From positions 682,001-746,000 of the forward strand of contig NZ_FNRV01000001.1 in the NCBI RefSeq assembly GCF_900105115.1: a stretch of 64,000 nt of DNA, given 5' to 3'. Positions within the stretch are counted from its first letter, which is position 1. Each line of letters begins with the position of its first letter. The notes beneath the pieces were generated by a model. The model made no database searches. It saw only the letters and a list, made by a program, of their open reading frames with translations, and was not told the DNA's origin. Below, piece after piece: positions 1 to 64,000 of this stretch. The DNA comes from Pseudomonas mohnii (lineage in GTDB: Bacteria; Pseudomonadota; Gammaproteobacteria; Pseudomonadales; Pseudomonadaceae). Made by a program: the position numbers and the translations under genes.

Positions 1-527
1 TTATCGACTTTCGTTGAGGGCTCCGCGGCACGACTGCCCTTGAACGCATCACGCCGCGCCTGTCGCTCCAGGGCATAAGCGGCACTCGGCTCACTGATCA
101 GTTCTTCACGGCGCAACAGCTGGCCGCAATGTTCGCAAAGCGGCCCGAGCCCGGCGGGTTGCCCGCAGGTCTGGTGGGTGTATCGGACCGCCAGGCCCTC
201 CTCTTGCGATTTGCACCAGGTTTCCCCCCAGGCACGCAAGGCAAGAATCACCGAGTAAAAGGCCTGCCCCTTTTCAGTGAGGTGGTACTCGTGACGCAGC
301 GGCCGTTCGCTGTAGGCACGACGTTCGACCAGCCCGTCGGCTTCCAGGCTTTTCAGGCGTGCGGCGACCATCTGGGGAGTGCCACCTGTCTGCGCCTGGA
401 TCTCATCGAAGCGATGACTGCGCATGAACAATTCCCTGAGCACCAGCACGGTCCAGCGATCTCCGACGACCGATTCGGCCCGGGAAATCGGGCACAGGGT
501 TTCAGGACTACTCTTTTTTATCGCCAT
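1..527 (-). CDS. HxlR-family transcriptional regulator (3' end outside window)
   Basis: DNA-binding regulator of the HxlR winged-helix family. The protein opens MAIKKSSPETLCPISRAESV and continues with VVGDRWTVLVLRELF, the family hallmark, followed by recognition-helix text (TPQMVAARLKSLEADGLVERR) and the wing (RHEYHLTEKG). About 175 residues are visible. A Cys-containing tail (QTCGQPAGLGPLCEHCGQ, near residues 130-147) resembles the C-terminal Cys pairs seen in many longer HxlR proteins. The reading frame is still open at base 1, so the C-terminus lies outside the window; the stop-like triplet at bases 1-3 is out of frame. It is divergent from the isochorismatase/aldehyde dehydrogenase pair, which it probably controls (inference). 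Confidence 0.85.
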   Translation of the reverse strand, partial: MAIKKSSPETLCPISRAESVVGDRWTVLVLRELFMRSHRFDEIQAQTGGTPQMVAARLKSLEADGLVERRAYSERPLRHEYHLTEKGQAFYSVILALRAWGETWCKSQEEGLAVRYTHQTCGQPAGLGPLCEHCGQLLRREELISEPSAAYALERQARRDAFKGSRAAEPSTKVD

Positions 528-624
528 ACGGTCTTGCCTCTTTCACACTTACTATGATTATCATATCTACAACATGCCAAGGCAAGCCCGTGGCACGGAT
601 CAACCCCTTCCCTGGAGAACCGTC
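528..624. promoter_or_regulatory. Divergent promoter region, HxlR gene / isochorismatase gene
   Basis: A 97-bp gap between two divergent starts. It holds an AT-rich core (around 549-575, ACTATGATTATCATATCTAC) that must carry both promoters, and a TGGAGA ribosome binding site at 614-619. An operator for the HxlR protein is expected here, but no clear palindrome was identified. Confidence 0.45.
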
Positions 625-1248
625 ATGTCGAACGCTGCCTACCCGCTTGGCCGGACCGCTTACCTGCTGGTCGACCCCTACAACGATTTTCTGTCCGAGG
701 GCGGCAAAGTCTTCCCCTTGATCAAGCCGATCGCCGAGCAAGTCGGCCTGCTCGACAACCTGCGCGCCCTCGATCGTACTGTCCGCTCCCTCGACATTCC
801 GGTGGTCATCGTACCGCACCGGCGCTGGGAAAAAGGCGACTACGAAAACTGGGATCACCCGAGCCCCTCCCAGTGCAAGATCCAGCACATGCACCACTTC
901 GCACGCGGGGAATGGGGCGGTGAATGGCACCCGGATTTCGCGCCAAAGGACGGTGACATCGTTGTTTCCGAACACTGGGGATCGAGCGGTTTCGCCAACA
1001 CCGACCTCGATTTCCGCTTGAAGCAAATGGGTGTCACCCACGTGATCATCGTCGGCCTGCTGGCCAATACCTGCATTGAGGCCACCGCCCGTTACGCTCA
1101 GGAACTCGGCTACCACGTCACCCTGGTGCGAGACGCCACTGCGGCATTCAAGCCGGAAATGATGCACGCCGCCCATGAACTCAACGGCCCGACGTTCGCC
1201 CACGCCATCGTGACGACGGACGAACTCATCGCCACGCTGGCGCAGTAA
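625..1248 (+). CDS. Isochorismatase-family cysteine hydrolase
   Basis: Cytoplasmic alpha/beta hydrolase of the isochorismatase/nicotinamidase superfamily, 207 residues. Asp17 in LLVDPYNDF matches the first catalytic Asp and Cys150 in LLANTCIEATAR is the nucleophile. The Lys normally found before the SAF-type motif is not visible: the segment reads VVSEHWGSSGFANTDL, with Glu near the expected position. The start at 625 is chosen for the TGGAGA site upstream; the frame stays open further 5' into the HxlR region, but that is unlikely to be translated. It sits 10 bp before an aldehyde dehydrogenase gene, so the pair is probably an operon acting on an amide or ester and then an aldehyde (inference). 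The substrate is unknown. Confidence 0.85.
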   Translation: MSNAAYPLGRTAYLLVDPYNDFLSEGGKVFPLIKPIAEQVGLLDNLRALDRTVRSLDIPVVIVPHRRWEKGDYENWDHPSPSQCKIQHMHHFARGEWGGEWHPDFAPKDGDIVVSEHWGSSGFANTDLDFRLKQMGVTHVIIVGLLANTCIEATARYAQELGYHVTLVRDATAAFKPEMMHAAHELNGPTFAHAIVTTDELIATLAQ

Positions 1249-1258
1249 GGTGCACAAG

Positions 1259-2824
1259 ATGAAATTGACCGGAAATCTGCTGATCGGCGCCCATGAAATC
1301 CCTGCCACCGAAGGGACCATGAAGGCGCTGAACCCCGCGACCAACCAGCTCATCGAGCCGGATTTCGCCCTGGGCGGCGTCGAGCAGGTCGACAGGGCCG
1401 CGACCCTCGCCGACGAGGCCTTTGACGCCTACAGCCATACCTCGCTCGCCGAGCGCTCGGCGTTCCTCGAACGCATCGCCGACCATCTCGATGCCGCCAG
1501 CAAAGCGCTCGCGGCACGGGCAGCGCTGGAGACCGGTTTGCCCGAGGCGCAACTGCAGGGTGAAGTCGCAAGAGCCGCCACCCAGTTCCGCCAGTTCGCC
1601 GATGTCGTGCGCAAAGGGCGCTTCCTGCAAGTGGCCATCGACCCGGCGCAACCTGATCGCCAACCCCGCCCGCGCATGGACCATCGACTGCAGAAAATCG
1701 CCATCGGCCCGGTAGCGATTTTTGGCGCGAGCAACTTCCCTATCAGCTACTCGGTGGCCGGTGGCGACACCGCTTCGGCATTGGCCTCTGGCGCAACAGT
1801 CATCGTCAAGGCCCACAACGCCCACCCGGGCGCCTCGGAAATTCAGGCCCGAGCCATCCGCCAGGCGGTGCAGGACAGCGGACTGCCTGAAGGTGTGTTC
1901 TCCATGGTGCGCGGCAGTGGCAACGCGATTGGCGAAGCCCTGGTCGACCATCCGTTGATCAAGGCGGTGACCTTCACCGGCTCGGAACAAGGTGGCATGG
2001 CGCTGTACCGTCGTGCGCAACAGCGCCCGGAACCGATTCCGGTGTTTACCGAGATGACCAGCGTCAACCCCACATTCGTCCTGCCCCACGCGCTGGCCGG
2101 GCGTGGTTCGCAGATCGGTGATGGTTTCGCCGAGCGCATGTTGGTCAACGTCGGTCAGGCCTGCCTCAAACCGGCGATCCTGATCGCCATCGAAGGCACC
2201 GGATTTGACGCATTGCGCGCCGCGATGGCCCAGCGCGCGGCCCAAGCAGGTGCGCGTCCGATGCTGACGCCGGGCATTCACGCGTCTTACATCCGCGGCC
2301 TCGACGACCTGCAACGCGCCGGCGCCCGACTGGCGGCCGAGGGGGAGCCCGCCCATGGGGATCTGGATGGCCACTCTGCGTTGCTGGAAGTCGATGGCGC
2401 GCATTTTCTCAGCGAGACGGCACTGGCGCACGAAGTGTTCGGGCCGGCGGCGTTGTTGGTGAAGGTCAGGGACGCGGCGCAAATGCTCGCCGTCGCCCGC
2501 TCGCTTCGCGGTCAGCTCAGCGCTGCCATGCACCTTGAGCAGACGGACATCGAACTGGCCCGGCGCTTGCTGCCGATATTGGAGCGTCGCACCGGGCGCA
2601 TTGTCGTCAACGCGTTTGCCCACCCACAGGAGGTGTCCTTCGCCACCATCCACGGGGGACCGTTTCCGGCATCATCGGACAGCCGCTTCACCTCGGTGGG
2701 CATGACGTCCATTGAGCGTTTCCTGCGTCCGGTGTCGTATCAGGGCTTTCCCGATGCGCTGCTACCGGAGGCACTGCGAGACATCAACGCCCTTGCAGTG
2801 CCACGCAGCGTGGACGGTCAGTAG
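1259..2824 (+). CDS. Aldehyde dehydrogenase, alpha-ketoglutaric semialdehyde dehydrogenase-like
   Basis: NAD(P)-dependent aldehyde oxidation; 521 residues. It shows Asn159 in the GASNF motif, VTFTGSEQGG for cofactor binding, Glu265 in TEMTSVNP, and catalytic Cys302 in NVGQACLKP. The MTSVNP block and overall length fit the subfamily of 2,5-dioxovalerate (alpha-ketoglutaric semialdehyde) dehydrogenases, although GQxCxKP carries Ala where many members have Phe. An in-frame GTG at 1250 is possible, but ATG 1259 is better placed behind TAAGG (1246-1250). It follows the hydrolase gene directly and ends in an intrinsic terminator that reaches into the convergent gene. The substrate cannot be fixed from sequence. 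Confidence 0.85.
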   Translation: MKLTGNLLIGAHEIPATEGTMKALNPATNQLIEPDFALGGVEQVDRAATLADEAFDAYSHTSLAERSAFLERIADHLDAASKALAARAALETGLPEAQLQGEVARAATQFRQFADVVRKGRFLQVAIDPAQPDRQPRPRMDHRLQKIAIGPVAIFGASNFPISYSVAGGDTASALASGATVIVKAHNAHPGASEIQARAIRQAVQDSGLPEGVFSMVRGSGNAIGEALVDHPLIKAVTFTGSEQGGMALYRRAQQRPEPIPVFTEMTSVNPTFVLPHALAGRGSQIGDGFAERMLVNVGQACLKPAILIAIEGTGFDALRAAMAQRAAQAGARPMLTPGIHASYIRGLDDLQRAGARLAAEGEPAHGDLDGHSALLEVDGAHFLSETALAHEVFGPAALLVKVRDAAQMLAVARSLRGQLSAAMHLEQTDIELARRLLPILERRTGRIVVNAFAHPQEVSFATIHGGPFPASSDSRFTSVGMTSIERFLRPVSYQGFPDALLPEALRDINALAVPRSVDGQ

Positions 2825-2837
2825 GTGTCAACGAAGG

Positions 2838-2868
2838 CCCGGTACTCAGGGGGTTACCGGGTCTTTTT
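2838..2868 (+). terminator. Intrinsic terminator after the aldehyde dehydrogenase
   Basis: CCCGGTA (2838-2844) pairs with TACCGGG (2855-2861) across a 10-nt loop and is followed by TCTTTTT. The hairpin overlaps the last codons of the convergent diguanylate cyclase gene, whose stop is at 2846-2848. Confidence 0.7.
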
Positions 2869-3961
2869 CCAAGGTATGCACCTGGTTCCGGCCATTGCGC
2901 TTGGCCTGGTACAACGCGTCATCAGCGCGGGTCACCAAGCTTTCCAGGTTGTCGCCGGGTTCAGTGAAGGCGACACCAAAGGACGCGGTGACCGTGTCCA
3001 GCACGGTGTCGGTGCCCCGCGCCTTGATCCGCAGCGACTGGACTTTCAACCGCAGTTGTTCGGCGAAGGCGTTGGCCACGGTAAGATCGGCGCAGTGTTC
3101 GAGCACCACACAAAATTCCTCACCGCCGTAGCGCGCCGCGAAAGCGTTGGCTGGCAGCGCGTCGCGCAGTACCTGACCCACATGCTGAAGCACCCGATCG
3201 CCCAGCGGATGACCGTACTGATCGTTGAACTGCTTGAAATGATCGATATCCAGCATGACCAGCGCCACGTTTTGCGACGCTTTGACCAGCGCTTGCTCCA
3301 GCTGGCGGGTGAACGCAGACCGATTGAGCAGCTCGGTCAGGCCATCCAGCGTGGCGGCCCGCTGCGCACGCTCGAGCTTGTCCCGCAGGGTTTTGATTTC
3401 GCTTTGCGCTGATTGCAACTGGGCAAGGAAGTGTTCCTGCTGGCTCTGCATCAGCCGGGTGCTCTGCTGCAGCTCGCTCAAGATGTCCGGCAGACGAGCG
3501 CTGACCGGCTCATCGAGCATCTCCATGCACTGGCCGAGACGGCTCTGAAAAGTCAGATTGCCCTTGACGCTGCGCGAGACATCCCGCTCCATGCCATCCA
3601 CCAGGCTGATGACCTGATGCTGGTCCGCGCGGACATCGTCCAGTTCGTCACGGATGATGTGCTCGCGAAACAGCTTGGTGGCGGATTCTGGCGGAAAGTA
3701 GTCGAAGTCTCTGAGCACCCGGTCCAGGTGACGATTGAGCTCCGGGTCCTGGCCCTTGCTATAGGTGTACCAGAGCGCGTAATGCACAGGATTGGGCGCA
3801 ATGTTGTGGCGGACCATCAGGGGCACGGCTCGCTTGAGCAAGGCCGCGGCTTCCCGGGTGTCCTCCGGATACAGCGCTAAAACATTCGCACGCGATTCTG
3901 ATTGGCTCATGGCATCACTGTGGTTATTGGTCTTGGGCATTCGCAGCGTGCGATGAAGCAT
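2846..3961 (-). CDS. Diguanylate cyclase (GGDEF), cytosolic
   Basis: Predicted to make cyclic di-GMP from two GTP. The C-terminal ~165 residues form a GGDEF domain with DGLTELLNRSAF, MLDIDHFKQFNDQYGHPLGD and an intact active site ARYGGEEF. The N-terminal ~180 residues are helical and charged with no membrane segment (ALYPEDTREAAALLKRAVPLM onward), probably a sensory or dimerising domain with a coiled-coil linker (QSQQEHFLAQLQSAQSEIKTLRDKLERAQ). No RxxD inhibitory site is evident upstream of GGEEF. The start is uncertain: ATGs at 3961, 3940 and 3910 are all in frame and none has a strong ribosome binding site; MSQSESRAN at 3910 may be the true start. No EAL or HD-GYP partner is next to it. Confidence 0.85.
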   Translation of the reverse strand: MLHRTLRMPKTNNHSDAMSQSESRANVLALYPEDTREAAALLKRAVPLMVRHNIAPNPVHYALWYTYSKGQDPELNRHLDRVLRDFDYFPPESATKLFREHIIRDELDDVRADQHQVISLVDGMERDVSRSVKGNLTFQSRLGQCMEMLDEPVSARLPDILSELQQSTRLMQSQQEHFLAQLQSAQSEIKTLRDKLERAQRAATLDGLTELLNRSAFTRQLEQALVKASQNVALVMLDIDHFKQFNDQYGHPLGDRVLQHVGQVLRDALPANAFAARYGGEEFCVVLEHCADLTVANAFAEQLRLKVQSLRIKARGTDTVLDTVTASFGVAFTEPGDNLESLVTRADDALYQAKRNGRNQVHTLEKDPVTP

Positions 3962-3992
3962 ACCGATACGCCCGACAAACGGCTATCCATAA

Positions 3993-4898
3993 CTAGCGGT
4001 TTTGCGGCCGTCGATAGGGTTCGATGAACCCGCAACCAAGGATTTCGTTCAGGCGCCGGGTATCGCTCATTCGGCGAAACAACCCGGGCGTGCGCCACGG
4101 CGCGTGACCGTCAATGTTCGGTGCGCCCAACCCGGCCAGCACGTCGTCGATCAGTACGGAGCGGGTTTCGAACGAAATTCGCGTCAATCCGGTGTTGTTA
4201 CCCACGCCGGCATGGGCATGCGCCCCGGAAAAGGCAATCAGGCTCCCCGGGGCGATATCCACGGCCACCCCCTGCTGCGGGTCGATTGCCTCCAGTAGAT
4301 GCGGGATGGCCTCGTCGGCATCCACCGCATTACGACCGTCACGATGGGAGCGCTCAAGGATCGCGCGCATATCGAAATCCGCACTGCAATTGCGCAGCGC
4401 TTGCTGCCACAGGTGCGGATACAAGGCAACGGTCCGCCCTGTCGTGATCGGATAGATCGGCGCCCACCAGTTGGTTTGTGCATAGAGATTCGAGCCCCAG
4501 GTATCGCGGTGAAAGGCGATGGTGGCGGTGGTGCGGGCGCGCGGCGTCGATTGCCGGGGTTCTCGGTGAGGTTGAAAACGCAGGTGCAGGCGGTCACAGG
4601 CCAGGGCATCGGGGGCCAGGCCCAGGCTTTCCACCACGGCCCGCCAATGCTCGCGAACCTCTTTCGAGCGGGCAAAGGCGTTCTGACATTGGGCAAAACG
4701 CAGCGTTTGTTCATCATGGCTCAGATAACGGTGAATCTCTGGCGGCGCCCAGGGATGCAGCGCGTCTTCCAGCCATGCACGGGTCAATGCCACCAGTGCC
4801 GCCATGGCGGGCAACTCGGCAATACGAATGATCTCGCCGGCATAGATCCGATCGTGAAACTGCCGAGCGCTGCCCGGTCTTTGCAGTGAGCTGTACAT
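3993..4898 (-). CDS. Putative Fe(II)/2-oxoglutarate-dependent oxygenase (phytanoyl-CoA dioxygenase-like)
   Basis: A 301-residue protein without signal peptide or membrane segment. FHRDTWGSN supplies a His-x-Asp pair typical of the 2-His-1-carboxylate iron site. AFSGAHAHAGVGNNTG about 95 residues later can supply the distal His, and LTRISFETR offers an Arg for 2-oxoglutarate. This order (HxD, distal H, R) is that of PhyH-type oxygenases. I cannot assign a substrate, and the call rests on motif order alone. It lies upstream of and in the same direction as the diguanylate cyclase gene with a 31-bp gap, so the two may be co-transcribed. Confidence 0.5.
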   Translation of the reverse strand: MYSSLQRPGSARQFHDRIYAGEIIRIAELPAMAALVALTRAWLEDALHPWAPPEIHRYLSHDEQTLRFAQCQNAFARSKEVREHWRAVVESLGLAPDALACDRLHLRFQPHREPRQSTPRARTTATIAFHRDTWGSNLYAQTNWWAPIYPITTGRTVALYPHLWQQALRNCSADFDMRAILERSHRDGRNAVDADEAIPHLLEAIDPQQGVAVDIAPGSLIAFSGAHAHAGVGNNTGLTRISFETRSVLIDDVLAGLGAPNIDGHAPWRTPGLFRRMSDTRRLNEILGCGFIEPYRRPQNR

Positions 4899-5030
4899 GA
4901 CCTGATCTCCCTAAACGTAGCGCTCTTGACTGTAGAGGTGAGCCGATTGCGCCGGGAAGCATCAGGCGTGGCGGAAAAAGGCGGATCAGCTCAAGGTGAA
5001 CCGGCGCGCCAATGTCTGCCGAGCGAAACG

Positions 5031-5065
5031 AAAAAAGCCCTGCACGCGTGAACCTGCAGGGCTTT
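5031..5065 (-). terminator. Terminator downstream of ybdD-cstA
   Basis: AAAGCCCTGCA (5034-5044) pairs with TGCAGGGCTTT (5055-5065) across a 10-nt loop. Read on the minus strand the right arm runs into a T tract (complement of A5031-A5036), so it ends the ybdD transcript. Confidence 0.75.
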
Positions 5066-5120
5066 CTGGTCTAGCTGACCTTCTCATTCACCCGGCCTGA
5101 CCGGCCGGTTATTCATTTGC

Positions 5121-5318
5121 TCAACAACACTTCGGTCCAGCCTTGCTGCCGTAACGGGCTTCCTGGCGTTCGCGGAAGAACGCCTCGTAGTCCATCACCG
5201 GTTGGTCCGGGTGTTTGGTTTGCATGTGCTCGACGTAGTTGTCGTAGTCGGGCATGCCGACCATCAGGCGCGCGGCTTGCCCGAGGTATTTACCGAGGCG
5301 ACTCAAGTCATTGAACAT
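5121..5318 (-). CDS. ybdD: YbdD/YjiX-family small protein
   Basis: A 65-residue protein: [20 protein letters not shown] at the N-terminus, then [12 protein letters not shown] and a C-terminus ending GPKCC. The [33 protein letters not shown] block and the double Cys at the end are the family signature. YbdD/YjiX genes are regularly the last cistron after a cstA-type transporter, as here (14 bp downstream). The molecular role is not established; it is assumed to assist the transporter. Confidence 0.9.
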
Positions 5319-5332
5319 GGCGCACTCCTCGC

Positions 5333-7390
5333 TTACGCCTCTGGCAATGCCTGGAATGGCGCTTCTTTATCCGTACGCTCCTTGGTGCCCCAGGCCGCGA
5401 CACCGACCTTCAGCGCAAAGAACAGGATGCTGAACACTACGAACAGGAACAGCGCGGTCAGTGTTGCGTTGGTGTAGGCGTTGAAGATCACATGCTGCAT
5501 CTGTGTGATGTCCTTGGCCGGCGCCAGCACCTGGCCGTTGGCCAGCGCATCGCTGTACTTCTTGGCCAGTGCCAGGAAACCGATCGCCGGGTTGGCGTCG
5601 AACAGCTTGATGAAGCCGGCGGTGGTGGTGCAGATCAGCAACCACACGGCAGGCAACAGCGTGACCCAGACGTAACGCTGGCGTTTCATCTTGATCAGCA
5701 CGACGGTGCCGAGCATCAGCGCGATACCGGCCAGCATCTGGTTGGAGATGCCGAACAGTGGCCACAGGGTATTGATGCCACCCAGCGGATCGATCACGCC
5801 TTGATACAGCAGGTAACCCCACATCGCCACACAACCGGCGGTCGCGATCAGGTTGGCGGTCCAGGATTCCGTACGGCGCAGCGCCGGCACGAAGGACCCG
5901 AGCAAGTCCTGGAGCATGAAGCGACCGGCACGGGTACCGGCGTCGACCGCCGTCAGGATGAACAGCGCTTCGAACAGGATCGCGAAGTGGTACCAGAACG
6001 CCATGGTGTTTTCACCCGGCAGGACGTGGTGCAGGATCTGCGCGATACCGACCGCCAGGGTCGGCGCACCACCGGCACGGGCCAGGATCGTCGTTTCACC
6101 GATGTCCCTGGCGACCGCTTGCAGGGCGTCCGGTGTAATGGTGAAGCCCCAGCTGCTGACGGTTTGCGCGACGCTCACGGCATCGGCGCCCACCACGGCG
6201 GCCGGACTGTTCATGGCGAAATACACGCCCGGATCGATCACCGAAGCCGCGACCATGGCCATGATGGCGACGAAGGATTCCATCAGCATGCCGCCGTAAC
6301 CGATGTAACGGGCATGGCCTTCACTGGCGAGCAGTTTCGGTGTGGTGCCGGAAGCGATCAACGCGTGGAAACCGGACACCGCGCCACAGGCGATGGTGAT
6401 GAACAGGAACGGGAACAGACCGCCCTTCCACACCGGGCCGGTGCCGTCGATGAACTGGGTCAGTGCCGGCATTTTCAGCTCGGGCATGGTCACCAGGATG
6501 CCGATGGCCAGGGCCACGATGGTGCCGATTTTCAGGAAGGTCGACAGGTAATCGCGCGGTGCCAGGATCAGCCACACTGGCAGCACGGCAGCGACGAAGC
6601 CGTAGCCGATCAGCATCCAGGTGATCTGGATTCCCGTGAAGGTAAAGGCTTTGGCCCACACCGGATCGGCGGCAATCTGCCCGCCCAGCCAGATCGAACC
6701 CAGCAACAGCACTACGCCGATCACCGAAATTTCACCGATACGGCCCGGGCGGATGTAGCGCATGTAGATGCCCATGAACATCGCGATCGGGATGGTCGCC
6801 ATCACCGTGAACATGCCCCACGGGCTGTCCGCCAGGGCCTTGACCACGATCAGCGCCAGCACCGCGAGGATGATGATCATGATCAGGAAGCAGCCGAACA
6901 GCGCGATGGTCCCGGGAATGCGGCCCATTTCTTCACGGACCATATCGCCCAGGGAGCGGCCGTTGCGGCGGGTGGACATGAACAGGACCATGAAGTCCTG
7001 CACGGCGCCAGCCAGCACCACGCCGGCGATCAGCCACAGCGTGCCGGGCAGGTAGCCCATTTGCGCCGCCAGCACCGGACCGACCAGCGGACCCGCGCCC
7101 GCGATGGCCGCGAAGTGGTGACCGAAGAGCACGTGCTTGTTGGTCGGTACGTAGTCCAGACCATCGTTGTTGAGCACAGCGGGAGTGGCTCGATTGGGGT
7201 CGAGCTGCATCACTTTATTAGCGATGAACAGGCTGTAATAGCGATAAGCAACCAGATAGATAGCGACGGCTGCAACGACGATCCACAGGGCGTTGATCGC
7301 TTCGCCGCGGCGCAAGGCCACGACACTCAGCGCAACCGCTCCCAGGACGGCCACGGCAAACCAGGCAAGGTGTTTAGCCAGACGGGGCAT
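5333..7390 (-). CDS. cstA: CstA-family carbon starvation / pyruvate transporter
   Basis: Inner-membrane transporter of 685 residues, the usual length for CstA/BtsT. Many hydrophobic segments are visible, with [39 protein letters not shown] in the N-terminal part and [19 protein letters not shown] in the middle, both family landmarks. Family members import pyruvate or peptides under carbon limitation. The start at 7390 (MPRLAKHL) is preceded by CAGGAG at proper spacing; an upstream in-frame extension to 7489 has no support. It forms an operon with ybdD. A histidine kinase/response regulator pair reads away from it, and direct repeats at 7504-7536 suggest the two are linked in regulation. Confidence 0.9.
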
Positions 7391-7503
7391 ACAAGGTCTC
7401 CTGCCGACAGCCAGTGGACTGCGGCGGTAATTTTTATAATTGTGTCCGCAATGCGGAGCTGGCCCAATATCCCCGTATGTCGTCCACAAATAAATCCGCG
7501 TTA

Positions 7504-7536
7504 CTACGTACGTGTTTTCTACGTAGTTCTACGTAG
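7504..7536. promoter_or_regulatory. Triplicate CTACGTA repeats upstream of cstA
   Basis: CTACGTAC at 7504-7511, CTACGTAG at 7519-7526 and CTACGTAG at 7529-7536. Each contains the palindrome TACGTA, and the starts are 15 and 10 bp apart. The position about 115-145 bp upstream of the cstA start, between cstA and a NarL-type two-component system, fits a LuxR/NarL-type operator (inference). Confidence 0.55.
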
Positions 7537-7556
7537 ACGCCCCTCCCCCAATCCCC

Positions 7557-7580
7557 TGTAGGAGCGAGCCTGCTCGCGAT
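7557..7580 (+). repeat. REP element (single)
   Basis: TGTAGGAGCGAGCCTGCTCG followed by CGAT. It is a fluorescens-group REP half-site with an internal GCGAGC/GCTCGC hairpin, the same family as the pairs at 15400, 19689 and 49155. Confidence 0.7.
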
Positions 7581-7734
7581 GTACGTCAGGGCAACGCGGG
7601 CATTCAGACAACCCGCGTTATCGTTGACGCCCCTCCCGAGCAGGAGGTCTGCATGACCAGCGGACCTTTGGCTATCTCCTACAAGGTGCTTGTTTGGCAT
7701 ATGATCCCGAGCCTTCGCGGGGGCAGGAGTCAAG

Positions 7735-9096
7735 ATGCAGCTCAAACACAAAATCGTCGCGCTCGGGATTCTGCCGCTGGTACTGGCCATCGCCGTCATC
7801 TGTGCGCTGGTGATTTCCCTCAATCGCCAGCTGGGTGATCAACAGGCACAGCTGATCGAAGACAGCATTCTGGCGAGCAAGCGCGCGGAACTGAAAAACT
7901 ACGTGGAAATGGCGCAGAGCCTGATCGCGCCGCTGTACGACGACGGCCACGGAGACGCGCATGCCCAGCAACAGGTGCTCGAAGAACTGCGAAAGCTGAG
8001 CTTTGGCATCAACGGTTACTTCTTCGTTTATGACCACGAGGGCCGCAGCCTGATGCATGCGCGGCAATCGGATCTGGTAGGCCAATACCTGTGGGACATG
8101 AAAGACCCCCACGGTTTGCCGGTGATTCAGGCGCTGCTCAAAAGCGCGCAATCGGGCGAAGGTTTTCAACGCTACGCGTGGAACAAACCCTCCTCCGGCC
8201 AGGTGACCGACAAGCTCGCTTATGTGGTGATGCTCGACCGTTGGGGCTGGATGCTCGGCACCGGCATCTACCTTGAAGACGTCGAACGCGCTACCCAGCA
8301 GGCCCGTGCCGAAGTCGCCCAAGGCATTCGCAAGACGATGATGGCGATTGCCGTGGTCGCACTGGTGGCGGTGCTGTTCGTCTTCGCCACCGGCATGACC
8401 CTGAATGTCAGCGAGCATCGTCTGGCCGATAAAAAACTGCAGCGCCTGACCCAGCGCATTGTCAGCCTGCAGGAAGAAGAACGATCACGGGTTTCCCGCG
8501 AACTGCACGATGGCATCAGTCAGGTGCTGGTCTCGATCAAGTTTCAGTTCGAACTGGCCAGCCATGTTCTGGAGAACGGACAGGACAAAGGCCTGGGCAT
8601 TTTGAGAGACGCCACTGAACGCCTGGGCCAGGCGATTGGCGAAGTGCGCAGCCTCTCCCACGACCTGCGCTCGTCCTTGCTCGACACCCTGGGCCTGCCG
8701 GCCGCCATCGGCCAACTGGCCGCCGAATTCGAGCAACGCAGCGGGCTGACGGTGACGTACAACGACAACGAGTTCGACTGCCAGTTGGTCGATGGCGCCG
8801 CCGTTTCGCTGTTTCGTATCGTCCAGGAAGGCCTGACCAACATCGAACGCCACGCTCAGGCCAAAAACGTCTCCATCACCTTGCACGGTTCGGAAGAAAA
8901 CGTGCGCCTGACGGTGGTCGATGACGGTGTCGGTTTCAACGTCGCTCAGGTCGAGCGTCGTCACGCCGGCATTGGCTTGCGTAATATCCGCGAACGTGTC
9001 GAACATTTTGGCGGGCGTTTCGAGTTGATCTCGATGCCGGGAAGAAGCTCGCTGGATGTTCTGCTACCCATGAAACCCTCGGGCAGCCAACGCTGA
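7735..9096 (+). CDS. Cache-domain sensor histidine kinase (HisKA_3/NarX type)
   Basis: Membrane sensor kinase of 453 residues. Transmembrane helix 1 is at residues 8-28, a periplasmic single-Cache region at about 35-185 (GINGYFFVYDHEGRSLMH, WGWMLGTGIYLEDVE), and transmembrane helix 2 at about 201-223. The HisKA_3 dimerisation helix carries phospho-acceptor His258 in SRELHDGISQ. The HATPase has IVQEGLTNIERHA, DDGVGFN and GIGLRNIRERV. Cache sensors of this form often bind small carboxylates, which suits the divergent cstA transporter (inference). The ribosome binding site GCAGGAG precedes ATG 7735. The cognate regulator follows after 25 bp. Confidence 0.92.
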   Translation: MQLKHKIVALGILPLVLAIAVICALVISLNRQLGDQQAQLIEDSILASKRAELKNYVEMAQSLIAPLYDDGHGDAHAQQQVLEELRKLSFGINGYFFVYDHEGRSLMHARQSDLVGQYLWDMKDPHGLPVIQALLKSAQSGEGFQRYAWNKPSSGQVTDKLAYVVMLDRWGWMLGTGIYLEDVERATQQARAEVAQGIRKTMMAIAVVALVAVLFVFATGMTLNVSEHRLADKKLQRLTQRIVSLQEEERSRVSRELHDGISQVLVSIKFQFELASHVLENGQDKGLGILRDATERLGQAIGEVRSLSHDLRSSLLDTLGLPAAIGQLAAEFEQRSGLTVTYNDNEFDCQLVDGAAVSLFRIVQEGLTNIERHAQAKNVSITLHGSEENVRLTVVDDGVGFNVAQVERRHAGIGLRNIRERVEHFGGRFELISMPGRSSLDVLLPMKPSGSQR

Positions 9097-9121
9097 CTGC
9101 GCCCAAGAACAACAAGAGTGA

Positions 9122-9763
9122 ATGCCTACGATGACCCTGCCCTCCCCGATCCGCGTCGCCCTGGTTGACGATCACTCCCTGGTCCGTGACGGGATCAAGG
9201 CGCTGCTGGGCGTGATGGCGCCCCTGGAAGTGGTGGGTGAAGCCGAGAGCGGTGCCGAGGCCATCGAGATGGTCGGGCGCTGCCAGCCAGACCTGTTGCT
9301 GGTCGATATCAGCCTGCGGGACATGAACGGCCTTGAACTGACCCGCGTCCTGCGCAGTCAGTATCCGGCGCTCAAGGTGCTGGTGCTGAGCATGTACGAT
9401 AACTATGAGTACGTGAGTGAGTCGGTGCGTTCCGGTGCCAGCGGCTATGTGCTGAAAAACGCACCGTCACGGGAGATCATCGCCGCCATCGAGGCCATCA
9501 CCAGCGGCGGCACCTTCTACAGCGCCGAAATCGCCCAACGGCTCATCGCCGATAAAAACACCGACAATGAGCTGACCCCTCGTGAAAGCCAGGTGCTCTA
9601 CAAAATGGCCCAGGGCTTGAACAACAAGGAAATGGCACGAGAGCTGGACATCAGCGTGCGCACGGTGGAAACCCATCGCCTGAGCATCCGCCGCAAGCTC
9701 AACATCGACAAACCCGCGGCACTGGTCAAATACGCGATCGATCACGGGATCATTTCGCGCTAA
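9122..9763 (+). CDS. NarL/FixJ-family response regulator
   Basis: Cytoplasmic DNA-binding response regulator, 213 residues. The receiver domain carries Asp16/Asp17 (LVDDHS), phospho-acceptor Asp62 (LLVDISLRD) and a switch Lys in YVLKNAPS. The C-terminal LuxR helix-turn-helix reads LTPRESQVLYKMAQGLNNKE and SVRTVETHRLSIRRKL. It is partnered with the upstream Cache histidine kinase. It probably acts on the CTACGTA repeats upstream of cstA (inference). ATG 9131 (MTLPSP) is an alternative start; neither has a strong ribosome binding site. Confidence 0.93.
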   Translation: MPTMTLPSPIRVALVDDHSLVRDGIKALLGVMAPLEVVGEAESGAEAIEMVGRCQPDLLLVDISLRDMNGLELTRVLRSQYPALKVLVLSMYDNYEYVSESVRSGASGYVLKNAPSREIIAAIEAITSGGTFYSAEIAQRLIADKNTDNELTPRESQVLYKMAQGLNNKEMARELDISVRTVETHRLSIRRKLNIDKPAALVKYAIDHGIISR

Positions 9764-9789
9764 CCCCCATTCGTGCCCTCGGGATCGCC

Positions 9790-9808
9790 GTCGCCGGCAA
9801 GCCGGCGC
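9790..9808. terminator. GC-rich hairpin between converging genes
   Basis: CGCCGGC (9792-9798) pairs with GCCGGCG (9801-9807) around a 2-base loop. It is a REP-like stem lying between the response regulator and the convergent molbindin gene and has no clear T tract, so terminator function is only likely. Confidence 0.4.
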
Positions 9809-9833
9809 CTTCAGGTGACCGTCTTATCAGGCC

Positions 9834-10049
9834 TCAGAGCTTGGCAATCGAGACTTCGGTGGATTTCACGAAGGCAATGACTTCGCTGCCCACTTTCAAC
9901 TCGAGGTCGCGCACCGAACGGGTGGTAATCACCGACGTGACAATGCCGGAGGCGGTTTGCACGTCGATTTCCGAGACCACTTCGCCCAGCAGAATTTCCT
10001 TGATGACGCCCTTGAACTGGTTACGGACGTTGATCGCTTTGATAGTCAT
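9834..10049 (-). CDS. Molbindin-like Mop/TOBE-domain protein
   Basis: A 71-residue single Mop domain: NVRNQFKGVIKEILLGEVVS, then EIDVQTASGIVTSVITTRSVRDLELKVGSEVIAFVKSTEVSIAK. RNQFKGxV and the Val/Ser/Thr-rich strands match stand-alone molbindins, which oligomerise and bind molybdate or tungstate anions in the cytoplasm. No mod transporter is adjacent. The AT-rich 265-bp region upstream contains an 11-bp perfect inverted repeat. Confidence 0.9.
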   Translation of the reverse strand: MTIKAINVRNQFKGVIKEILLGEVVSEIDVQTASGIVTSVITTRSVRDLELKVGSEVIAFVKSTEVSIAKL

Positions 10050-10127
10050 GGTGAGGCTTCCTGTCTGATGTCGAGTACATCCACATGGATGTGCAGGACC
10101 TCAAGGTGCACTGAGTGAATACACATT

Positions 10128-10161
10128 AAAAGGAATAAATAATTCTTTTATTATTCCTTTT
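10128..10161. promoter_or_regulatory. Perfect 11-bp inverted repeat in an AT-rich intergenic region
   Basis: AAAAGGAATAA (10128-10138) and TTATTCCTTTT (10151-10161) are exact reverse complements separated by 12 bases. It lies in the shared upstream region of the molbindin gene (minus) and the small ORF/XRE-cupin pair (plus). It could be an operator for the XRE-cupin regulator or a 5' hairpin. Confidence 0.45.
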
Positions 10162-10314
10162 GGAGATATCAAGCCACCCTATTCAACGGCCTGAAACGTT
10201 GACTCCAATAAGAACAAAATAGAATTAATAAATACAAAAACAGTATTTATCGTTATAAAAATATCCGCGTACTCTCACTTCATCCCGTCATTCATCTACA
10301 CAGTGAAGTGCCCC

Positions 10315-10476
10315 ATGAATCCGACTGACAACCTCATCGACTTCGCCAGCTATCGCAAACGCAAACACGCTCAGCAACGGGCTCGGGCCATGTGGGAAAT
10401 GTATGCACGCAACGCCGGACTCCAGGCATTTCAATGGGTACAAGCTGCCCGGGCCACCGAGACGCGTCACGCGTGA
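10315..10476 (+). CDS. Small basic protein, 53 aa, coupled to the XRE-cupin gene
   Basis: ATG 10315 to TGA 10476 encodes MNPTDNLIDFASYRKRKHAQ, then QRARAMWEMYARNAGLQAFQ and WVQAARATETRHA. It is Arg/Ala-rich and probably helical, with no signal peptide. The TGA overlaps the GTG of the next gene (GTGA), the usual sign of translational coupling. No family is recognised. Support comes from codon usage and the overlap; a ribosome binding site is weak (GTGAAG). Confidence 0.55.
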   Translation: MNPTDNLIDFASYRKRKHAQQRARAMWEMYARNAGLQAFQWVQAARATETRHA

Positions 10477-11120
10477 ACGCGCATCAACCCTCGCGCTTCC
10501 TGATGAGCGCCGATGAACCGGTACTGGATTTGAATCACCTGGACCCACAGGATGAAGATGCCAACTGCGAGCGGGTCGCACAGAATCTTCAACGCCTGCG
10601 CAGCAAGCGCCTTCTGTCACTCGATGCCCTGGCCCGACAGTGCGGTGTAAGCCGGGCGATGCTCGCGCAGATCGAATCCGGCCGCAGCGTGCCGTCGATC
10701 AAAGTGCTGTGCAAAATCGCCAAGGGCTTGAAGGTATCGGTGGCCGCCTTTCTTGAGCATCGGGCCTTTGAAGGCGTGGCGGTATTGTCGGCCAGTCAGA
10801 GCAAGCGCCTGGTCAGCGCCAACGGCACTTTTGTCAGTCGCGCCCTGTTTCCCTACGACGTTGCGCGACAATCGGAATTTTACGAGTTGCGCTTGAGCCC
10901 GCTGGGCGAGGATCAGTCCGAGGGTCATGGTCCTGGTGTCCAGGAAAACCTGGTGGTGGCTCAGGGGGTGCTGGAAATCAGCGTCAACGATGAGCGCTAT
11001 CTGCTTTCCACCGGGGATTCGATTCTGTTTTATGCCGACCAGCCCCATCGCTATCGCAACCCCGCCGACAGTGAAGCGGTGGCGTACCTGGTGGTGACTT
11101 ACCCGGAACGCCTGGACTGA
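10473..11120 (+). CDS. XRE-family regulator with C-terminal cupin domain
   Basis: About 215 residues. The N-terminal helix-turn-helix (NLQRLRSKRLLSLDALARQC, then SRAMLAQIESGRSVPSIKVL) is followed by a C-terminal cupin_2 barrel (EGHGPGVQENLVVAQGVLEI, LLSTGDSILFYADQPHRYRN). Regulators of this design sense a small metabolite through the cupin and usually control nearby metabolic or transport genes. The start is taken as GTG 10473 because of the GTGA overlap with the small upstream ORF; ATG 10503 (MSADEPV) is an alternative. A second regulator of the same architecture lies at 52610-53185. Confidence 0.88.
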   Translation: MNAHQPSRFLMSADEPVLDLNHLDPQDEDANCERVAQNLQRLRSKRLLSLDALARQCGVSRAMLAQIESGRSVPSIKVLCKIAKGLKVSVAAFLEHRAFEGVAVLSASQSKRLVSANGTFVSRALFPYDVARQSEFYELRLSPLGEDQSEGHGPGVQENLVVAQGVLEISVNDERYLLSTGDSILFYADQPHRYRNPADSEAVAYLVVTYPERLD

Positions 11121-11132
11121 ACCACCTATAAC

Positions 11133-11160
11133 GGCGGGAGCCGGCTTGCCTCCTCCCGCC
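11133..11160 (+). terminator. Hairpin after XRE-cupin gene
   Basis: GGCGGGAG (11133-11140) pairs with CTCCCGCC (11153-11160) 13 bp after the XRE-cupin stop. There is no T tract, so it probably works together with the stronger hairpin that follows. Confidence 0.4.
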
Positions 11161-11171
11161 GATCGCCAATG

Positions 11172-11205
11172 AAAAGCCCGGCCAATTCGCATTGGCCGGG
11201 CTTTT
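11172..11205. terminator. Bidirectional terminator between XRE-cupin and Met-rich genes
   Basis: A perfect 15-bp stem, AAAAGCCCGGCCAAT (11172-11186) with ATTGGCCGGGCTTTT (11191-11205), and a TCGC loop. T tracts occur on both strands, so it serves both converging genes. Confidence 0.85.
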
Positions 11206-11224
11206 CAACGCTTGCCGCCAGGGA

Positions 11225-11734
11225 TCAGCAGGTGCAGCACATCAGTGGCATGCCATTGCAGCTCATCATCATCGGCATGCTGCAATCGTTCATCATTTTC
11301 ATCATCAGGGCGCAGCAGTTTTTCATCATGTCCATGTTCATGCCGGCCATCGGCATGATTTTGCACATCATGCCGTCGGCCATCATGGTGCATTCCATCA
11401 CGCACTTCATCGATGGCATCGGCATACCCATCATCGGCATTGGCATCATCATGTTCATCATCGGCATGGCCATGCTCGCCTGAGACATGCACATCATGCT
11501 CATGTTGCCGCAATGCATCATCATCGGCATGCCGCAGTTCATCATCATCTGCATCATTTCAGCGCTGTTCTTGAACATCGCCATGTCCATGCCAGCGGCC
11601 GGCATCATCTTGCACATCATGCCGTCGTCCATCATTTCGCAGGTCATGGTCGCCATCATCATCGGCATGCCCATCATCGGCATCATTGGCATGCTGGTGT
11701 TCATCGGCATTTGCATCGGCATGGCGTTCATCAT
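11225..11734 (-). CDS. Methionine/cysteine-rich protein (72 Met, 15 Cys in 169 aa)
   Basis: An extreme low-complexity protein: I count 72 Met (about 43%) and 15 Cys among 169 residues, with one His and no signal peptide. It is an internal tandem duplication. Repeat 1 contains CEMMDDGMMCKMMPAAGMDM followed by AMFKNSAEMMQMMMNCGMPM. Repeat 2 contains CTMMADGMMCKIMPMAGMNM followed by DMMKNCCALMMKMMNDCSMP. The C-terminus is MCCTC. ATG 11734 has AGGGAG (11744-11749) at good spacing, a plausible promoter upstream and a terminator downstream, so it is a real gene on this strand. Thioether- and thiolate-rich sequence suggests Cu(I)/Ag(I) binding or an oxidant sink (inference); no family is recognised. 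Confidence 0.8.
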   Translation of the reverse strand: MMNAMPMQMPMNTSMPMMPMMGMPMMMATMTCEMMDDGMMCKMMPAAGMDMAMFKNSAEMMQMMMNCGMPMMMHCGNMSMMCMSQASMAMPMMNMMMPMPMMGMPMPSMKCVMECTMMADGMMCKIMPMAGMNMDMMKNCCALMMKMMNDCSMPMMMSCNGMPLMCCTC

Positions 11735-11783
11735 GGTGTTGCTCCCTGAAGGATTGGATAGTTGGACGAAGCTGATGGGACGG

Positions 11784-11811
11784 ATTCTATGGAATCGGCC
11801 AGGCGCAACAA
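11784..11811 (-). promoter_or_regulatory. Candidate sigma-70 promoter of the Met-rich gene
   Basis: On the minus strand TTGTTG (11811-11806) and TAGAAT (11789-11784) are separated by 16 bp, giving a ~43-nt leader before ATG 11734. The -10 overlaps a short inverted repeat (GATTC-TATG-GAATC), a possible operator. Confidence 0.45.
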
Positions 11812-12013
11812 GCTGATGGTCAAACAGCCAAAGTCGATGTCAGGGCAGCTTTAACGAGGCAGGCAGGACGGATATTTCCGTTAGGACAAATGATTGTCTT
11901 CGATCGCGGACAGAATAAATGCGGCGACATGGATTTTGCGGCTATGGATATGCCCGTCGAGCCTATTCAAATAACCGAAAGAAATAATCGGTCTAAACGG
12001 GGCTGAATTTCAG

Positions 12014-12053
12014 GCAAAAAAAATCCCAGGCAGCTGATGGACGCCTGGGATTT
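12014..12053 (-). terminator. Strong intrinsic terminator in a gene-free region
   Basis: An 11-bp perfect stem (12021-12031 with 12043-12053) and eight Ts on the minus strand. It lies about 250 bp beyond the nearest minus-strand gene end (12307). Confidence 0.75.
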
Positions 12054-12083
12054 AAAAATGCATAAACCGTGGTGGTGAACGCG
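12014..12083 (-). ncRNA. Candidate ~70-nt small RNA with own promoter and terminator
   Basis: On the minus strand a TTGTTA (-35, 12118-12113) and TAATAT (-10, 12095-12090) pair has an ideal 17-bp spacer. About 30 nt past the predicted start comes a perfect 11-bp hairpin: GCCTGGGATTT (12043-12053) with AAATCCCAGGC (12021-12031), followed by a T8 tract. No ORF longer than two codons is present in the transcript, and neither flanking gene needs this terminator nearby. It does not resemble Rsm, Prr or Crc-type RNAs by eye. The call is structural only. Confidence 0.4.
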
Positions 12084-12129
12084 GCGCGGATATTACGGAA
12101 TATTTCGCTCTGTAACAAGATATTTTAAT

Positions 12130-12143
12130 TAACCACGTGGTTA
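12130..12143. promoter_or_regulatory. 14-bp perfect palindrome TAACCACGTGGTTA
   Basis: It is centred about 53 bp upstream of the predicted start of the candidate small RNA, where an activator would bind. The remainder of the 572-bp stretch 11735-12306 shows no protein-coding gene. Confidence 0.45.
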
Positions 12144-12306
12144 CTAAGCGTTCTAACCCTCTAAATATCCTGATATTTTTTAAGGCTAAGGTAGAAATCA
12201 CCTTAACTTGGGCGAAACCTGACACATGCAATCGGGATCAGAGGATCCGCTGCCGCCCTCAGGTGACGATCAACTCATCCAGGTCATTGAACTATCCGAT
12301 TGAATC

Positions 12307-12648
12307 CTACAGACAGTCGCGCACGCCCTTGCGCAGCGCGCCTGATTTGGCCCAGGGTGGCCCCTGATAAAGTGATACGCGGCTGCCATCCTTGTACTTC
12401 ACGATATCCAGCACTTCATCGGCAGTGACGATACTCGGCGCGGTAATCCTGTAGCCGTTGGAAATCGAGATCTGAGTGGTGTGGGATATCTCCTTCTGCC
12501 ACTCGGGCAACACACACGCCGCGAGCTCTTTTGGTGTCTTTTCACTGTACTTGCTGACGTTCGGTTCACCTGGGACCAGGGACGTCGGCAATGAACACCC
12601 CGCCAATAACGCCAATCCAACTCCGCCCATCAACATCCGGCTCTGCAT
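12307..12648 (-). CDS. Small predicted lipoprotein
   Basis: 113 residues with a lipoprotein signal (MLMGGVGLALLAGCSLPTSL; the lipobox Cys is near residue 18). The mature part contains PKELAACVLPEWQKEISHTT and a C-terminus GALRKGVRDCL. It is probably envelope-anchored. It resembles short uncharacterised Pseudomonas lipoproteins by general composition, but I recognise no named family. ATGs at codons 1, 5 and 7 are all possible starts. Confidence 0.75.
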   Translation of the reverse strand: MQSRMLMGGVGLALLAGCSLPTSLVPGEPNVSKYSEKTPKELAACVLPEWQKEISHTTQISISNGYRITAPSIVTADEVLDIVKYKDGSRVSLYQGPPWAKSGALRKGVRDCL

Positions 12649-12737
12649 AAAGCGCCCTTAATTCCTGAAAACATGAAATGTAGCGTGTCGTCGCCCTGAC
12701 ATCCATTTCTCACAACGACATGGGTGAGTCCGGCCAC

Positions 12738-12956
12738 TCAGTGGCCGACCGTATTATCGCCGGGGCCGGGGTAGGAGCGCGTGTTGAGATAAGTCATCCA
12801 CCGCTCATAGGCCTCGTGCTGCCATTGCGTGACCCGCTCCCATTCCGGCCCACTGAGCCGGTGCTCGGAAATGAGTGTCATCATTGCGCTGGTGGCTGCA
12901 TCCAGATCCACGATCAGCTCATGAGCGTGCGCCCGGAAGTCATCGGTCGTTGTCAT
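12738..12956 (-). CDS. Small hypothetical protein, 72 aa
   Basis: MTTTDDFRAHAHELIVDLDA continuing with SAMMTLISEHRLSGPEWERVTQWQHEAYERWMTYL. It is predicted helical, acidic to neutral, and without a signal peptide. ATG 12956 is preceded by GGGGGC at reasonable spacing; ATG 12962 is also in frame. Codon use fits a Pseudomonas gene. The function is unknown. Confidence 0.6.
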   Translation of the reverse strand: MTTTDDFRAHAHELIVDLDAATSAMMTLISEHRLSGPEWERVTQWQHEAYERWMTYLNTRSYPGPGDNTVGH

Positions 12957-13119
12957 TTGCATTGCCCCCGCCCAGGAAATCGATACTCCAATACGACAGC
13001 GGATTTACGAGTTCGCGCAAACTTCCCGACCAAAGGAAGCAGCACGGGATCAGGCGAACACAACGCCCCATTGGGAAACGGGTCTAAAATTTCGTAGCGC
13101 AGACATTCAGGAGGTCATC

Positions 13120-13362
13120 ATGTGGCTTAACGAGTCGGAACAAGAACTTCGCCGTGATTTGCAGAGTGTTGCGTCGGATTTGAGGTGGTCCGCCGTGGAA
13201 CTGTTACGCATCGCCGAGCAGTTGCGCCAGGCCGGCAATGACGTAGACGCACAGGCCGCCCTGCGGCTGTGCGAAGTTTTCCAGAGCAATGAAGGACGAT
13301 TGGCGGGTTACGCCGAAGAAGTCAAAGCCCGGGCCATCAGTCGAACCACCAAAACTCACTGA
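13120..13362 (+). CDS. Small hypothetical helical protein, 80 aa
   Basis: Starts MWLNESEQELRRDLQSVASD behind an excellent AGGAGG ribosome binding site. The sequence is charged and helical throughout (SAVELLRIAEQLRQAGNDVD, ALRLCEVFQSNEG). It stands 13 bp before the OsmE-like lipoprotein gene and is probably co-transcribed with it. No family is recognised. Confidence 0.75.
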   Translation: MWLNESEQELRRDLQSVASDLRWSAVELLRIAEQLRQAGNDVDAQAALRLCEVFQSNEGRLAGYAEEVKARAISRTTKTH

Positions 13363-13375
13363 GCGGAGCACCGAC

Positions 13376-13726
13376 ATGAACAGGCTTCTGTGCTCGCTGG
13401 TCGTGGTGCTGACGGCATTGAGTGGCTGTAATACCGAGTCTGGGGCGTTCCGGGGGCAGCCGCTGGTGGCCAAGGTCGACACCGGCATGAGCAAGGAACA
13501 GGTCCAGCAGATCGGCGGCCCACCGCTATCGATAACGGACCGCACCGTCGAGCCCGGCACCTGCTTCGATTACACGTTGACCCAATCCGGCAAAAAACAG
13601 CCGTACAACGTCAGTTTCGACAGCCGAGGAAAGGTCGACCACACCAGTTTCATGACCTGCGCCGAATGGAGCCACGCGCAGCAAAAAGCCAGGGAGCCTT
13701 CGCACTCCGGTGGCGGAGGCTACTGA
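13376..13726 (+). CDS. osmE: OsmE-family outer-membrane lipoprotein
   Basis: 116 residues. The lipoprotein signal MNRLLCSLVVVLTALSGCNT ends in lipobox LSGC (Cys18). A SmpA/OmlA-like core follows: VDTGMSKEQVQQIGGPPL, GTCFDYTL, and TSFMTCAEW near the end, which matches the TCAE block of E. coli OsmE. OsmE-type proteins are osmotically or RpoS-induced envelope lipoproteins of unclear function. The Gly-rich tail (HSGGGGY) is specific to this version. GCGGAG precedes the ATG, and an intrinsic terminator follows 20 bp after the stop. Confidence 0.8.
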   Translation: MNRLLCSLVVVLTALSGCNTESGAFRGQPLVAKVDTGMSKEQVQQIGGPPLSITDRTVEPGTCFDYTLTQSGKKQPYNVSFDSRGKVDHTSFMTCAEWSHAQQKAREPSHSGGGGY

Positions 13727-13744
13727 CCACCGCGCCAACGTCAA

Positions 13745-13768
13745 AAAGCCCCGGAATGCCGGGGCTTT
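13745..13768. terminator. Terminator between osmE-like and small convergent gene
   Basis: AAAGCCCCGG (13745-13754), AATG loop, CCGGGGCTTT (13759-13768), with A5 upstream giving a T tract on the minus strand. It probably serves both converging genes. Confidence 0.8.
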
Positions 13769-13785
13769 ACATGCAATCAACTGGC

Positions 13786-13977
13786 TTACTGGCTGTTCGC
13801 CTGCCTGCCCGAGCGTGCCTTGTAGCCAGGAAGCGACGCTGCAAACGCCAGTGCTTCTTCGCGGCTGCCAAATGAGGCAAGACGGTCACCTTTGGTGCAT
13901 ACCCGCCACGGACCGTTGTTCACGCTGATTACGTCATAGCCGTTCATATGCATCTTGTTCAACATCGAAAGACTCAT
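13786..13977 (-). CDS. Small hypothetical protein, 63 aa (DUF2188-like)
   Basis: MSLSMLNKMHMNGYDVISVN followed by NGPWRVCTKGDRLASFGSRE and EALAFAASLPGYKA. The pattern of a short beta hairpin with W, a Ser-Phe-x-Ser-(R/K)-E-E-A segment and a final helix is reminiscent of DUF2188. GGAGGTGA immediately upstream fixes ATG 13977. The role is unknown. Confidence 0.7.
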   Translation of the reverse strand: MSLSMLNKMHMNGYDVISVNNGPWRVCTKGDRLASFGSREEALAFAASLPGYKARSGRQANSQ

Positions 13978-14193
13978 AGTCACCTCCGTTTTGGCAGTGA
14001 TGTCCAAGTTGACGTGCCTACCTTACACCCACCCTTTGTCCGAATGCCGACCAGACGTCGTATCACCACGGCCGATTCAATGGCACTTTCAGGTATCACT
14101 CACATCGAACAACACAACCACAGGCAAAACGGCACGCGGCGTGAATATTGCATTTTTGTTACAGTTCTATGACAGCAAGCGATCAGGTCACAC

Positions 14194-14556
14194 ATGAAAG
14201 TACGCGCAACCGTCATTTGCGAGCAGGACCGGCACATTCTCCTCGTGCGTAAGCTGAGGTGCCGCTGGGCGCTGCCCGGTGGCAAAGTCGAGCCCGGAGA
14301 AACCCGGGCTGACGCCGCCATACGCGAACTGCAGGAAGAAACCGGCCTGTACGCCGACGAGATGCTGTACCTGATGGAACTGGAAACCGGCGATACCCGA
14401 CACCACGTCTACGAAGCCTCCGTGGTGAATCTGCATGAGGTCCGGGCGCAAAATGAAATTGTCGACTTCATCTGGTTCCCGATGGATACCGTACAAAACC
14501 TGAGCACCAGCGACGCCACGCTGCGCATCATCAAAGCGTTCCAGCGTCGCCTGTAA
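14194..14556 (+). CDS. NUDIX hydrolase, MutT-like
   Basis: 120 residues with a complete Nudix box at 30-52: Gly30, Glu36, Arg44-Glu45, Glu48-Glu49, Gly51, all in the consensus spacing. Nudix enzymes cleave nucleoside diphosphates linked to another moiety. The short length and [14 protein letters not shown] context resemble house-cleaning MutT-type enzymes, but the substrate is not predictable. It is a stand-alone gene, convergent with benD (11 bp gap). There is no strong ribosome binding site; ATG 14194 is the natural start. Confidence 0.88.
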
Positions 14557-14567
14557 CGGCCTGTGCG

Positions 14568-15341
14568 TCAGCCCTGATCGCCACCGCCCACGGGCATGAC
14601 CATGCCGGTGATATAGGACGCTTCGTCGCTGGCCAGAAACAGAATCGCCCCGGCCTGCTCATCCAGCGTGCCATAGCGCTTCATCAAACTGCTCTCAAGG
14701 GTTTGATCGACGATCTGCTGGTACCAGATTTTCTCTTGCGCGCTCTGCTCGGCACTGTTGCGCGGAATGACCCGTGGCGGCGCTTCGGTGCCGCCCGGCG
14801 CGGTGGCATTGACTCGCACGCCGCGCCCGGCGGTTTCGAATGCCAGGCACGCCGTCAGCGCATTCACCCCGCCTTTCGCCGCGCCATACGGCACGCGGTT
14901 GACGCTACGGGTCGCAATGGATGAAACGTTAACGATCGCTCCACTGCCCTGTTCCAGCATGAATGGCAGCGCGGCATGGCAGCACCACAGCGTCGGAAAC
15001 AGCGAGCGGCGCACTTCGGCCTCGATCTGCGCGGCCTCGTAGTGCTCGAACGGCTTGGCCCAGATCGTGCCGCCCACGTTGTTGATCAGCACGTCGAGCC
15101 GACCAAAGCGCTCGACGGCGGTGTGCATCACCCGGTCGCATTCATCGTATTGCTCAAGGTCGGCAGTCAGGGCCAGGACCTGGCAGGTCTGTGACAGTGC
15201 CGTCTGCACCTCGAACACCAGATCGGAACGATCGACCAGGATCAACTTTGCGCCTTCGGCGGCCATACGTTCGGCAACCCGGCGCCCGATGCCCTGGGCA
15301 GCGCCAGTGATCAGCGCGACTTTTTCGTGAAATCTGTTCAT
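14568..15341 (-). CDS. benD: 1,6-dihydroxycyclohexa-2,4-diene-1-carboxylate dehydrogenase
   Basis: Short-chain dehydrogenase of 257 residues that oxidises the benzoate cis-diol to catechol with NAD+ and loss of CO2. The N-terminal motif is ITGAAQGIGRR, then NNVGG, an active-site Ser (VNVSSIATRSV) and YGAAKGG (Tyr-x3-Lys). GTEAPPRVIPRNSAEQ and LESSLMKRYGTLDEQ are typical of BenD/XylL. It is the last cistron of benABCD, separated from benC by 183 bp carrying a REP pair. ATG 15341 is chosen over an in-frame extension to 15371. Confidence 0.93.
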   Translation of the reverse strand: MNRFHEKVALITGAAQGIGRRVAERMAAEGAKLILVDRSDLVFEVQTALSQTCQVLALTADLEQYDECDRVMHTAVERFGRLDVLINNVGGTIWAKPFEHYEAAQIEAEVRRSLFPTLWCCHAALPFMLEQGSGAIVNVSSIATRSVNRVPYGAAKGGVNALTACLAFETAGRGVRVNATAPGGTEAPPRVIPRNSAEQSAQEKIWYQQIVDQTLESSLMKRYGTLDEQAGAILFLASDEASYITGMVMPVGGGDQG

Positions 15342-15399
15342 GTGTACCCCATGACTAAGGATGCAGGTCAATGAAGAAGTGCCGGACGATACACAGTCC

Positions 15400-15489
15400 T
15401 GTGGGAGCGAGCCTGCTCACGATAGCCGGCTCACAGGCGACATCGATGTCGAATGTTCTGCCCTCATCGCGAGCAGGCTCGCTCCCACA
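15400..15489. repeat. REP pair (REPIN) inside the ben operon
   Basis: TGTGGGAGCGAGCCTGCTCA on the left and its near-complement ending GCAGGCTCGCTCCCACA on the right, separated by ~40 bp. It lies between benC and benD, so the transcript would carry a long hairpin there. Confidence 0.85.
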
Positions 15490-15524
15490 TGGGTTCTGTG
15501 TCGTGCACGGGATTTGCGCGCAAC

Positions 15525-16538
15525 TTACGCCGCGCTGGCGGCGAATTTTTCGTAGTAGAAGTTCGCAGGCTTGATGCCCTGCTCGCCGATGTACTTGCTG
15601 ACCCCTTCCACCATCGGCGGCGGGCCGCACAGGTAGACATCGACGTCGCCATCGTTCAAATGCTTCGGCTCGATGTGCTGGGTCACATAGCCCTTGAGCG
15701 GGTGCCGGCTGTCGGGACTGGCCACGCAGGCGCTGTAGCTGAAGTTCGGGATGCGCGCGGCGAAGGCTTCCAGGCGATCGAGCTCCACCAGGTCGAAATC
15801 GTGGGTCACGCCGTAGATCAAATGCAGCGGATGCTCACTGCCCTGCTCGGCGATTTTCTCCAGCATTGCAGTGAACGGCGCCAACCCGGTGCCGCCCGCC
15901 AGCAACAACAACGGCCGACGGATGTCGCGCAGGTAAAAACTGCCCAGGGGACCGGCCAGGCTCATGCTGTCGCCGGCCTTGGCCATGCCGGTGAGGAAGC
16001 TGCTCATCAGGCCGCCAGGTACGTTGCGAATCAGGAAACTGACTTCGCCGTCGCGCTGCAACGAGCTGAACGAATAGGCACGGGTTTGACCGCTGCCGGG
16101 AATTCCGATGTTCACGTATTGCCCCGGCAGGAACGCCAGCTTGTTCAAGGCCTCACCCTTGATCGACAGCGCGATGGTGCTGTCGGACAACTGGCGCACG
16201 GCACTGATGGTGGCGTCGTAGCTGGCTTGCTGGGTGCGGCAGACATCCGACGACACCGGCACCCGCACCACGCAATCGCTCTGGGCGCGCATCTGGCAGG
16301 TGAGGACAAAGCCCTGCTCGGCTTCATCGGCGCTGAGGGCGTCTTCGATGTACTCCTCGCCCAGGTCGTAGCGACCGGCCTCGGCAAAGCACTTGCAGGT
16401 GCCGCAGGCGCCGTCGCGGCAGTCCAGCGGAATGTTGATGCCCTGACGGTACGCGGCATCGGCCACGGTTTCGCCGGCATTGGCGTCGATAAACCGGGTG
16501 ACGCCGTCTTCGAAGTTGAACGCAATGGAATGGGTCAT
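15525..16538 (-). CDS. benC: Benzoate 1,2-dioxygenase electron-transfer component
   Basis: NADH:ferredoxin reductase subunit of 337 residues feeding electrons to BenAB. The N-terminal plant-type [2Fe-2S] domain has Cys40, Cys45, Cys48 and Cys81. The FAD domain carries RAYSFSS. The NAD domain contains LLLLAGGTGLAPF and ends with the VYLCGPPPMVEGV block. The order Fe2S-FAD-NAD is that of BenC/XylZ. ATG 16538 follows GAGGCGG, 10 bp after benB. Confidence 0.95.
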   Translation of the reverse strand: MTHSIAFNFEDGVTRFIDANAGETVADAAYRQGINIPLDCRDGACGTCKCFAEAGRYDLGEEYIEDALSADEAEQGFVLTCQMRAQSDCVVRVPVSSDVCRTQQASYDATISAVRQLSDSTIALSIKGEALNKLAFLPGQYVNIGIPGSGQTRAYSFSSLQRDGEVSFLIRNVPGGLMSSFLTGMAKAGDSMSLAGPLGSFYLRDIRRPLLLLAGGTGLAPFTAMLEKIAEQGSEHPLHLIYGVTHDFDLVELDRLEAFAARIPNFSYSACVASPDSRHPLKGYVTQHIEPKHLNDGDVDVYLCGPPPMVEGVSKYIGEQGIKPANFYYEKFAASAA

Positions 16539-16548
16539 GACGGCCGCC

Positions 16549-17037
16549 TCACAGGTGATAGACATCGATGACCTGACGAACGTAGTCGTTCTTCAGGATC
16601 ACTTTCTTGGCCTTGATCAGCGGATTCTCACCGCGCACATCGAGGGTGTAGAAACTGCTGCCGAAATAGCTGTCGACGGTCTTGTAGCGAAAGCTCAGGG
16701 TGTGCCAGTTGAAGCGCACCTTGCACAGTCCGTCGGCCTGTTCGAGCAACTCGATGTTGCTGATGTTGTGCGAGGTACGGGTGTCCGGAATACTCGCACT
16801 GGAACGCTCGGTCTTGATGCGGAAGACGCGGTCTTCCAGGCCGGTGCGGTTGCCGTACCAGATCAGCGAGATTTCCCGCTGCGGGTCTTCGGTCAACTCA
16901 TCGTTATCGTCCCACGACGGCATCCAGAATGTGGCGTCCGGCGCATACATCTCCAGCCACTCATCCCATTGCCGGTCGTCGAGGTAACGCGCTTCGCGGT
17001 AGAGAAAATCGCGCACGCTGTCATAGGTGATGGTCAT
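16549..17037 (-). CDS. benB: Benzoate 1,2-dioxygenase small (beta) subunit
   Basis: 162 residues, cone-shaped beta subunit of the ring-hydroxylating dioxygenase. It opens [20 protein letters not shown] with the family block [32 protein letters not shown] and [19 protein letters not shown] complete the fold. It is structural, lacking cofactor ligands. The ATG overlaps the benA stop by 4 bases. Confidence 0.95.
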
Positions 17038-18398
17038 TGCACGGTCTCCACGGCAATCAACTCGGACTGTTCGGCCGCCAGGGCCTTGAGCATGGTCTGC
17101 TGCCAATATTTGTGTTGCAGCACGAACAGGCCTTCGTCTTCGGTGCGCACACCGCTGAGCAGCGGATGCAGGTCGATTTCCTGGGCCGCCTCGTCGGCGC
17201 CCTCGATCCAGTGCTCGGCGCCGCGGGACATGTCGTTCCACGTCGTGACGCTGCCCTGGTAGCTGGTCTGGCAGGAACGGAACTCCTCCAGATCATCCGG
17301 TGTGGCCATGCCACTGACGTTGAAGAAATCCTCGTACTGACGAATCCGCTTCGAACGGGCGTCGTCGCTCTCACCTTTAGGGGCGATGCAGTAAATGGTG
17401 ATCTCCGTGCGGTTGACCGAGATCGGCCGGGCAATACGGATCTGCGAACTGAACTGGTCCATCAGGTACACGTTCGGGTACAGGCACAGGTTGCGCGAGT
17501 TCTCGATCATCCAGTCGGCGCGAGCCTTGCCGAAGTCTTGGGCGAGCTCGTCGCGGCGCTCGTAAAGCGGGCGGTCTTCGGGGTTGGCCCAGCGGGTCCA
17601 GAGCAACATGTGGCCCTTGTCGAAGGAATAGAAACCACCGCCCTGCTTGGCCCAGCTGCCGGCGCTCATGGTCGGATTGGTGTCGCCGGCCTCGCGCTGC
17701 TTGCGCTGGTTCTGGGTGGCGGCGTAGTTCCAGTGCACTGAGCTGACGTGGTAACCGTCGGCGCCGTTTTCGGCGGTGAGTTTCCAGTTGCCTTCATAGA
17801 TGTAGCTGGAGGAACCGCGCAGCACTTCCAGGCCATCGACGGACTGGTCGACGATCATGTCGATGATCTTCGCCGACTCGCCCAGGTGCTCCACCAACGG
17901 CACTACATCGGCCTTGAGGCTGCCGAACAGGAAACCGCGATAGGACTCGAAACGCGCGACTTTGGTCAGGTCATGGGAGCCTTCGCAGTTGAAGCTCGCC
18001 GGGTAGCCGGCGTTGGCCGGGTCCTTGACTTTGAGCAGCTTGCCGGAGTTGTTGAACGTCCAGCCGTGGAACGGGCAGGTATAGGAACTCTTGTTGCCGG
18101 ACTTGTGCCGGCACAGGGTCGCGCCGCGATGACTGCAAGCGTTGATGAAGGCGTTGAGCACACCATCCTTGTTGCGCGCGATGAAGATCGACTGGCGCCC
18201 CATGGTGGTGGTGTAGAAATCGTTGATATTGGGAATCTGGCTTTCGTGGGCCAGGTACAGCCAGTTGCCTTCGAAGATGTGCTGCATCTCCAGATCGAAC
18301 AGGCGCGGGTCGGTGAACATCTCGCGCTTGCAGCGATACAGGCCTTGGGCAGGGTCGTCTTCAAGCAGGGAGTGAATATATTCAGGTCGCAGGGTCAT
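17034..18398 (-). CDS. benA: Benzoate 1,2-dioxygenase large (alpha) subunit
   Basis: Catalytic subunit of 454 residues; adds O2 to benzoate giving the 1,2-cis-diol. The Rieske site is Cys88, His90, Cys108 and His111 (CSHRGATLC ... YTCPFHGW). The mononuclear iron site lies in [16 protein letters not shown] (Asp, His, His), with the third ligand further downstream. [14 protein letters not shown] and [20 protein letters not shown] are typical of BenA/XylX. GGAGG precedes the ATG. It is first gene of benABCD, transcribed from a promoter with two BenR-type sites. Confidence 0.96.
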
Positions 18399-18461
18399 GG
18401 CCGCCGCCTCCGTTGTTATTGTTCAGGCAGGGTCATGCTAGGACGGAGGGATGTGACGGAC

Positions 18462-18497
18462 TATCCGCGGGATGCAGACTTGTATCCGTTTTGTGCA
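18462..18497 (-). promoter_or_regulatory. Two XylS/BenR-type operator half-sites upstream of benA
   Basis: On the minus strand the pattern TGCA-N6-GGATA occurs twice, at 18497-18483 and 18476-18462, exactly 21 bp apart. TGCA-N6-GGNTA is the established XylS/BenR recognition unit in Pm/Pben promoters. A TAGCAT -10-like element follows toward benA. Confidence 0.85.
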
Positions 18498-18546
18498 AGG
18501 GGCTGGCGTTGTGTCATGCGCCATCGAAGGTGAATGTACGGGCCTC

Positions 18547-18639
18547 TTCGCGGGCAAGCCCGCTCCCACAGGCTTAGTGGCTGAACACAAGTTTTGCGTC
18601 CAACCGAAATCACTGTGGGAGCGAGCTGGCTCGCGATGG
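18547..18639. repeat. REP pair between benA promoter and benR
   Basis: CGCGGGCAAGCCCGCTCCCA ending at 18570 and TGTGGGAGCGAGCTGGCTCG starting at 18614. The two halves point away from each other, opposite to the usual order, and their stems differ, so they are probably two separate REPs. Confidence 0.7.
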
Positions 18640-18671
18640 GTCCAGACCAGACAACATCAAGCCTGAAGGTT

Positions 18672-19631
18672 TCAGTGGCGGCGCTTGAGGGTGTCGGAGG
18701 GTAGCTCGCCGAACTGCTTGCGGTAGCTGTCGGAGAATCGACCAAGGTGCAGGAAACCGTAATCCATCGCCACTTCAGTGACGTTGCGCACGTTGCAGGT
18801 CGGGTCACTCAGACAGGCATTGATGCGTTCCAGGCGTTTCTGGCGGATGTAGTTTTTCGGTGTGAGCCCGGCATTGCGTTCAAACAGGCCATACAACGAA
18901 CGCAGGCTCATGCTGGCCTGCCGCGCCAGTTCTTCGCTGTCGATGTCTTGCTTGAGGTTGCGCGCAATGTAATCGGCGATCACGTCGAAGGTGGCCGTCG
19001 GCGAACCGAGGCACTCGCGACTGACATTGGTCTTCATCAAGCTGAGCATCTTGCTGACGATGATCTGTGCGTAATGCTCCTGCACCCTGGGAATCTGCTC
19101 GGTGGCCTCGGCCTCCTGGCAAATCATCGCCAGCAAGTTGACGAAACCCTCCAGCTCATTGAGCTGATAGCGGTTCTCCAGAAAGCGCACGCCCTGCCCC
19201 GGATAACGCCAGCGCTGCTCTTCGCAGACCGACTCGAACAACCGGGTGGGGACTTTCAGAATGAATTTTTCGCAATCGGCCGAATACGTCAGATCGACCG
19301 GATCGTCGGGGTTGATCAGCAGCAATTCGCCGGGGGCGAAGTAATGTTCCTGGCCGTGCCCACGCCACAGGCAGTTGCCGCGCAGCAACACTTGCAGGTG
19401 GTAGATATCCTCCAGCGCACCTGAGGTCACCCGCACACTGCCACCGTAGCTGATGCGACACAGATCGAGGCTGGCGAATTTGCGATGGTCGAGACTGGCC
19501 AGCGGGCGGCCTGCCCGGGGCATGAGAATACAATGGTTGCCGACATGCTGATTGACGTAGCCAGACACCGCATGAGGGTCGGCGTGGTCGAACACTCTGC
19601 TGCGCTGACTCAACAGTTGCGCTTGCATCAT
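18672..19631 (-). CDS. benR: AraC/XylS-family activator of the ben operon
   Basis: 319 residues. The N-terminal ~190 residues form the effector-binding cupin-like domain (GELLLINPDDPVDLTYS, LKVPTRLFESVCEEQRW). The C-terminal ~110 residues carry two helix-turn-helix motifs, the first in EELARQASMSLRSLYGLFER and the second in VTEVAMDYGFLHLGRFSDSY. AGLTPKNYIRQKRLERINACLSD matches XylS/BenR. It activates benABCD in response to benzoate through the TGCA-N6-GGNTA sites. Same strand as benABCD and upstream of it. Confidence 0.93.
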   Translation of the reverse strand: MMQAQLLSQRSRVFDHADPHAVSGYVNQHVGNHCILMPRAGRPLASLDHRKFASLDLCRISYGGSVRVTSGALEDIYHLQVLLRGNCLWRGHGQEHYFAPGELLLINPDDPVDLTYSADCEKFILKVPTRLFESVCEEQRWRYPGQGVRFLENRYQLNELEGFVNLLAMICQEAEATEQIPRVQEHYAQIIVSKMLSLMKTNVSRECLGSPTATFDVIADYIARNLKQDIDSEELARQASMSLRSLYGLFERNAGLTPKNYIRQKRLERINACLSDPTCNVRNVTEVAMDYGFLHLGRFSDSYRKQFGELPSDTLKRRH

Positions 19632-19688
19632 CGGGTCACTCTGATTGTTATTATGGGTTGCATCACTTCATTCTAGAACCGAAACACC

Positions 19689-19801
19689 TGTAGGAGCGAG
19701 CTATCTCGCGATGGACTCGAGAACACTGCGTTTAGCCAGTAAACACGCGTTATCGTTAACAACCATCGCGAGCAATCGAGCGTCGACCGGCTGCTCCTAC
19801 A
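19689..19801. repeat. REP pair (REPIN) between catA and benR
   Basis: TGTAGGAGCGAGCTATCTCG on the left; the right arm ends GGCTGCTCCTACA at 19801. It sits just after the catA stop (19813) and may also limit readthrough from catBCA into benR. Confidence 0.75.
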
Positions 19802-19812
19802 GGGTTTTGTGA

Positions 19813-20742
19813 TCAGTCTTCCAGAGCGCGGACCCGCTCGTGGCGCTGCTGCTCTTCTGGCTGGGCCGACGATTGCAGCGTGAAGTCGAACTCGATTTCC
19901 GCAAACCGACCGCTGACACCGTGGGCCGCTGCACGTGCCTGGTCATCACTGAAGGTGATTTTGGCGATCAACTCGTCACGGGTGGCGTAGGCGAAATCGT
20001 CATGCAGGTATTGATCGCCATCGAGGTTGATTTGGGTGGTCAGGTGACGATGGTCCGGCGCGGAAATGAAGAAGTGGATGTGCGCCGGGCGCTGACCGTG
20101 ACGGCCCAGTTGATCGAGCAGTTGCTGGGTCGGACCGTCCGGTGGGCAGCCGTAACCCGACGGCACGATGCTGCGGAAACGGTAGCGGCCTTCGGCATCA
20201 GTGACGATACGGCGACGCAGGTTGAATTCCGATTGCGTGGTATCGAAGTACGAGTAGGTGCCGCCGGTGTTGGCGTGCCACACGTCCACCACGGCGCCGA
20301 CCAGCGGTTCGCCAGCGGTGTTGAACACGCGACCTTGCATGAACAGCGTCACACCGGGATCGACGCCATCATCGAGGCGCGCTTCGCCTTGCGACAGCGG
20401 TGCGCCAGCCACGTACAACGGGCCCTCGATGGTGCGCGGCGTGCCGCCGGATTTGCCGGCCTGTTCGTCTTCGGCATCCATCAGCAGGTCGAGGTAATGC
20501 TCCAGGCCAAGCCCGGCCACCACCAGCCCGGCCTCTTGGCGCGCGCCCAGTACGTTGAGGTAGTTAACGGCTTTCCAGAATTCCTCCGGGGTCACGGCCA
20601 GGTCTTCGATGATGTTCACCGAATCACGCAGGATGCGGTACATCAGGGCCTTGACGCGTGGGTTGCCAGCATCATTGAACAGGCCGCTGGCCTCTTCGAG
20701 AAATTTCTGGACTTCGGCAGTATGGGAAATCTTGATGTTCAT
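19813..20742 (-). CDS. catA: Catechol 1,2-dioxygenase
   Basis: Intradiol dioxygenase, 309 residues; cleaves catechol to cis,cis-muconate with non-haem Fe(III). Iron ligands are Tyr163 (GGTYSYFD), Tyr197 (SGYGCPPDG), His221 and His223 (RPAHIHFF). The N-terminal helical dimer domain (EVQKFLEEASGLFNDAGNPR) and the TIEGPLYV segment are standard. The C-terminal Gln/Glu/Arg tail is longer and more variable. It is third gene of catBCA, 55 bp after catC. Confidence 0.96.
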   Translation of the reverse strand: MNIKISHTAEVQKFLEEASGLFNDAGNPRVKALMYRILRDSVNIIEDLAVTPEEFWKAVNYLNVLGARQEAGLVVAGLGLEHYLDLLMDAEDEQAGKSGGTPRTIEGPLYVAGAPLSQGEARLDDGVDPGVTLFMQGRVFNTAGEPLVGAVVDVWHANTGGTYSYFDTTQSEFNLRRRIVTDAEGRYRFRSIVPSGYGCPPDGPTQQLLDQLGRHGQRPAHIHFFISAPDHRHLTTQINLDGDQYLHDDFAYATRDELIAKITFSDDQARAAAHGVSGRFAEIEFDFTLQSSAQPEEQQRHERVRALED

Positions 20743-20797
20743 TTTGGTAGGTTCCTCATCTTGTAATTATTGGCGTTGCGAGCTGAACGGGCGGAGC

Positions 20798-21088
20798 TCA
20801 GCGGTCATCGTCACGGATGGAAGAAGGATGGCGGCACATCGCATCGATCTCGATGGCCATGTACGGGAACAACGGCAATTGCATGAGCAGGTCGTGTAGT
20901 TCCTGAACGCTGTCGACATCGAACACGCTGTAGTTCGCGTAGTGCCCGGCGATTCGCCACAGGTGACGCCACTTGCCTTGCTCTTGCAGGCGTTGGGCCA
21001 GGGCTTTCTCGTCAGCTTTCAGTCTGCTGGCTGCTTCCGGATTCATATCGACCGGCAGGTTCACGGTCATTTTTACGTGGAACAGCAT
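20798..21088 (-). CDS. catC: Muconolactone delta-isomerase
   Basis: 96 residues, the normal CatC length; isomerises (+)-muconolactone to 3-oxoadipate enol-lactone. MLFHVKMTVNLPVDMNPEAA, KADEKALAQRLQEQGKWRHLWRIAGHYANYSVFDV and LPLFPYMAIEIDAM are family signatures. It forms a decamer in known cases. AGGAG stands upstream of ATG 21088, 10 bp after catB. Confidence 0.95.
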   Translation of the reverse strand: MLFHVKMTVNLPVDMNPEAASRLKADEKALAQRLQEQGKWRHLWRIAGHYANYSVFDVDSVQELHDLLMQLPLFPYMAIEIDAMCRHPSSIRDDDR

Positions 21089-21098
21089 AATGCTCTCC

Positions 21099-22247
21099 TC
21101 AGGCTTGATGGATGGCAGTGGATGTTTTGTCGCGACGGAAAAACGCCAGGCGTTCTTCATCCAGGCTCAGGCCCAGCCCCGGGGTTTTCGGTACATGCAA
21201 CTCGAAATCGCGATAAACCAGCGGTTCGCTGAGGATGTCTTCGGTCAGCAGCAGCGGGCCGAACAGCTCGGTGTCCCACGCCAGTTTGTTCAAGGTAACA
21301 AAGGCATGGGCCGACGCCATCGTGCCGAGGCCACCTTCGAGCATCGTGCCGCCGTACAGGCCGATACCCGCCGCTTCGGCGATGGAGGCGGTACGCAGCA
21401 CCGCACGCGGGCCACCGTTCTTGGCGATCTTCAGGGCGAACACCGAAGCCGCGCCTTCACGGGCCAGGTTAAATGCGTCTTCCACACACTCGATGGATTC
21501 GTCCGCCATGATCGGCGCCGGGCTCATGGCATTGAGGCGCACCATGCCGGCGCGATTGTTGCGCGAAATCGGCTGCTCGATCAGGTCAATGCCATTGGTG
21601 CCGAGAATCCGGCAGGCACGCAGTGCCACCGCTTCGTCCCAGGCCTGGTTGACGTCGACCCGCACGCTGGCGCGGTCGCCCAAGGCTTTCTTGATGGCAA
21701 TCACGTGCGCCAGGTCCCGGTTGACTTCACCGGCACCGATTTTCAGTTTGAAGATGCGGTGGCGGCGCAGGTCGAGCATCTTTTCCGCTTCGGCGATGTC
21801 TTTCCCGGTGTCGCCACTGGCCAGGGTCCAGGCCACCGGCAGGGCGTCACGCACGCGACCGCCGAGCAGTTCGCTGACCGGCAGGCCGAGGCGCTTGCCC
21901 TGGGCGTCGAGCAACGCGGTTTCGATCCCGGATTTGGCGAAGGTGTTGCCACGGATGCTGCGCTCCAGGCGCAACATCGCGGCATTGACGTTGCCGCTGT
22001 CCTGGCCGATCAACAGTGGCGCGAAATGCGTGTCGATGTTGGTCTTGATGCTGTCCGGGCTTTCGTTGCCATAGGCCAGGCCACCGATGGTGGTGGATTC
22101 GCCGATGCCTTCGATGCCATCGGCGCACCGTACCCGAATGATCACCAGCGTCTGGTTCTGCATCGTATGCATCGCCAGCTTGTGCGGGCGGATGGTCGGC
22201 AAATCGACGATGATCGTCTCGATCGACTCAATGGCTGTTGCAAGCAT
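21099..22247 (-). CDS. catB: Muconate cycloisomerase I
   Basis: 382 residues, enolase superfamily; converts cis,cis-muconate to (+)-muconolactone. Visible motifs are ESIETIIVDLPTIRPHKLAM, the catalytic KLKIGAG (Lys), VRVDVNQAWD (Asp metal ligand), DLIEQPISR (Glu), MADESIE (Asp/Glu) and FALKIAKNGG (second Lys). The start MLATAIES at 22247 matches known CatB N-termini; the in-frame extension to 22376 overlaps catR and is rejected. It is first gene of catBCA, controlled from the catB-catR gap. Confidence 0.96.
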   Translation of the reverse strand: MLATAIESIETIIVDLPTIRPHKLAMHTMQNQTLVIIRVRCADGIEGIGESTTIGGLAYGNESPDSIKTNIDTHFAPLLIGQDSGNVNAAMLRLERSIRGNTFAKSGIETALLDAQGKRLGLPVSELLGGRVRDALPVAWTLASGDTGKDIAEAEKMLDLRRHRIFKLKIGAGEVNRDLAHVIAIKKALGDRASVRVDVNQAWDEAVALRACRILGTNGIDLIEQPISRNNRAGMVRLNAMSPAPIMADESIECVEDAFNLAREGAASVFALKIAKNGGPRAVLRTASIAEAAGIGLYGGTMLEGGLGTMASAHAFVTLNKLAWDTELFGPLLLTEDILSEPLVYRDFELHVPKTPGLGLSLDEERLAFFRRDKTSTAIHQA

Positions 22248-22333
22248 TTCGATACCCGTCAGGTTCTTGAAGTTCTGGGATCGATTCTCGTACGGCTTTT
22301 TTCGTGAAGCCAATATAGAATTGGTCTGACTTG

Positions 22334-22348
22334 ATACCTTAAAGGTAT
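22334..22348. promoter_or_regulatory. CatR-type operator in the catB/catR gap
   Basis: ATACCTT-A-AAGGTAT, a perfect 7-1-7 palindrome containing the LysR T-N11-A pattern. It is centred between the two divergent starts, 27 bp upstream of catR, where CatR is known to bind in P. putida. A TATATT -10-like element for catB lies near 22309-22314. Confidence 0.8.
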
Positions 22349-22374
22349 ACAACCGATCGGCGACTGGAGGCTCC

Positions 22375-23262
22375 ATGGAACTGCGTCACCTGCGTTACTT
22401 TCAGGTCTTGGCCCAAACCCTCAACTTCACCCGCGCCGCCGAGTTGCTACACATCGCCCAACCGCCCCTGAGCCGGCAGATCCAGCAGCTGGAAGATGAA
22501 CTCGGCGTGATGCTGCTGGAACGCGGGCGACCGCTGAAGCTGACCGATGCCGGGCGGTTTTTCCATGAACACTCCACCGCGCTGCTGGAACAACTGAACA
22601 AGGTCTGCGACAACACGCGGCGGATCGGCCTGGGGGAAAAGACCTGGCTGGGCATCGGTTTTGCGCCGTCGACACTCTATGGCGTGTTGCCAGAACTGAT
22701 TCGCCGCTTGCGCAGCGGTGAACCCCTTGAGCTGGAGCTCGGGCTGTCCGAGATGACCACCCTGCAACAGGTGCAGGCACTGAAGGCCGGGCGTATCGAC
22801 ATCGGCTTCGGTCGAATACGCATCGACGATCCGGCAATCATCCAGACCGTCCTCACCGAAGATCGCCTGGTCGCCGCCCTGCCCGCCGGCCACCCTTTGC
22901 TCGCCGGCCCCATCAGCCTGCGCGACCTGGCAAAAGAACCCTTCGTGCTGTACCCCGGCAATCCACGACCAAGCTACGCCGACCACGTGATTGCACTCTT
23001 CGAATCCTACGGCGTGAGGATCCATGTGGCGCAATGGACCAACGAACTGCAAACGGCGATCGGACTGGTAGGGGCCGGAATCGGCGTCACGCTGGTGCCC
23101 GCCTCGGTGCAACTGGTGCACCGCGACGACATCGGTTTCACCCCCTTACTGGAAGACAACGCGACCTCGCCGATCATTCTCAGCCGACGGGTGGGCGATG
23201 TGTCGCCGGGGTTGAACCACTGTCTGAGGATGATCGATGAGTTGTTGCCGCAAGGCTCATGA
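22375..23262 (+). CDS. catR: LysR-type activator of catBCA
   Basis: 295 residues. The N-terminal winged helix (MELRHLRYFQVLAQTLNFTR, then AAELLHIAQPPLSRQIQQLE) is followed by the periplasmic-binding-protein-like domain. GIGFAPSTLYGVLPELIRRL and IDIGFGRIRIDDP are characteristic of CatR/BenM-type regulators that sense cis,cis-muconate. CTGGAGG precedes ATG 22375. It is divergent from catB, as usual in Pseudomonas. Confidence 0.94.
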   Translation: MELRHLRYFQVLAQTLNFTRAAELLHIAQPPLSRQIQQLEDELGVMLLERGRPLKLTDAGRFFHEHSTALLEQLNKVCDNTRRIGLGEKTWLGIGFAPSTLYGVLPELIRRLRSGEPLELELGLSEMTTLQQVQALKAGRIDIGFGRIRIDDPAIIQTVLTEDRLVAALPAGHPLLAGPISLRDLAKEPFVLYPGNPRPSYADHVIALFESYGVRIHVAQWTNELQTAIGLVGAGIGVTLVPASVQLVHRDDIGFTPLLEDNATSPIILSRRVGDVSPGLNHCLRMIDELLPQGS

Positions 23263-23265
23263 GGA

Positions 23266-23291
23266 CCTGTGGCGAGGGAGCTCGCCACAGG
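23266..23291. terminator. Hairpin after catR
   Basis: CCTGTGGCGAG (23266-23276), GGAG loop, CTCGCCACAGG (23281-23291); 11 perfect base pairs starting 4 bp after the catR stop. The outer sequence is REP-like. It lies between converging genes. Confidence 0.7.
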
Positions 23292-23315
23292 TTCAGCGGT
23301 GGCCCGCGATCGGCT

Positions 23316-23555
23316 TTAACCGGCAAACGCCCGGCGCCCGGCCTTCATCTCGGTGCGCAACTCGCCAATGAAATCGGAAATGGCACGCACGCTGGTCAGC
23401 TGTTTGGTCGAGACACCGCTGATAAACAACTCCACTCGCCTGCTCGCGGGTTCGTAGATCTCGATACGCAGAAGACCGCCGTGCTCCGTGCACTTGCAGG
23501 CCAACGGCACAAAACCGGACTCGACAATATTGCAAAGGACTGAAATGGGAACCAT
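23316..23555 (-). CDS. DUF1652-family small protein
   Basis: 79 residues: MVPISVLCNIVESGFVPLAC followed by KCTEHGGLLRIEIYEPASRR and VELFISGVSTKQLTSVRAIS. The sequence (I-V-E-x-x-F-x-P-L-x-C-x-C near the start, V-x-G-(I/V)-S later) is the DUF1652 pattern that is abundant in Pseudomonas. Function is unknown. ATG 23555 is preceded by GAGGCAG; a longer frame to 23633 is not favoured. Confidence 0.75.
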   Translation of the reverse strand: MVPISVLCNIVESGFVPLACKCTEHGGLLRIEIYEPASRRVELFISGVSTKQLTSVRAISDFIGELRTEMKAGRRAFAG

Positions 23556-23668
23556 GGCCGCTGCCTCGTACGGCGATTGATCGGATTGGATCCCACTCAG
23601 GATAGATGCACTTTGCCAATCCTGCGCCAGCAAAAAATGTTAGCTACCTCTCAATTCCGAGCACTTCT

Positions 23669-24568
23669 TCAATGGGCGTTCGCGCCCCAGATCCAGTTCC
23701 AGAAACCGGGCAACTCAACCGGCTGCGAACTGTCGCGCACGGTACGCGCCATCGCCGCCCGCTGCAGTGCGGCGGTGTCGTCGTAGAACGGCTGTTCTGC
23801 AGTTCTCACCCCCGTTGCCTGGGCGCTGTCGAGCAGGATTTGCAGGTACTCGCGGGTGTGCCGTGCGGTGTAGCGATTGAGATCGTGAAACGTCACCACC
23901 ACCGGAATCACCCCATCGACCACCGGCAGCTCTCCCAGGGCGATGCGCTCGCGCACTTCGGACATCGAGCGCAGGAAGTGAGCGCGCCGGCGCGGGCTGG
24001 CATTAAAACCCCAGATCTTGCCGTCATTGGCACTCAAGTCGGTGAGCAACACATGCATGCCATGCTGCTGATAAGCGGCAAAGGTGCGTTTGTCGTAGTT
24101 CCAGAATGGCGGACGCACCAGCGTCGGGGAGGTGCCCGTGATCGCGGCGATGTCGGCGCTGCCATCGGTCAGTGCCTGTTCCAGCGCTTGCGGGTCGAGG
24201 GAACGATGGTTGGTGTGCGAAGGCGTAGCGGTATGAAAACCGAGAATGTGCCCGGCATCGCGCTCGTGGTGCATGACCGCGCGCCCTATATCGCTGCCGC
24301 CGGCCCTTGTAGCGCGGGTCTGCACGAAGAAAACGGCCTTGATGTCCGGTTGCAACGAATTGCGCGCCAGGCTATCGAGCACGGTTTCACTCGGGTTCCA
24401 GAAACTCGACGCGCTGGGACCGTCATCGAAGGTCAGCAGAAAACGGACGGGAGCTTGGGTGCGTAGCCGCTGTTCAGTCTGTGGCGTCATTTCAATAGGG
24501 GCGGCGATGCAACCCAGCAGACTGGCTGCCATGGCAATCGCCGATAAGACCTTGACCAACTGTTTCAT
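23669..24568 (-). CDS. Polysaccharide deacetylase (NodB) family lipoprotein
   Basis: 299 residues. A lipoprotein signal (MKQLVKVLSAIAMAASLLGC) is followed by the NodB fold: catalytic TFDDGPS, metal-binding His pair in LGFHTATPSHTNH, then RPPFWNYDKRT and VVTFHDLNRYT. It probably removes acetyl groups from a polysaccharide or peptidoglycan on the envelope side. The HTATPSHTNH motif replaces the common HTWSH(P/L). It is a single-gene unit with a ~100-bp gap on either side. Confidence 0.88.
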   Translation of the reverse strand: MKQLVKVLSAIAMAASLLGCIAAPIEMTPQTEQRLRTQAPVRFLLTFDDGPSASSFWNPSETVLDSLARNSLQPDIKAVFFVQTRATRAGGSDIGRAVMHHERDAGHILGFHTATPSHTNHRSLDPQALEQALTDGSADIAAITGTSPTLVRPPFWNYDKRTFAAYQQHGMHVLLTDLSANDGKIWGFNASPRRRAHFLRSMSEVRERIALGELPVVDGVIPVVVTFHDLNRYTARHTREYLQILLDSAQATGVRTAEQPFYDDTAALQRAAMARTVRDSSQPVELPGFWNWIWGANAH

Positions 24569-24716
24569 GTTTTGCCTTGGGCCAGACCGTTTCGGTCACC
24601 ACTTGATAGGGCAAAAATTCTTCACCCGTTCATCCTTCGCCGGCCCGCAGGTCGCTGCGGGCCGAGGTTGGATCAGGGTACACAGCGTTTGGTTCCGCCG
24701 CTGCCGGAAACAGGGG

Positions 24717-25664
24717 TTAGTGGTTAAAAGACTGCTGGAACGAGTCGTCGATGATCGGTGCGGTGGCCAATTCGTTCGGCAGCGCCTTGACCTTGAACAG
24801 GAAGTCCGCGGTGCTCTGCAAGTCCTTGGCGGCCTGGGCATCCACCGGGCCGACGGACATGTGCGCCTGGCGCAACCAATGCCGGGAAACGTCCTGATCG
24901 AGGTTGGCTTTCTTCGCCCAGAGGTCAGCGTATTCGTCGGTGTGGTTGTCGACCCAGGCTCGGGCCTTTTTCAGGCGCCCCAGAAAGTCAGCGATGGCTT
25001 CCCGCTTGCTGTCGATCGAAGGCGTCGACGCGGCGATGGCGCTCAGACCCGGCATCAGGTTCTTGGCCGTGAGGATCGGCCGGGCGCCGGAAAACAGGAT
25101 TTGCTGGGAAATGTAGGGTTCCCAGACCGGGAAGGCATCGATGCTGCCCTGGGGCAATGCGGCGGCGGCATCGATCGGCATCAGTTTGATGAAGTCGACA
25201 TAGTCTTCCGGCAAGTCGGCTTTTTCCAGCGCACGCAAGGTCAATTGCTGGCTCCAGGCACCGGGCCAGTAAGCGACTTTCTTGCCCTTGAGATCAGCGA
25301 TGGTTTTTACCGGCGAATCCTTGGGCACCAGCAAGGCGATGGTGTCCGGGTTTTGCCGCGAGACACCGATCAGCTTGACCGGCGCCTGCTTGGCGGCAAG
25401 GAACAGGAACCCCGAATCGCCAAGAAAACCCAGGTCCAGCGCGCCGGTGCTCAACGCTTCCGCCAGCGGCGCGGCGGCCTGGAAGTGCTTCCAGTCAACG
25501 GTATACGGCGCGCCTTCCAGTACACCCGAGGCTTCCACCGAGGCGCGCACGTTGTAGTAGTTCTGATCGCCAATGTGCAGGACGACCGGCTCGGCGGCGT
25601 AGGCCAGTGGTGCGGCAAACAACGCGCTGGTCAACAGACCGCGCACGAATCGGGAGAGGTTCAT
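24717..25664 (-). CDS. ABC substrate-binding protein, SsuA/TauA/NMT1 type
   Basis: 315 residues with a Sec signal (MNLSRFVRGLLTSALFAAPL, cleavage after AYA). The mature protein shows LHIGDQNYYNVRASVEASGV, STGALDLGFLGDSGFLFLAA, VPKDSPVKTIADLKGKKVAY and IDAFPVWEPYIS, all typical of aliphatic-sulfonate/nitrate/taurine-type binding proteins. It is divergent from a second binding protein plus permease and ATPase at 25952-28556, to which it probably delivers an alternative substrate (inference). Confidence 0.88.
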   Translation of the reverse strand: MNLSRFVRGLLTSALFAAPLAYAAEPVVLHIGDQNYYNVRASVEASGVLEGAPYTVDWKHFQAAAPLAEALSTGALDLGFLGDSGFLFLAAKQAPVKLIGVSRQNPDTIALLVPKDSPVKTIADLKGKKVAYWPGAWSQQLTLRALEKADLPEDYVDFIKLMPIDAAAALPQGSIDAFPVWEPYISQQILFSGARPILTAKNLMPGLSAIAASTPSIDSKREAIADFLGRLKKARAWVDNHTDEYADLWAKKANLDQDVSRHWLRQAHMSVGPVDAQAAKDLQSTADFLFKVKALPNELATAPIIDDSFQQSFNH

Positions 25665-25951
25665 CGGGGGCTCCTTGAAAGTGATTGCGCTAGACCATAA
25701 CGCTCTTACAAGAAGCGTTTAAATTCTATTTATGCATAAGCTAATGACCCGCATTGCGTGGTGTTGGCTCAGCAACAGCAACTCAACAGAGTGTTTTCTG
25801 CCGTACATCCCGACTCCCCCACCTCAATGGCAAAGCCCTGATAAAGCGCGACTTCGAAAACATGGCACAGAGCCTGCAATATTCCTTTTATGCAGGATGC
25901 ACTCGAATAAATTATTTTTTTGGATATAAGAATCTCGCCAGGAGCCGCTAC
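25665..25951. promoter_or_regulatory. Divergent promoter region between two binding-protein genes
   Basis: A 287-bp gap with an AT-rich end near each gene. TTATGCATAA (25730-25739) is a perfect palindrome in front of the minus-strand gene, and a run of Ts (around 25913-25921) precedes the plus-strand start. CysB control is plausible for an SsuA-type system but no CysB box can be proven by eye. Confidence 0.4.
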
Positions 25952-26938
25952 ATGAAATCGATCGCCCGTTTTCCCGCCATCCGGTCTCTGCTGAGCGCCT
26001 GCGCCCTGGCCCTGAGCCTGCAACCCACGGCCCAGGCAGCTGAAGCACCGCCAGCCGAAGTGCACCTGGACTACGCCTATTACTCACCCGTCAGCCTGGT
26101 GCTCAAGCATTTCGGTTTTCTGGAGAAAGCCCTGCCGCAGACCAAGGTCAGCTGGGTGCTGAGCCAGGGCAGTAACCGCTCACTGGAATACCTCAACAGC
26201 GGCGGCGTCGACTTCGCCTCCTCTGCCAGCCTCGCCGCCGTGCTCAGTCGCGCCAATGGCAGTCCGATCAAATCGGTTTACGTCTATAGCCGCGCCGAGT
26301 GGACTGCGCTGGTGGTGCGCAAGGATTCACCGTACACAACCGTGGCCGACCTCAAAGGCAAGAAAATCGCCGCCACCAAAGGCACCGACCCTTACCTGTT
26401 CACCCTGCGCAGCCTGCAACAAGCCGGCCTGAACAAAGACGATGTGGAACTGGTGCACTTGCAGCACCCGGACGGTCGCGCCGCACTGGAAAAAGGTGAT
26501 GTCGACGCCTGGGCCGGGCTCGATCCGCACATGGCCGCCAGCCAGGTCCAGGCCGGCTCGCGCCTGCTGTACCGCAACACTGACTTCAACAGCTATGGCG
26601 TGGTCAGCGTCACTGACCGTTATGCCAACGAGCATCCACACACCATCGACACCGTGCTCAAGGCGTACGAACAGGCTCGGGAATGGGCGGTAAAAAATCC
26701 TGAAGAGCTGGCGAAACTGCTCGCCACCGAATCCGGGCTGCCGCTGGAAGTGGCCAGGCTGCAACTGTCGCGCACCGACCTGAGCAACCCGCAACTGACC
26801 GCCAAGGACGTGCTCGCCTCCAAGGCCGCCGCGCCGATTCTGGTCTCCGAAGAACTTGTGCGGCGCGGGGTGAATGTCGATCAAGTCATCGACCAACTGA
26901 TCGACACCGGCTTCAAAGAAACCGTCGCTCGCCAGTAA
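25952..26938 (+). CDS. ABC substrate-binding protein, aliphatic sulfonate type
   Basis: 328 residues with a signal peptide (AIRSLLSACALALSLQPTAQ, cleavage near AQA). Family motifs are YAYYSPVSLVLKHFGFLEKA, WVLSQGSNRSLEYLNSGGVD, DFASSASLAAVLSRANG, VVRKDSPYTTVADLKGKKIA and DAWAGLDPHMA. AGGAG (25940-25944) fixes ATG 25952. It is first gene of a three-gene importer operon; only about a quarter of its residues look similar to the divergent binding protein. Confidence 0.9.
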   Translation: MKSIARFPAIRSLLSACALALSLQPTAQAAEAPPAEVHLDYAYYSPVSLVLKHFGFLEKALPQTKVSWVLSQGSNRSLEYLNSGGVDFASSASLAAVLSRANGSPIKSVYVYSRAEWTALVVRKDSPYTTVADLKGKKIAATKGTDPYLFTLRSLQQAGLNKDDVELVHLQHPDGRAALEKGDVDAWAGLDPHMAASQVQAGSRLLYRNTDFNSYGVVSVTDRYANEHPHTIDTVLKAYEQAREWAVKNPEELAKLLATESGLPLEVARLQLSRTDLSNPQLTAKDVLASKAAAPILVSEELVRRGVNVDQVIDQLIDTGFKETVARQ

Positions 26939-27002
26939 ATACCTGCCAACGGTCAAGACTGAATCCGCGCCCGCCGCGGATTCGTCATCACCGGAGAATC
27001 CC

Positions 27003-27839
27003 ATGTCCAGCAAAACCAAAAACCTGCCAGCCCACTTGGCATTGCCTGCTCCGCGTCGGCTGAACAATGCCTGGCGCCTGCGCCTCAAGGCGCTGGCGCT
27101 GCCGGCGCTGATCATCCTCGTGCTGGAAATCGTCGTACGTGTCGGTTGGCTGCCGTCCTACCAGATGCCGGCGCCGAGCGACATTGCCCTGACCTTGAGG
27201 GATCTGGCCGAGGGTGCCTTGTGGAAGCACATCAGCGCCAGCCTGTTGCGCGTCTTGCTCGGTTTCGCCATCGGCGCCAGCCTGGCCCTGGTATTCGCTG
27301 CCTGGGTCGGGCTGAGCCGGGAAGCCGAAGCCTGGCTGGAACCGACATTCGCCGGCCTGCGTTCGATTCCCAGCCTGGCCTGGGTACCGTTGTTGTTGCT
27401 GTGGCTGGGGATCGACGAGACTTCGAAAATTGTCCTGATTGCCATCGGCGCGTTCTTTCCGGTGTACCTCAATGGCGTCGCGGCGATCCGCAATATCGAC
27501 CGCAAACTGGTGGAGGTCGGGCAGATGTACGGTTTCAGCCACCGCCGACTGGTGCAGCGGATTCTGCTGCCCGCCGCCCTGCCCGGCCTGTTCACCGGGC
27601 TGCGCAGCGGCATGAGTCTGGCGTGGATGTTTCTGGTGGCCGCCGAGTTGATCGCGGCAACCAAAGGCCTGGGTTATTTGCTCAGTGACGGCCGCGAGAC
27701 TTCCCGCCCGGACATCGTTCTGGCGGCAATCATTGTACTGGCGCTGCTGGGCAAGCTCAGCGACGGCCTGCTGGCCAGCCTGGAGAAACGTTTCCTGGCC
27801 TGGCGCGACACTTTCAACGGCCACAGCGCAGAGGATTGA
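27003..27839 (+). CDS. ABC permease, SsuC/TauC type
   Basis: 278 residues, about six transmembrane helices (ALALPALIILVLEIVVRVGW; ISASLLRVLLGFAIGASLAL; LAWVPLLLLWLGIDETSKIV). The coupling loop is EVGQMYGFSHRRLVQRILLPAALPGLFTGLR, matching the EAA motif. The downstream ATPase starts 3 bp after the stop. It transports the ligand delivered by the adjacent binding protein(s). Confidence 0.92.
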   Translation: MSSKTKNLPAHLALPAPRRLNNAWRLRLKALALPALIILVLEIVVRVGWLPSYQMPAPSDIALTLRDLAEGALWKHISASLLRVLLGFAIGASLALVFAAWVGLSREAEAWLEPTFAGLRSIPSLAWVPLLLLWLGIDETSKIVLIAIGAFFPVYLNGVAAIRNIDRKLVEVGQMYGFSHRRLVQRILLPAALPGLFTGLRSGMSLAWMFLVAAELIAATKGLGYLLSDGRETSRPDIVLAAIIVLALLGKLSDGLLASLEKRFLAWRDTFNGHSAED

Positions 27840-27842
27840 GCC

Positions 27843-28556
27843 ATGACCGAACACTTGCTGGATATTCGCGTCGAGCGCAAAACCTTCGCCGCCACCACCG
27901 TGCTCAACAACATCCACTTGCAGTTGCTGCCTCGGGAAACCGTCAGCCTGCTCGGTCCCAGCGGTTGCGGCAAAAGCACCTTGTTGCGGATCGTCGCCGG
28001 ACTGGAGAAAGACTTCCAAGGCGAACTGCGCAGCCGCGCCGGTGAGGTCGCGTTCGTGTTCCAGGAACCACGCCTGATGCCCTGGCTGACGGTTGAACAG
28101 AACATCGGTTTCAGCGCCGACAACCATTACGACAAGGCCTGGGTCGCGCAGTTGATCGAGGAAGTCGGCCTCGGTGGCTTTGCCCAGACCCTGCCCAAGG
28201 CCCTTTCCGGCGGCATGGCGCAACGGGTGGCCATCGCCCGAGGCCTCTATTCGCGACCGCAAGTGTTGCTGCTCGACGAACCTTTCAGCGCGGTAGACGC
28301 CTTTACCCGCATGAAGCTGCAGGACTTGCTGCTACAACTGGCCGAGCGCCACGCCATCGCCTTGCTGTTGGTGACCCATGATGTCGATGAAGCGCTGTAC
28401 CTCAGTGATCGCGTGTTGGTCATGGACAATCGCCCCAGCAGCATTCGCCAGGAGCTGGCGGTAGAACTGGCGCATCCCCGTGACCGCCGGGACCCGCTGC
28501 TGGCGCAACTCAAAGCGTTGTCGTTGACCGAGTTGCAGCGGGCGCATGTGATCTGA
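27843..28556 (+). CDS. ABC ATPase, SsuB/TauB type
   Basis: 237 residues. Walker A is GPSGCGKSTLL, the Q-loop VFQEPRLMPW, the signature LSGGMAQRVAIARGL, Walker B VLLLDEPFSAVDAFTR and the H-loop LLVTHDVDEALYL. It energises the importer of 25952-27839. RVERKTFAATTVLNN at the start replaces the usual strand 1 but the fold is complete. It is last gene of the unit. Confidence 0.95.
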   Translation: MTEHLLDIRVERKTFAATTVLNNIHLQLLPRETVSLLGPSGCGKSTLLRIVAGLEKDFQGELRSRAGEVAFVFQEPRLMPWLTVEQNIGFSADNHYDKAWVAQLIEEVGLGGFAQTLPKALSGGMAQRVAIARGLYSRPQVLLLDEPFSAVDAFTRMKLQDLLLQLAERHAIALLLVTHDVDEALYLSDRVLVMDNRPSSIRQELAVELAHPRDRRDPLLAQLKALSLTELQRAHVI

Positions 28557-28637
28557 ACCTGCATGCCAAATCCTGAAGGCGCCTGGCGCCTGCAGGAAGC
28601 AACTATGCTGAACACTCCAATCCGGAGGGTTCGGTCG

Positions 28638-29318
28638 ATGTGCGGAAGGCTGTCGCAGTATCGAGGCATCCACGATTTCGTCGCGGCGCTGAGCATTCCC
28701 GACGCGATGATCAATCACGTTGGCGATGAACCCTTGGCGCGCTACAACGCTGCGCCCACCACGCAACTTGCATTGCTGCATCTGGAGAACGACGGCTTGC
28801 ATGCTGACTCACAGCGCTGGGGCTGGCGCCCGCACTGGGCGAAGGATCGCGCGCCACCGATCAATGCGCGGGTCGAGAAAGTCGCCCATGGCCCGTTTTT
28901 TCGGGCGATCTGGCCGCACCGGGCAATCTGCCCGATAGACAACTGGTTCGAATGGGTGGACGCCGGCGATGGCACCCGGCAACCCTGGCTGATCCGACGG
29001 CGCGACCGGGGACCGATCTACTGCGCGGCAATCGGACAGTTCCCCGTTGGCGGCGCCGCGCCTCGGGACGATGACGGTTTTGTCATCATCACCGCCGACA
29101 GCGCCGGCGGCTTGCTGGACATTCACGACCGCCGCCCCGTCGTGCTGTCGGCCGAACTGGCGCGGGAATGGCTGGACCCGGCCACCCCAAAAGAGCGCGC
29201 CGAGCAGCTGGTACTTTTGCAGGGTGAAGGCAGCGATGCATTTCAATGGCACAGGGTGAGCAAAGCGGTTGGCAACGTCAGAAACCAGGCAGCCACCTTG
29301 ATTGATGAAGTCACTTGA
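28638..29318 (+). CDS. SRAP / SOS response-associated peptidase (YedK/HMCES family)
   Basis: 226 residues beginning MCGRLSQYRGIHDFVAALSI. Cys2 is the invariant nucleophile that crosslinks to abasic sites in single-stranded DNA. Other active-site parts are NAAPTTQ, INARVEKVA (Asn, Arg, Glu), IDNWFEWVD (Glu) and LDIHDRRPVVLS (His). The start is fixed because Cys must be residue 2; CGGAGGG precedes it. It shields abasic sites at stalled forks in known homologues. Confidence 0.93.
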   Translation: MCGRLSQYRGIHDFVAALSIPDAMINHVGDEPLARYNAAPTTQLALLHLENDGLHADSQRWGWRPHWAKDRAPPINARVEKVAHGPFFRAIWPHRAICPIDNWFEWVDAGDGTRQPWLIRRRDRGPIYCAAIGQFPVGGAAPRDDDGFVIITADSAGGLLDIHDRRPVVLSAELAREWLDPATPKERAEQLVLLQGEGSDAFQWHRVSKAVGNVRNQAATLIDEVT

Positions 29319-29416
29319 ACCTGTCATTCCTCATGTCTGTCCGATGGGGATGCAGATCTCTCTGAATCCTCTTCTCGACTATCGCGTCCAGCCCAACATT
29401 GGCTTCGGAGGACCCC

Positions 29417-29644
29417 ATGAGCGAGCTCGTCCCTTATGCCGTGCATTACCTACTCGACGGTGTGCGACAGCACTTCTTCAAGATGGCGGTAAAATTTTCG
29501 GAGGTCGACGCCATTCATTCGGCCTCCGTCCATGCATTTCCCCAGCACGACTTGCAAATGGCCACCTATTCATCCCTGGAAGCGGCGCGTATCAAGGCAA
29601 GGCAGTTGGGGATCACCCAGATTCGCTGGAATGAAGCGGTCTGA
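29417..29644 (+). CDS. Small hypothetical protein, 75 aa
   Basis: MSELVPYAVHYLLDGVRQHF followed by FKMAVKFSEVDAIHSASVHA and ends GITQIRWNEAV. It reads like the short Pseudomonas proteins grouped under DUF6555 (YxLxGxxxxF, D-A-x-H, I-T-x-(V/I)-x-W), stated with caution. GGAGGACCCC precedes ATG 29417. Its natural terminator, 12 bp downstream, has been split by the IS element. Confidence 0.65.
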   Translation: MSELVPYAVHYLLDGVRQHFFKMAVKFSEVDAIHSASVHAFPQHDLQMATYSSLEAARIKARQLGITQIRWNEAV

Positions 29645-29662
29645 CAGAATTGAAAAGCCCCG

Positions 29663-29670
29663 TTCGACGA
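29663..29670. repeat. Target-site duplication, left copy (TTCGACGA)
   Basis: Exact 8-bp copy of 31097-31104, directly abutting the left inverted repeat of the IS4 element. Confidence 0.9.
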
Positions 29671-29681
29671 CGTAATGCTGT

Positions 29682-31013
29682 TCACTTAAGTGGAGCAGCC
29701 TTACGGTCTACTGGAAATCGGGTTTTTGAGATCTTCACCGTCCTTGGCCTCGAAGGCCTTGGACGGTGATCCAGAAACAATCCTCCAATACCTGCCCTTA
29801 ACTCTGCCAAGCGTCTCCCTGTGGCTGAAATCGGGTTGGCCGCTGCCATCACAATCAATTGCACCGCGATGTACTGACAAGCCGGTTTGAAACGGATGTC
29901 CGAGGGCGCTCGGCCAAACGCCACCGCTGCCTGACTGGCTTCCCGACGAATTACGTTGTAAGCCAGCAAAAGTCCCCATACCTCCTGATAAATCAGCTCG
30001 ACTTTTTTGCTGCGCAAGGTCATGGCGTTCTGTTGCATCGAACTCTTGATGTCTCTGAAGCCCAGCTCGATCTCCCAGCGTTCCTGATAAAGCTTGGCCA
30101 CGGCTTTGGCGTTGTAGGTGTCAACCGGCAAGGACGTCATGACGGTCTTCACCTTGCCTTGAATTTCATAGCTGACTTCACGTACCTCCCAGTGCGATGG
30201 AAGGGCCGGATTTCGCTTTCTGGCCTGCGGCGAGACTTTCATGCGCACCAAACGATCATGCTGGCTGTAGCGGCTCACTTCTTCGCAGACCAGTCCTTTT
30301 TTTGCCGGGATCAACCAGTGACGGTTGCTACCCGCGCTGCTCAGACTCGACAGCAGCTCGGCGCCCCAGAACCCTTTGTCGAACAGCGTCACCGAGTGGT
30401 CGGGAATCTGCTGCAAAAACTCGTCGGCCAAGCGCATTTCACTGCGTCGGTAAGGGCTCAATTGCGCATCCAGGATCACATGCGAACGCACATTCATCAG
30501 CGCCACCAGGCGCAGCATGGGAAACGGTGTCTGGCGCTCACTCGGAGTATTTCCCGACCCGAAGTGGTCCCGAAGCTCGGGCGTATCCGGGGTGCGTAAA
30601 AGTGCACCGTCCACCGCGAATACCTGCAGGTCGTGCCAGGCATCATCGTCGTAGCGCTCTGCCCCCCATTGAGTACCGGTCTTGCGAAACAGCCACTCAA
30701 CAGGATCGGCACCGAGCCGCTTTCGCGCCTCGGTCACACCGCTGCGGGCCAACAAGTGGTCAGAAGCCAGACCTTGGGCGCAGATATTCAGGCGTCTGGC
30801 CACTTCGTGAACGGGCTCATCTCGAAATAGCGCCATCCCCAAGACCAACCAAAGCACTTGATCAGCGGGCAGACGACGCCGGCGAATGGTCGCCTGACTC
30901 GACAAATCCAGTGCAGACGCTACCCATTCAAGGGGAATGTTTTGAGTAAAAGTGCTCAGGTCGCAGAAGTTGAAAAGGTCGCCGAGGTCGAGCAGGTCCT
31001 GTTGAACAGACAT
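29682..31013 (-). CDS. IS4-family transposase
   Basis: 443 residues from ATG 31013 (MSVQQDLLDLGDLFNFCDLS). DDE catalytic residues are Asp in VFAVDGALLRTPD, Asp in VTLFDKGFWGAE, and Glu in the Y-(2)-R-(3)-E-(6)-K signature YQERWEIELGFRDIK, the IS4 hallmark. The frame is also open upstream to TTG 31073, which would place the hairpin at 31016-31049 inside the coding sequence; no ribosome binding site precedes ATG 31013, so the start is unsettled. The gene is intact. Confidence 0.93.
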   Translation of the reverse strand: MSVQQDLLDLGDLFNFCDLSTFTQNIPLEWVASALDLSSQATIRRRRLPADQVLWLVLGMALFRDEPVHEVARRLNICAQGLASDHLLARSGVTEARKRLGADPVEWLFRKTGTQWGAERYDDDAWHDLQVFAVDGALLRTPDTPELRDHFGSGNTPSERQTPFPMLRLVALMNVRSHVILDAQLSPYRRSEMRLADEFLQQIPDHSVTLFDKGFWGAELLSSLSSAGSNRHWLIPAKKGLVCEEVSRYSQHDRLVRMKVSPQARKRNPALPSHWEVREVSYEIQGKVKTVMTSLPVDTYNAKAVAKLYQERWEIELGFRDIKSSMQQNAMTLRSKKVELIYQEVWGLLLAYNVIRREASQAAVAFGRAPSDIRFKPACQYIAVQLIVMAAANPISATGRRLAELRAGIGGLFLDHRPRPSRPRTVKISKTRFPVDRKAAPLK

Positions 31014-31015
31014 AA

Positions 31016-31049
31016 AAAATCCGATGCCAGAGGTCTGGCATCGGATTTT
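31016..31049 (-). terminator. Perfect 16-bp hairpin at the transposase start
   Basis: AAAATCCGATGCCAGA (31016-31031) pairs exactly with TCTGGCATCGGATTTT (31034-31049), GG loop. On the minus strand it ends in a T tract touching ATG 31013, so it looks like an intrinsic terminator facing the transposase gene, probably blocking transcription entering from outside. Confidence 0.75.
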
Positions 31050-31096
31050 CGATGAAGTCCGGTTGGGACTCAAATGCTTAAGTGAACAGCATTACG

Positions 31097-31104
31097 TTCG
31101 ACGA
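31097..31104. repeat. Target-site duplication, right copy (TTCGACGA)
   Basis: Exact 8-bp copy of 29663-29670, directly abutting the right inverted repeat. Confidence 0.9.
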
Positions 31105-31129
31105 CGGGGCTTATTTGTACGCGGCCCGG

Positions 31130-31285
31130 TCAGGGCTTCAATGGCCTCTCCATATCGCGCTCCGACAGCTCCCGGCTGTCGTCACGTTTCCATGTCTGCT
31201 GCGAGTGCTTCTGCTGTTCCAGCTCTTCTTCCGTTGGTTCATCCGTGTCGTCGTCAAGGTCCGGACGCTTGGGGTCAGTGGTCAT
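31130..31285 (-). CDS. Small acidic hydrophilic protein, 51 aa
   Basis: ATG 31285 to TGA 31130: MTTDPKRPDLDDDTDEPTEE, then ELEQQKHSQQTWKRDDSREL and SERDMERPLKP. AGAGGTG precedes the start. It is highly charged, with no hydrophobic core, and probably disordered. It is convergent with the 75-aa gene across the IS. No family is recognised; Pseudomonas genomes contain many such short proteins. Confidence 0.65.
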   Translation of the reverse strand: MTTDPKRPDLDDDTDEPTEEELEQQKHSQQTWKRDDSRELSERDMERPLKP

Positions 31286-31351
31286 GTTCACCTCTCTTCC
31301 TGAAGGGATCGGTCATCAATCTTAAGCGTAGAACAATTTCCCGTGCCCGGC

Positions 31352-31666
31352 TCACAGCCACCCTCGCAGCAAAAAGAAGAAGCCCATGCTCAACAGCATG
31401 CTGAGCAAGGTGTTGCGGGTGTACAGCACCAGGCCGATGGCCACCAGCGAGCTGATCAGGTAAGGGTTGTCCCAATGCAGATTCAGCTGCTTTTCAGGCA
31501 TGAACACAATCGGCCCGCAGATCGCGGTCAACATGCCCGGCACGGCAAAGCCCAGGAACTGTCGGGCATTGCTGCTCAAGCGCACCGGCAGGCGCGGTTC
31601 CAGAAACACATAGCGGTTGAGGAACACCAACATCCCCATTCCAATAATCACTGCCCAGACCATCAT
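31352..31666 (-). CDS. azlD: AzlD-family branched-chain amino acid exporter subunit
   Basis: 104 residues, about four hydrophobic segments (MMVWAVIIGMGMLVFLNRYV; LGFAVPGMLTAICGPIVFMP; PYLISSLVAIGLVLYTRNTL). AzlD is the small partner of AzlC in amino-acid efflux. RLSSNARQFLGFAVPGML is a family landmark. Its start overlaps the azlC stop by 4 bases. Confidence 0.85.
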   Translation of the reverse strand: MMVWAVIIGMGMLVFLNRYVFLEPRLPVRLSSNARQFLGFAVPGMLTAICGPIVFMPEKQLNLHWDNPYLISSLVAIGLVLYTRNTLLSMLLSMGFFFLLRGWL

Positions 31667-32361
31667 GTGCGTCCACCGTAGAATTTATTGCAGATAAAAC
31701 CGGCGGTCATGCCCGCCAACCCCGACAACACCAGCGCCGAGCCCCATTGCCAGTAACTGAACAGCACCGAACAGAACAGCGACACCGCGACGCACACCAC
31801 CGTCGGCACATTGCGCACCACCGGGGTGATCAGGGCGATGAAGGTGGCGGCGATGGAGAAGTCCAGCCCCAGGTGCTCAAGGCCCGGAATGCTGCTGCCG
31901 AGCACGATACCGGCCAGGGTAAAGAGGTTCCAGGCGACGTAGAACGTCAAGCCGACCCCGAGGGCGTACCAGCGGTTGAACTGTTGCTTGTCATGTTGAC
32001 TGGTCAGGGCGAACAACTCATCGGTGAGCAGAAAGCCCAATCCTGCCCGCCAGCGACCCGGAAGCGGCGAAATCACCGAACGCAGGCTCATTCCATAAAG
32101 CAGGTGTTGGGAGGTCAGCAAGAGCGTGGTCAGCAGGATCGAAAAGATCCCGGCGCCGCCCTTGAGCATGCCGATGGCCACCAATTGCGCGGCGCCGGCA
32201 AACACGATGCTCGACAAACCCTGGCCTTGCAGGGGGGTGAGGTTGGCTTCGATGGCCATGGAGCCGGCCAGCAACCCCCAGGGTGCGGTGGCCAGGGACA
32301 GCGGCATGATCGCCGCGGCGCCGCGAAGGAACGCACTGCGCGGCATGAGTGAATTGGACAT
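31663..32361 (-). CDS. azlC: AzlC-family branched-chain amino acid exporter
   Basis: 232 residues with several transmembrane helices. Family motifs are ATAPWGLLAGSMAIEANLTP, SSIVFAGAAQLVAIGMLKGG, TSQHLLYGMSLR and FLLTDELFALT. It exports amino acids such as valine or leucine analogues with AzlD. No regulator is adjacent on this strand; the PAS-GGDEF gene is divergent. Confidence 0.9.
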   Translation of the reverse strand: MSNSLMPRSAFLRGAAAIMPLSLATAPWGLLAGSMAIEANLTPLQGQGLSSIVFAGAAQLVAIGMLKGGAGIFSILLTTLLLTSQHLLYGMSLRSVISPLPGRWRAGLGFLLTDELFALTSQHDKQQFNRWYALGVGLTFYVAWNLFTLAGIVLGSSIPGLEHLGLDFSIAATFIALITPVVRNVPTVVCVAVSLFCSVLFSYWQWGSALVLSGLAGMTAGFICNKFYGGRT

Positions 32362-32522
32362 AACGCTCTACAACCAGTGAAGGACGGCAAACTGTGCCAG
32401 TACTGGCCGACGTTGGCTTGAACTATCTTGCGCATATTGCCATTCATCGGCTGCCTGCTTGCGTCGGCTCAATAGTAGCAACATGATGGCGCTGCATTTT
32501 TCCCCTCGAGGTGCGGCCGTTC

Positions 32523-33458
32523 ATGTATTCAGTCGAAACCGACAGCGACGTTTACAAAACCCTGCTTGAGTCGACCAAGGCAATCCCCTGGCGAATCGAC
32601 TGGAAGACCATGACCTTCAGCTACATCGGGCCGCAGATCGAAAGCCTGCTGGGCTGGAAGCAGGACAGCTGGGGCGGCGTCAATGACTGGGTCGAACGCA
32701 TGCACCCGGACGATCGCGCCTATGTGGTGGAGTTCTGCGTCTCGCAATCCCGTGCCGGCGTCGATCATGAAGCGGATTACCGGGCACTGACCCGCAACGG
32801 TGAATACGTGTGGATTCGCGATGTGGTGCACGTGGTGCGCAAGGACGGCGAGGTCGAGGCGCTGGTCGGGTTCATGTTCGACATCAGTGAACGCAAGAAA
32901 ACCGAAGAGCACCTGCTACGCCTGCAAAAACAGCTCGAAGAGTATTCCTTCCAGGATGGGCTGACGGGCATTGCCAACCGGCGCATGTTCGACACCGTGC
33001 TGGAACGGGAATGGAGCAGTGCCCAGCGAAGCGGCGCGCCGCTGTCGGTGATCGTGCTGGATATCGATTATTTCAAGCAGTACAACGACCATTACGGCCA
33101 CATCAAGGGTGACGAATGCCTGCGCCGCGTGGCGCGCACGCTGTCGCTGGCGGCGAATCGACCACGGGATTTCATCGCCCGGATCGGCGGTGAAGAATTC
33201 GTCTGGCTGCTGCCGGAAACCGATGCCGAATCCGCCCGATTGGTGGCCAACAAGTGCCTGCACCTGATTCGCCAGCAGCAGATTCCCCACGAATTTTCCG
33301 CGGTATCGCCGCAGCTCAGCCTGAGCCTGGGGGTCGGTACCACCCACGCAACGCAGCACACCACGGCACTGGTGTTCGTCGAGCAGGTCGACAAATTGCT
33401 CTATCAGGCCAAGCGCAACGGACGCATGCGCGCAGCGTTCGCAGATTTTCGTGATTGA
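32523..33458 (+). CDS. PAS-GGDEF diguanylate cyclase
   Basis: 311 residues. A PAS fold (IPWRIDWKTMTFSYIGPQIE to GFMFDISERKKTEEHL) precedes a GGDEF domain with DGLTGIANRRMFD, VLDIDYFKQYNDHYGH and intact RIGGEEFVWLLPE. It is cytosolic, with no membrane segment; the PAS domain may sense a ligand or redox state. ATG 32523 is preceded by GAGGTG (32508-32513); a GTG at 32511 is the only other start. Predicted active, since the signature is canonical. Confidence 0.88.
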   Translation: MYSVETDSDVYKTLLESTKAIPWRIDWKTMTFSYIGPQIESLLGWKQDSWGGVNDWVERMHPDDRAYVVEFCVSQSRAGVDHEADYRALTRNGEYVWIRDVVHVVRKDGEVEALVGFMFDISERKKTEEHLLRLQKQLEEYSFQDGLTGIANRRMFDTVLEREWSSAQRSGAPLSVIVLDIDYFKQYNDHYGHIKGDECLRRVARTLSLAANRPRDFIARIGGEEFVWLLPETDAESARLVANKCLHLIRQQQIPHEFSAVSPQLSLSLGVGTTHATQHTTALVFVEQVDKLLYQAKRNGRMRAAFADFRD

Positions 33459-33512
33459 CAAACCCGGCGCCGCCTTTTAAAACTGAGCGCCTCAATCAGG
33501 GTGTAAGCAAAC

Positions 33513-33617
33513 ATGTCCGCAACCTTCAACCTCAACATTGACGTCATTGGCTTGAATGCCAAGGCGCAAGGTTGCGTTGCGCACGCCCTCAAATCGAAGA
33601 AACAGTCGCTCATGTGA
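33513..33617 (+). CDS. Possible 34-aa peptide
   Basis: MSATFNLNIDVIGLNAKAQG, then CVAHALKSKKQSLM. It lies in the 285-bp gap between the PAS-GGDEF and DapA-like genes. AGGG is upstream at a long spacing. Composition is plausible for a short cationic peptide, but nothing else supports translation. Confidence 0.25.
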   Translation: MSATFNLNIDVIGLNAKAQGCVAHALKSKKQSLM

Positions 33618-33743
33618 CCGGGGCGCGCTGTCCCGTCAGATGAGCTGACAGGACATTGAGCGCGACGGACCACCCTCCCCTTGCTTGCTTCCTACTACGC
33701 TTCTGACGGTGACGAAATCGGTCTAACCTTCAGGAGTCATCGC

Positions 33744-34619
33744 ATGTCATCGTTTCAAGGTATCTGGGTTCCACTCGTCACGCCGTTCCAAAACGGTGCC
33801 ATCGATTTCGTCGCTTTGCGCCGACTGGTCGGCCACCTGCTGGAAAAAGGCGTCGATGGCCTGATTGTCTGTGGCACCACCGGCGAACCGGCGGCCATGA
33901 GCAAACAGGAGCAACTGGCGGTGCTCGATACCGTGCTCGAGCAAGTACCGGCCCATCGCGTGGTCATGGGCCTGGCCGGCAACAACCTGAGCGAGTTGCT
34001 GCAGTTCCAGCGTGAGATCCTGAAGCGTCCGGTGGCCGGTTTGCTGGTGCCGCCGCCGTACTACATCCGCCCGTCCCAGGCGGGGCTCGAAGCGTTTTTC
34101 CAGACCGTCGCCGATGCTTCCAGCGTGCCGCTGATTCTCTACGACATCCCTTACCGCACCGGCGTGACGTTCGAACAGGCGACCCTGCTCAACATCGTCG
34201 CCCACGAGCGCATCGTCGCGATCAAGGACTGCGGCGGCAACCTGACCCATACCCTCGCGCTGCTGTCCAGTGGTCTGGTTGATGTGCTGTGCGGCGAAGA
34301 CAACCAGATTTTCAGCGCCCTGTGCCTGGGTGCCAAAGGGGCCATCGCGGCGTCGGCGCACGTTCATCCGGAACTGTTCGTCCAGCTGTATCAACAGATA
34401 CGCGACAACCAATTGGCCGCCGGGCGTGTGACCTTCTTCCAGTTGCTGCCACTGATCCAGAGCCTGTTCATCGAGCCCAATCCCGCCCCGGTGAAAACCG
34501 CCCTGGCCCTTGAAGGCTTGATCGAGGATGAACTGCGCGCGCCGATGCAACGCAGCAGCGAGGCCATGGTGACGCGATTGAAGGAGGTGCTCGACGCGCT
34601 GGCGCACGACAATCGATAG
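33744..34619 (+). CDS. DapA-family class I aldolase (dihydrodipicolinate synthase paralogue)
   Basis: 291 residues, a TIM-barrel lyase. Catalytic Lys161 (VAIKDCGGN), Tyr133 (ILYDIPYRTG) and Arg138 are present, and GTTGEPAAMS carries the Thr pair. CAGGAG precedes ATG 33744. The housekeeping dapA in Pseudomonas lies elsewhere, next to a bamC-type gene, so this is probably a paralogue that may use a different 2-oxo acid. It is a stand-alone gene. Confidence 0.85.
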   Translation: MSSFQGIWVPLVTPFQNGAIDFVALRRLVGHLLEKGVDGLIVCGTTGEPAAMSKQEQLAVLDTVLEQVPAHRVVMGLAGNNLSELLQFQREILKRPVAGLLVPPPYYIRPSQAGLEAFFQTVADASSVPLILYDIPYRTGVTFEQATLLNIVAHERIVAIKDCGGNLTHTLALLSSGLVDVLCGEDNQIFSALCLGAKGAIAASAHVHPELFVQLYQQIRDNQLAAGRVTFFQLLPLIQSLFIEPNPAPVKTALALEGLIEDELRAPMQRSSEAMVTRLKEVLDALAHDNR

Positions 34620-34679
34620 AGCACCCGCTACCCGCCCGAGTACCATGGAACGATTCGCCTGATGCGTCCGGGAGTCGAC

Positions 34680-35054
34680 ATGCTCTACCGAATCGCCGCC
34701 GACGGGCTGGTACTGTTTCATCTGTCGTTCATTCTGTTCGTCGTGTTCGGCGGGCTGCTGGTGCTCAAATGGCGCTGCCTGGTCTGGTGGCACCTGCCCG
34801 CCGCGCTATGGGGTATGGCGGTGGAGTTCTTCCACCTGCCCTGCCCGCTCACCGACTGGGAAAACCGGCTGCGCCATGCCGCCGGGCAAAGCGGCTATGG
34901 CGCTGGTTTCATCGAACATTACGTCTGGCCGGTCATTTATCCGGCCGGTCTGACACCGGGCATACAACTGGGTTTGGGCAGCGTAGTGCTGCTGATCAAC
35001 GGGCTTGTCTATCTTCGATTGTTCCGCCAGTGGCAATTACGCCGGACGCCCTGA
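34680..35054 (+). CDS. DUF2784 membrane protein
   Basis: 124 residues with three to four hydrophobic segments. Landmarks are HLSFILFVVFGGLLVLKW, LPAALWGMAVEFFHLPCPLTDWENRLR, and GFIEHYVWPVIYPAGLT, all DUF2784. Function is unknown. GGGAG precedes ATG 34680, a better start than the in-frame ATG 34662. Confidence 0.85.
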   Translation: MLYRIAADGLVLFHLSFILFVVFGGLLVLKWRCLVWWHLPAALWGMAVEFFHLPCPLTDWENRLRHAAGQSGYGAGFIEHYVWPVIYPAGLTPGIQLGLGSVVLLINGLVYLRLFRQWQLRRTP

Positions 35055-35156
35055 GTCACCGGGTGTGGACGGCCGAAGGAGGCGATCTTGCGGACGCCGT
35101 TACTGGCAAGCCCGGCTCCTCCAATAGTGGCGTGCTCGATTGAGGATTGAAAATAC

Positions 35157-36074
35157 ATGCTGTCGATTGAAGACCTGGCCTTGCTGGAGGCCATCCGCGA
35201 AACCGGCAGCCTGTCACGGGCCGCCGCCCACCTCGGCAAAGCGCCGTCCACGGTGTCCTATGCCGCCCGGCAACTGGAAGAGCGTTTCGATGCGCTGCTC
35301 TTCGACCGCCGTCGCTATCGCCTGCAACTCACCCCCGCCGGCGAGTTACTGGTGAACGAAGCGGCGCGGCTGATGCAGGATGTCTCGCGCCTGACGCAAC
35401 GGGTTCAGCAAGTGGCCAACGGCTGGGAGAGTCGATTGTGGATCGTCACTGACGAACTGCTGGAATTCGAGACATTGATGCCGGTGATTCATGAGTTCGA
35501 CGCGCTGGGTTCGGGTGTCCCGCTGCGCATCACCCAGGAAGTACTGCGAGGGGTCTGGGAAGCCCTGCGTGAAGGGCGCGCGGACCTGATCATCGGCGCC
35601 ACCAACGAACCACCGGCGATCCCGTCCTTGCGCTGGATGCAGTTGGGTGAAATGGAGTGGGTGTTCGCGGTGTCGCCAAAGCATCCGCTGGCCAAGGCCA
35701 GGGAACCGGTTTCTCGCGCCGAGGTGGCCCGACACCGGGCGATTGTCGTGGCCGATTCATCCAGGTCTAGCGAGGGCAGTACCTACGGCGTGTCCGGCGG
35801 GCAACCCATGCTGGCGGTGCCGACCATGCGCGCGAAAATCCTCGCGCAGTGCGACGGATTGGGTGTGGGTTGGCTGCCGAGGCACCGGGTCGGCTCGCTG
35901 CTCAAGAGCGGTGCGCTGATTGAAAAGCAGATGGCCGACCCTCGTGAGCCCAACGTGCTGTACGCCGGTTGGCGCGGCGATCATGACGGTCGCGCCCTGG
36001 ACTGGTGGCTGGAAAAGCTCAAGCAATCGTACCTGGCCACCAAACTGGTTCAGGGCAGTGATCGCTTTGTCTGA
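35157..36074 (+). CDS. LysR-type transcriptional regulator
   Basis: 305 residues. A winged-helix N-terminus (MLSIEDLALLEAIRETGSLS, AAAHLGKAPSTVSYAARQLE) is followed by the effector domain (LRITQEVLRGVWEALREGRADLIIGATNEP). The text resembles the PunR/YhaJ-like group, but the target is unknown. The stop is 3 bp before the convergent diguanylate cyclase gene. No divergent target gene stands next to it, so its regulon is open. Confidence 0.9.
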   Translation: MLSIEDLALLEAIRETGSLSRAAAHLGKAPSTVSYAARQLEERFDALLFDRRRYRLQLTPAGELLVNEAARLMQDVSRLTQRVQQVANGWESRLWIVTDELLEFETLMPVIHEFDALGSGVPLRITQEVLRGVWEALREGRADLIIGATNEPPAIPSLRWMQLGEMEWVFAVSPKHPLAKAREPVSRAEVARHRAIVVADSSRSSEGSTYGVSGGQPMLAVPTMRAKILAQCDGLGVGWLPRHRVGSLLKSGALIEKQMADPREPNVLYAGWRGDHDGRALDWWLEKLKQSYLATKLVQGSDRFV

Positions 36075-36077
36075 GTG

Positions 36078-37631
36078 TCAGTTGGCAATCACACTCATGT
36101 TGCGCCCGCTGGTCTTGGCCACGTACAGCGCCTTGTCGGCGGCACCGATCAAATCCTCGGTCTGCGCTTGTAAGGCCGGATTGTAGCCACACACTCCGAC
36201 GCTCACGGTCACCCTGCCTTCGGGGCTTTCACTGTGCTCGAGGTCGGCCGCCTCCACCGCGCGACGGATATTTTCCGCCACCAGAAACGCCCCCACGTAA
36301 TCGGTGCCAGGCAGCACCACGGCAAACTCCTCGCCACCGAACCGGGCCGCCAGGTCACCCGGGCGCTTGATATTGTCGATGATGATTGCACTGATACTGC
36401 GCAAGCACTCATCACCGGCCAGATGGCCATACTGATCGTTGAATGCCTTGAAATGATCGACATCGATCATCAGCAGCGCCAGGCCCGTCTCGTTGCGCCG
36501 CGCGCGCCCCATTTCCGAGTGGATGAACAAATCGAACTGGCGACGGTTGGCCAGCCCCGTCAATGCGTCCTCCAGCGCCAGCAACTCAAGATTGCGGTTG
36601 AGTTCAAGGAGCTTGTCCTGGGTGCCGAGCAGCTCGATCCGGGCAAGATCCTGCTGTTTCATCAACTTGATCAGGCGATAACCGAGTACGCCGGAAAACC
36701 CCAGCAACAGCAAGACGACCCCCGCGCTGAGCAAGGACTGCCTGCGCCAGCCCGCCAGAACTTCTGCTTTGTCCAGCGCGGCGAAAACGATCAAGGGATA
36801 ACCCTCGACCCGCCGATACCCGATGACTCGCTCGACATCGTCAATGATGGAACTGGTCGAAGCCGTTCCTGATCCGGCGGTGGGCAACAACCGGGTGAAC
36901 AGTGCGCTTTTGGCCAGACTGGTGCCGATATCCGCTTCATTGAAGGGACGCCGCACGATAATGCTGGCATCGTCAGCGATCAGGTTGATGACACCGTTAT
37001 CGCCCATGTCGATGCTGTCGTAGAGCTGCAGGAAGTGGTTGAGATAGATCGTCGCCAGCGCCACGCCAGCAAAACGGCCATCCGGATGATTGACCCGGCG
37101 CGAGACCGTCATGATCCATTCGCCGCTGGAACGGCTCTTTATCGACGGTCCAATGTGCGGCCCAAGGTCGGGATGGTCACGGTGGTAAATGAAATATTCA
37201 CGGTCCGAGTTGTTGGCGCCCCCCACTTCGGCGCCGTTCGAATTGACGATCCAGCGCCCGTTTTCGTCATAAACGAACAGGCCGTGGATCTGACTCAGTT
37301 CATTGCGCTGGGCGCTGAGCAAGCGTTGCAGGCGATCCAGCTGCCCCGGCCCGACGCCCTCGTTTTCCAGGCGATCAACCAACCCGAACAGCAGCGTATC
37401 AGCCTGTTTGATTGACGACTGCGCTTGCGAGGCCAGGGTCTGCGCAAGGTTGGACATGGCCACTTCCTTGTCATGCAGATGGTACTGACGCGAACTCCAG
37501 GCTTCCCAAATCACGATCACCGTCATCGACAGGCACACGGCAACCATCAGCGTTACGGCCGAGCGATTCTTGCGCCTCGCGACGCCGGAGCGATTTTTTT
37601 CAATGTGCTCGAAAATGGAGGGATGCCCCAT
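36078..37631 (-). CDS. Membrane diguanylate cyclase with periplasmic dCache domain
   Basis: 517 residues. Transmembrane helix 1 is near residues 26-43 (AVTLMVAVCLSMTVIVIW). A periplasmic double-Cache sensor follows (GLFVYDENGRWIVNSNG, SDREYFIYHRDHPDLGPHIG, WIMTVSRRVNHPDGRFAGVA). Transmembrane helix 2 is LLSAGVVLLLLGFSGVLGYR. The C-terminal GGDEF domain has DALTGLANRRQFD, MIDVDHFKAFNDQYGHLAGD and intact FGGEEFAVVLPG. It probably responds to an extracellular amine or carboxylate. It is co-oriented with the DUF3087 gene upstream (36-bp gap). Confidence 0.92.
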   Translation of the reverse strand: MGHPSIFEHIEKNRSGVARRKNRSAVTLMVAVCLSMTVIVIWEAWSSRQYHLHDKEVAMSNLAQTLASQAQSSIKQADTLLFGLVDRLENEGVGPGQLDRLQRLLSAQRNELSQIHGLFVYDENGRWIVNSNGAEVGGANNSDREYFIYHRDHPDLGPHIGPSIKSRSSGEWIMTVSRRVNHPDGRFAGVALATIYLNHFLQLYDSIDMGDNGVINLIADDASIIVRRPFNEADIGTSLAKSALFTRLLPTAGSGTASTSSIIDDVERVIGYRRVEGYPLIVFAALDKAEVLAGWRRQSLLSAGVVLLLLGFSGVLGYRLIKLMKQQDLARIELLGTQDKLLELNRNLELLALEDALTGLANRRQFDLFIHSEMGRARRNETGLALLMIDVDHFKAFNDQYGHLAGDECLRSISAIIIDNIKRPGDLAARFGGEEFAVVLPGTDYVGAFLVAENIRRAVEAADLEHSESPEGRVTVSVGVCGYNPALQAQTEDLIGAADKALYVAKTSGRNMSVIAN

Positions 37632-37667
37632 GCCTCGCTCCTTTAATGCGTGTGAAGACGCCGGCGT

Positions 37668-38195
37668 CTAACGCGAAGCCTGCTTCACGGTCTCTATCCA
37701 GGCCGGATCCAGCCGCGTCTGTTCGGTATCGATTCCCAACGCGTCCATCCGCGCCTTGTGCTGCTCCATTTCCCGGTTCAATTGCCCATGATCGCTGGAG
37801 TTCCCGTCCAGTTGATGCATCTGGCTCAACCCCAGATGATAGAAGCGCAGCAGCTTCATCGCTGTCGGATCGCCCGCCTCCACCGCCGTCGTGACATGGT
37901 GCATGACATTGGTGATGCTCATCAGGCTGCGCTTGAGTTGCCAACTGTAGACCGCTGGCGCCATCCATGGCCGGGTCCAGAACACCTGGCGCATCAGCGC
38001 CACCATCACCAGCACTGCGGCAAACACGCCGCCAATGTTGAATCGAAGATTGTCCCCGCCAGGCTCACCAAACACCGCCACCGCCAACGTCGACAGCGCC
38101 ATGGCCAGCGCCAGGAAAATCAAGGCAATCATCACCGTACTGCGCCGCGTTTGTTGCCGATAGGCTTCGGCGTTCATCGGCTGGATTTCGAACAT
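37668..38195 (-). CDS. DUF3087 membrane protein
   Basis: 175 residues: MFEIQPMNAEAYRQQTRRST, two N-terminal transmembrane helices (MIALIFLALAMALSTLAVAV; IGGVFAAVLVMVALMRQVFW), then a helical cytoplasmic tail ending ALGIDTEQTRLDPAWIE. This layout and the opening are DUF3087. Function is unknown. It precedes and may be co-transcribed with the dCache diguanylate cyclase. Confidence 0.85.
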   Translation of the reverse strand: MFEIQPMNAEAYRQQTRRSTVMIALIFLALAMALSTLAVAVFGEPGGDNLRFNIGGVFAAVLVMVALMRQVFWTRPWMAPAVYSWQLKRSLMSITNVMHHVTTAVEAGDPTAMKLLRFYHLGLSQMHQLDGNSSDHGQLNREMEQHKARMDALGIDTEQTRLDPAWIETVKQASR

Positions 38196-38359
38196 TGCGT
38201 CGGGTTTCCTTCAGTCGCGGGGAAAAAGATAGTGGGCATTATCGCCTCTGCGCGGGATTTAGCTATGCTGGGGCTCCTTTTCATCTTTTTATCGTCAAAT
38301 GGGGACGTGGCGAGACCGTACAATCAGTGCCATCTTCTTTCTTGGATACACACTATTCG

Positions 38360-38397
38360 GATGTCATTCGTTGTTTCTGTGGGAATGACATCGTTTT
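38360..38397 (+). promoter_or_regulatory. Leader hairpin just upstream of ppnN
   Basis: GATGTCATTC (38360-38369) and GAATGACATC (38383-38392) form a perfect 10-bp stem with a 13-nt loop, followed by GTTTT and then the AAGGATC ribosome binding site. It looks like an attenuator or a 5'-stabilising hairpin. On this strand no upstream gene needs a terminator. Confidence 0.5.
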
Positions 38398-38409
38398 AAG
38401 GATCATTGA

Positions 38410-39783
38410 ATGTCCCAACGACAAGTAATCAACGCCTCGGTCAGCCCTAAAGGCAGCCTGGAAACCCTCTCCCAACGGGAAGTCCAACAACTGAGCGAAG
38501 CCGGATCCGGCAGCACCTACGACATCTTCCGCCAATGCGCCCTGGCCATCCTCAACACCGGCGCCCACGTCGATAACGCCAAGACCATTCTCGAAGCCTA
38601 CAAAGACTTCGAAATCCGCATCCACCAACAGGACCGCGGTGTACGCCTGGAATTGCTGAACGCCCCGGCCGACGCCTTCGTTGATGGCGAAATGATCGCC
38701 AGCACCCGGGAAATGCTATTCAGCGCCCTGCGCGACATCGTCTATACCGAAAACGAACTCGACAGCCAACGCATCGACCTGAGCACCTCCCAGGGCATCA
38801 GCGACTACGTCTTCCACCTGCTGCGTAATGCCCGCACCCTGCGCCCCGGCGTCGAGCCGAAGATCGTGGTGTGCTGGGGCGGCCACTCGATCAACACCGA
38901 AGAATACAAATACACCAAGAAAGTCGGTCACGAACTGGGCCTGCGCAGCCTCGACATCTGTACCGGTTGCGGCCCCGGCGTGATGAAGGGACCGATGAAA
39001 GGCGCCACCATCGCCCACGCCAAGCAACGCATCCATGGCGGTCGTTACCTGGGCTTGACCGAGCCGGGCATCATTGCCGCCGAGGCGCCGAACCCGATCG
39101 TCAACGAACTGGTGATCCTGCCGGACATCGAAAAACGCCTGGAAGCCTTCGTCCGCGTCGGCCACGGCATCATCATCTTCCCGGGCGGCGCCGGCACCGC
39201 CGAAGAGTTCCTGTACCTGCTCGGCATCCTGATGCACCCGGACAACAAGGGCCTGCCCTTCCCGGTCATCCTCACCGGCCCGAAACACGCCGCGCCGTAC
39301 CTGGAGCAACTGGACGCCTTCGTCGGCGCCACCCTGGGCGAGACAGCCAAACAACACTACGAAATCATCATCGACGACCCTGCCGAGGTCGCGCGACAGA
39401 TGACCCAGGGCCTCAAAGCGGTCAAGCAGTTCCGCCGCGAGCGCAATGACGCGTTCCACTTCAACTGGCTGCTGAAAATCGACGAAGGCTTCCAGCGCCC
39501 GTTCGACCCGACCCACGAAAACATGGCCAACCTGAAACTGAGCCGCGACCTGCCGCCACACGAACTCGCCGCCAACCTGCGCCGCGCCTTCTCCGGCATC
39601 GTTGCCGGCAACGTCAAGGACAAGGGCATCCGCCTGATCGAAGAAAACGGGCCTTACCAGATCCGGGGCGATGCGGCGGTGATGCAGCCATTGGATCTGT
39701 TGCTCAAGGCCTTCGTTGCCCAGCACCGGATGAAACTGCCCGGCGGCGCGGCGTATGTGCCGTGTTATCAAGTGGTTGCATAA
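38410..39783 (+). CDS. ppnN: Pyrimidine/purine nucleotide 5'-monophosphate nucleosidase
   Basis: 457 residues, PpnN/YgdH (LOG family). The catalytic PGGAGTAEEFLYLLG motif is present, with CWGGHSINTEEYKYTKKVGH, CTGCGPGVMKGPMKGATIAH and the C-terminal DAFHFNWLLKIDEGFQRPF. It hydrolyses nucleoside monophosphates to base and ribose-5-phosphate and is (p)ppGpp-activated in E. coli. It is a single-gene unit with its own leader hairpin and terminator. Confidence 0.95.
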   Translation: MSQRQVINASVSPKGSLETLSQREVQQLSEAGSGSTYDIFRQCALAILNTGAHVDNAKTILEAYKDFEIRIHQQDRGVRLELLNAPADAFVDGEMIASTREMLFSALRDIVYTENELDSQRIDLSTSQGISDYVFHLLRNARTLRPGVEPKIVVCWGGHSINTEEYKYTKKVGHELGLRSLDICTGCGPGVMKGPMKGATIAHAKQRIHGGRYLGLTEPGIIAAEAPNPIVNELVILPDIEKRLEAFVRVGHGIIIFPGGAGTAEEFLYLLGILMHPDNKGLPFPVILTGPKHAAPYLEQLDAFVGATLGETAKQHYEIIIDDPAEVARQMTQGLKAVKQFRRERNDAFHFNWLLKIDEGFQRPFDPTHENMANLKLSRDLPPHELAANLRRAFSGIVAGNVKDKGIRLIEENGPYQIRGDAAVMQPLDLLLKAFVAQHRMKLPGGAAYVPCYQVVA

Positions 39784-39809
39784 GCCAGTTAATCCAGACT
39801 GTTGGATCG

Positions 39810-39840
39810 CGAGCCGAAGCCATTGCTTCGGCTCGTTGCT
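39810..39840 (+). terminator. Terminator of ppnN
   Basis: CGAGCCGAAGC (39810-39820), CATT loop, GCTTCGGCTCG (39825-39835), then TTGCTT; 11 perfect pairs 27 bp after the ppnN stop. Confidence 0.8.
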
Positions 39841-40243
39841 TCCAGGCACAGATGAATCAGGCGCCACCGGATAACGCGGAGAGATCGAGACAACTCGCGA
39901 TCGCGGCTTGATGGCGGCTTTGGATTGAATAGGAGGAATCGGCAAAGAACGGCCAAAAACGGTCATTTGCAAACGCTACCAACTCGCCTGCAGCTCACCC
40001 CCACTTGGAACATCAAATTTACCCAAACCCAATAAGTTTGAGTACGTGAAATATTAGCATTTACAACTTTATACTCCACGACCCAGTCTTATTTCCTGCA
40101 CGTCGCTTGATTAATACTCCGTATGTTCTTGCGCCAAGATTCTTACAAGCATTATGCTTTTGGGCTATTCAAATAGCGCTATCACCGCGCCCCTGCTGCT
40201 CGTGTAATACAACGAGTATCAATCTCAACTAAAGGCATAAGTA
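39841..40243. other. Gene-free AT-richer stretch upstream of the CDF gene
   Basis: About 400 bp with no convincing ORF on either strand. The second half (from about 40010) is clearly AT-richer than the surroundings and must contain the promoter of the cation efflux gene. No repeat, att site or tRNA remnant was found. Confidence 0.5.
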
Positions 40244-41176
40244 ATGATTCACGAAGAGTTCTCCAACGAGTCTGAGGACGAGGGTTACAGTCAACTCGCA
40301 CGTGCAGCGGCAGCCTCCCGATGCACATGGGTAAGTGTCATCGTTAATATTGTACTTTCGCTTACCCAGATTGCCGTTGGATTGCTATCTAAGTCCCAGG
40401 GACTTGTCGCGGATGGTATTCATTCCTTATCCGACCTGATCGCTGACTTTGTCGTGTTGTTCGCCAGCCATAAAAGCAAGCAGGATGCCGACGAAGGTCA
40501 TCCCTATGGGCATCTGCGTTTTGAGACCGCTGCGTCCATGGTATTGGGACTGCTGCTGTTGATCGTGGGTGTCGGCATGATTGGCTCTGCGGTGTTAAAG
40601 CTTGAAACCCCCGAATCCATTCCGACGGTGCATGCGACTGCGTTGTGGGTTGCCCTGGCAGCGTTGGTGGCCAAGGAGTTGTTGTTTCGCTTTATGCTGA
40701 GGGTCGCCAAAAAAGTTAAATCCAGCTTGTTGGTTGCCAATGCCTGGCACGCGCGCTCCGACGCCGCTTCCTCCCTGGTGGTTGGGATAGGCATTGCCGG
40801 AAACCTGGCGGGCTATCCGATTCTTGACCCCATTGCTGCGCTGGTTGTCGGTGGCATGATTGCCAAAATGGGCTGGACCTTCACCTGGGACTCATTGCAC
40901 GACCTGATGGACCGTGCTGCGGATGAGCAAGAGATCGCAGCTATCCGCGATACGCTCCAACAAACATCAGGTATTAAAGGGGTACATGATCTACGTACTC
41001 GAAAAATGGGCGACATGATCATTGTGGACGCTCACATAGAAGTAGATGCCTCGATTACCGTTGAGCACGGTCATGCCATCGCCGTTGCAGCCCGGGAGAA
41101 CGTCATGCGAAGGCACCGCGTTTTGAACCTGATGACGCACGTTGATCCCTGGCAGCGCCCGGACCTCGATCATTGA
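40244..41176 (+). CDS. Cation diffusion facilitator (Zn2+/Fe2+-type efflux)
   Basis: 310 residues. Six transmembrane helices precede a C-terminal metallochaperone-like domain (GIKGVHDLRTRKMGDMIIVDAHIEVD). HxxxD sites are in helix 2 (ADGIHSLSD, His60/Asp64) and helix 5 (WHARSDAASS), which is the Zn-type arrangement. GHPYGHLRFE is the usual loop. Codon usage is softer (more A/T at third positions) than in neighbours, suggesting separate origin. An AAAGG precedes the ATG. It probably exports zinc or iron. Confidence 0.9.
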   Translation: MIHEEFSNESEDEGYSQLARAAAASRCTWVSVIVNIVLSLTQIAVGLLSKSQGLVADGIHSLSDLIADFVVLFASHKSKQDADEGHPYGHLRFETAASMVLGLLLLIVGVGMIGSAVLKLETPESIPTVHATALWVALAALVAKELLFRFMLRVAKKVKSSLLVANAWHARSDAASSLVVGIGIAGNLAGYPILDPIAALVVGGMIAKMGWTFTWDSLHDLMDRAADEQEIAAIRDTLQQTSGIKGVHDLRTRKMGDMIIVDAHIEVDASITVEHGHAIAVAARENVMRRHRVLNLMTHVDPWQRPDLDH

Positions 41177-41441
41177 TCACTGACAGCGCATCTTTGGACA
41201 GTGACGGCCTGGCGAGCACTCAAGTGTTTGTATTAAAGCCGTTACAACAAACCCCCCATTATTCACAGAGGCATCACATTTTTTTCACACCTTACAACTT
41301 TCTAAAACACACAGGCCAACTAATGACTGGGAACCGATCTCACTTAATTTAATTGAGTGGATCTCGTGCCAAATACCCTGAATATTTAAAATAAGATGCC
41401 GATAGTACCCACTCAAACTACTGCTCCTTAAGGGGATTAAC

Positions 41442-41627
41442 ATGACATCGGCAATAAGTTCTTCGACCCATATCACCCTGCCACAAACCCCAGCCATCAA
41501 ACACCAAAAGCCCCCGACGGTACAAATAGATAGCGACGGCGATCATGACGGGAGCAAACCGGGCGAAGTCGAGCAGACCAAAGCGACCTCAGGTTCGATC
41601 GGCACACGTATAAATACCACGGCGTAA
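41442..41627 (+). CDS. Small Ser/Thr-rich protein with DSDGDHDG calcium-loop motif, 61 aa
   Basis: MTSAISSSTHITLPQTPAIK at the N-terminus, then a QIDSDGDHDGSKPGE segment with D-x-D-G-D-x-D-G, like an EF-hand/dockerin Ca2+ loop, and SIGTRINTTA at the end. AAGGGGATT precedes the ATG and an intrinsic terminator follows directly, so it is a stand-alone gene. Similar short proteins with this Asp motif and an INTTA-like C-terminus occur in Pseudomonas (recollection, unnamed). Function is unknown. Confidence 0.65.
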   Translation: MTSAISSSTHITLPQTPAIKHQKPPTVQIDSDGDHDGSKPGEVEQTKATSGSIGTRINTTA

Positions 41628-41628
41628 C

Positions 41629-41674
41629 AAGCCGCAGGCGCAGCCCCCAAGGGATGGGGCCTGCGTCGCTTTTT
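41629..41674 (+). terminator. Terminator after the 61-aa gene
   Basis: AAGC + CGCAGG + CCCC pair with GGGG + CCTGCG + GCTT (interrupted stem), followed by TTTTT at 41671-41675. The 41675-41871 stretch holds no gene that I can support. Confidence 0.6.
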
Positions 41675-41871
41675 ACCGCCCTCAATGCTGGCAGGCCTAC
41701 GCCTCTTCCAGACCAGACCTCGCTTCGTGGCCCTGCGCTCCGCCTTCCCCTCTTGACTCGCCGTACCCCACGCCCCTCCAATTCATCCCGCTTAGCCCAT
41801 TTCCGGAACAACGTTTCCCTGACCGCTTGTTTTATCCCGCGTCAAAAGCCGACATGGCGGGGTTTGTTCGT

Positions 41872-43302
41872 TCAGGGTGCAGCCAGTCGTGCGGCCAGGG
41901 CTTTGGCCTGGCTGGCGACGTCCGTCACGGCGGTGCTTTCCCACCACATCCCGCGCAATGGGGGGCCCATGGCGAACAGACGGCTGGCAGGCCGGCCGTC
42001 GGCATCCAGCACCGCACCATCGGCCTGCGCGGCGATACCCAGCGCCAGAGGCCCCGGCCGGATCAATCCCCGTGCCAGCAATTGCTGTGGCAATGGCCGA
42101 GCCACCCGTCGCCAGTCATATTCGATGCCGCTGGAGTTGATCAGCGCGGCGCCGCTGACGACAGTCGTGTCAGCCTCGCCCCGGCGGCGAATGTGGATGC
42201 CCACCTCACCGCCCCGGGAAGGCGCAAGCCCTTTGAACGACGCCGCCTGGATGCGCAACCGCCCTTCCCTGTGCAAGCGCTCCACCAGTTCAGCACTCAA
42301 GGGTGGCGAGCGGTGGTGATGGCTTTCCCACCAGGGGCGCACGTGTCGCACGAATTGCCGGCGCTGCACATCGGTGGCCTGACTCCACAAGCGGCCGATA
42401 TGCGCCCGCACCGTGTCCAGTGGCGCTTGCCAATCGATGCCCTGGGCGATCGCATCGCGGCAATGCCGACGCAGTTCGCGGACCAACTGTCGCGGCGTAC
42501 GAATGCTGTGATCCTCGGCCAGAAAATCGACCCAGGCCGGTGGTTGTCGCCGCACATGGGGCAGCAGGCCGTGCCGGGAAAACACCTCGATCGGCCCGCG
42601 ATGCCCCGCCTGCTCCAACGACACCACGGCATCGACCATGGTCAGGCCCGAGCCAATGATCAGCACAGTCGAATACGGATCGAGCTGCCCCATGGCCACC
42701 ACATCCCAAGGATCGAGCGCCGCCGCATTCAAGCCGCTGGATTCGGTCTGCGGCGTGCGCGCAGCAGGGAACATCCCGGTGGCCAGCACCGCGAAAGCAC
42801 CCTGCAAGCGCTGGCCATCGCTCAAGGTCAACCGCACCGAATCCGCATCGGTTTGCAGATCCACCACCTCGGCCCGCACATGCTCCACCGTTGAACCGTT
42901 CAACGCGCCCACCGCCTGCGCCTCGGCCAGACGTTGTTGCACGTACAGACCGAACAGGCCCCGAGGCGGGAACAGTTCGCTGATCGGCACGTGTTGCTCG
43001 TCCGATTCCGGCCAGCCACCGCCAGCGATGTGGGTGGTCAGCCATTGAGTCAGGTCGTCGGCATTGTCCGGGTCGACACTCATGCGTGCCGCATTGCCGT
43101 TGAGGGTATGGCCCAGCTCCACGGCGCTGTAGGCCTCGCCGCGGCCGAGTTCGGCACGGGGCTCGATCACCAGCACCCGGCGCTTGCCCGGCAGCCGCAA
43201 CAGTTGCGCCGCCAGCATCGTGCCGCTGAGGCCGCCGCCGATGATCAGAATGTCTGCGTGGCGGATGGCGTCGGTCGCCTGTCCGCTTGGGGTTTCACTC
43301 AT
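41872..43302 (-). CDS. FAD/NAD(P)-binding protein (NAD_binding_9 type)
   Basis: 476 residues. An N-terminal Rossmann motif DILIIGGGLSGTMLAAQLL is followed by GRGEAYSAVELGHTLNGNAARMSVD. FAVLATGMFP and VLIIGSGLTMVDAVVSL form a second nucleotide-binding motif. LFAMGPPLRGMWWESTAVTD closes the fold. Proteins of this group resemble the hydroxyacyl-CoA/YdhS-type FAD proteins of unknown substrate. It is last gene of the Liv-type importer operon, 14 bp after the LivF-like ATPase, so it may process the imported compound. ATG 43302 is preferred over TTG 43320. Confidence 0.82.
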   Translation of the reverse strand: MSETPSGQATDAIRHADILIIGGGLSGTMLAAQLLRLPGKRRVLVIEPRAELGRGEAYSAVELGHTLNGNAARMSVDPDNADDLTQWLTTHIAGGGWPESDEQHVPISELFPPRGLFGLYVQQRLAEAQAVGALNGSTVEHVRAEVVDLQTDADSVRLTLSDGQRLQGAFAVLATGMFPAARTPQTESSGLNAAALDPWDVVAMGQLDPYSTVLIIGSGLTMVDAVVSLEQAGHRGPIEVFSRHGLLPHVRRQPPAWVDFLAEDHSIRTPRQLVRELRRHCRDAIAQGIDWQAPLDTVRAHIGRLWSQATDVQRRQFVRHVRPWWESHHHRSPPLSAELVERLHREGRLRIQAASFKGLAPSRGGEVGIHIRRRGEADTTVVSGAALINSSGIEYDWRRVARPLPQQLLARGLIRPGPLALGIAAQADGAVLDADGRPASRLFAMGPPLRGMWWESTAVTDVASQAKALAARLAAP

Positions 43303-43316
43303 GCCGTTCTCGCTGA

Positions 43317-44084
43317 TCAATGTTTGCCTAGATAGAAGTCGTGCAGATCGTCCCGCGTGCGCAGGCTTTCGGCGCTGCCGGACAACACCACCCGGCCGGT
43401 GTCGAGAACACAGGCCTGTGAGGCGTACTTGAGCGCGACATTAATATTTTGCTCGGCAATCAGGAAGCTCACCTGCGCCTCGCGATTGAGCTGGGCGACG
43501 ATCTCGAAAATCTCCTGGACGATAATAGGCGCCAAACCCATGGACGGTTCATCGAGCAGTACCAAAGTAGGACGCGTCATCAGGGCCCGGCCGATGGCGA
43601 CCATCTGCTGCTCGCCGCCGGACGTCAGCCCGGCCTGGGTCTTGCGCTTGGTTTTCAGGCGGGGAAACCAGGTGTAGATGCGCTCCAGATCCCGAGCCAT
43701 GTCCTGGCGGCCGAGACCACGGACAAAGCCGCCGCTGCGCAGATTGTCCTCGACCGTCAACTGCGCGAACACATGGCGACCCTCCAGCACATGCACCATG
43801 CCTTGGCGCACCCGCAGGCTCGGGTCGACGCCTGCGGTATCGCGGCCCAGAAACTCGATGCTGCCGCGGCTGACTTGCGCCCGCTCCGCGCGCACCAACC
43901 CGGAAATCGCCTTGAGCGTGGTGCTTTTGCCCGCGCCGTTGGCCCCGAGCAAGGCGACGATGCCGCCCTTGGGCACGGTCAGCGACACCCCGGCCACGGC
44001 CAGGATAGCGCCGTCGTAGATCACTTCGATGTCGTTGACCCGTAACAGGTCAGGGGCGGCAATGTCGCTGGTGGCCTGGTTCAT
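43317..44084 (-). CDS. Branched-chain-amino-acid-type ABC ATPase (LivF-like)
   Basis: 255 residues. Walker A is GANGAGKSTTLKAI, the signature TSGGEQQMVAIGRALM, Walker B LVLLDEPSMGLAP and the H-loop IAEQNINVALKYA. KVxDxxVxYxGxxAV-like start (NDIEVIYDGAILAVAGVSLT) matches LivF. The ATPase partner is at 47391-48167. It follows the binding-protein gene by 3 bp. Confidence 0.93.
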   Translation of the reverse strand: MNQATSDIAAPDLLRVNDIEVIYDGAILAVAGVSLTVPKGGIVALLGANGAGKSTTLKAISGLVRAERAQVSRGSIEFLGRDTAGVDPSLRVRQGMVHVLEGRHVFAQLTVEDNLRSGGFVRGLGRQDMARDLERIYTWFPRLKTKRKTQAGLTSGGEQQMVAIGRALMTRPTLVLLDEPSMGLAPIIVQEIFEIVAQLNREAQVSFLIAEQNINVALKYASQACVLDTGRVVLSGSAESLRTRDDLHDFYLGKH

Positions 44085-44087
44085 GGC

Positions 44088-45428
44088 TTATTCATCTCCG
44101 GTGCACGTGCGTGGCGTCAGGCCTTTTTCCTTGGCGAACGCGGCGGATTTTTCGTCGATCAACGGCCGCAGCAGCGCGCGGTCGGCGGCGATCCAGTCGC
44201 TGATCAGCGTCCAGTTGGCGCCGTCCCACTGCTGAACCCGCGCCGAACCACCGCCCTCGTGATCCTTGCAGGACAGCTTGAGGTTCTGCATCAGGCCGAA
44301 GTAGCCCATGTCCTTGAGCCGCGCATCGTCGATGTTCAAGTGTTCCAGGCCCCAGCGTCCTTCTTCGCCGTTGAGCGGACGCTTGCCGAATTTGGCCTGG
44401 GCGGTGCGAATCGCTTCCACCGCCACCGCCGCGTTCACCAGCCCGGAGTTGTAGTAGACGCTGCCGAAATTCTTCAGGTCCTTGAGGTCGCTCTTGCCCT
44501 TGTCGAGGATGTATTGCTTGAGACGTTTATGAATCTCGAAATCCGTGCCGGCCGGGTATGGCGTCAGCGCCAGATACCCCTTGGCGGCGCCGCCGGCGGG
44601 CAGCACGTCTTCGCTGGAACTGGCCCAGATGTCGCCGACGATGTGGTCCACCGGGAAGCCGAAACGCGCGGCGGTCTTGACCGCGACAGGCGTCGACACA
44701 CCCCAGGTGCGCAGGAACACCCAGTCCGGGTTGAGTTGACGGATCTGCCGCCATTGCGCCGATTGCTCGTTGCCCGGATCGGCCACCGGAATCTGGATGT
44801 TTTCGAAGCCGTACTTCTCGGCCAGCAACTTCAACGGGCCAAGGGTTTCGCGACCGTAGGCCGAGTCGTGGTAGACCGTGGCGATCTTCTTGCCCTTGAG
44901 CTTGTCGAACCCGCCTTCACGCTGGGCGATGTAATTGATCAGGCTCGACGCCTCGCTGTAGAAGGTCAGCATCACCGGGAAGTTATAAGGGAACACCGTG
45001 CCGTCGGTGGCTTCGGTGCGGCCGTAGCCCAAGGTGATCAACGGGATCTTGTCGACTTCCGCACGCTCGCTCAGGGCGTAGGCCGCCGGGGCGCCGTTTG
45101 GCTGATAGACCGCTACGGGCGCGCCATCCAGGCCTTTCTTGAAGCGCTCGTAGCACTCGATGCCCTTCTCTGCCGTCCACTCGGTTTCGCATTCCTGCCA
45201 GACCAGTTTCACCCCGTTGATGCCGCCTTCCACCTCGTTGATGTAGTTCAGGTAATCAATCATCCCGGCCCACACTTGCACGCCGCTGGAGGCGTAGGCG
45301 CCGACCCGGTAAGTGGCCAGCGGGAAGAACTGCTGGTCCGGCGAGGCCATGGCTGGCGGTACAGCACTGCCGAAAACCGCCAGCGTCAGCGCGGCGCCGA
45401 TCAGGGAACGTTTCAAGGATGCACGCAT
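44088..45428 (-). CDS. Periplasmic binding protein, Peripla_BP_6 (Leu/aromatic type)
   Basis: 446 residues with a signal peptide (GAALTLAVFGSAVPPAMASP). The LivK-type fold is seen: QVWAGMIDYLNYINEVEGGI, LVWQECETEWTAEKGIECYE, GKKIATVYHDSAYGRETLG, QSAQWRQIRQLNPDWVFLRTWG, FGSVYYNSGLVNA. The GVNG/NEVEGG group with conserved ECET resembles binding proteins for aromatic acids or other small organics rather than Leu/Ile/Val. AGAGAG precedes the ATG. It defines the specificity of the importer. Confidence 0.92.
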   Translation of the reverse strand: MRASLKRSLIGAALTLAVFGSAVPPAMASPDQQFFPLATYRVGAYASSGVQVWAGMIDYLNYINEVEGGINGVKLVWQECETEWTAEKGIECYERFKKGLDGAPVAVYQPNGAPAAYALSERAEVDKIPLITLGYGRTEATDGTVFPYNFPVMLTFYSEASSLINYIAQREGGFDKLKGKKIATVYHDSAYGRETLGPLKLLAEKYGFENIQIPVADPGNEQSAQWRQIRQLNPDWVFLRTWGVSTPVAVKTAARFGFPVDHIVGDIWASSSEDVLPAGGAAKGYLALTPYPAGTDFEIHKRLKQYILDKGKSDLKDLKNFGSVYYNSGLVNAAVAVEAIRTAQAKFGKRPLNGEEGRWGLEHLNIDDARLKDMGYFGLMQNLKLSCKDHEGGGSARVQQWDGANWTLISDWIAADRALLRPLIDEKSAAFAKEKGLTPRTCTGDE

Positions 45429-45455
45429 GTTGTCTCTCTAATTAAGGGGTGGGAT

Positions 45456-46505
45456 TCAGAAGCGCAGCGGCCAATGGCTCAGCCGTTCACGAAGGTTGCT
45501 TAGCAGGCGGATCAGGCCTTCCGGTTCCTTGATCAGAAACAGAATGATCAGCACGCCGAAGATGATTTTTTGCAGGTTCTGCAACTGCCCGGCATCCACC
45601 GCGCCCCCGAGCAAGGCTTGCCCGGCGTGGCTGAGCAGGATCGGCAACAGGCTGATGAACGCCGCGCCGACGAAGTTGCCGGCAATGCTGCCCATGCCGC
45701 CGATAATGATGATGAACAGGATCTGGAACGACCGATTGATATCGAAGCTGCTGGCACTGGCCGTGCCCAGGTAGGCGAAGGCCCACAACGCGCCGGCAAT
45801 GCCGAGGTAGAACGAGCTGACGGCGAACGCCAGGTGTTTGTAGCGCGCCACGGGAATGCCGATCACGGCAGCGGCGGTGTCCATGTCGCGGATGGCCATC
45901 CAGTTGCGGCCGATCTGGCTTTTCACCAGGTTCAGCGCAACCCAGGTCAACAGCAGCACCGTGCTCAGGGTCAGCAGGTAGCGCCCCAGCGGTGTGTTCA
46001 GGTCATGGCCGAACAACGCCAGTCTCGGCGCGGTGATCGTTCCCGAGGAGCCGTAGTTGTAGAACCAGGGGAACTTGACGAACAGCCACTCCAGGAAAAA
46101 CTGCGCCGCCAGCGTGCTGACCATCAGGTAGAAACCCTTGATTCGCGAACTCGGCAGGCCAAAGACGAAGCCCACCAAGGCACTGATCAAGCCGCCACCG
46201 AGCAAGGCCACTGGCAGCCCGACCTCAGGCAAACGCAGGAGAAACCCGTAAGTGGCAAAGGCACCGACCGCCATGAACCCGGCCGCGCCCACCGAAGTCT
46301 GCCCGGTGTAGCCGGTGAGCAGGTTCAAGCCGAGCCCGGCCAGGGACAGCACCAGAAACGGAATCAAAATGGCGTTCAGCCAATAATCGTTGCCGGTCAG
46401 CGGCACGACGACAAACGCGATCAACAGCAGGCCCATCAGTGCGAACGGCAAGCGCCGCTGGACCAGTACCGCCGGTGCGGTTTCGCGGGTAAGGGAAATC
46501 GACAT
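45456..46505 (-). CDS. ABC permease, LivM-like
   Basis: 349 residues, about ten transmembrane helices. Landmarks are LSLAGLGLNLLTGYTGQTSVGAAGFMAVGA, FGLPSSRIKGFYLMVSTLAA and MDTAAAVIGIPVARYKHLAF (the cytoplasmic loop), with FIIIIGGMGSIAGNFVGAAF near the end. It pairs with the LivH-like permease 4 bp upstream. Confidence 0.94.
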   Translation of the reverse strand: MSISLTRETAPAVLVQRRLPFALMGLLLIAFVVVPLTGNDYWLNAILIPFLVLSLAGLGLNLLTGYTGQTSVGAAGFMAVGAFATYGFLLRLPEVGLPVALLGGGLISALVGFVFGLPSSRIKGFYLMVSTLAAQFFLEWLFVKFPWFYNYGSSGTITAPRLALFGHDLNTPLGRYLLTLSTVLLLTWVALNLVKSQIGRNWMAIRDMDTAAAVIGIPVARYKHLAFAVSSFYLGIAGALWAFAYLGTASASSFDINRSFQILFIIIIGGMGSIAGNFVGAAFISLLPILLSHAGQALLGGAVDAGQLQNLQKIIFGVLIILFLIKEPEGLIRLLSNLRERLSHWPLRF

Positions 46506-46509
46506 GGGT

Positions 46510-47391
46510 TCAGACTCGCTCGATGGCGCGCTCGCCGAACAGGCCGGCGGGACGCAGGTAGAGGAAGGCCAGGGCCAGGAAGTAAGCGAACCACGGGGTG
46601 ATGCCGCCGCCGATCAGCGGGCCGATGTAGACCTCGGCGAGGTTTTCCGCCGCACCGACAATCAGCCCACCGACAATCGCCCCGCCAATCGAGGTGAAGC
46701 CGCCGATGATCAACACCGGCAAGGCCTTGAGCACCACCAGCGACAGGGAAAACTGCACCCCTTGCCGCGCGCCCCAGAGCAACCCGGCCACCAGCCCGAC
46801 GACCCCGGCCACCGCCCAGACGATCTGCCAGATACGGTTGAGGTTGATGCCGATCGACAGCGCGGCGGTGGTGTCATCCGCCACCGCACGCAGCGAGATG
46901 CCGATACGGGTCTTGTTGAACAACAGCGCCAGCACCGTCACCAAAACAATGGCGGCAGCAGCGGCGATCAGGTCGAACTGGCTGACCATCATCCCGCCGA
47001 TAAACAGCGGCACATCATCGATGCCCAGATCCAGCGCCCGCACCTGCGAGCCCATCAGGCCCTGCGCCAGGCCTTCGATGATGAAGGACAGCCCCAGCGT
47101 GGCCATGAACAGGGTGATCTGCGAGCGATTGACCAGCGGCCGCAGCACCAGGCGTTCGATCAGCAGCGCGCCGATGACCATCACCACCACCGTCAGCGCC
47201 AGCGCCAGGGCGAACGGCACACCTTGATCGTGCAGGCTGACGAAGGTCAGCGCGGCAAACAGCAGCATGGCGCCCTGGGCGAAATTGAACACACCGCTGG
47301 CCTTGTAGATCAGCACGAAGCCAATGGCGACCAGCGAATACATGGTCCCGGCGAGCAAGCCGCCGAGCAAGGTTTCGAAGAAAAACGTCAT
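46510..47391 (-). CDS. ABC permease, LivH-like
   Basis: 293 residues, eight or so transmembrane helices. LGGLLAGTMYSLVAIGFVLIYKASGVFNFAQGAM at the start and ISLRAVADDTTAALSIGINL near residue 195 are LivH signatures; IGGFTSIGGAIVGGLIVGAA closes. The start codon overlaps the LivG-like stop by 1 base (TGATG), indicating coupling. Confidence 0.95.
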   Translation of the reverse strand: MTFFFETLLGGLLAGTMYSLVAIGFVLIYKASGVFNFAQGAMLLFAALTFVSLHDQGVPFALALALTVVVMVIGALLIERLVLRPLVNRSQITLFMATLGLSFIIEGLAQGLMGSQVRALDLGIDDVPLFIGGMMVSQFDLIAAAAAIVLVTVLALLFNKTRIGISLRAVADDTTAALSIGINLNRIWQIVWAVAGVVGLVAGLLWGARQGVQFSLSLVVLKALPVLIIGGFTSIGGAIVGGLIVGAAENLAEVYIGPLIGGGITPWFAYFLALAFLYLRPAGLFGERAIERV

Positions 47392-48167
47392 CAGTGCGCC
47401 ACTCCCAGATACGCCGCGATCACCTCGGGGTTGGCCTGCACTTCGGCGGGCGTGCCGTCGCCGACCTTGCGCCCGTAATCGAGCACCACCACATGGTCGG
47501 ACAGGCCCATCACCACGCTCATGTCGTGCTCGATCAACACCACGGTGGTGCCAAGCTCACGGTTGATATCAGCGATGAACCGGGCCATTTCCTGTTTTTC
47601 TTCGGCGTTCATCCCGGCCAGCGGTTCGTCGAGCAGCAACAGGTTTGGGCCGGCAATCAAGGCACGGCCCAGCTCCACGCGTTTTTGCAGGCCGTAGGAC
47701 AGATTGCCCACCGGCACATCGCGCTGAGCCTGCAGTTCGAGGAACTCGAGAACGCCCTGTGCCTGCTGGCGGAACTGTTGCGCTTCACGGCGGGCTCGCG
47801 GCAGGCCCAATGCCTGCTCGATGAAGCTGCTGCGCAGATGCCGCGACAGGCCGGTGAGCAGGTTGTCGATCACGCTCATTTTCTTGAACAGCGCGTTGTT
47901 CTGAAACGTGCGGCCAATGCCCCGGCGTGCGGCGCTCAAAGGGTCGATGCGTTTGAACGGTTGCTGTTCGAACACGATCGAACCGGCATCGAAGCGATAC
48001 ACGCCATTGAGCACATTGAGCAATGAACTCTTGCCCGCACCGTTGGGGCCGATCAAGGCGCAGATCTCGCCACGGCGAACGTCGAACGAGAGCTCGTTGA
48101 TCGCCTTGACGCCTTTGAAGGACAGGGAAATGCCGCTGACTTGCAGAATGGAATCGGTCGAGCTCAT
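47391..48167 (-). CDS. ABC ATPase, LivG-like
   Basis: 258 residues. Walker A is GPNGAGKSSLLNVL, the Q-loop is RTFQNNALF, the signature is LSYGLQKRVELGRALI, Walker B is LLLLDEPLAGMNAEEK, and the H-loop is VLIEHDMSVVMGLSDHV with the LivG-specific YGRKVGDGTPAEV tail. Its start overlaps the upstream stop by 4 bases (ATGA), so it is coupled to the ligase-like relic. Confidence 0.95.
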   Translation of the reverse strand: MSSTDSILQVSGISLSFKGVKAINELSFDVRRGEICALIGPNGAGKSSLLNVLNGVYRFDAGSIVFEQQPFKRIDPLSAARRGIGRTFQNNALFKKMSVIDNLLTGLSRHLRSSFIEQALGLPRARREAQQFRQQAQGVLEFLELQAQRDVPVGNLSYGLQKRVELGRALIAGPNLLLLDEPLAGMNAEEKQEMARFIADINRELGTTVVLIEHDMSVVMGLSDHVVVLDYGRKVGDGTPAEVQANPEVIAAYLGVAH

Positions 48168-49069
48168 GCGATGTCCCGTTTGAATTCAGCGAGCCAGGTC
48201 GGCTCGGTTGGAGACTCGGCGCTGCGTGTGGCTTGCCAGATGAAGTGCAGGTTGTGAAAGCCCAGCAAACGGCGAACGCGGTGCTTGATCAGGCGTTGCG
48301 GACCGCTTTCCGGATGGGCAATGGCCCAGTCGCACAGACGTCGGCGCCAGGTGCCCGGCGGGGCGAGACGGCTGTCGATCTCAGCGGCCAGCACGTGCAA
48401 ACGCCCGGCGGACAGCAGCAAGCCCGACGGCGCCACTTCGCGACGGTCGCGGCTGGCACTGCCGGGGCTTTCCGGGAAGGCCAGGGTGTGGCCGCGGCTT
48501 AACCATTGCTCGAACAACACCGTCAGGCCGGCCTGCCACTCGGTGCCCTCTTCGCTCCACCATTGCCCGCCGAATACCCCCAGGCGAAGGCGTTGCGGGG
48601 TTTCCACCGGGCCAAGCAACTGGTCGAAGTCGAGCAGTGACTGGCCCTGGGTGAGCCAGAGTTGCTGCGCCTGCCGGCCCGACACAAAGGCGTGAGTGGG
48701 ACGCGCGCGCCACAGAACGTTATGCAGCGCCTGTGCATCGAGGTTGTCCGCAACGACCAGCACCTCACCGCCCACCTGTCGGGTGGCCAGGGCCAGCAGC
48801 AACAGGTTCGGTTCGAAGGCCCCGCTGACGGCCAGCCGCGAGTCCTCATCGATTCCTTGCCGACGCAGGCCATCGGCCAGACGTTCGACATCCCGCAAGA
48901 CGTCGATCCAGCGCCAGATGAACCACTGTCCGTGCCGTTTGTGCCGCAAGGCTGGCTGCAGGGGGGTGACCTGCGCCCAATGGCGCAGATGCTCCAGGGC
49001 CTGGGGCACATTGACCCGCCACTCCGTGGTGTCCGCAATCGGCGGACGTTTGAGTTCGTGCACGCTCAT
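48164..49069 (-). CDS. Truncated acyl-CoA ligase-like protein without ATP-binding motif
   Basis: 301 residues. The opening (WRVNVPQALEHLRHWAQVTP to NLLLLALATRQVGGEVLVVA) reads as the N-terminus of long-chain acyl-CoA ligases. Later blocks TLAFPESPGSASRDRREVAP, AGRLHVLAAEIDSRLAPPGTWRRRL and KHRVRRLLGFHNLHFIWQATRSAE parallel the FPES..REI.P, WE, and RLRFAYTAGEA segments of these enzymes. The Ser/Thr-Gly-rich ATP motif and the whole C-terminal domain are absent, and total length is about half. It is the first gene of a Liv-type importer operon that in many proteobacteria carries a full AMP-ligase at this place. Likely inactive or repurposed (inference). Confidence 0.7.
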   Translation of the reverse strand: MSVHELKRPPIADTTEWRVNVPQALEHLRHWAQVTPLQPALRHKRHGQWFIWRWIDVLRDVERLADGLRRQGIDEDSRLAVSGAFEPNLLLLALATRQVGGEVLVVADNLDAQALHNVLWRARPTHAFVSGRQAQQLWLTQGQSLLDFDQLLGPVETPQRLRLGVFGGQWWSEEGTEWQAGLTVLFEQWLSRGHTLAFPESPGSASRDRREVAPSGLLLSAGRLHVLAAEIDSRLAPPGTWRRRLCDWAIAHPESGPQRLIKHRVRRLLGFHNLHFIWQATRSAESPTEPTWLAEFKRDIA

Positions 49070-49154
49070 GGGTTGACCTCTCTGTCATGGGCAAAAGCGT
49101 GCGGTGGTCCGCTGGGCTGAAGAATTAACGCAATCTCTAAAACAACACTGTCCT

Positions 49155-49340
49155 TGTGGCAGCTGGCTTGCCGGCGATGGCGTCCTGCCAGGTGACATCG
49201 ATGTTGGCTGTGCCGGCCTCATCGCGAGCAAGCTCGCTCCCACAGGGGGCACTGGCTGAACCGGAAATCCGGGGCACAGCCAATTTCCTGTGGGAGCCGG
49301 CTTGCCGGCGATGGCGTCCTGCCAGGTGACATCGATGTTG
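49155..49340. repeat. REP cluster with a 42-bp direct repeat
   Basis: Three REP half-sites: TGTGGCAGCTGGCTTGCCGG (49155), a reverse copy ending GCTCGCTCCCACA (49244), and TGTGGGAGCCGGCTTGCCGG (49289). A 42-bp segment (GGCTTGCCGGCGATGGCGTC and 22 more bases) is identical at 49165-49206 and 49299-49340. It fills most of the 290-bp gap between the flavin monooxygenase gene and the ligase-like gene. Confidence 0.85.
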
Positions 49341-49359
49341 TCGGTGGCGTGCTCGGGCG

Positions 49360-50763
49360 CTAGGCAGACACGACTTTCTTCTCCTGCTGACGCAACGCCG
49401 CCAGATCGCGATAGCCACTGCCTGGATGGATCTCGGGCAATCGCGGCCCTTCACCAAACAGCTTCTCGCGCAAGGTGCCGGGGGCGTATTCGGTCTTGTA
49501 GACCCCGCGTTTCTGCAACTCGGGCACCAGCAATTCCACGGCATCGATGAAGGTTTCGTGGGTCAGCGCATACGCCAGGTTGAACCCGTCCACGTCTGTC
49601 TCTTCAACCCATTCCTGCAACAGGTCGGCCACGGTTTCCGGGCTGCCGACGAACAACGGCCCAAAGCCGCCAATGCCGACCCAGTCGGCCAGTTCGTTGG
49701 GGGTCCAGACTTTGTTCGGATCGGCACTGGAGAACGCCTCCACTGCGGATTGAATGGCGTTGGTGTGCACATGCTTGAGCGGTTCATCGGGTTTGAACTG
49801 GCTGAAATCGATGCCGGTCCAGCCGGAAATCAAGGCCATGGCACCTTCGTAACTGACCCAGGTCTTGTACTCTTCGAACTTGGCCTTGGCCTTGGCATCG
49901 GTCTCGCCGAGGATCACCGTTTGCAGGTTGAAGATGAGGATCTTCCTCGGATCGCGCCCCGCCTCCGCCGCACGCCGGCGGATATCGGCAACGGTTTTCT
50001 TCAGCAGCACTTTCGACGGTGCGGCGACGAACACGCACTCGGCATGTTCAGCGGCGAATTGTTTGCCGCGGCTCGAGGCGCCGGCCTGATACAGCACCGG
50101 GGTCCTTTGCGGCGAGGGCTCGCAGAGATGAATACCCGGCACCTGGAAGTGTTTGCCCACGTGCTGGATTTCGTGAATCTTGCTCGGATCGCTGAACACC
50201 CGCCGCGCACGATCGCGCAGGATGGCGCCCTCTTCCCAGCTGCCTTCCCACAGTTTGTAGCAAACCTCCAGGTATTCCTCGGCGTAGTCGTAACGGGCGT
50301 CGTGTTCGGTCTGGGATTTCTGCCCGAGGTTCTTCGCGCCGCTCTCCAGGTACGAAGTGACGATGTTCCAGCCCGCGCGCCCCTTGGTCAGGTGATCGAG
50401 GGTCGACAGGCGGCGGGCGAACGGATACGGATGCTCGAACGACAGCGACGCGGTCAGGCCAAAGCCCAAATGTTCGGTCACCAGCGCCATCGGCGGGATC
50501 AGTTGCAACGGATCGTTGACCGGCACTTGCGCGGCCTGGCGGATCGCCGCATCACCATTGCCGTTGTAAACGTCGTAGATACCCAGTACGTCGGCGATGA
50601 ACAAACCGTCGAACTTGCCGCGCTCGAGGATTTTCGCCAGGTCGGTCCAGTATTCCAGGTCCTTGTACTGCCATGAGCGGTCCCGTGGGTGTGCCCACAA
50701 TCCCGGCGACTGATGGCCGACGCAGTTCATGTCAAAGGCGTTGAGACGAATTTCACGGGCCAT
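49360..50763 (-). CDS. NtaA/SnaA/DmoA-family FMN-dependent monooxygenase
   Basis: 467 residues, luciferase-like TIM barrel of the NtaA/DmoA type. Characteristic text: LNAFDMNCVGHQSPGLWAHP, YWTDLAKILERGKFDGLFIADVLGIYDVY, LSFEHPYPFARRLSTLDHLTKGRAGWNIVTSYL, QTEHDARYDYAEEYLEVCYKLWEGSW, VLYQAGASSRGKQFAAEHAE, and GGFGPLFVGSPETVADLLQEW. It needs FMNH2 from a separate reductase. Substrates in this family include nitrilotriacetate, dibenzothiophene sulfone and dimethyl sulfide. ATG 50763 overlaps the previous stop by 1 base (TGATG) with AAGGAAG upstream. Confidence 0.9.
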   Translation of the reverse strand: MAREIRLNAFDMNCVGHQSPGLWAHPRDRSWQYKDLEYWTDLAKILERGKFDGLFIADVLGIYDVYNGNGDAAIRQAAQVPVNDPLQLIPPMALVTEHLGFGLTASLSFEHPYPFARRLSTLDHLTKGRAGWNIVTSYLESGAKNLGQKSQTEHDARYDYAEEYLEVCYKLWEGSWEEGAILRDRARRVFSDPSKIHEIQHVGKHFQVPGIHLCEPSPQRTPVLYQAGASSRGKQFAAEHAECVFVAAPSKVLLKKTVADIRRRAAEAGRDPRKILIFNLQTVILGETDAKAKAKFEEYKTWVSYEGAMALISGWTGIDFSQFKPDEPLKHVHTNAIQSAVEAFSSADPNKVWTPNELADWVGIGGFGPLFVGSPETVADLLQEWVEETDVDGFNLAYALTHETFIDAVELLVPELQKRGVYKTEYAPGTLREKLFGEGPRLPEIHPGSGYRDLAALRQQEKKVVSA

Positions 50764-51239
50764 CAAACGGCTTCCTTTATGGAGATTGGAGAACTTGGGG
50801 GATGAATGCCATTGAGGCGGAAGTTGCCGATGACCTGGAGCTTCCAGCGCAACGGGTCGTGCAGCGAACCGGGCAGCGCAGTGCGTTGACCGGTGAGTTC
50901 GAATTCGGCGTTGCTCGCGGTGCTCAGGGCTTCGGCGCTGGCCAGGTGCGCTTCGGCAATGGCGATGCGTGTTTCGGTGGCGTCTTCATGGCTGTTCACA
51001 AAGTCTTCGGCGCGTTCGAGCAGTGCGGCAGCGACTTCGATGCGGATCTGTACGTCGCCGAAACGGCTGATCACGTAAGGGTCTTCGCTGGCGTTGGTCA
51101 AGCCGCTGCCGGCCCAGGGTTGAGCCTGTGTGCGGACGAAACGCAGGGTGGCCTCGAGCAGGCTGCGGGCGTTGTGCAGGTCGTGCTGACTTTTGGACAA
51201 GGGTTGTTCGGTAGCAATCGGTTGGGTCAAGGCGTTCAT
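50763..51239 (-). CDS. Stand-alone acyl-CoA-dehydrogenase C-terminal domain protein
   Basis: 158 residues. The core (ARSLLEATLRFVRTQAQPWA to ALLERAEDFVNSHEDATETRIAIAEAHLASAEALSTASNAEF) and the ending ELTGQRTALPGSLHDPLRWKLQVIGNFRLNGIHPP correspond to the C-terminal four-helix domain of the adjacent 400-aa protein (LFELAGTRSVLGKY ... LHDPARWKYHLIGNYLLNGVKP). The N-terminal and FAD-contact middle domains are missing. It lies between the monooxygenase and the full-length paralogue, overlapping the former by 1 base, so it is co-expressed. GAGGAGC precedes the ATG. Role unknown; a partner subunit is possible. Confidence 0.75.
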   Translation of the reverse strand: MNALTQPIATEQPLSKSQHDLHNARSLLEATLRFVRTQAQPWAGSGLTNASEDPYVISRFGDVQIRIEVAAALLERAEDFVNSHEDATETRIAIAEAHLASAEALSTASNAEFELTGQRTALPGSLHDPLRWKLQVIGNFRLNGIHPPSSPISIKEAV

Positions 51240-51249
51240 GCTGAGCTCC

Positions 51250-52452
51250 TCAGTTCCAGGCGTGGCGCGCAGGTTTCACGCCGTTGAGCAGGTAGTTGCC
51301 GATCAGGTGGTATTTCCAGCGCGCCGGGTCGTGCAGGGTGTGGGTCCGGGCGTTGCGCCAGTGGCGATCGAGGTTGTATTTGCCGAGCACCGAGCGGGTT
51401 CCCGCCAGCTCGAAAAGCTTGCTGCTGACGAGCAAGGCGATCTCGGCAGACAACACTTTGGCCTGGGCTACCACCACCGATGCGTGGGCCACGGTGTCTT
51501 CATTGGCGTCGAGCAGCGCGGCATCGATGGCCTGGCCGGCTTTTTTCAGGATCGCTTCCGTGCCATGCACGCGCCATTCGAGGTCGCCGATGGCGGCGAT
51601 GCTGAACGGGTCCTGCCAGCCGTGATCCTGGCCGCTGTCGATCCAGGGTCGCGCCTCACGAGCGTAGCGCTTGGTTTCTTCCAGGGCGCCGACGGCGATG
51701 CCGGTGTCGACGGCGGCCTGGATGATTTGCGAGATCGGGCCGTCGGCGGTGGGTTCATCGAAGGCTTTATGGGCCGGGATCACCGCGCTGAGCGGAACCT
51801 TCACCGCGTTCAGGGTCACTCCGCCGCTGGCGGTGGTGCGCTGGCCGAAACCGTCCCAGCTGTCGATCACGCTCAAGCCCGGGTTATCACGCTCGATGAA
51901 GGCGATGAACGCCTGGTTCTGCTCGTTGACCGCCACTGCCGGCACGATGTGCGCGAACAGCGCACCGGTGCAGTAGAACTTCTCGCCATCGATTTGCGCG
52001 CTGTCATCGCTGAAACGAATCCGGGTTTCGAAGGCGCCGGCGTTTTTGCTTTTGGATTCGGAGAAGGCATTGCCGAAACGGTAGCCCTTCAGCACTTTGC
52101 CGAAGTAGTAGCGCTTCTGCTCTTCGCTGGCGGTTTGCAGCAGAATGTCGAGCACGCCGAGGTGGTTTTGCGGGATCTGGCCGAGGGACGAATCGGCGGC
52201 GGAAATGATCTTGATCACTTCGGCCACGGTCACATAGGAGACGCCGGCACCACCGTAGGCTTTTGGCACGGTGATGCCCCAGAGGCCGCTGGCTGAGAAC
52301 TCGTCGAGTTCGGCGACGGGCAGGCGTCGCTCGCGATCCCGTACGCTGGCCTCGACGGCGAAACGCGCGGCGAGCTTGTGAGCGACGGCAATCGTCTCGG
52401 CGTCCGAGCGGATCACGTGGGCGGTATGAGTGGGTTGGGCTGAGGCTGTCAT
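51250..52452 (-). CDS. SfnC/DszC-like acyl-CoA-dehydrogenase-fold monooxygenase
   Basis: 400 residues, with start MTASAQPTHTAHVIRSDAET at 52452 (an upstream extension to 52482 is unlikely). All three ACAD domains are present: N-terminal helices (FSASGLWGITVPKAYGGAGVSYVTVAEVIKI), the middle beta domain (GNAFSESKSKNAGAFETRIRFSDD, FYCTGALFAHIVPAVAVNE), and the C-terminal bundle (EIALLVSSKLFELAGTRSVL). Replacement of catalytic acid by the SfnC/DszC-type sequence and FMN use is typical of S- or N-oxygenating members. It heads the oxygenase operon; likely first step on an organosulfur or related substrate. Confidence 0.85.
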   Translation of the reverse strand: MTASAQPTHTAHVIRSDAETIAVAHKLAARFAVEASVRDRERRLPVAELDEFSASGLWGITVPKAYGGAGVSYVTVAEVIKIISAADSSLGQIPQNHLGVLDILLQTASEEQKRYYFGKVLKGYRFGNAFSESKSKNAGAFETRIRFSDDSAQIDGEKFYCTGALFAHIVPAVAVNEQNQAFIAFIERDNPGLSVIDSWDGFGQRTTASGGVTLNAVKVPLSAVIPAHKAFDEPTADGPISQIIQAAVDTGIAVGALEETKRYAREARPWIDSGQDHGWQDPFSIAAIGDLEWRVHGTEAILKKAGQAIDAALLDANEDTVAHASVVVAQAKVLSAEIALLVSSKLFELAGTRSVLGKYNLDRHWRNARTHTLHDPARWKYHLIGNYLLNGVKPARHAWN

Positions 52453-52609
52453 GGGCCGACTCCAGGTTCTGGGTGAGTGCACCAGAGCTTTTGCAGGAGT
52501 CGTGCCTGAAATTTAATTACTTATTTTTCAATGAGTTAACCAATTAACCGAGAAAGCCTCACAACTTGAGAACAGCAAAATGTTTATCCAGTGTTGATGG
52601 GCAAACAGT

Positions 52610-53185
52610 TCAGATCACCACGTTGCGCACAAAACGCACCGCCACCGGCCCATCGTTGCGATAGGAATGTGGCTGGTTGCTGGCGAACATGAAGAACTCG
52701 CCGGCGCTGATACGATGCGGCACATCACCGACCATCAGGGTCAGGCAGCCTTCGAAGACGTAGAACTGTTCGCTCCAGCCATCGGCATCCGGTTCCGACG
52801 GATAATGCTCGCCCGGTTCGAGGCGCCATTCCCAGAGTTCGACTTCGCGGGTCGCGTTGGCCTTGGCCAGCAATACCGCCTTGCTACCGGGGATCGTCCC
52901 TGCCCAGGCCAGCTCATTGATGCGGCTGTGATCGCGGGCGTCGGGGGCCTGGATCAGGTCACTGAACGCCACGTCCAGGGCTTCGGCCACGCGATCGAGG
53001 GTGGTCAGGCTGACGTTCTTTTCGCCTGCTTCGATGGCCACCAGCATGCGGCGGCTGACACCGGACTTTTCCGCCAGGGCGGTCTGGCTCATGTCGGCGG
53101 CATGGCGCAGGCGTCGGATATTCTGGCTGACGTGCTGCAGGACCGAAGCCCGGGGCGTGGAATCTTTGTGCACTATATTGCTCAC
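52610..53185 (-). CDS. XRE-family regulator with cupin domain
   Basis: 191 residues if read from GTG 53185 (or 187 from GTG 53173). The helix-turn-helix is NIRRLRHAADMSQTALAEKS, then SRRMLVAIEAGEKNVSLTTL. The cupin part is LEPGEHYPSEPDADGWSEQF, GCLTLMVGDVPHRISAGEFF and ending NQPHSYRNDGPVAVRFVRNV. No strong ribosome binding site was seen for either start. The open frame extends far upstream, but the extension is in the shadow of the divergent exporter gene. It sits 157 bp downstream of the oxygenase operon start and probably controls it and/or the divergent EamA gene. Confidence 0.85.
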   Translation of the reverse strand: MSNIVHKDSTPRASVLQHVSQNIRRLRHAADMSQTALAEKSGVSRRMLVAIEAGEKNVSLTTLDRVAEALDVAFSDLIQAPDARDHSRINELAWAGTIPGSKAVLLAKANATREVELWEWRLEPGEHYPSEPDADGWSEQFYVFEGCLTLMVGDVPHRISAGEFFMFASNQPHSYRNDGPVAVRFVRNVVI

Positions 53186-53210
53186 TTGGTGGTGCTGCGC
53201 AGTATACTGC
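53179..53210 (+). promoter_or_regulatory. Promoter and palindrome between XRE-cupin and EamA genes
   Basis: GCAGTATACTGC (53199-53210) is a perfect 12-bp palindrome. It contains TATACT (-10) for the EamA gene, with TTGCTC (53179-53184) as -35 at an 18-bp spacer, so a bound regulator would block the promoter. Confidence 0.55.
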
Positions 53211-53257
53211 CCAACTTCCGGCGCATTGTGCGTCCCCCTCAGGTAGTGCGCAAGATC

Positions 53258-54193
53258 ATGACGTCGCCGAACGCTCCTCAAGCTTCCTCCCGTTTCCTGC
53301 GGCTCAGCAAGGCCGAGTGCGTGCTGGTGCTGATCACCATGGTCTGGGGCGGGACCTTTTTGCTGGTTCAGCATGCGATGACCGTCAGCGGGCCGATGTT
53401 TTTCGTCGGCCTGCGCTTTGCCGCCGCCGCAAGCATCGTGGCCCTCTTCTCCTGGCGCACCCTGCGCGACCTGACCTTTTTCGAATTCAAGGCCGGCGCC
53501 TTTATCGGCGTGGCGATCATGCTCGGTTACGGCCTGCAGACCGTCGGGTTGCAAAGTATTCCCAGCAGCCAGTCGGCGTTCATCACCGCGCTTTACGTGC
53601 CCTTCGTGCCCTTGCTGCAATGGCTGGTACTGGGACGTCGTCCGGGGCTGATGCCGAGCATCGGCATCATGCTGGCTTTCACTGGCCTGATGCTGCTGTC
53701 GGGCCCGGCCGGGGCTTCGTTCCACTTCAGCCCCGGTGAAATCGCGACCTTGATCAGCGCCATCGCCATTGCGGCGGAAATCATTCTGATCAGCACCTAT
53801 GCCGGCCAGGTCGATGTGAAGCGGGTGACCGTGGTGCAACTGGCTGTCACATCCCTGCTGTCGTTCCTGATGGTGGTCCCGACCCAGGAACGGATTCCGG
53901 ATTTCTCCTGGCTGCTGCTGTGCAGTGCCTTGGGCCTGGGCATGGCGAGCGCCGCGATTCAAGTGGCAATGAACTGGGCGCAGAAGAGTGTTTCGCCCAC
54001 CCGCGCCACGCTGATTTATGCCGGTGAGCCGGTGTGGGCCGGGATTGTCGGGCGGATTGCCGGGGAACGCTTGCCGGCGATTGCGCTACTGGGGGCGGGG
54101 TTGATCGTCGCGGCGGTGATTGTCAGTGAGCTGAAGACCAAGGGTAAGGTTGCTACGCCTGAAGAGGCCCTGGAGCGCGAGACTCAAGGTTAA
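53258..54193 (+). CDS. EamA/DMT-family exporter
   Basis: 311 residues with about ten transmembrane helices in two EamA repeats (LITMVWGGTFLLVQHAM; ALGLGMASAAIQVAMNWAQKSV). ATLIYAGEPVWAGIVGRIAGERLPAIALLGAGLIVAAVIVSEL is the typical second-repeat end. Drug/metabolite transporters of this type export amino acids or metabolites. It is divergent from the XRE-cupin regulator, a common pair, and is a candidate target. Confidence 0.9.
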   Translation: MTSPNAPQASSRFLRLSKAECVLVLITMVWGGTFLLVQHAMTVSGPMFFVGLRFAAAASIVALFSWRTLRDLTFFEFKAGAFIGVAIMLGYGLQTVGLQSIPSSQSAFITALYVPFVPLLQWLVLGRRPGLMPSIGIMLAFTGLMLLSGPAGASFHFSPGEIATLISAIAIAAEIILISTYAGQVDVKRVTVVQLAVTSLLSFLMVVPTQERIPDFSWLLLCSALGLGMASAAIQVAMNWAQKSVSPTRATLIYAGEPVWAGIVGRIAGERLPAIALLGAGLIVAAVIVSELKTKGKVATPEEALERETQG

Positions 54194-54375
54194 GCGATGA
54201 AATCTGCGACGATTGATAAATCGCCATGGCGTCAGTCCGGTTAAACACGTTTCTCTGAAACAATGAAAAACGGGCCTTTTCCGTCTACTTTGTAGGATTC
54301 TGCGACAGCTTGGCGTTTGGCGATCCGGGAGCTGGCACGTATGATGCTTCACAAACTTCCGCAGATTAGAAGCCT

Positions 54376-57294
54376 ATGTCCCTGATAGTTCTACTGCTTC
54401 TGCCTTTCATAGGCAGCTGTCTGGCAGCCGTGCTGCCACACAACGCGCGTAATACCGAATCCCTGTTGGCTGGCCTGGTGGCCTTGATCGGCACCCTTCA
54501 GGTCGCGCTCCTGTACCCGCAAATCGCCCATGGCGGCGTAATCCGTGAAGAGTTCTTCTGGCTGCCCAGCCTGGGCCTGAACTTTGTCTTGCGCATGGAC
54601 GGTTTCGCCTGGCTGTTCTCGATGCTGGTACTGGGCATCGGCACGCTGGTGTCCCTGTACGCGCGTTACTACATGTCGCCGGACGATCCGGTGCCTCGCT
54701 TCTTTGCGTTTTTCCTGGCGTTCATGGGCGCCATGCTCGGGCTGGTGATCTCCGGCAACCTGATTCAGATCGTGTTTTTCTGGGAGCTGACCAGCCTCTT
54801 TTCATTCCTGCTGATCGGCTACTGGCACCACCGGGCCGATGCCCGGCGCGGAGCCTATATGGCGCTGATGGTCACCGGCGCTGGCGGTCTGTGCCTGCTG
54901 GCGGGGGTCATGCTGCTTGGCCATGTGGTCGGCAGCTATGACCTGGACAAGGTCCTGGCCGCCGGCGATCTGATTCGCGCACATGCCCTCTACCCCATTC
55001 TGCTCCCCCTGATCCTGATCGGCGCGCTGAGCAAAAGCGCGCAATTCCCCTTCCACTTCTGGCTGCCCCACGCCATGGCGGCGCCGACACCGGTGTCGGC
55101 CTATCTGCACTCGGCGACCATGGTCAAGGCCGGGGTGTTTCTGCTGGCACGGTTGTGGCCATCGCTGTCCGGCAGCGAAGAATGGTTCTACATCGTCAGC
55201 GGGGCCGGGGCCTGCACCCTGTTGCTCGGCGCCTATTGCGCGATGTTCCAGAACGACCTCAAGGGCCTGCTGGCCTACTCGACGATCAGCCACCTGGGCC
55301 TGATCACCCTGCTGCTGGGCCTGAACAGTCCGCTGGCGGCCGTGGCAGCAGTGTTTCACATCCTCAACCATGCCACCTTCAAGGCCTCGCTGTTCATGGC
55401 CGCCGGGATTATCGACCACGAAAGCGGCACCCGAGACATTCGCCGGCTCAACGGCCTGTTCAAGCTGATTCCGTTCACCGCGACCCTGGCCATGGTCGCC
55501 AGTGCCTCCATGGCCGGCGTGCCATTGCTCAACGGCTTCCTCTCAAAAGAGATGTTCTTCGCCGAAACGGTGTTCATCAACGCCACAGCCTGGGTCGAGA
55601 TGACCCTGCCGATCGTCGCGACCATCGCCGGCACCTTCAGCGTCGCCTACTCCCTGCGGTTCACCGTGGACGTGTTCTTCGGCCCGACCGCCACCGACCT
55701 GCCCCACACCCCGCACGAACCGCCACGCTGGATGCGCGCGCCGGTCGAGTTGCTGGTGTTCACCTGCCTGGTGGTGGGCATTTTCCCTGCCCAGGTGGTG
55801 GGCCCGCTGCTCGCCGCGGCCGCGCTGCCGGTGGTGGGCGGCACCTTGCCGGAGTACAGCCTGGCGATCTGGCACGGCTGGAACGCGCCGATGATCATGA
55901 GCCTGATCGCCATGTCCGGCGGCATCGTGGTGTATCTGCTGCTGCGTAATCAGCTCAAGCGCGGGCGCTTCCGCTACCCGCCGCTGATTGGACGGTTCAA
56001 CGGCAAGCGCCTGTTCGAACGCGTCCTGGTGATCAAAATGCGCCTGGCCCGGCGCCTGGAACGACGGATCAGTACCAAACGCCTGCAGACCCAGCTGTTC
56101 CTGATGGTGCTCGCCGCCGTGCTGGCCGGCTTGATTCCGATGTTGCACAGCAGCCTGCACTGGGGCGACCGGCCGAAGATTCCGGGCTCGATCGTGTTCG
56201 TCATCCTGTGGCTGCTGGCGATTGCCTGCGCCCTTGGCGCCGCCTGGCAGGCCAAGTACCACCGTCTCGCCGCCCTGACCATGGTCAGCGTCTGCGGCCT
56301 GATGACCTGCGTGACCTTTGTCTGGTTCTCGGCGCCGGACCTGGCCCTGACGCAGCTGGTGGTCGAAGTGGTGACCACGGTGCTGATCCTGCTGGGCCTG
56401 CGCTGGCTGCCCCGACGGATCGAAGAAGTCTCGCCCTTGCCGAGCAGCCTGCGCAAAGCGCGCATCCGCCGTATCCGTGACTTGCTGCTGTCGACCGTGG
56501 TCGGCGGCGGCATGGCGTTGCTGGCCTATGCGATGCTGACCCGACAGACACCCAACGACATTTCCTCGTTCTACCTCAGCCGCGCTCTGCCTGAAGGCGG
56601 TGGCAGTAACGTAGTGAACGTGATGCTGGTGGACTTCCGCGGCTTCGACACCCTGGGCGAAATCACCGTGCTGGTGGCCGTGGCCCTGACCGTGTTCGCC
56701 TTGCTGCGACGTTTCCGCCCACCGAAAGAAAGCCTGCAACTGCCGGCGCAACAACGCCTGCTGGCGCCCGACGTGGTTACTGACCTGGTCAACCCGCGCC
56801 AAGCCAGCGACACCGCCCTGGGCTTCATGATGGTCCCGGCGGTGCTGGTGCGCCTGCTGCTGCCGATTGCCCTGGTGGTGTCCTTTTACCTGTTCATGCG
56901 CGGGCACAACCAACCGGGTGGCGGTTTCGTCGCGGGGCTGGTGATGTCAGTCGCGTTCATCCTGCAATACATGGTCGCCGGCACCCAATGGGTCGAAGCG
57001 CAAATGAGCCTGCGACCGCTGCGCTGGATGAGCACCGGCCTGCTGTTCGCCACCGTCACGGGCCTGGGCGCCATGGCGGTCGGGTATCCATTCCTCACCA
57101 CTCACACCTGGCATCTGGACCTGCCCGTGCTGGGCGACATTCATCTGGCCAGCGCTCTGTTCTTTGACATTGGCGTGTACGCCGTGGTGGTGGGCTCGAC
57201 GCTGCTGATCCTCACCGCCCTCGCCCACCAATCGGTTCGGGGTCACAAAACGGCTGCGCAGCCAAAACCCGTCGCCATGAAGGAGACCGTCTGA
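54376..57294 (+). CDS. mrpA: Na+/H+ antiporter subunit A/B fusion
   Basis: 972 residues, inner membrane. The N-terminal ~510 residues are the NuoL-like MrpA core (DDPVPRFFAFFLAFMGAMLG, FWELTSLFSFLLIGYWHHRADARRGA, KSAQFPFHFWLPHAMAAPTPVSAYLHSATMVKAGVFLLARL, NDLKGLLAYSTISHLGLI). The C-terminal ~150 residues are an MrpB domain (PIALVVSFYLFMRGHNQPGGGFVAGLVMS). The A-B fusion matches Pseudomonas Pha/Sha operons. The Mrp complex exchanges Na+ (or K+) for H+. Part of a six-gene operon with overlapping genes. Confidence 0.95.
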   Translation: MSLIVLLLLPFIGSCLAAVLPHNARNTESLLAGLVALIGTLQVALLYPQIAHGGVIREEFFWLPSLGLNFVLRMDGFAWLFSMLVLGIGTLVSLYARYYMSPDDPVPRFFAFFLAFMGAMLGLVISGNLIQIVFFWELTSLFSFLLIGYWHHRADARRGAYMALMVTGAGGLCLLAGVMLLGHVVGSYDLDKVLAAGDLIRAHALYPILLPLILIGALSKSAQFPFHFWLPHAMAAPTPVSAYLHSATMVKAGVFLLARLWPSLSGSEEWFYIVSGAGACTLLLGAYCAMFQNDLKGLLAYSTISHLGLITLLLGLNSPLAAVAAVFHILNHATFKASLFMAAGIIDHESGTRDIRRLNGLFKLIPFTATLAMVASASMAGVPLLNGFLSKEMFFAETVFINATAWVEMTLPIVATIAGTFSVAYSLRFTVDVFFGPTATDLPHTPHEPPRWMRAPVELLVFTCLVVGIFPAQVVGPLLAAAALPVVGGTLPEYSLAIWHGWNAPMIMSLIAMSGGIVVYLLLRNQLKRGRFRYPPLIGRFNGKRLFERVLVIKMRLARRLERRISTKRLQTQLFLMVLAAVLAGLIPMLHSSLHWGDRPKIPGSIVFVILWLLAIACALGAAWQAKYHRLAALTMVSVCGLMTCVTFVWFSAPDLALTQLVVEVVTTVLILLGLRWLPRRIEEVSPLPSSLRKARIRRIRDLLLSTVVGGGMALLAYAMLTRQTPNDISSFYLSRALPEGGGSNVVNVMLVDFRGFDTLGEITVLVAVALTVFALLRRFRPPKESLQLPAQQRLLAPDVVTDLVNPRQASDTALGFMMVPAVLVRLLLPIALVVSFYLFMRGHNQPGGGFVAGLVMSVAFILQYMVAGTQWVEAQMSLRPLRWMSTGLLFATVTGLGAMAVGYPFLTTHTWHLDLPVLGDIHLASALFFDIGVYAVVVGSTLLILTALAHQSVRGHKTAAQPKPVAMKETV

Positions 57295-57638
57295 TGGAAG
57301 AAGTCATTGCCATCGCCATCGGCGTACTGGCCGCGTCCGGCGTCTGGCTGATCCTGCGGCCACGGACGTTCCAGGTGGTCATGGGCCTGTGCCTGCTGTC
57401 CTATGGCGTCAACCTGTTCATCTTCAGCATGGGCAGCCTGTTCATCGGCAAGGAGCCGATCATCAAGGACGGCGTGCCGCAGGACCTTCTGCATTACACC
57501 GACCCGTTGCCGCAGGCGCTGGTCCTCACGGCGATCGTGATCAGCTTCGCCATGACCGCGCTGTTCCTCGTGGTTTTGCTGGCCTCTCGGGGCCTGACCG
57601 GCACCGACCATGTGGATGGCCGGGAGCCTAAAGAATGA
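57294..57638 (+). CDS. mrpC: Na+/H+ antiporter subunit C
   Basis: 114 residues, NuoK-like, three transmembrane helices (AIAIGVLAASGVWLILRPRT; VVMGLCLLSYGVNLFIFSMG; ALVLTAIVISFAMTALFLVV). The DPLPQALVLTAIVI motif is MrpC-specific. It overlaps mrpA (1 base) and mrpD (4 bases). Confidence 0.95.
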   Translation: MEEVIAIAIGVLAASGVWLILRPRTFQVVMGLCLLSYGVNLFIFSMGSLFIGKEPIIKDGVPQDLLHYTDPLPQALVLTAIVISFAMTALFLVVLLASRGLTGTDHVDGREPKE

Positions 57639-59320
57639 ATGCAATGACGCACCTGATCGCGGCCCCGATTCTGCTGCCGCTGCTGACCGCCGCCATCATG
57701 CTGATGCTCGGCGAGAAACGTCGCCCGCTCAAAGCGAAGATAAACCTGTTCTCCAGCCTGCTGGGCCTGGGCATTTCCGTCTTGCTGCTGCAATGGACAC
57801 AAACCACCGGCGTGCCCGGCTCCATAGGCGTCTACCTGCCGGGCAACTGGCAGACGCCGTTCGGCCTGGTGCTGGTGGTCGATCGCCTCTCCGCGTTGAT
57901 GCTGGTACTGACCGGCATCATCGGCGTCAGCGCGTTGCTGTTCGCCATGGCGCGCTGGGACAGTGCCGGCTCGAGTTTCCATGCGCTGTTCCAGATTCAG
58001 TTGATGGGCCTGTATGGCGCCTTCCTGACGGCGGACCTGTTCAACCTGTTCGTGTTCTTTGAAGTGCTGCTGGCCGCTTCCTATGGCCTGATGCTGCACG
58101 GTTCGGGTCGCGCGCGGGTGTCGGCGGGGCTGCACTACATCTCGATCAACCTGCTGGCCTCGACCCTGTTCCTGATTGGCGCGGCGCTGATCTACGGCGT
58201 CACCGGCACCTTGAACATGGCCGACCTGGCGTTGAAGATTCCGCTGGTGCCGGAGGCCGATCGCGGCCTGCTGCATGCCGGTGCAGGCATTCTCGCGGTA
58301 GCGTTCCTGGCCAAGGCCGGGATGTGGCCGCTGAACTTCTGGCTGGTGCCGGCCTATTCCTCGGCGAGCGCGCCAGTGGCAGCGATGTTCGCGATCATGA
58401 CCAAGGTCGGCATCTACACCCTGCTGCGCCTGTGGACCCTGCTGTTCTCCGGGCAGGCCGGGGCGTCGGCGTACTTCGCCGGCGACTGGCTGATCTACGG
58501 CGGCATGGCGACCATCGTCTGCGCGGCCATAGCGATCCTCGCCGCGCAACGGTTGGAGCGCATGGCCAGCCTGAGCATTCTGGTGTCGGCGGGCATTCTG
58601 TTGTCGGCCATCGGTTTCGCCCAACCCAACCTGATCGGCGCGGCGCTGTTCTATCTGGTCAGCTCGACCCTCGCACTGAGCGCGCTGTTCCTGCTGGCCG
58701 AATTGATCGAGCGTTCGCGCTCGGCCGTCGAGATCCCGCTGGAAGATGAAAACGAGATGCTGCCACGACCGCTGCAAGCTTCGGCACCGGTCAAAGGCAT
58801 CAACCTCGACGACGATCTCAAAGCCGTGGTCGGCCAGGTGATTCCCTGGACCATGGCCTTCCTCGGCTTGAGCTTCATTGCCTGCGCGCTGTTGATCATC
58901 GGCATGCCACCGCTCTCTGGGTTCATTGGCAAACTCGGCCTGCTCAGCGCCCTGCTCAACCCACTGGGCCTGGGCAGTGCCGGCGACGAGCCGGTGTCGA
59001 ACGCGGCGTGGGGGTTGCTGGCGTTGCTGATCCTCTCCGGGCTGGCCTCGCTGGTCGCCTTTTCGCGCCTGGGCATCCAGCGTTTCTGGACGCCGCAAGA
59101 ACGACCGTCGCCGGTCCTGCGGCGGCTGGAGTGCGTGCCGATTTTCGCGCTGTTGGGTCTGAGCATCCTGTTGACCTTCAAGGCCGAACCACTGTTGCGC
59201 TACACCCAGGCGGCCGCCGACACCTTGAACAACCCGCAGCAGTATGTGATGGCCGTGCTCGGCACCCGGGCAGTGCCCAGCCCGGAATCCAAGGCCGCGC
59301 TGCTGGAGGTGCAACCATGA
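57635..59320 (+). CDS. mrpD: Na+/H+ antiporter subunit D
   Basis: 561 residues, NuoN/M-like, about 14 transmembrane helices. Landmarks are LFNLFVFFEVLLAASYGLML, AKAGMWPLNFWLVPAYSSASAPVAAMFAIMTKVGIYTLLRL and GMPPLSGFIGKLGLLSALL. Conserved Glu in the FFEV segment and Lys in AKAGMWPL and TKVG are proton-path residues in homologues. Required for activity in the complex. Confidence 0.95.
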   Translation: MNAMTHLIAAPILLPLLTAAIMLMLGEKRRPLKAKINLFSSLLGLGISVLLLQWTQTTGVPGSIGVYLPGNWQTPFGLVLVVDRLSALMLVLTGIIGVSALLFAMARWDSAGSSFHALFQIQLMGLYGAFLTADLFNLFVFFEVLLAASYGLMLHGSGRARVSAGLHYISINLLASTLFLIGAALIYGVTGTLNMADLALKIPLVPEADRGLLHAGAGILAVAFLAKAGMWPLNFWLVPAYSSASAPVAAMFAIMTKVGIYTLLRLWTLLFSGQAGASAYFAGDWLIYGGMATIVCAAIAILAAQRLERMASLSILVSAGILLSAIGFAQPNLIGAALFYLVSSTLALSALFLLAELIERSRSAVEIPLEDENEMLPRPLQASAPVKGINLDDDLKAVVGQVIPWTMAFLGLSFIACALLIIGMPPLSGFIGKLGLLSALLNPLGLGSAGDEPVSNAAWGLLALLILSGLASLVAFSRLGIQRFWTPQERPSPVLRRLECVPIFALLGLSILLTFKAEPLLRYTQAAADTLNNPQQYVMAVLGTRAVPSPESKAALLEVQP

Positions 59321-59805
59321 AGCGCCTGTTTCCTGCACCATGGTTGTCGCTGGCGCTGTGGCTGTTGTGGCTGGTGCTGAACCTGTCGATGAGTCCCGGC
59401 AATTTGTTGCTGGGTGCAATGCTGGGGTTCTGCGCACCGTTGATGATGCGCAAATTGCGCCCGCTGCCGATCCGCATCCGCCGGCCGGGGGTGATCCTGC
59501 GCCTGTTCCTGATGGTCGGACGCGATGTGGTGGTGTCCAACCTCGCCGTGGCCTGGAGCGTGCTCAACGCCGGGCGCCGGCCACCGCGCTCGCGGTTCAT
59601 CAAGGTACCGCTGGACCTGCGCGACGCCAACGGCCTGGCGACGCTGTCGATGATCTGCACCGTGGTGCCTGGCACGGTCTGGTCGGAACTGGCGCTGGAC
59701 CGCAGCATTCTGCTGTTGCATGTCTTCGATCTGGAAGACGAAGCACTGTTCATTGAGCACTTCAAGGCGACCTACGAGCGCCCGTTGATGGAGATATTCG
59801 AATGA
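59317..59805 (+). CDS. mrpE: Na+/H+ antiporter subunit E
   Basis: 162 residues. Two N-terminal transmembrane helices (SLALWLLWLVLNLSMSPGNL; LLLGAMLGFCAPLMM) and the MrpE tail with VPLDLRDANGLATLSMICTVVPGTVWSEL and LLLHVFDLEDE. Overlaps mrpD by 4 bases. Confidence 0.95.
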   Translation: MKRLFPAPWLSLALWLLWLVLNLSMSPGNLLLGAMLGFCAPLMMRKLRPLPIRIRRPGVILRLFLMVGRDVVVSNLAVAWSVLNAGRRPPRSRFIKVPLDLRDANGLATLSMICTVVPGTVWSELALDRSILLLHVFDLEDEALFIEHFKATYERPLMEIFE

Positions 59806-60080
59806 GCGCCCTGCTATCGAATGCAATTATGCTGAGCCTGTTGCTGTTTTCCGTGGCGATGATTCTGACCCTCATCCGCCTGTTCAAGGGCCCGTCGGCC
59901 CAGGACCGGGTACTGGCACTGGACTACCTGTACATCATCGCGATGCTGATGATGCTGGCACTGGGCATTCGCTATGCCAGTGACACTTACTTCGAGGCAG
60001 CGCTGCTGATAGCGCTGTTTGGCTTCGTCGGCTCGTTTGCCCTGGCGAAATTCCTGCTGCGTGGCGAGGTGATCGAATGA
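59802..60080 (+). CDS. mrpF: Na+/H+ antiporter subunit F
   Basis: 92 residues, three transmembrane helices. RLFKGPSAQDRVLALDYLYI and ALLIALFGFVGSFALAKFLLRGEVIE are MrpF landmarks. Starts within the mrpE stop (4-base overlap). Confidence 0.94.
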   Translation: MSALLSNAIMLSLLLFSVAMILTLIRLFKGPSAQDRVLALDYLYIIAMLMMLALGIRYASDTYFEAALLIALFGFVGSFALAKFLLRGEVIE

Positions 60081-60439
60081 GCGCGCAACTGTCTGTGTGG
60101 GTGGAAATCCCGGTGGTCATCCTGCTGGTACTCAGCAGTCTGTTTGCATTGGTCGGTGCCATCGGTCTGGTGCGAATGAAGGATTACTTCCAGCGCATGC
60201 ACCCGCCGGCGCTGGCCTCGACCCTGGGCGCCTGGTGCGTGGCACTGGCCTCGATCATCTACTTTTCGGCACTCAAGTCCGCGCCGGTGCTGCACGCCTG
60301 GCTGATTCCGATTCTGCTGGCGATTACCGTGCCGGTGACCACCTTGCTGTTGGCCAGGGCGGCGCTGTTTCGCAAGCGCATGGCGGGGGATGATGTGCCG
60401 GCGGAGGTGTCCAGCCGGCACAGCGAAAGCGGTCGCTAA
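60077..60439 (+). CDS. mrpG: Na+/H+ antiporter subunit G
   Basis: 120 residues, three transmembrane helices. LVGAIGLVRMKDYFQRMHPP is the MrpG signature, followed by ALASTLGAWCVALASIIYF and IPILLAITVPVTTLLLARAA. It is last gene of the operon, ended by a hairpin 30 bp later. Confidence 0.95.
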   Translation: MSAQLSVWVEIPVVILLVLSSLFALVGAIGLVRMKDYFQRMHPPALASTLGAWCVALASIIYFSALKSAPVLHAWLIPILLAITVPVTTLLLARAALFRKRMAGDDVPAEVSSRHSESGR

Positions 60440-60468
60440 TTAAACGTTTTGCGCTGACCGGGCTGACC

Positions 60469-60492
60469 CTATCGCGAGCAGGCTCGCGATAG
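60469..60492. terminator. Hairpin between mrpG and the convergent gene (REP-like)
   Basis: CTATCGCGAG, CAGG loop, CTCGCGATAG: a perfect 10-bp stem. The sequence is the core of the REP family. It sits 3 bp from the convergent stop at 60495, so it probably stops both transcripts. Confidence 0.7.
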
Positions 60493-60494
60493 AT

Positions 60495-60932
60495 TCAGAC
60501 CCAGGCCACCGCCAACAACCCCGCCCCCAGCACCACACACAACGGCGAGTAAACCCAGGTATCCAGCCGGGCAAACTTCGAGCCCTTGACCTCTTTGAAA
60601 AAGCCCACCAGGTCCGAATCCCCAATGGCCCGGGCGAACATCATGATCGCGATGGCACTGATCAGCCATTGCAGCGCCCAATGGGACACCGCCGGCACCC
60701 ACCACCCCACGCGCAAGCACACCAGCAATGAAATCAGCAACAGCGCACCGGCCACCATCAGCGTGATCCAGCCCCGCGGTCTGAAGGCCGGTCGCAATTT
60801 CAGCCCGCCTTCCACCGGCACTTGCGGCACCACCGCCACGGCGGCCCATTCGCCACCCAAAGCCCAGTAGACATGCATCAGGCTGATCGCGGCGAAGATC
60901 ATCACCAGCCATTGAGCCAACACCAGAGTCAT
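60495..60932 (-). CDS. Predicted membrane protein, DUF3995-like
   Basis: 145 residues with four transmembrane helices: AQWLVMIFAAISLMHVYWALGGEW; WITLMVAGALLLISLLVCLRVG; LISAIAIMMFARAIGDSDLVGFF; YSPLCVVLGAGLLAVAWV. The HVYWALGG opening and FARAIGDSDLVGFFK match DUF3995 proteins. No ribosome binding site of note except AAGGA upstream. Function is unknown. Confidence 0.75.
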   Translation of the reverse strand: MTLVLAQWLVMIFAAISLMHVYWALGGEWAAVAVVPQVPVEGGLKLRPAFRPRGWITLMVAGALLLISLLVCLRVGWWVPAVSHWALQWLISAIAIMMFARAIGDSDLVGFFKEVKGSKFARLDTWVYSPLCVVLGAGLLAVAWV

Positions 60933-61047
60933 GGTCAGAAATCCTTGAAAGGAATTTGAACAAAATCATCCTAGTTGGCATTTCCTGAACTGCACGAACT
61001 TGTCGGTCCGACCCGACCAACGCCACCGCCGGCCATCGCCGACGGCC

Positions 61048-62061
61048 TCAGAGCCCGGCGGACACCTTGTCCGCCACCTCCTTGGGCAGCCAGGCTTTCC
61101 ACACATCCGGGTGTGCCTTCATGAACGCCTCGGCGGCCTGGCGCGGCGCGGTGTGTTTCTCGCTCATCTCGGCCAGGGCCTTGTTCAACGGATCGATGGG
61201 CAGATCGACCTTGGTGAAGAACTCGGCAATCTGCGGGTACTGTTTCTGGAACGGCGTGGACACGCCAATGGACAGTTTCGAAGCCAGCGAACGGGTCGGT
61301 TTCGGATTGGGATTGTCAGCATCGGTCAGGGTTTTCCAGGCTTCGGCGTCGAACGGAGGCTCTTGCAGTTGAATCAATTTGAATCGACCGAGCAGCGGCG
61401 TGGGCGACCAATAATAGAACAGCACCGGTTTGCCGCGACGGATAGAGGAACTGATCTCCGCGTCCAGTGCCGCGCCGGAACCACTGCGGAAGTTCACGTA
61501 GCTGTCTTCCAGCCCATACGCCCTGAGCTTCTGTTTGTTGACCACTTCCGAAGTCCAGCCGATGGGGCTGTTGAGGAACCGTCCCTTGGTCGGGGCTTCC
61601 GGGTCCTTGAACACCTCTTTGTAGCGCGGCAGGTCAGTGACACTGCGCAGATCCGGCGCCAGCGGCTTGATGCCCCTGGCCGGGTCACCCTTGATCACAT
61701 ACTCCGGCACCCACCAGCCTTCGGTGGCGCCCTTGACCGTATCCCCCAGGCTCACCACCTTGCCTTCGGCCTCCGCCTTGACCCAGACCGGACTGCGCCC
61801 GGCCCATTCCTCGCCAATGACCTGAATGTCATTGTTGGCCAGGGCGGTTTCCAGGGTAATGGTGGTGCCCGGCAAGGTGTCGGTCGGCAACCCGTAGCCC
61901 TTCTCGACAATGATGCGCAGGATATCGGTGATCAGGCTGCCACTCTCCCAATTCAGGTCGGCGAAGTGGATCGGTGCCTGGGCAGCCGATACGGGAACCG
62001 ATGACGCCAACAACCCGAAAGTGGCCAGGGCAGCGGCCAGCAACCGTCGAAAACCTTTCAT
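61048..62061 (-). CDS. Glycine betaine/choline-type substrate-binding protein (OpuAC/ProX)
   Basis: 337 residues with a signal peptide (LAAALATFGLLASSVPVSAA). The mature part has PIHFADLNWESGSLITDILR, GLPTDTLPGTTITLETALANNDIQVIGEEWAGRSP and KPVLFYYWSPTPLLGRFKLIQL, which is the OpuAC fold; Trp residues for the ammonium box are present in NWESG, EEW, GWW and YYW. No permease or ATPase is adjacent, so it probably serves a distant ABC system. Confidence 0.9.
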   Translation of the reverse strand: MKGFRRLLAAALATFGLLASSVPVSAAQAPIHFADLNWESGSLITDILRIIVEKGYGLPTDTLPGTTITLETALANNDIQVIGEEWAGRSPVWVKAEAEGKVVSLGDTVKGATEGWWVPEYVIKGDPARGIKPLAPDLRSVTDLPRYKEVFKDPEAPTKGRFLNSPIGWTSEVVNKQKLRAYGLEDSYVNFRSGSGAALDAEISSSIRRGKPVLFYYWSPTPLLGRFKLIQLQEPPFDAEAWKTLTDADNPNPKPTRSLASKLSIGVSTPFQKQYPQIAEFFTKVDLPIDPLNKALAEMSEKHTAPRQAAEAFMKAHPDVWKAWLPKEVADKVSAGL

Positions 62062-62185
62062 GCTTTACACCTCGTGCTGTTCACAGCAATCGCAGGATGG
62101 CCTGGCAAAAGGCCGCGAAGCCTCTGAATAGTCAGTCAACTGACTGTAGTAGAGGTTCCCGCTTTCGAGGGGGCATGCCCTGGTT

Positions 62186-62383
62186 TTAGGAAGTTTCCTG
62201 CAAGCGCGCCAGTTCTCTTCTGACCATGCTGGCATACGCTGCCGGGCGCAACGCGTAGATCTGCGAGGCCACCCAATTCAGCCAGGCTCCCTGCAGCACA
62301 GCCTTCTGCCCGAACAGCCGTTGGGCCTCGGCTTGAGCGTTGGCGAGGTTCTGCTCATGGAAGTCGGCGCGGGTCAGGCTCAT
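62186..62383 (-). CDS. Small hypothetical protein, 65 aa
   Basis: MSLTRADFHEQNLANAQAEA, then QRLFGQKAVLQGAWLNWVAS and QIYALRPAAYASMVRRELAR. It is a short helical protein. The start overlaps the upstream stop (TAATG), so it is coupled to the 149-aa gene. No family is recognised. Confidence 0.6.
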   Translation of the reverse strand: MSLTRADFHEQNLANAQAEAQRLFGQKAVLQGAWLNWVASQIYALRPAAYASMVRRELARLQETS

Positions 62384-62832
62384 TACTCGCTGGCCTTGAA
62401 CGTCACCAGTTCACCCTTGCGCCACTTGGCGGCCTTGGCTGTCACGGCCTTGAGGGTTTTGGTCAGGCCTTCCTGCAACTGCTCGTGGGCGGCGAACACC
62501 GTCACCACGTTGTGACCCTCCTTGAACACGATGGCATGGCCGTCGGCGGTGGTGACAAAGGCATAATCGCCCAGGCCGTAGACCGTCAGTTTGATATCAC
62601 GGAATTTGATTTCCAGTTTGCCGCCTTCGCGACTGGGCAAAACCGAGGCACTGAAATGATCGCCAACCTTGAGTTTGAGCCCGGGTTTATCGTCTACCAC
62701 CAGCGCTGACTCGGTGTCGATTTCGGCAACGTAAATGCCTTCAGCGTTCTGTTCGGTGATGTAAACGAAACGTGACTGAAACTGTTTAACAAGCTTTGCG
62801 CGCAAATCACCCAGCACGAACAAAGCATGCAT
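62383..62832 (-). CDS. Hypothetical protein, 149 aa
   Basis: From ATG 62832: MHALFVLGDLRAKLVKQFQS, then RFVYITEQNAEGIYVAEIDT and a mostly beta part (LKVGDHFSASVLPSREGGKL, EIKFRDIKLTVYGLGDYAFV, VFKEGHNVVTVFAAHEQLQE) and a basic C-terminus. It has no signal peptide. The frame is open to 62985, but the upstream part looks non-coding and contains no start with a ribosome binding site. Overlaps the 65-aa gene. Family unknown. Confidence 0.65.
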   Translation of the reverse strand: MHALFVLGDLRAKLVKQFQSRFVYITEQNAEGIYVAEIDTESALVVDDKPGLKLKVGDHFSASVLPSREGGKLEIKFRDIKLTVYGLGDYAFVTTADGHAIVFKEGHNVVTVFAAHEQLQEGLTKTLKAVTAKAAKWRKGELVTFKASE

Positions 62833-63221
62833 ATCGAGATTACTTACTGCCAAGGAAACATCCCCACATCTGAAAATGACGCTGCACGCGAAAACAGCGC
62901 ACAGCCAAAAAAAGCGGCAATGCCGAAGGTGAAGCCAGATAACCCGAATTGAAATCCTGAGATGAGCAGGAGGCTCATCCATCACGACGCTTGAGCAGAC
63001 TACTGGATGTCGCTCACATCGTCTTGCCTGACGTTCGTCAAAGGTTGAAGGAAAACGCCCTTCGTACGGCCAGATAAGTGCGGACTATCAACTTCAAGGA
63101 AAATTCTCTCAAAAAAAAGCACTTTTCTGACATATCGCCAGAAAGAAATTGCTTTAGATAAACATCGATCACCCACCAGTGGGGGTGATTCTAGAGCAGC
63201 GACGCTCATCGAGACTACCCA

Positions 63222-63243
63222 TACCGTCGTACATACGTCGGTA
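63222..63243. promoter_or_regulatory. Imperfect inverted repeat upstream of the 74-aa gene
   Basis: TACCGTCGTA-CA-TACGTCGGTA: two 10-base arms, each carrying one T that opposes T in the other arm (one mismatch). It lies 22 bp before ATG 63265 and may be an operator. A second imperfect repeat, ATCACCC / GGGTGAT (around 63168-63189), precedes it. Confidence 0.4.
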
Positions 63244-63264
63244 AAACAATGAAAAGGACTTCAT

Positions 63265-63489
63265 ATGTGCACACTGACACACTTCGCTCATCCCCAAACG
63301 CTGCATCCGGCGGTGTTACAGCACCCTGAACGGGTCACCCACATCCCCGGCCCACCGAAGTTCCAGGTGATATTGGCCGGCAATGCTTTCTTCCATATCA
63401 AAGAAATTTCCACAGGACATGTAAGAGGTTTCCGCGGTGATCACAACGAAGCCTGCGCGCTCGCCCGGTCACTTGAATCACGTACCTGA
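63265..63489 (+). CDS. Small hypothetical protein, 74 aa
   Basis: MCTLTHFAHPQTLHPAVLQH, then PERVTHIPGPPKFQVILAGN and AFFHIKEISTGHVRGFRGDH. It is His-rich (nine His) with no membrane segment. AAAGG precedes the ATG. Pseudomonas genomes carry similar short proteins; I recognise no named family. Single-gene unit by context. Confidence 0.65.
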   Translation: MCTLTHFAHPQTLHPAVLQHPERVTHIPGPPKFQVILAGNAFFHIKEISTGHVRGFRGDHNEACALARSLESRT

Positions 63490-63649
63490 CCGGATCGCGC
63501 CTTGCCTTTGGATAGACGTTTCGTCATGCCGGCGACTTAACTCAGCCGCCGGCCTGCAACAACTGCCATACTGCCCGGCCAACGATACGCCCCCCTCTCT
63601 GGGTGGGCGGCGTTAAACAAAACAGTTATTTCCAAGGGAAGGCAGCTAC

Positions 63650-63880
63650 GTGACGGAATTTGATATCGGCGAATTTTTTATTTGGGGCGAAGCCAGAGAG
63701 GTCGACGGCGAATTCCAGGCTGTCATTGTCATGCGCGCCAAGCCGCCGCTGAATACCGTGAGCTACCATCAGGTCGAAAAAGATCGCTGGTTCAAAACCT
63801 CGGACGTCGCCGCCACCGCGGCCCAGGAATCCGCCAGGGAGTTGAAGGCGGCCGTCGATGCAGGTGCATTGAAAGCCTGA
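63650..63880 (+). CDS. Small hypothetical protein, 76 aa
   Basis: Starts at GTG 63650 behind GGGAAGG: MTEFDIGEFFIWGEAREVDG, then EFQAVIVMRAKPPLNTVSYH and a helical tail (DVAATAAQESARELKAAVDA). Acidic and soluble. No family is recognised. There is no ATG start in frame near the N-terminus. Confidence 0.7.
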   Translation: MTEFDIGEFFIWGEAREVDGEFQAVIVMRAKPPLNTVSYHQVEKDRWFKTSDVAATAAQESARELKAAVDAGALKA

Positions 63881-63973
63881 TGTTCGAGTTTGCGGTCTAT
63901 GCTCACTGCTGCGTTTGAACATCGCTTTCGAACTCCTGACGCGCGGCCCCCTCAGATGCAATGTAGCCGCGCC

Positions 63974-64000
63974 TCAGATCTCGTACTCGACGTGACCGAC
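63974..64000 (-). CDS. C-terminal end of a gene entering from the right
   Basis: On the minus strand the last nine codons read VGHVEYEI-stop, ending at 63974. The frame is open to the window edge. Eight residues cannot identify a product, so this is only a likely gene end. Confidence 0.35.
   Translation of the reverse strand, partial: VGHVEYEI

Follow-up and report, generated by a model that had tools for sequence, protein, structure and literature searches.

Bacteria keep reserves of carbon, phosphate, nitrogen and elemental sulfur; to our knowledge, no bacterial protein reserve for sulfur amino acids has been described, and the literature searched on sulfur storage and on methionine-rich and XRE-cupin proteins contained no such reserve among the matches listed. 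The methionine-rich seed storage proteins of plants (maize, Arabidopsis) possibly follow the principle considered below, protein-bound methionine as a sulfur reserve, at a methionine content far below the ~41% of the family described here. Among other proteins of related composition, MrpX is a periplasmic methionine-rich polypeptide that scavenges oxidants in redox defence, while metallothioneins, Csp proteins and the methionine motifs of CopA and CopC carry methionine and/or cysteine clusters able to bind soft metals. The archaeal thioferrate nanoparticle protein IssA has been linked to iron-sulfur storage (PMC5524996); by description it is set apart, storing inorganic iron and sulfur, whereas the protein studied here would carry sulfur in its polypeptide.

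On the regulatory side, XRE-cupin proteins are known as metabolic regulators, and those of Pseudomonas aeruginosa have been described as local repressors (PMC7901475). Escherichia coli SutR (YdcN) is named as a regulator of sulfur utilisation in a title given in the reference list of PMC8464067, and the Vibrio cholerae structure 1Y9Q is described with D-methionine in its cupin pocket (PMC7901475), a ligand that may not be the natural one. No report of SutR or 1Y9Q paired with a methionine- and cysteine-rich (Met/Cys-rich) protein was found in the literature looked up. Here we describe a locus in which a regulator of the same architecture, XRE plus cupin, converges on the gene for such a protein. 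The window, i.e., the whole stretch of DNA analysed, comprises 64,000 nucleotides of Pseudomonas mohnii, and coordinates refer to it unless another locus is named.

A family of two-unit proteins rich in methionine and cysteine

The gene and its two units are placed as follows.

11225–11734, minus strand: gene of the two-unit Met/Cys-rich protein (169 aa), supported by its open reading frame, relatives, dN/dS and unit alignment
11486–11659, minus strand: unit 1 (residues 26–83), predicted beta-beta-alpha-beta-beta (AlphaFold and unit alignment)
11234–11407, minus strand: unit 2 (residues 110–167), predicted beta-beta-alpha-beta-beta (AlphaFold and unit alignment), the CCTC protein end lying just after it

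The initial annotation had counted 72 methionines and 15 cysteines among the 169 residues, and our recount gave the same numbers (42.6 and 8.9%, respectively); about half of the residues are thus methionine or cysteine, and sulfur accounts for 14.6% of the protein mass. Over 79 copies, methionine ranges from 36.9 to 43.5% and the number of cysteines from 14 to 17, while isoleucine, leucine, valine, phenylalanine, tryptophan and tyrosine combined make up 3.4% of residues in the family. The proposal that the protein arose by tandem duplication was borne out: residues 24–85 and 107–169 match at 36 of 59 aligned positions, and the two units agree in 16 of the 32 columns where neither has methionine. 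Their alignment scores 186 against a mean of 56.8 (sd 8.7) for composition-preserving shuffles, and since none of 2000 shuffles scored as high, the duplication is real and no artefact of composition.

The comparisons rest on 80 loci, the best 80 of 90 relatives and thus a best-match set rather than a random sample; 79 are titled Pseudomonas and one is a metagenome bin titled Paucimonas (L100). Together with the window they gave 81 sequences and, as the start pattern missed L031 and L069, 79 copies of the gene. In a set of 298 Pseudomonas genomes, 63 carry the gene, a patchy distribution; an internal stop was seen in none of them (in one carrier, a 1150-contig assembly, the match is partial and lies where a contig ends). 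The median dN/dS is 0.23 (3078 pairs of the 79 copies), which indicates purifying selection, and it is 1.05 in the antisense frame over the same copies. Given the absence of stops in 63 of 298 genomes and this difference in dN/dS, a chance ATG repeat, which the earlier reading had already argued against, is ruled out. The antisense frame is an ORF of 185 histidine-rich residues (11192–11749, plus strand) that mirrors the ATG codons of the Met/Cys-rich gene, and it is unlikely to be a gene because of its dN/dS. Conservation is strong at the cysteines, glycines, prolines and C-terminal CCTC; 13 of 16 cysteine columns and 44 of 73 methionine columns are at least 97% conserved. Relatives keep both an intact frame and the cysteine spacing, as the initial annotation had asked of homologues.

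Neither Pfam nor NCBIfam families matched the protein at E up to 10, and no PDB sequence did so in a profile search at the same threshold; by these searches it belongs to none of the metallothionein, Csp or copper Met-motif families. The literature on methionine-rich proteins, sulfur storage and XRE-cupins held no account of the family among the matches listed, and the view that it is an undescribed family, selected and with conserved cysteine spacing, is supported. With a threshold of E 1e-3 the profile search returned 228 proteins, although these E-values are soft because the composition of the family is biased; the best 120 of them include proteins from Devosia, Bradyrhizobium, Rhizobium, Shinella, Chelatococcus, Tianweitania, Sorangium and Polyangium. 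The gene was found in 8 of 398 genomes drawn from the phylum and in 5 of 347 drawn from the order of one distant carrier (G491), likeness to Bradyrhizobium and Devosia proteins suggesting that this order is Hyphomicrobiales.

An AlphaFold model built with 28 sequences (mean pLDDT 71.2, pTM 0.61) predicts two beta-beta-alpha-beta-beta units, with a disordered N-terminus and linker. Ten-residue pLDDT blocks reach 80–89 between residues 31 and 80 of unit 1, falling at its edges, and 81–88 from residue 111 in unit 2; for a single-unit relative the model, which is of low confidence (mean 57.9), has its elements arranged in the same order. Judging from the model, the protein seems to fold, and methionine must make up most of any core, since the other large hydrophobic residues are so scarce. 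Inspection by eye revealed no signal peptide, and the protein is probably cytoplasmic.

The convergent XRE-cupin regulator and its operon

The regulator pairing, the small ORF and the conserved upstream element described in this section are new relative to the initial annotation. The features are listed below.

10227–10250, plus strand: inverted repeat AATAAATAC-N7-GTATTTAT, read from the sequence, upstream of the small ORF/regulator operon
10315–10476, plus strand: small conserved ORF (53 aa, motif N-[LVI]-I-D-[LF]), in 69 of 78 loci with the regulator
10473–11120, plus strand: SutR-like transcription regulator of the XRE-cupin type, facing the Met/Cys-rich gene tail to tail, with both HTH_3 and Cupin_2 exceeding their cut-offs
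11170–11207, no strand assigned: perfect inverted repeat of 17 bp in the space separating the two convergent genes, a GC stem flanked by AAAA/TTTT
11742–11747, minus strand: Shine-Dalgarno sequence AGGGAG of the Met/Cys-rich gene, read from the sequence
11784–11812, minus strand: conserved core promoter, CTTG...TAGAAT, with TAGAAT in 77 of 79 loci
11944–11998, minus strand: conserved upstream element GTTTAGACCGATTATTTC...GGTTATTT...ATATCCAT, with exact ATATCCAT in 64 of 79 loci

The regulator has the XRE-cupin architecture (HTH_3, 46.4 bits against a cut-off of 23; Cupin_2, 45.6 bits against 27.2) and shares 32% identity with E. coli SutR over 177 residues (E 3e-29). With SutR as the query, it is the best match in its own genome (3.6e-21, the next being 5.7e-14), a comparison made in one direction only, and 1Y9Q is the closest solved structure by sequence (E 1e-24). 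Scored at E up to 1e-60 in the 298 genomes, it is present in 62 of the 63 carriers of the Met/Cys-rich gene versus 3 of the 235 non-carriers; the single carrier without it is the partial gene at a contig end mentioned above. All but one of the 62 pairs (61) are convergent on one contig, 57 of those within 500 nt and with a median gap of 76 nt, the others lying 0.9 to 6.7 kb apart; in G053 the two genes are on different contigs. Clustering of the ORFs around the Met/Cys-rich gene, for which 79 of the 80 loci could be used (L044 lacking an anchor), placed the regulator in 73, always on the opposite strand and at a median distance of 75 nt (6.2 kb at most); the second commonest neighbour cluster occurred in 28. 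A sister genus has the regulator in three of three genomes, convergent in two (G354, G358), while in the third, G441, the Met/Cys-rich gene sits at the edge of one contig and the regulator is found on a second. All five distant genomes have the pair, with a regulator identity of 48–49% and 52–163 nt between the convergent stop codons. Hence the pairing of the two genes is near-obligate, a conclusion that we regard as close to certain.

The three genomes with a regulator only are each particular. In G182 the regulator has an internal stop and a start at residue 31, and its locus (L130) is a decayed module with no Met/Cys-rich gene found and transposase-like ORFs nearby (by eye), which suggests that the two genes were lost together. 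In G197 (locus L131) the regulator is 54% identical and adjoins an NtaA/DmoA-family monooxygenase and ABC-transporter-like ORFs (the latter by eye), with no Met/Cys-rich gene. In G272 the regulator lies at a contig start in a 1200-contig assembly.

Upstream of the regulator, the TGA of the small ORF overlaps the regulator's GTG start (GTGA, 4 nt). A pattern scan covered 90 sequences, L130 and L131 having been excluded beforehand for lack of a Met/Cys-rich gene, and found the regulator in 78; all 78 had a convergent Met/Cys-rich gene (69 within 300 nt), and the small ORF preceded the regulator in 69. Among the 12 misses are loci at the end of a contig and failures of the pattern; in L133, for example, both regulator and small ORF are visible. 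No family matches were found for the small ORF, whose median dN/dS is 0.44 (1188 filter-passing pairs, 63 copies).

The earlier reading had taken a ribosome binding site, a promoter and a terminator as support for expression. Generic sigma-70 and terminator scans called neither a promoter nor a terminator for the Met/Cys-rich gene; what stands are the Shine-Dalgarno sequence, the conserved TAGAAT and the inverted repeat between the genes, a putative terminator. In the window the core promoter reads TTGTTG-N16-TAGAAT, with CTTG ahead of TAGAAT, and of the 58 non-redundant rows listed, 57 have TAGAAT at 48–57 nt ahead of the start codon. The repeat at 11170–11207 is likely a two-way terminator, since on both strands TTTT comes directly after its GC stem. 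Farther upstream, the loci that have the exact ATATCCAT 8-mer carry it, with one exception, about 210–219 nt ahead of the start codon, and the TTAGA...ATAG part of the element has a single match in its own genome at up to three mismatches. The inverted repeat at 10227–10250 is a candidate autoregulatory operator, of the kind that regulators bind; no operator common to the promoters of the Met/Cys-rich gene and the regulator operon was found.

Neighbouring genes and rival readings

The neighbourhoods were searched with a panel of 14 sulfur proteins taken from the distant loci and L131, of which 13 were counted (100 bits, half coverage). Organosulfur genes occur near 25 of the 80 loci versus 2 of 40 stretches picked at random from related genomes (p 0.0009), a figure inflated by related loci, the 25 falling into 12 contexts once loci with a protein in common (60% identity) are counted together; for all 13 panel proteins the counts are 25 of 80 and 3 of 40 (p 0.003). 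The other 55 loci had no panel gene on the stretch searched, and organosulfur panel genes were found in none of the three sister-genus loci. When ten representatives were checked against NCBIfam, seven passed the cut-off for the SsuA family, SsuD or NtaA/DmoA, two matched SsuD below it and one (L035) had no match. Panel genes are present at five of five distant loci versus 1 of 19 random stretches, a comparison that is circular because the panel was drawn from those loci, so that only the Pseudomonas comparison is independent.

Several gene names at the distant loci are best matches below cut-off. L133 has TauA, an SsuA-family protein and SsuD above cut-off (SsuC and TauC below), L126 has DmoA above (SsuA-like and mercaptopyruvate sulfurtransferase-like proteins below), L135 the serine O-acetyltransferase model EpsC above (cysE just under), L134 CBS and CGL below, and L125 the methionine sulfoxide reductase MsrB (TIGR00357) above, with cystine transporter parts below.

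The window itself contains sulfonate-type ABC transporter genes at 24717–28556, with two SsuA-family binding proteins above cut-off and an SsuC-like permease and SsuB-like ATPase as best matches below it; this nearest sulfonate transporter is ~13 kb from the module. An NtaA/DmoA-family FMN monooxygenase above cut-off is encoded at 49360–50766 (minus strand). On the other side, a CstA-family protein is encoded next to a histidine kinase with a Cache domain and a response regulator of the LuxR type (5333–9763), and a small TOBE-domain protein, possibly molybdate binding, is encoded just upstream of the regulator operon (9834–10049, minus strand).

Sulfur physiology is the best reading of the module, since a SutR-like regulator is joined to a protein half of whose residues contain sulfur and organosulfur genes are often near; we consider a sulfur role of some kind probable. 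The initial annotation had instead leaned towards Cu(I) or Ag(I) binding or the absorption of oxidants, which our results do not support, given the SutR-like partner, the enrichment of organosulfur genes and the lack of clear enrichment of copper ATPases.

That the protein is a cytoplasmic soft-metal buffer resembling metallothionein, binding Cu(I), Ag(I) or similar ions through cysteine and methionine while the regulator answers a related stress, appears unlikely. Methionine and cysteine are established soft-metal ligands, and the conservation of their columns, the cysteine pairs and the C-terminal CCTC would suit such a buffer; the methionine, however, is far in excess of binding-site needs, and copper-ATPase-like genes occur at 2 of 80 loci versus 0 of 40 random stretches (distant genomes: 0 of 5 versus 1 of 19). 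Unlike metallothioneins, Csp proteins and CopA/CopC, the protein has no Pfam or NCBIfam match, and its partner belongs to a class described as metabolic regulators (PMC7901475).

We find it quite unlikely that the protein acts as an oxidant sink like MrpX, with methionine (oxidised to sulfoxide) and cysteine absorbing HOCl, H2O2 or other oxidants and methionine sulfoxide reductases recycling it. The composition would serve this purpose, and at L125 MsrB is encoded two ORFs upstream of the Met/Cys-rich gene (8191–8592 of that locus), but the panel detected MsrB at none of the 80 loci and the regulator resembles SutR. Moreover, the protein differs from MrpX in lacking an export signal visible by eye, in its conserved cysteines and in its XRE-cupin partner.

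It is improbable, in our estimate, that the protein is instead a regulatory partner or gauge, its synthesis and breakdown reporting methionine supply or the protein itself binding the regulator, with storage incidental. Near-perfect co-occurrence, strong conservation and a mirror-tree correlation of 0.76 between the two proteins (71 loci) suggest a specific interaction; shared inheritance alone, however, yields co-divergence, and no further target gene is conserved beside the pair. Finally, a selfish or toxin-antitoxin-like pair maintained by linkage is very improbable: the distribution is patchy, the genomic sites vary and XRE proteins can be antitoxins, but the genes are convergent rather than in an operon, the regulator carries a cupin sensor, and no relative was found in plasmids, phages or viral contigs (some may be hidden by the BLAST low-complexity filter).

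A possible reserve of reduced sulfur

Within a sulfur role, we tentatively propose a sulfur-responsive module of three genes, in which the small ORF and the regulator form one operon and the Met/Cys-rich gene converges on it, and whose protein may store or buffer reduced sulfur. The cupin domain would probably sense a sulfur metabolite (methionine, cysteine or a precursor), and the regulator would probably set transcription of the Met/Cys-rich gene, in a direction that we can only infer. The protein would be synthesised when sulfur is plentiful, thereby banking or buffering it in reduced form, and its proteolysis would free sulfur amino acids when sulfur is short. A reserve or buffer fits the composition best because methionine replaces nearly all other hydrophobic residues, a pattern that selection for sulfur content explains more readily than selection for surface chemistry does. 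Against storage, the strong conservation and apparent fold imply tighter constraint than a pure store needs; since this conservation and the cysteine motifs would also be compatible with metal binding or redox chemistry, we hold storage as the purpose to be possible, and somewhat short of an even chance.

In its fullest form the proposal is more doubtful. The module may be a bacterial sulfur bank, that is, a folded cytoplasmic protein made mostly of methionine and cysteine, in its core as on its surface, under SutR-like control and drawn down in sulfur famine. Its three genes would move as a cassette within Pseudomonas and a second order of proteobacteria, and rhizobia and myxobacteria would hold Met/Cys-rich relatives. 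The near-obligate pairing with the regulator makes the function of the Met/Cys-rich protein testable by single gene removals. Moreover, a protein with methionine at nearly every hydrophobic position that is nevertheless predicted to fold raises the question of how simple a protein core can become.
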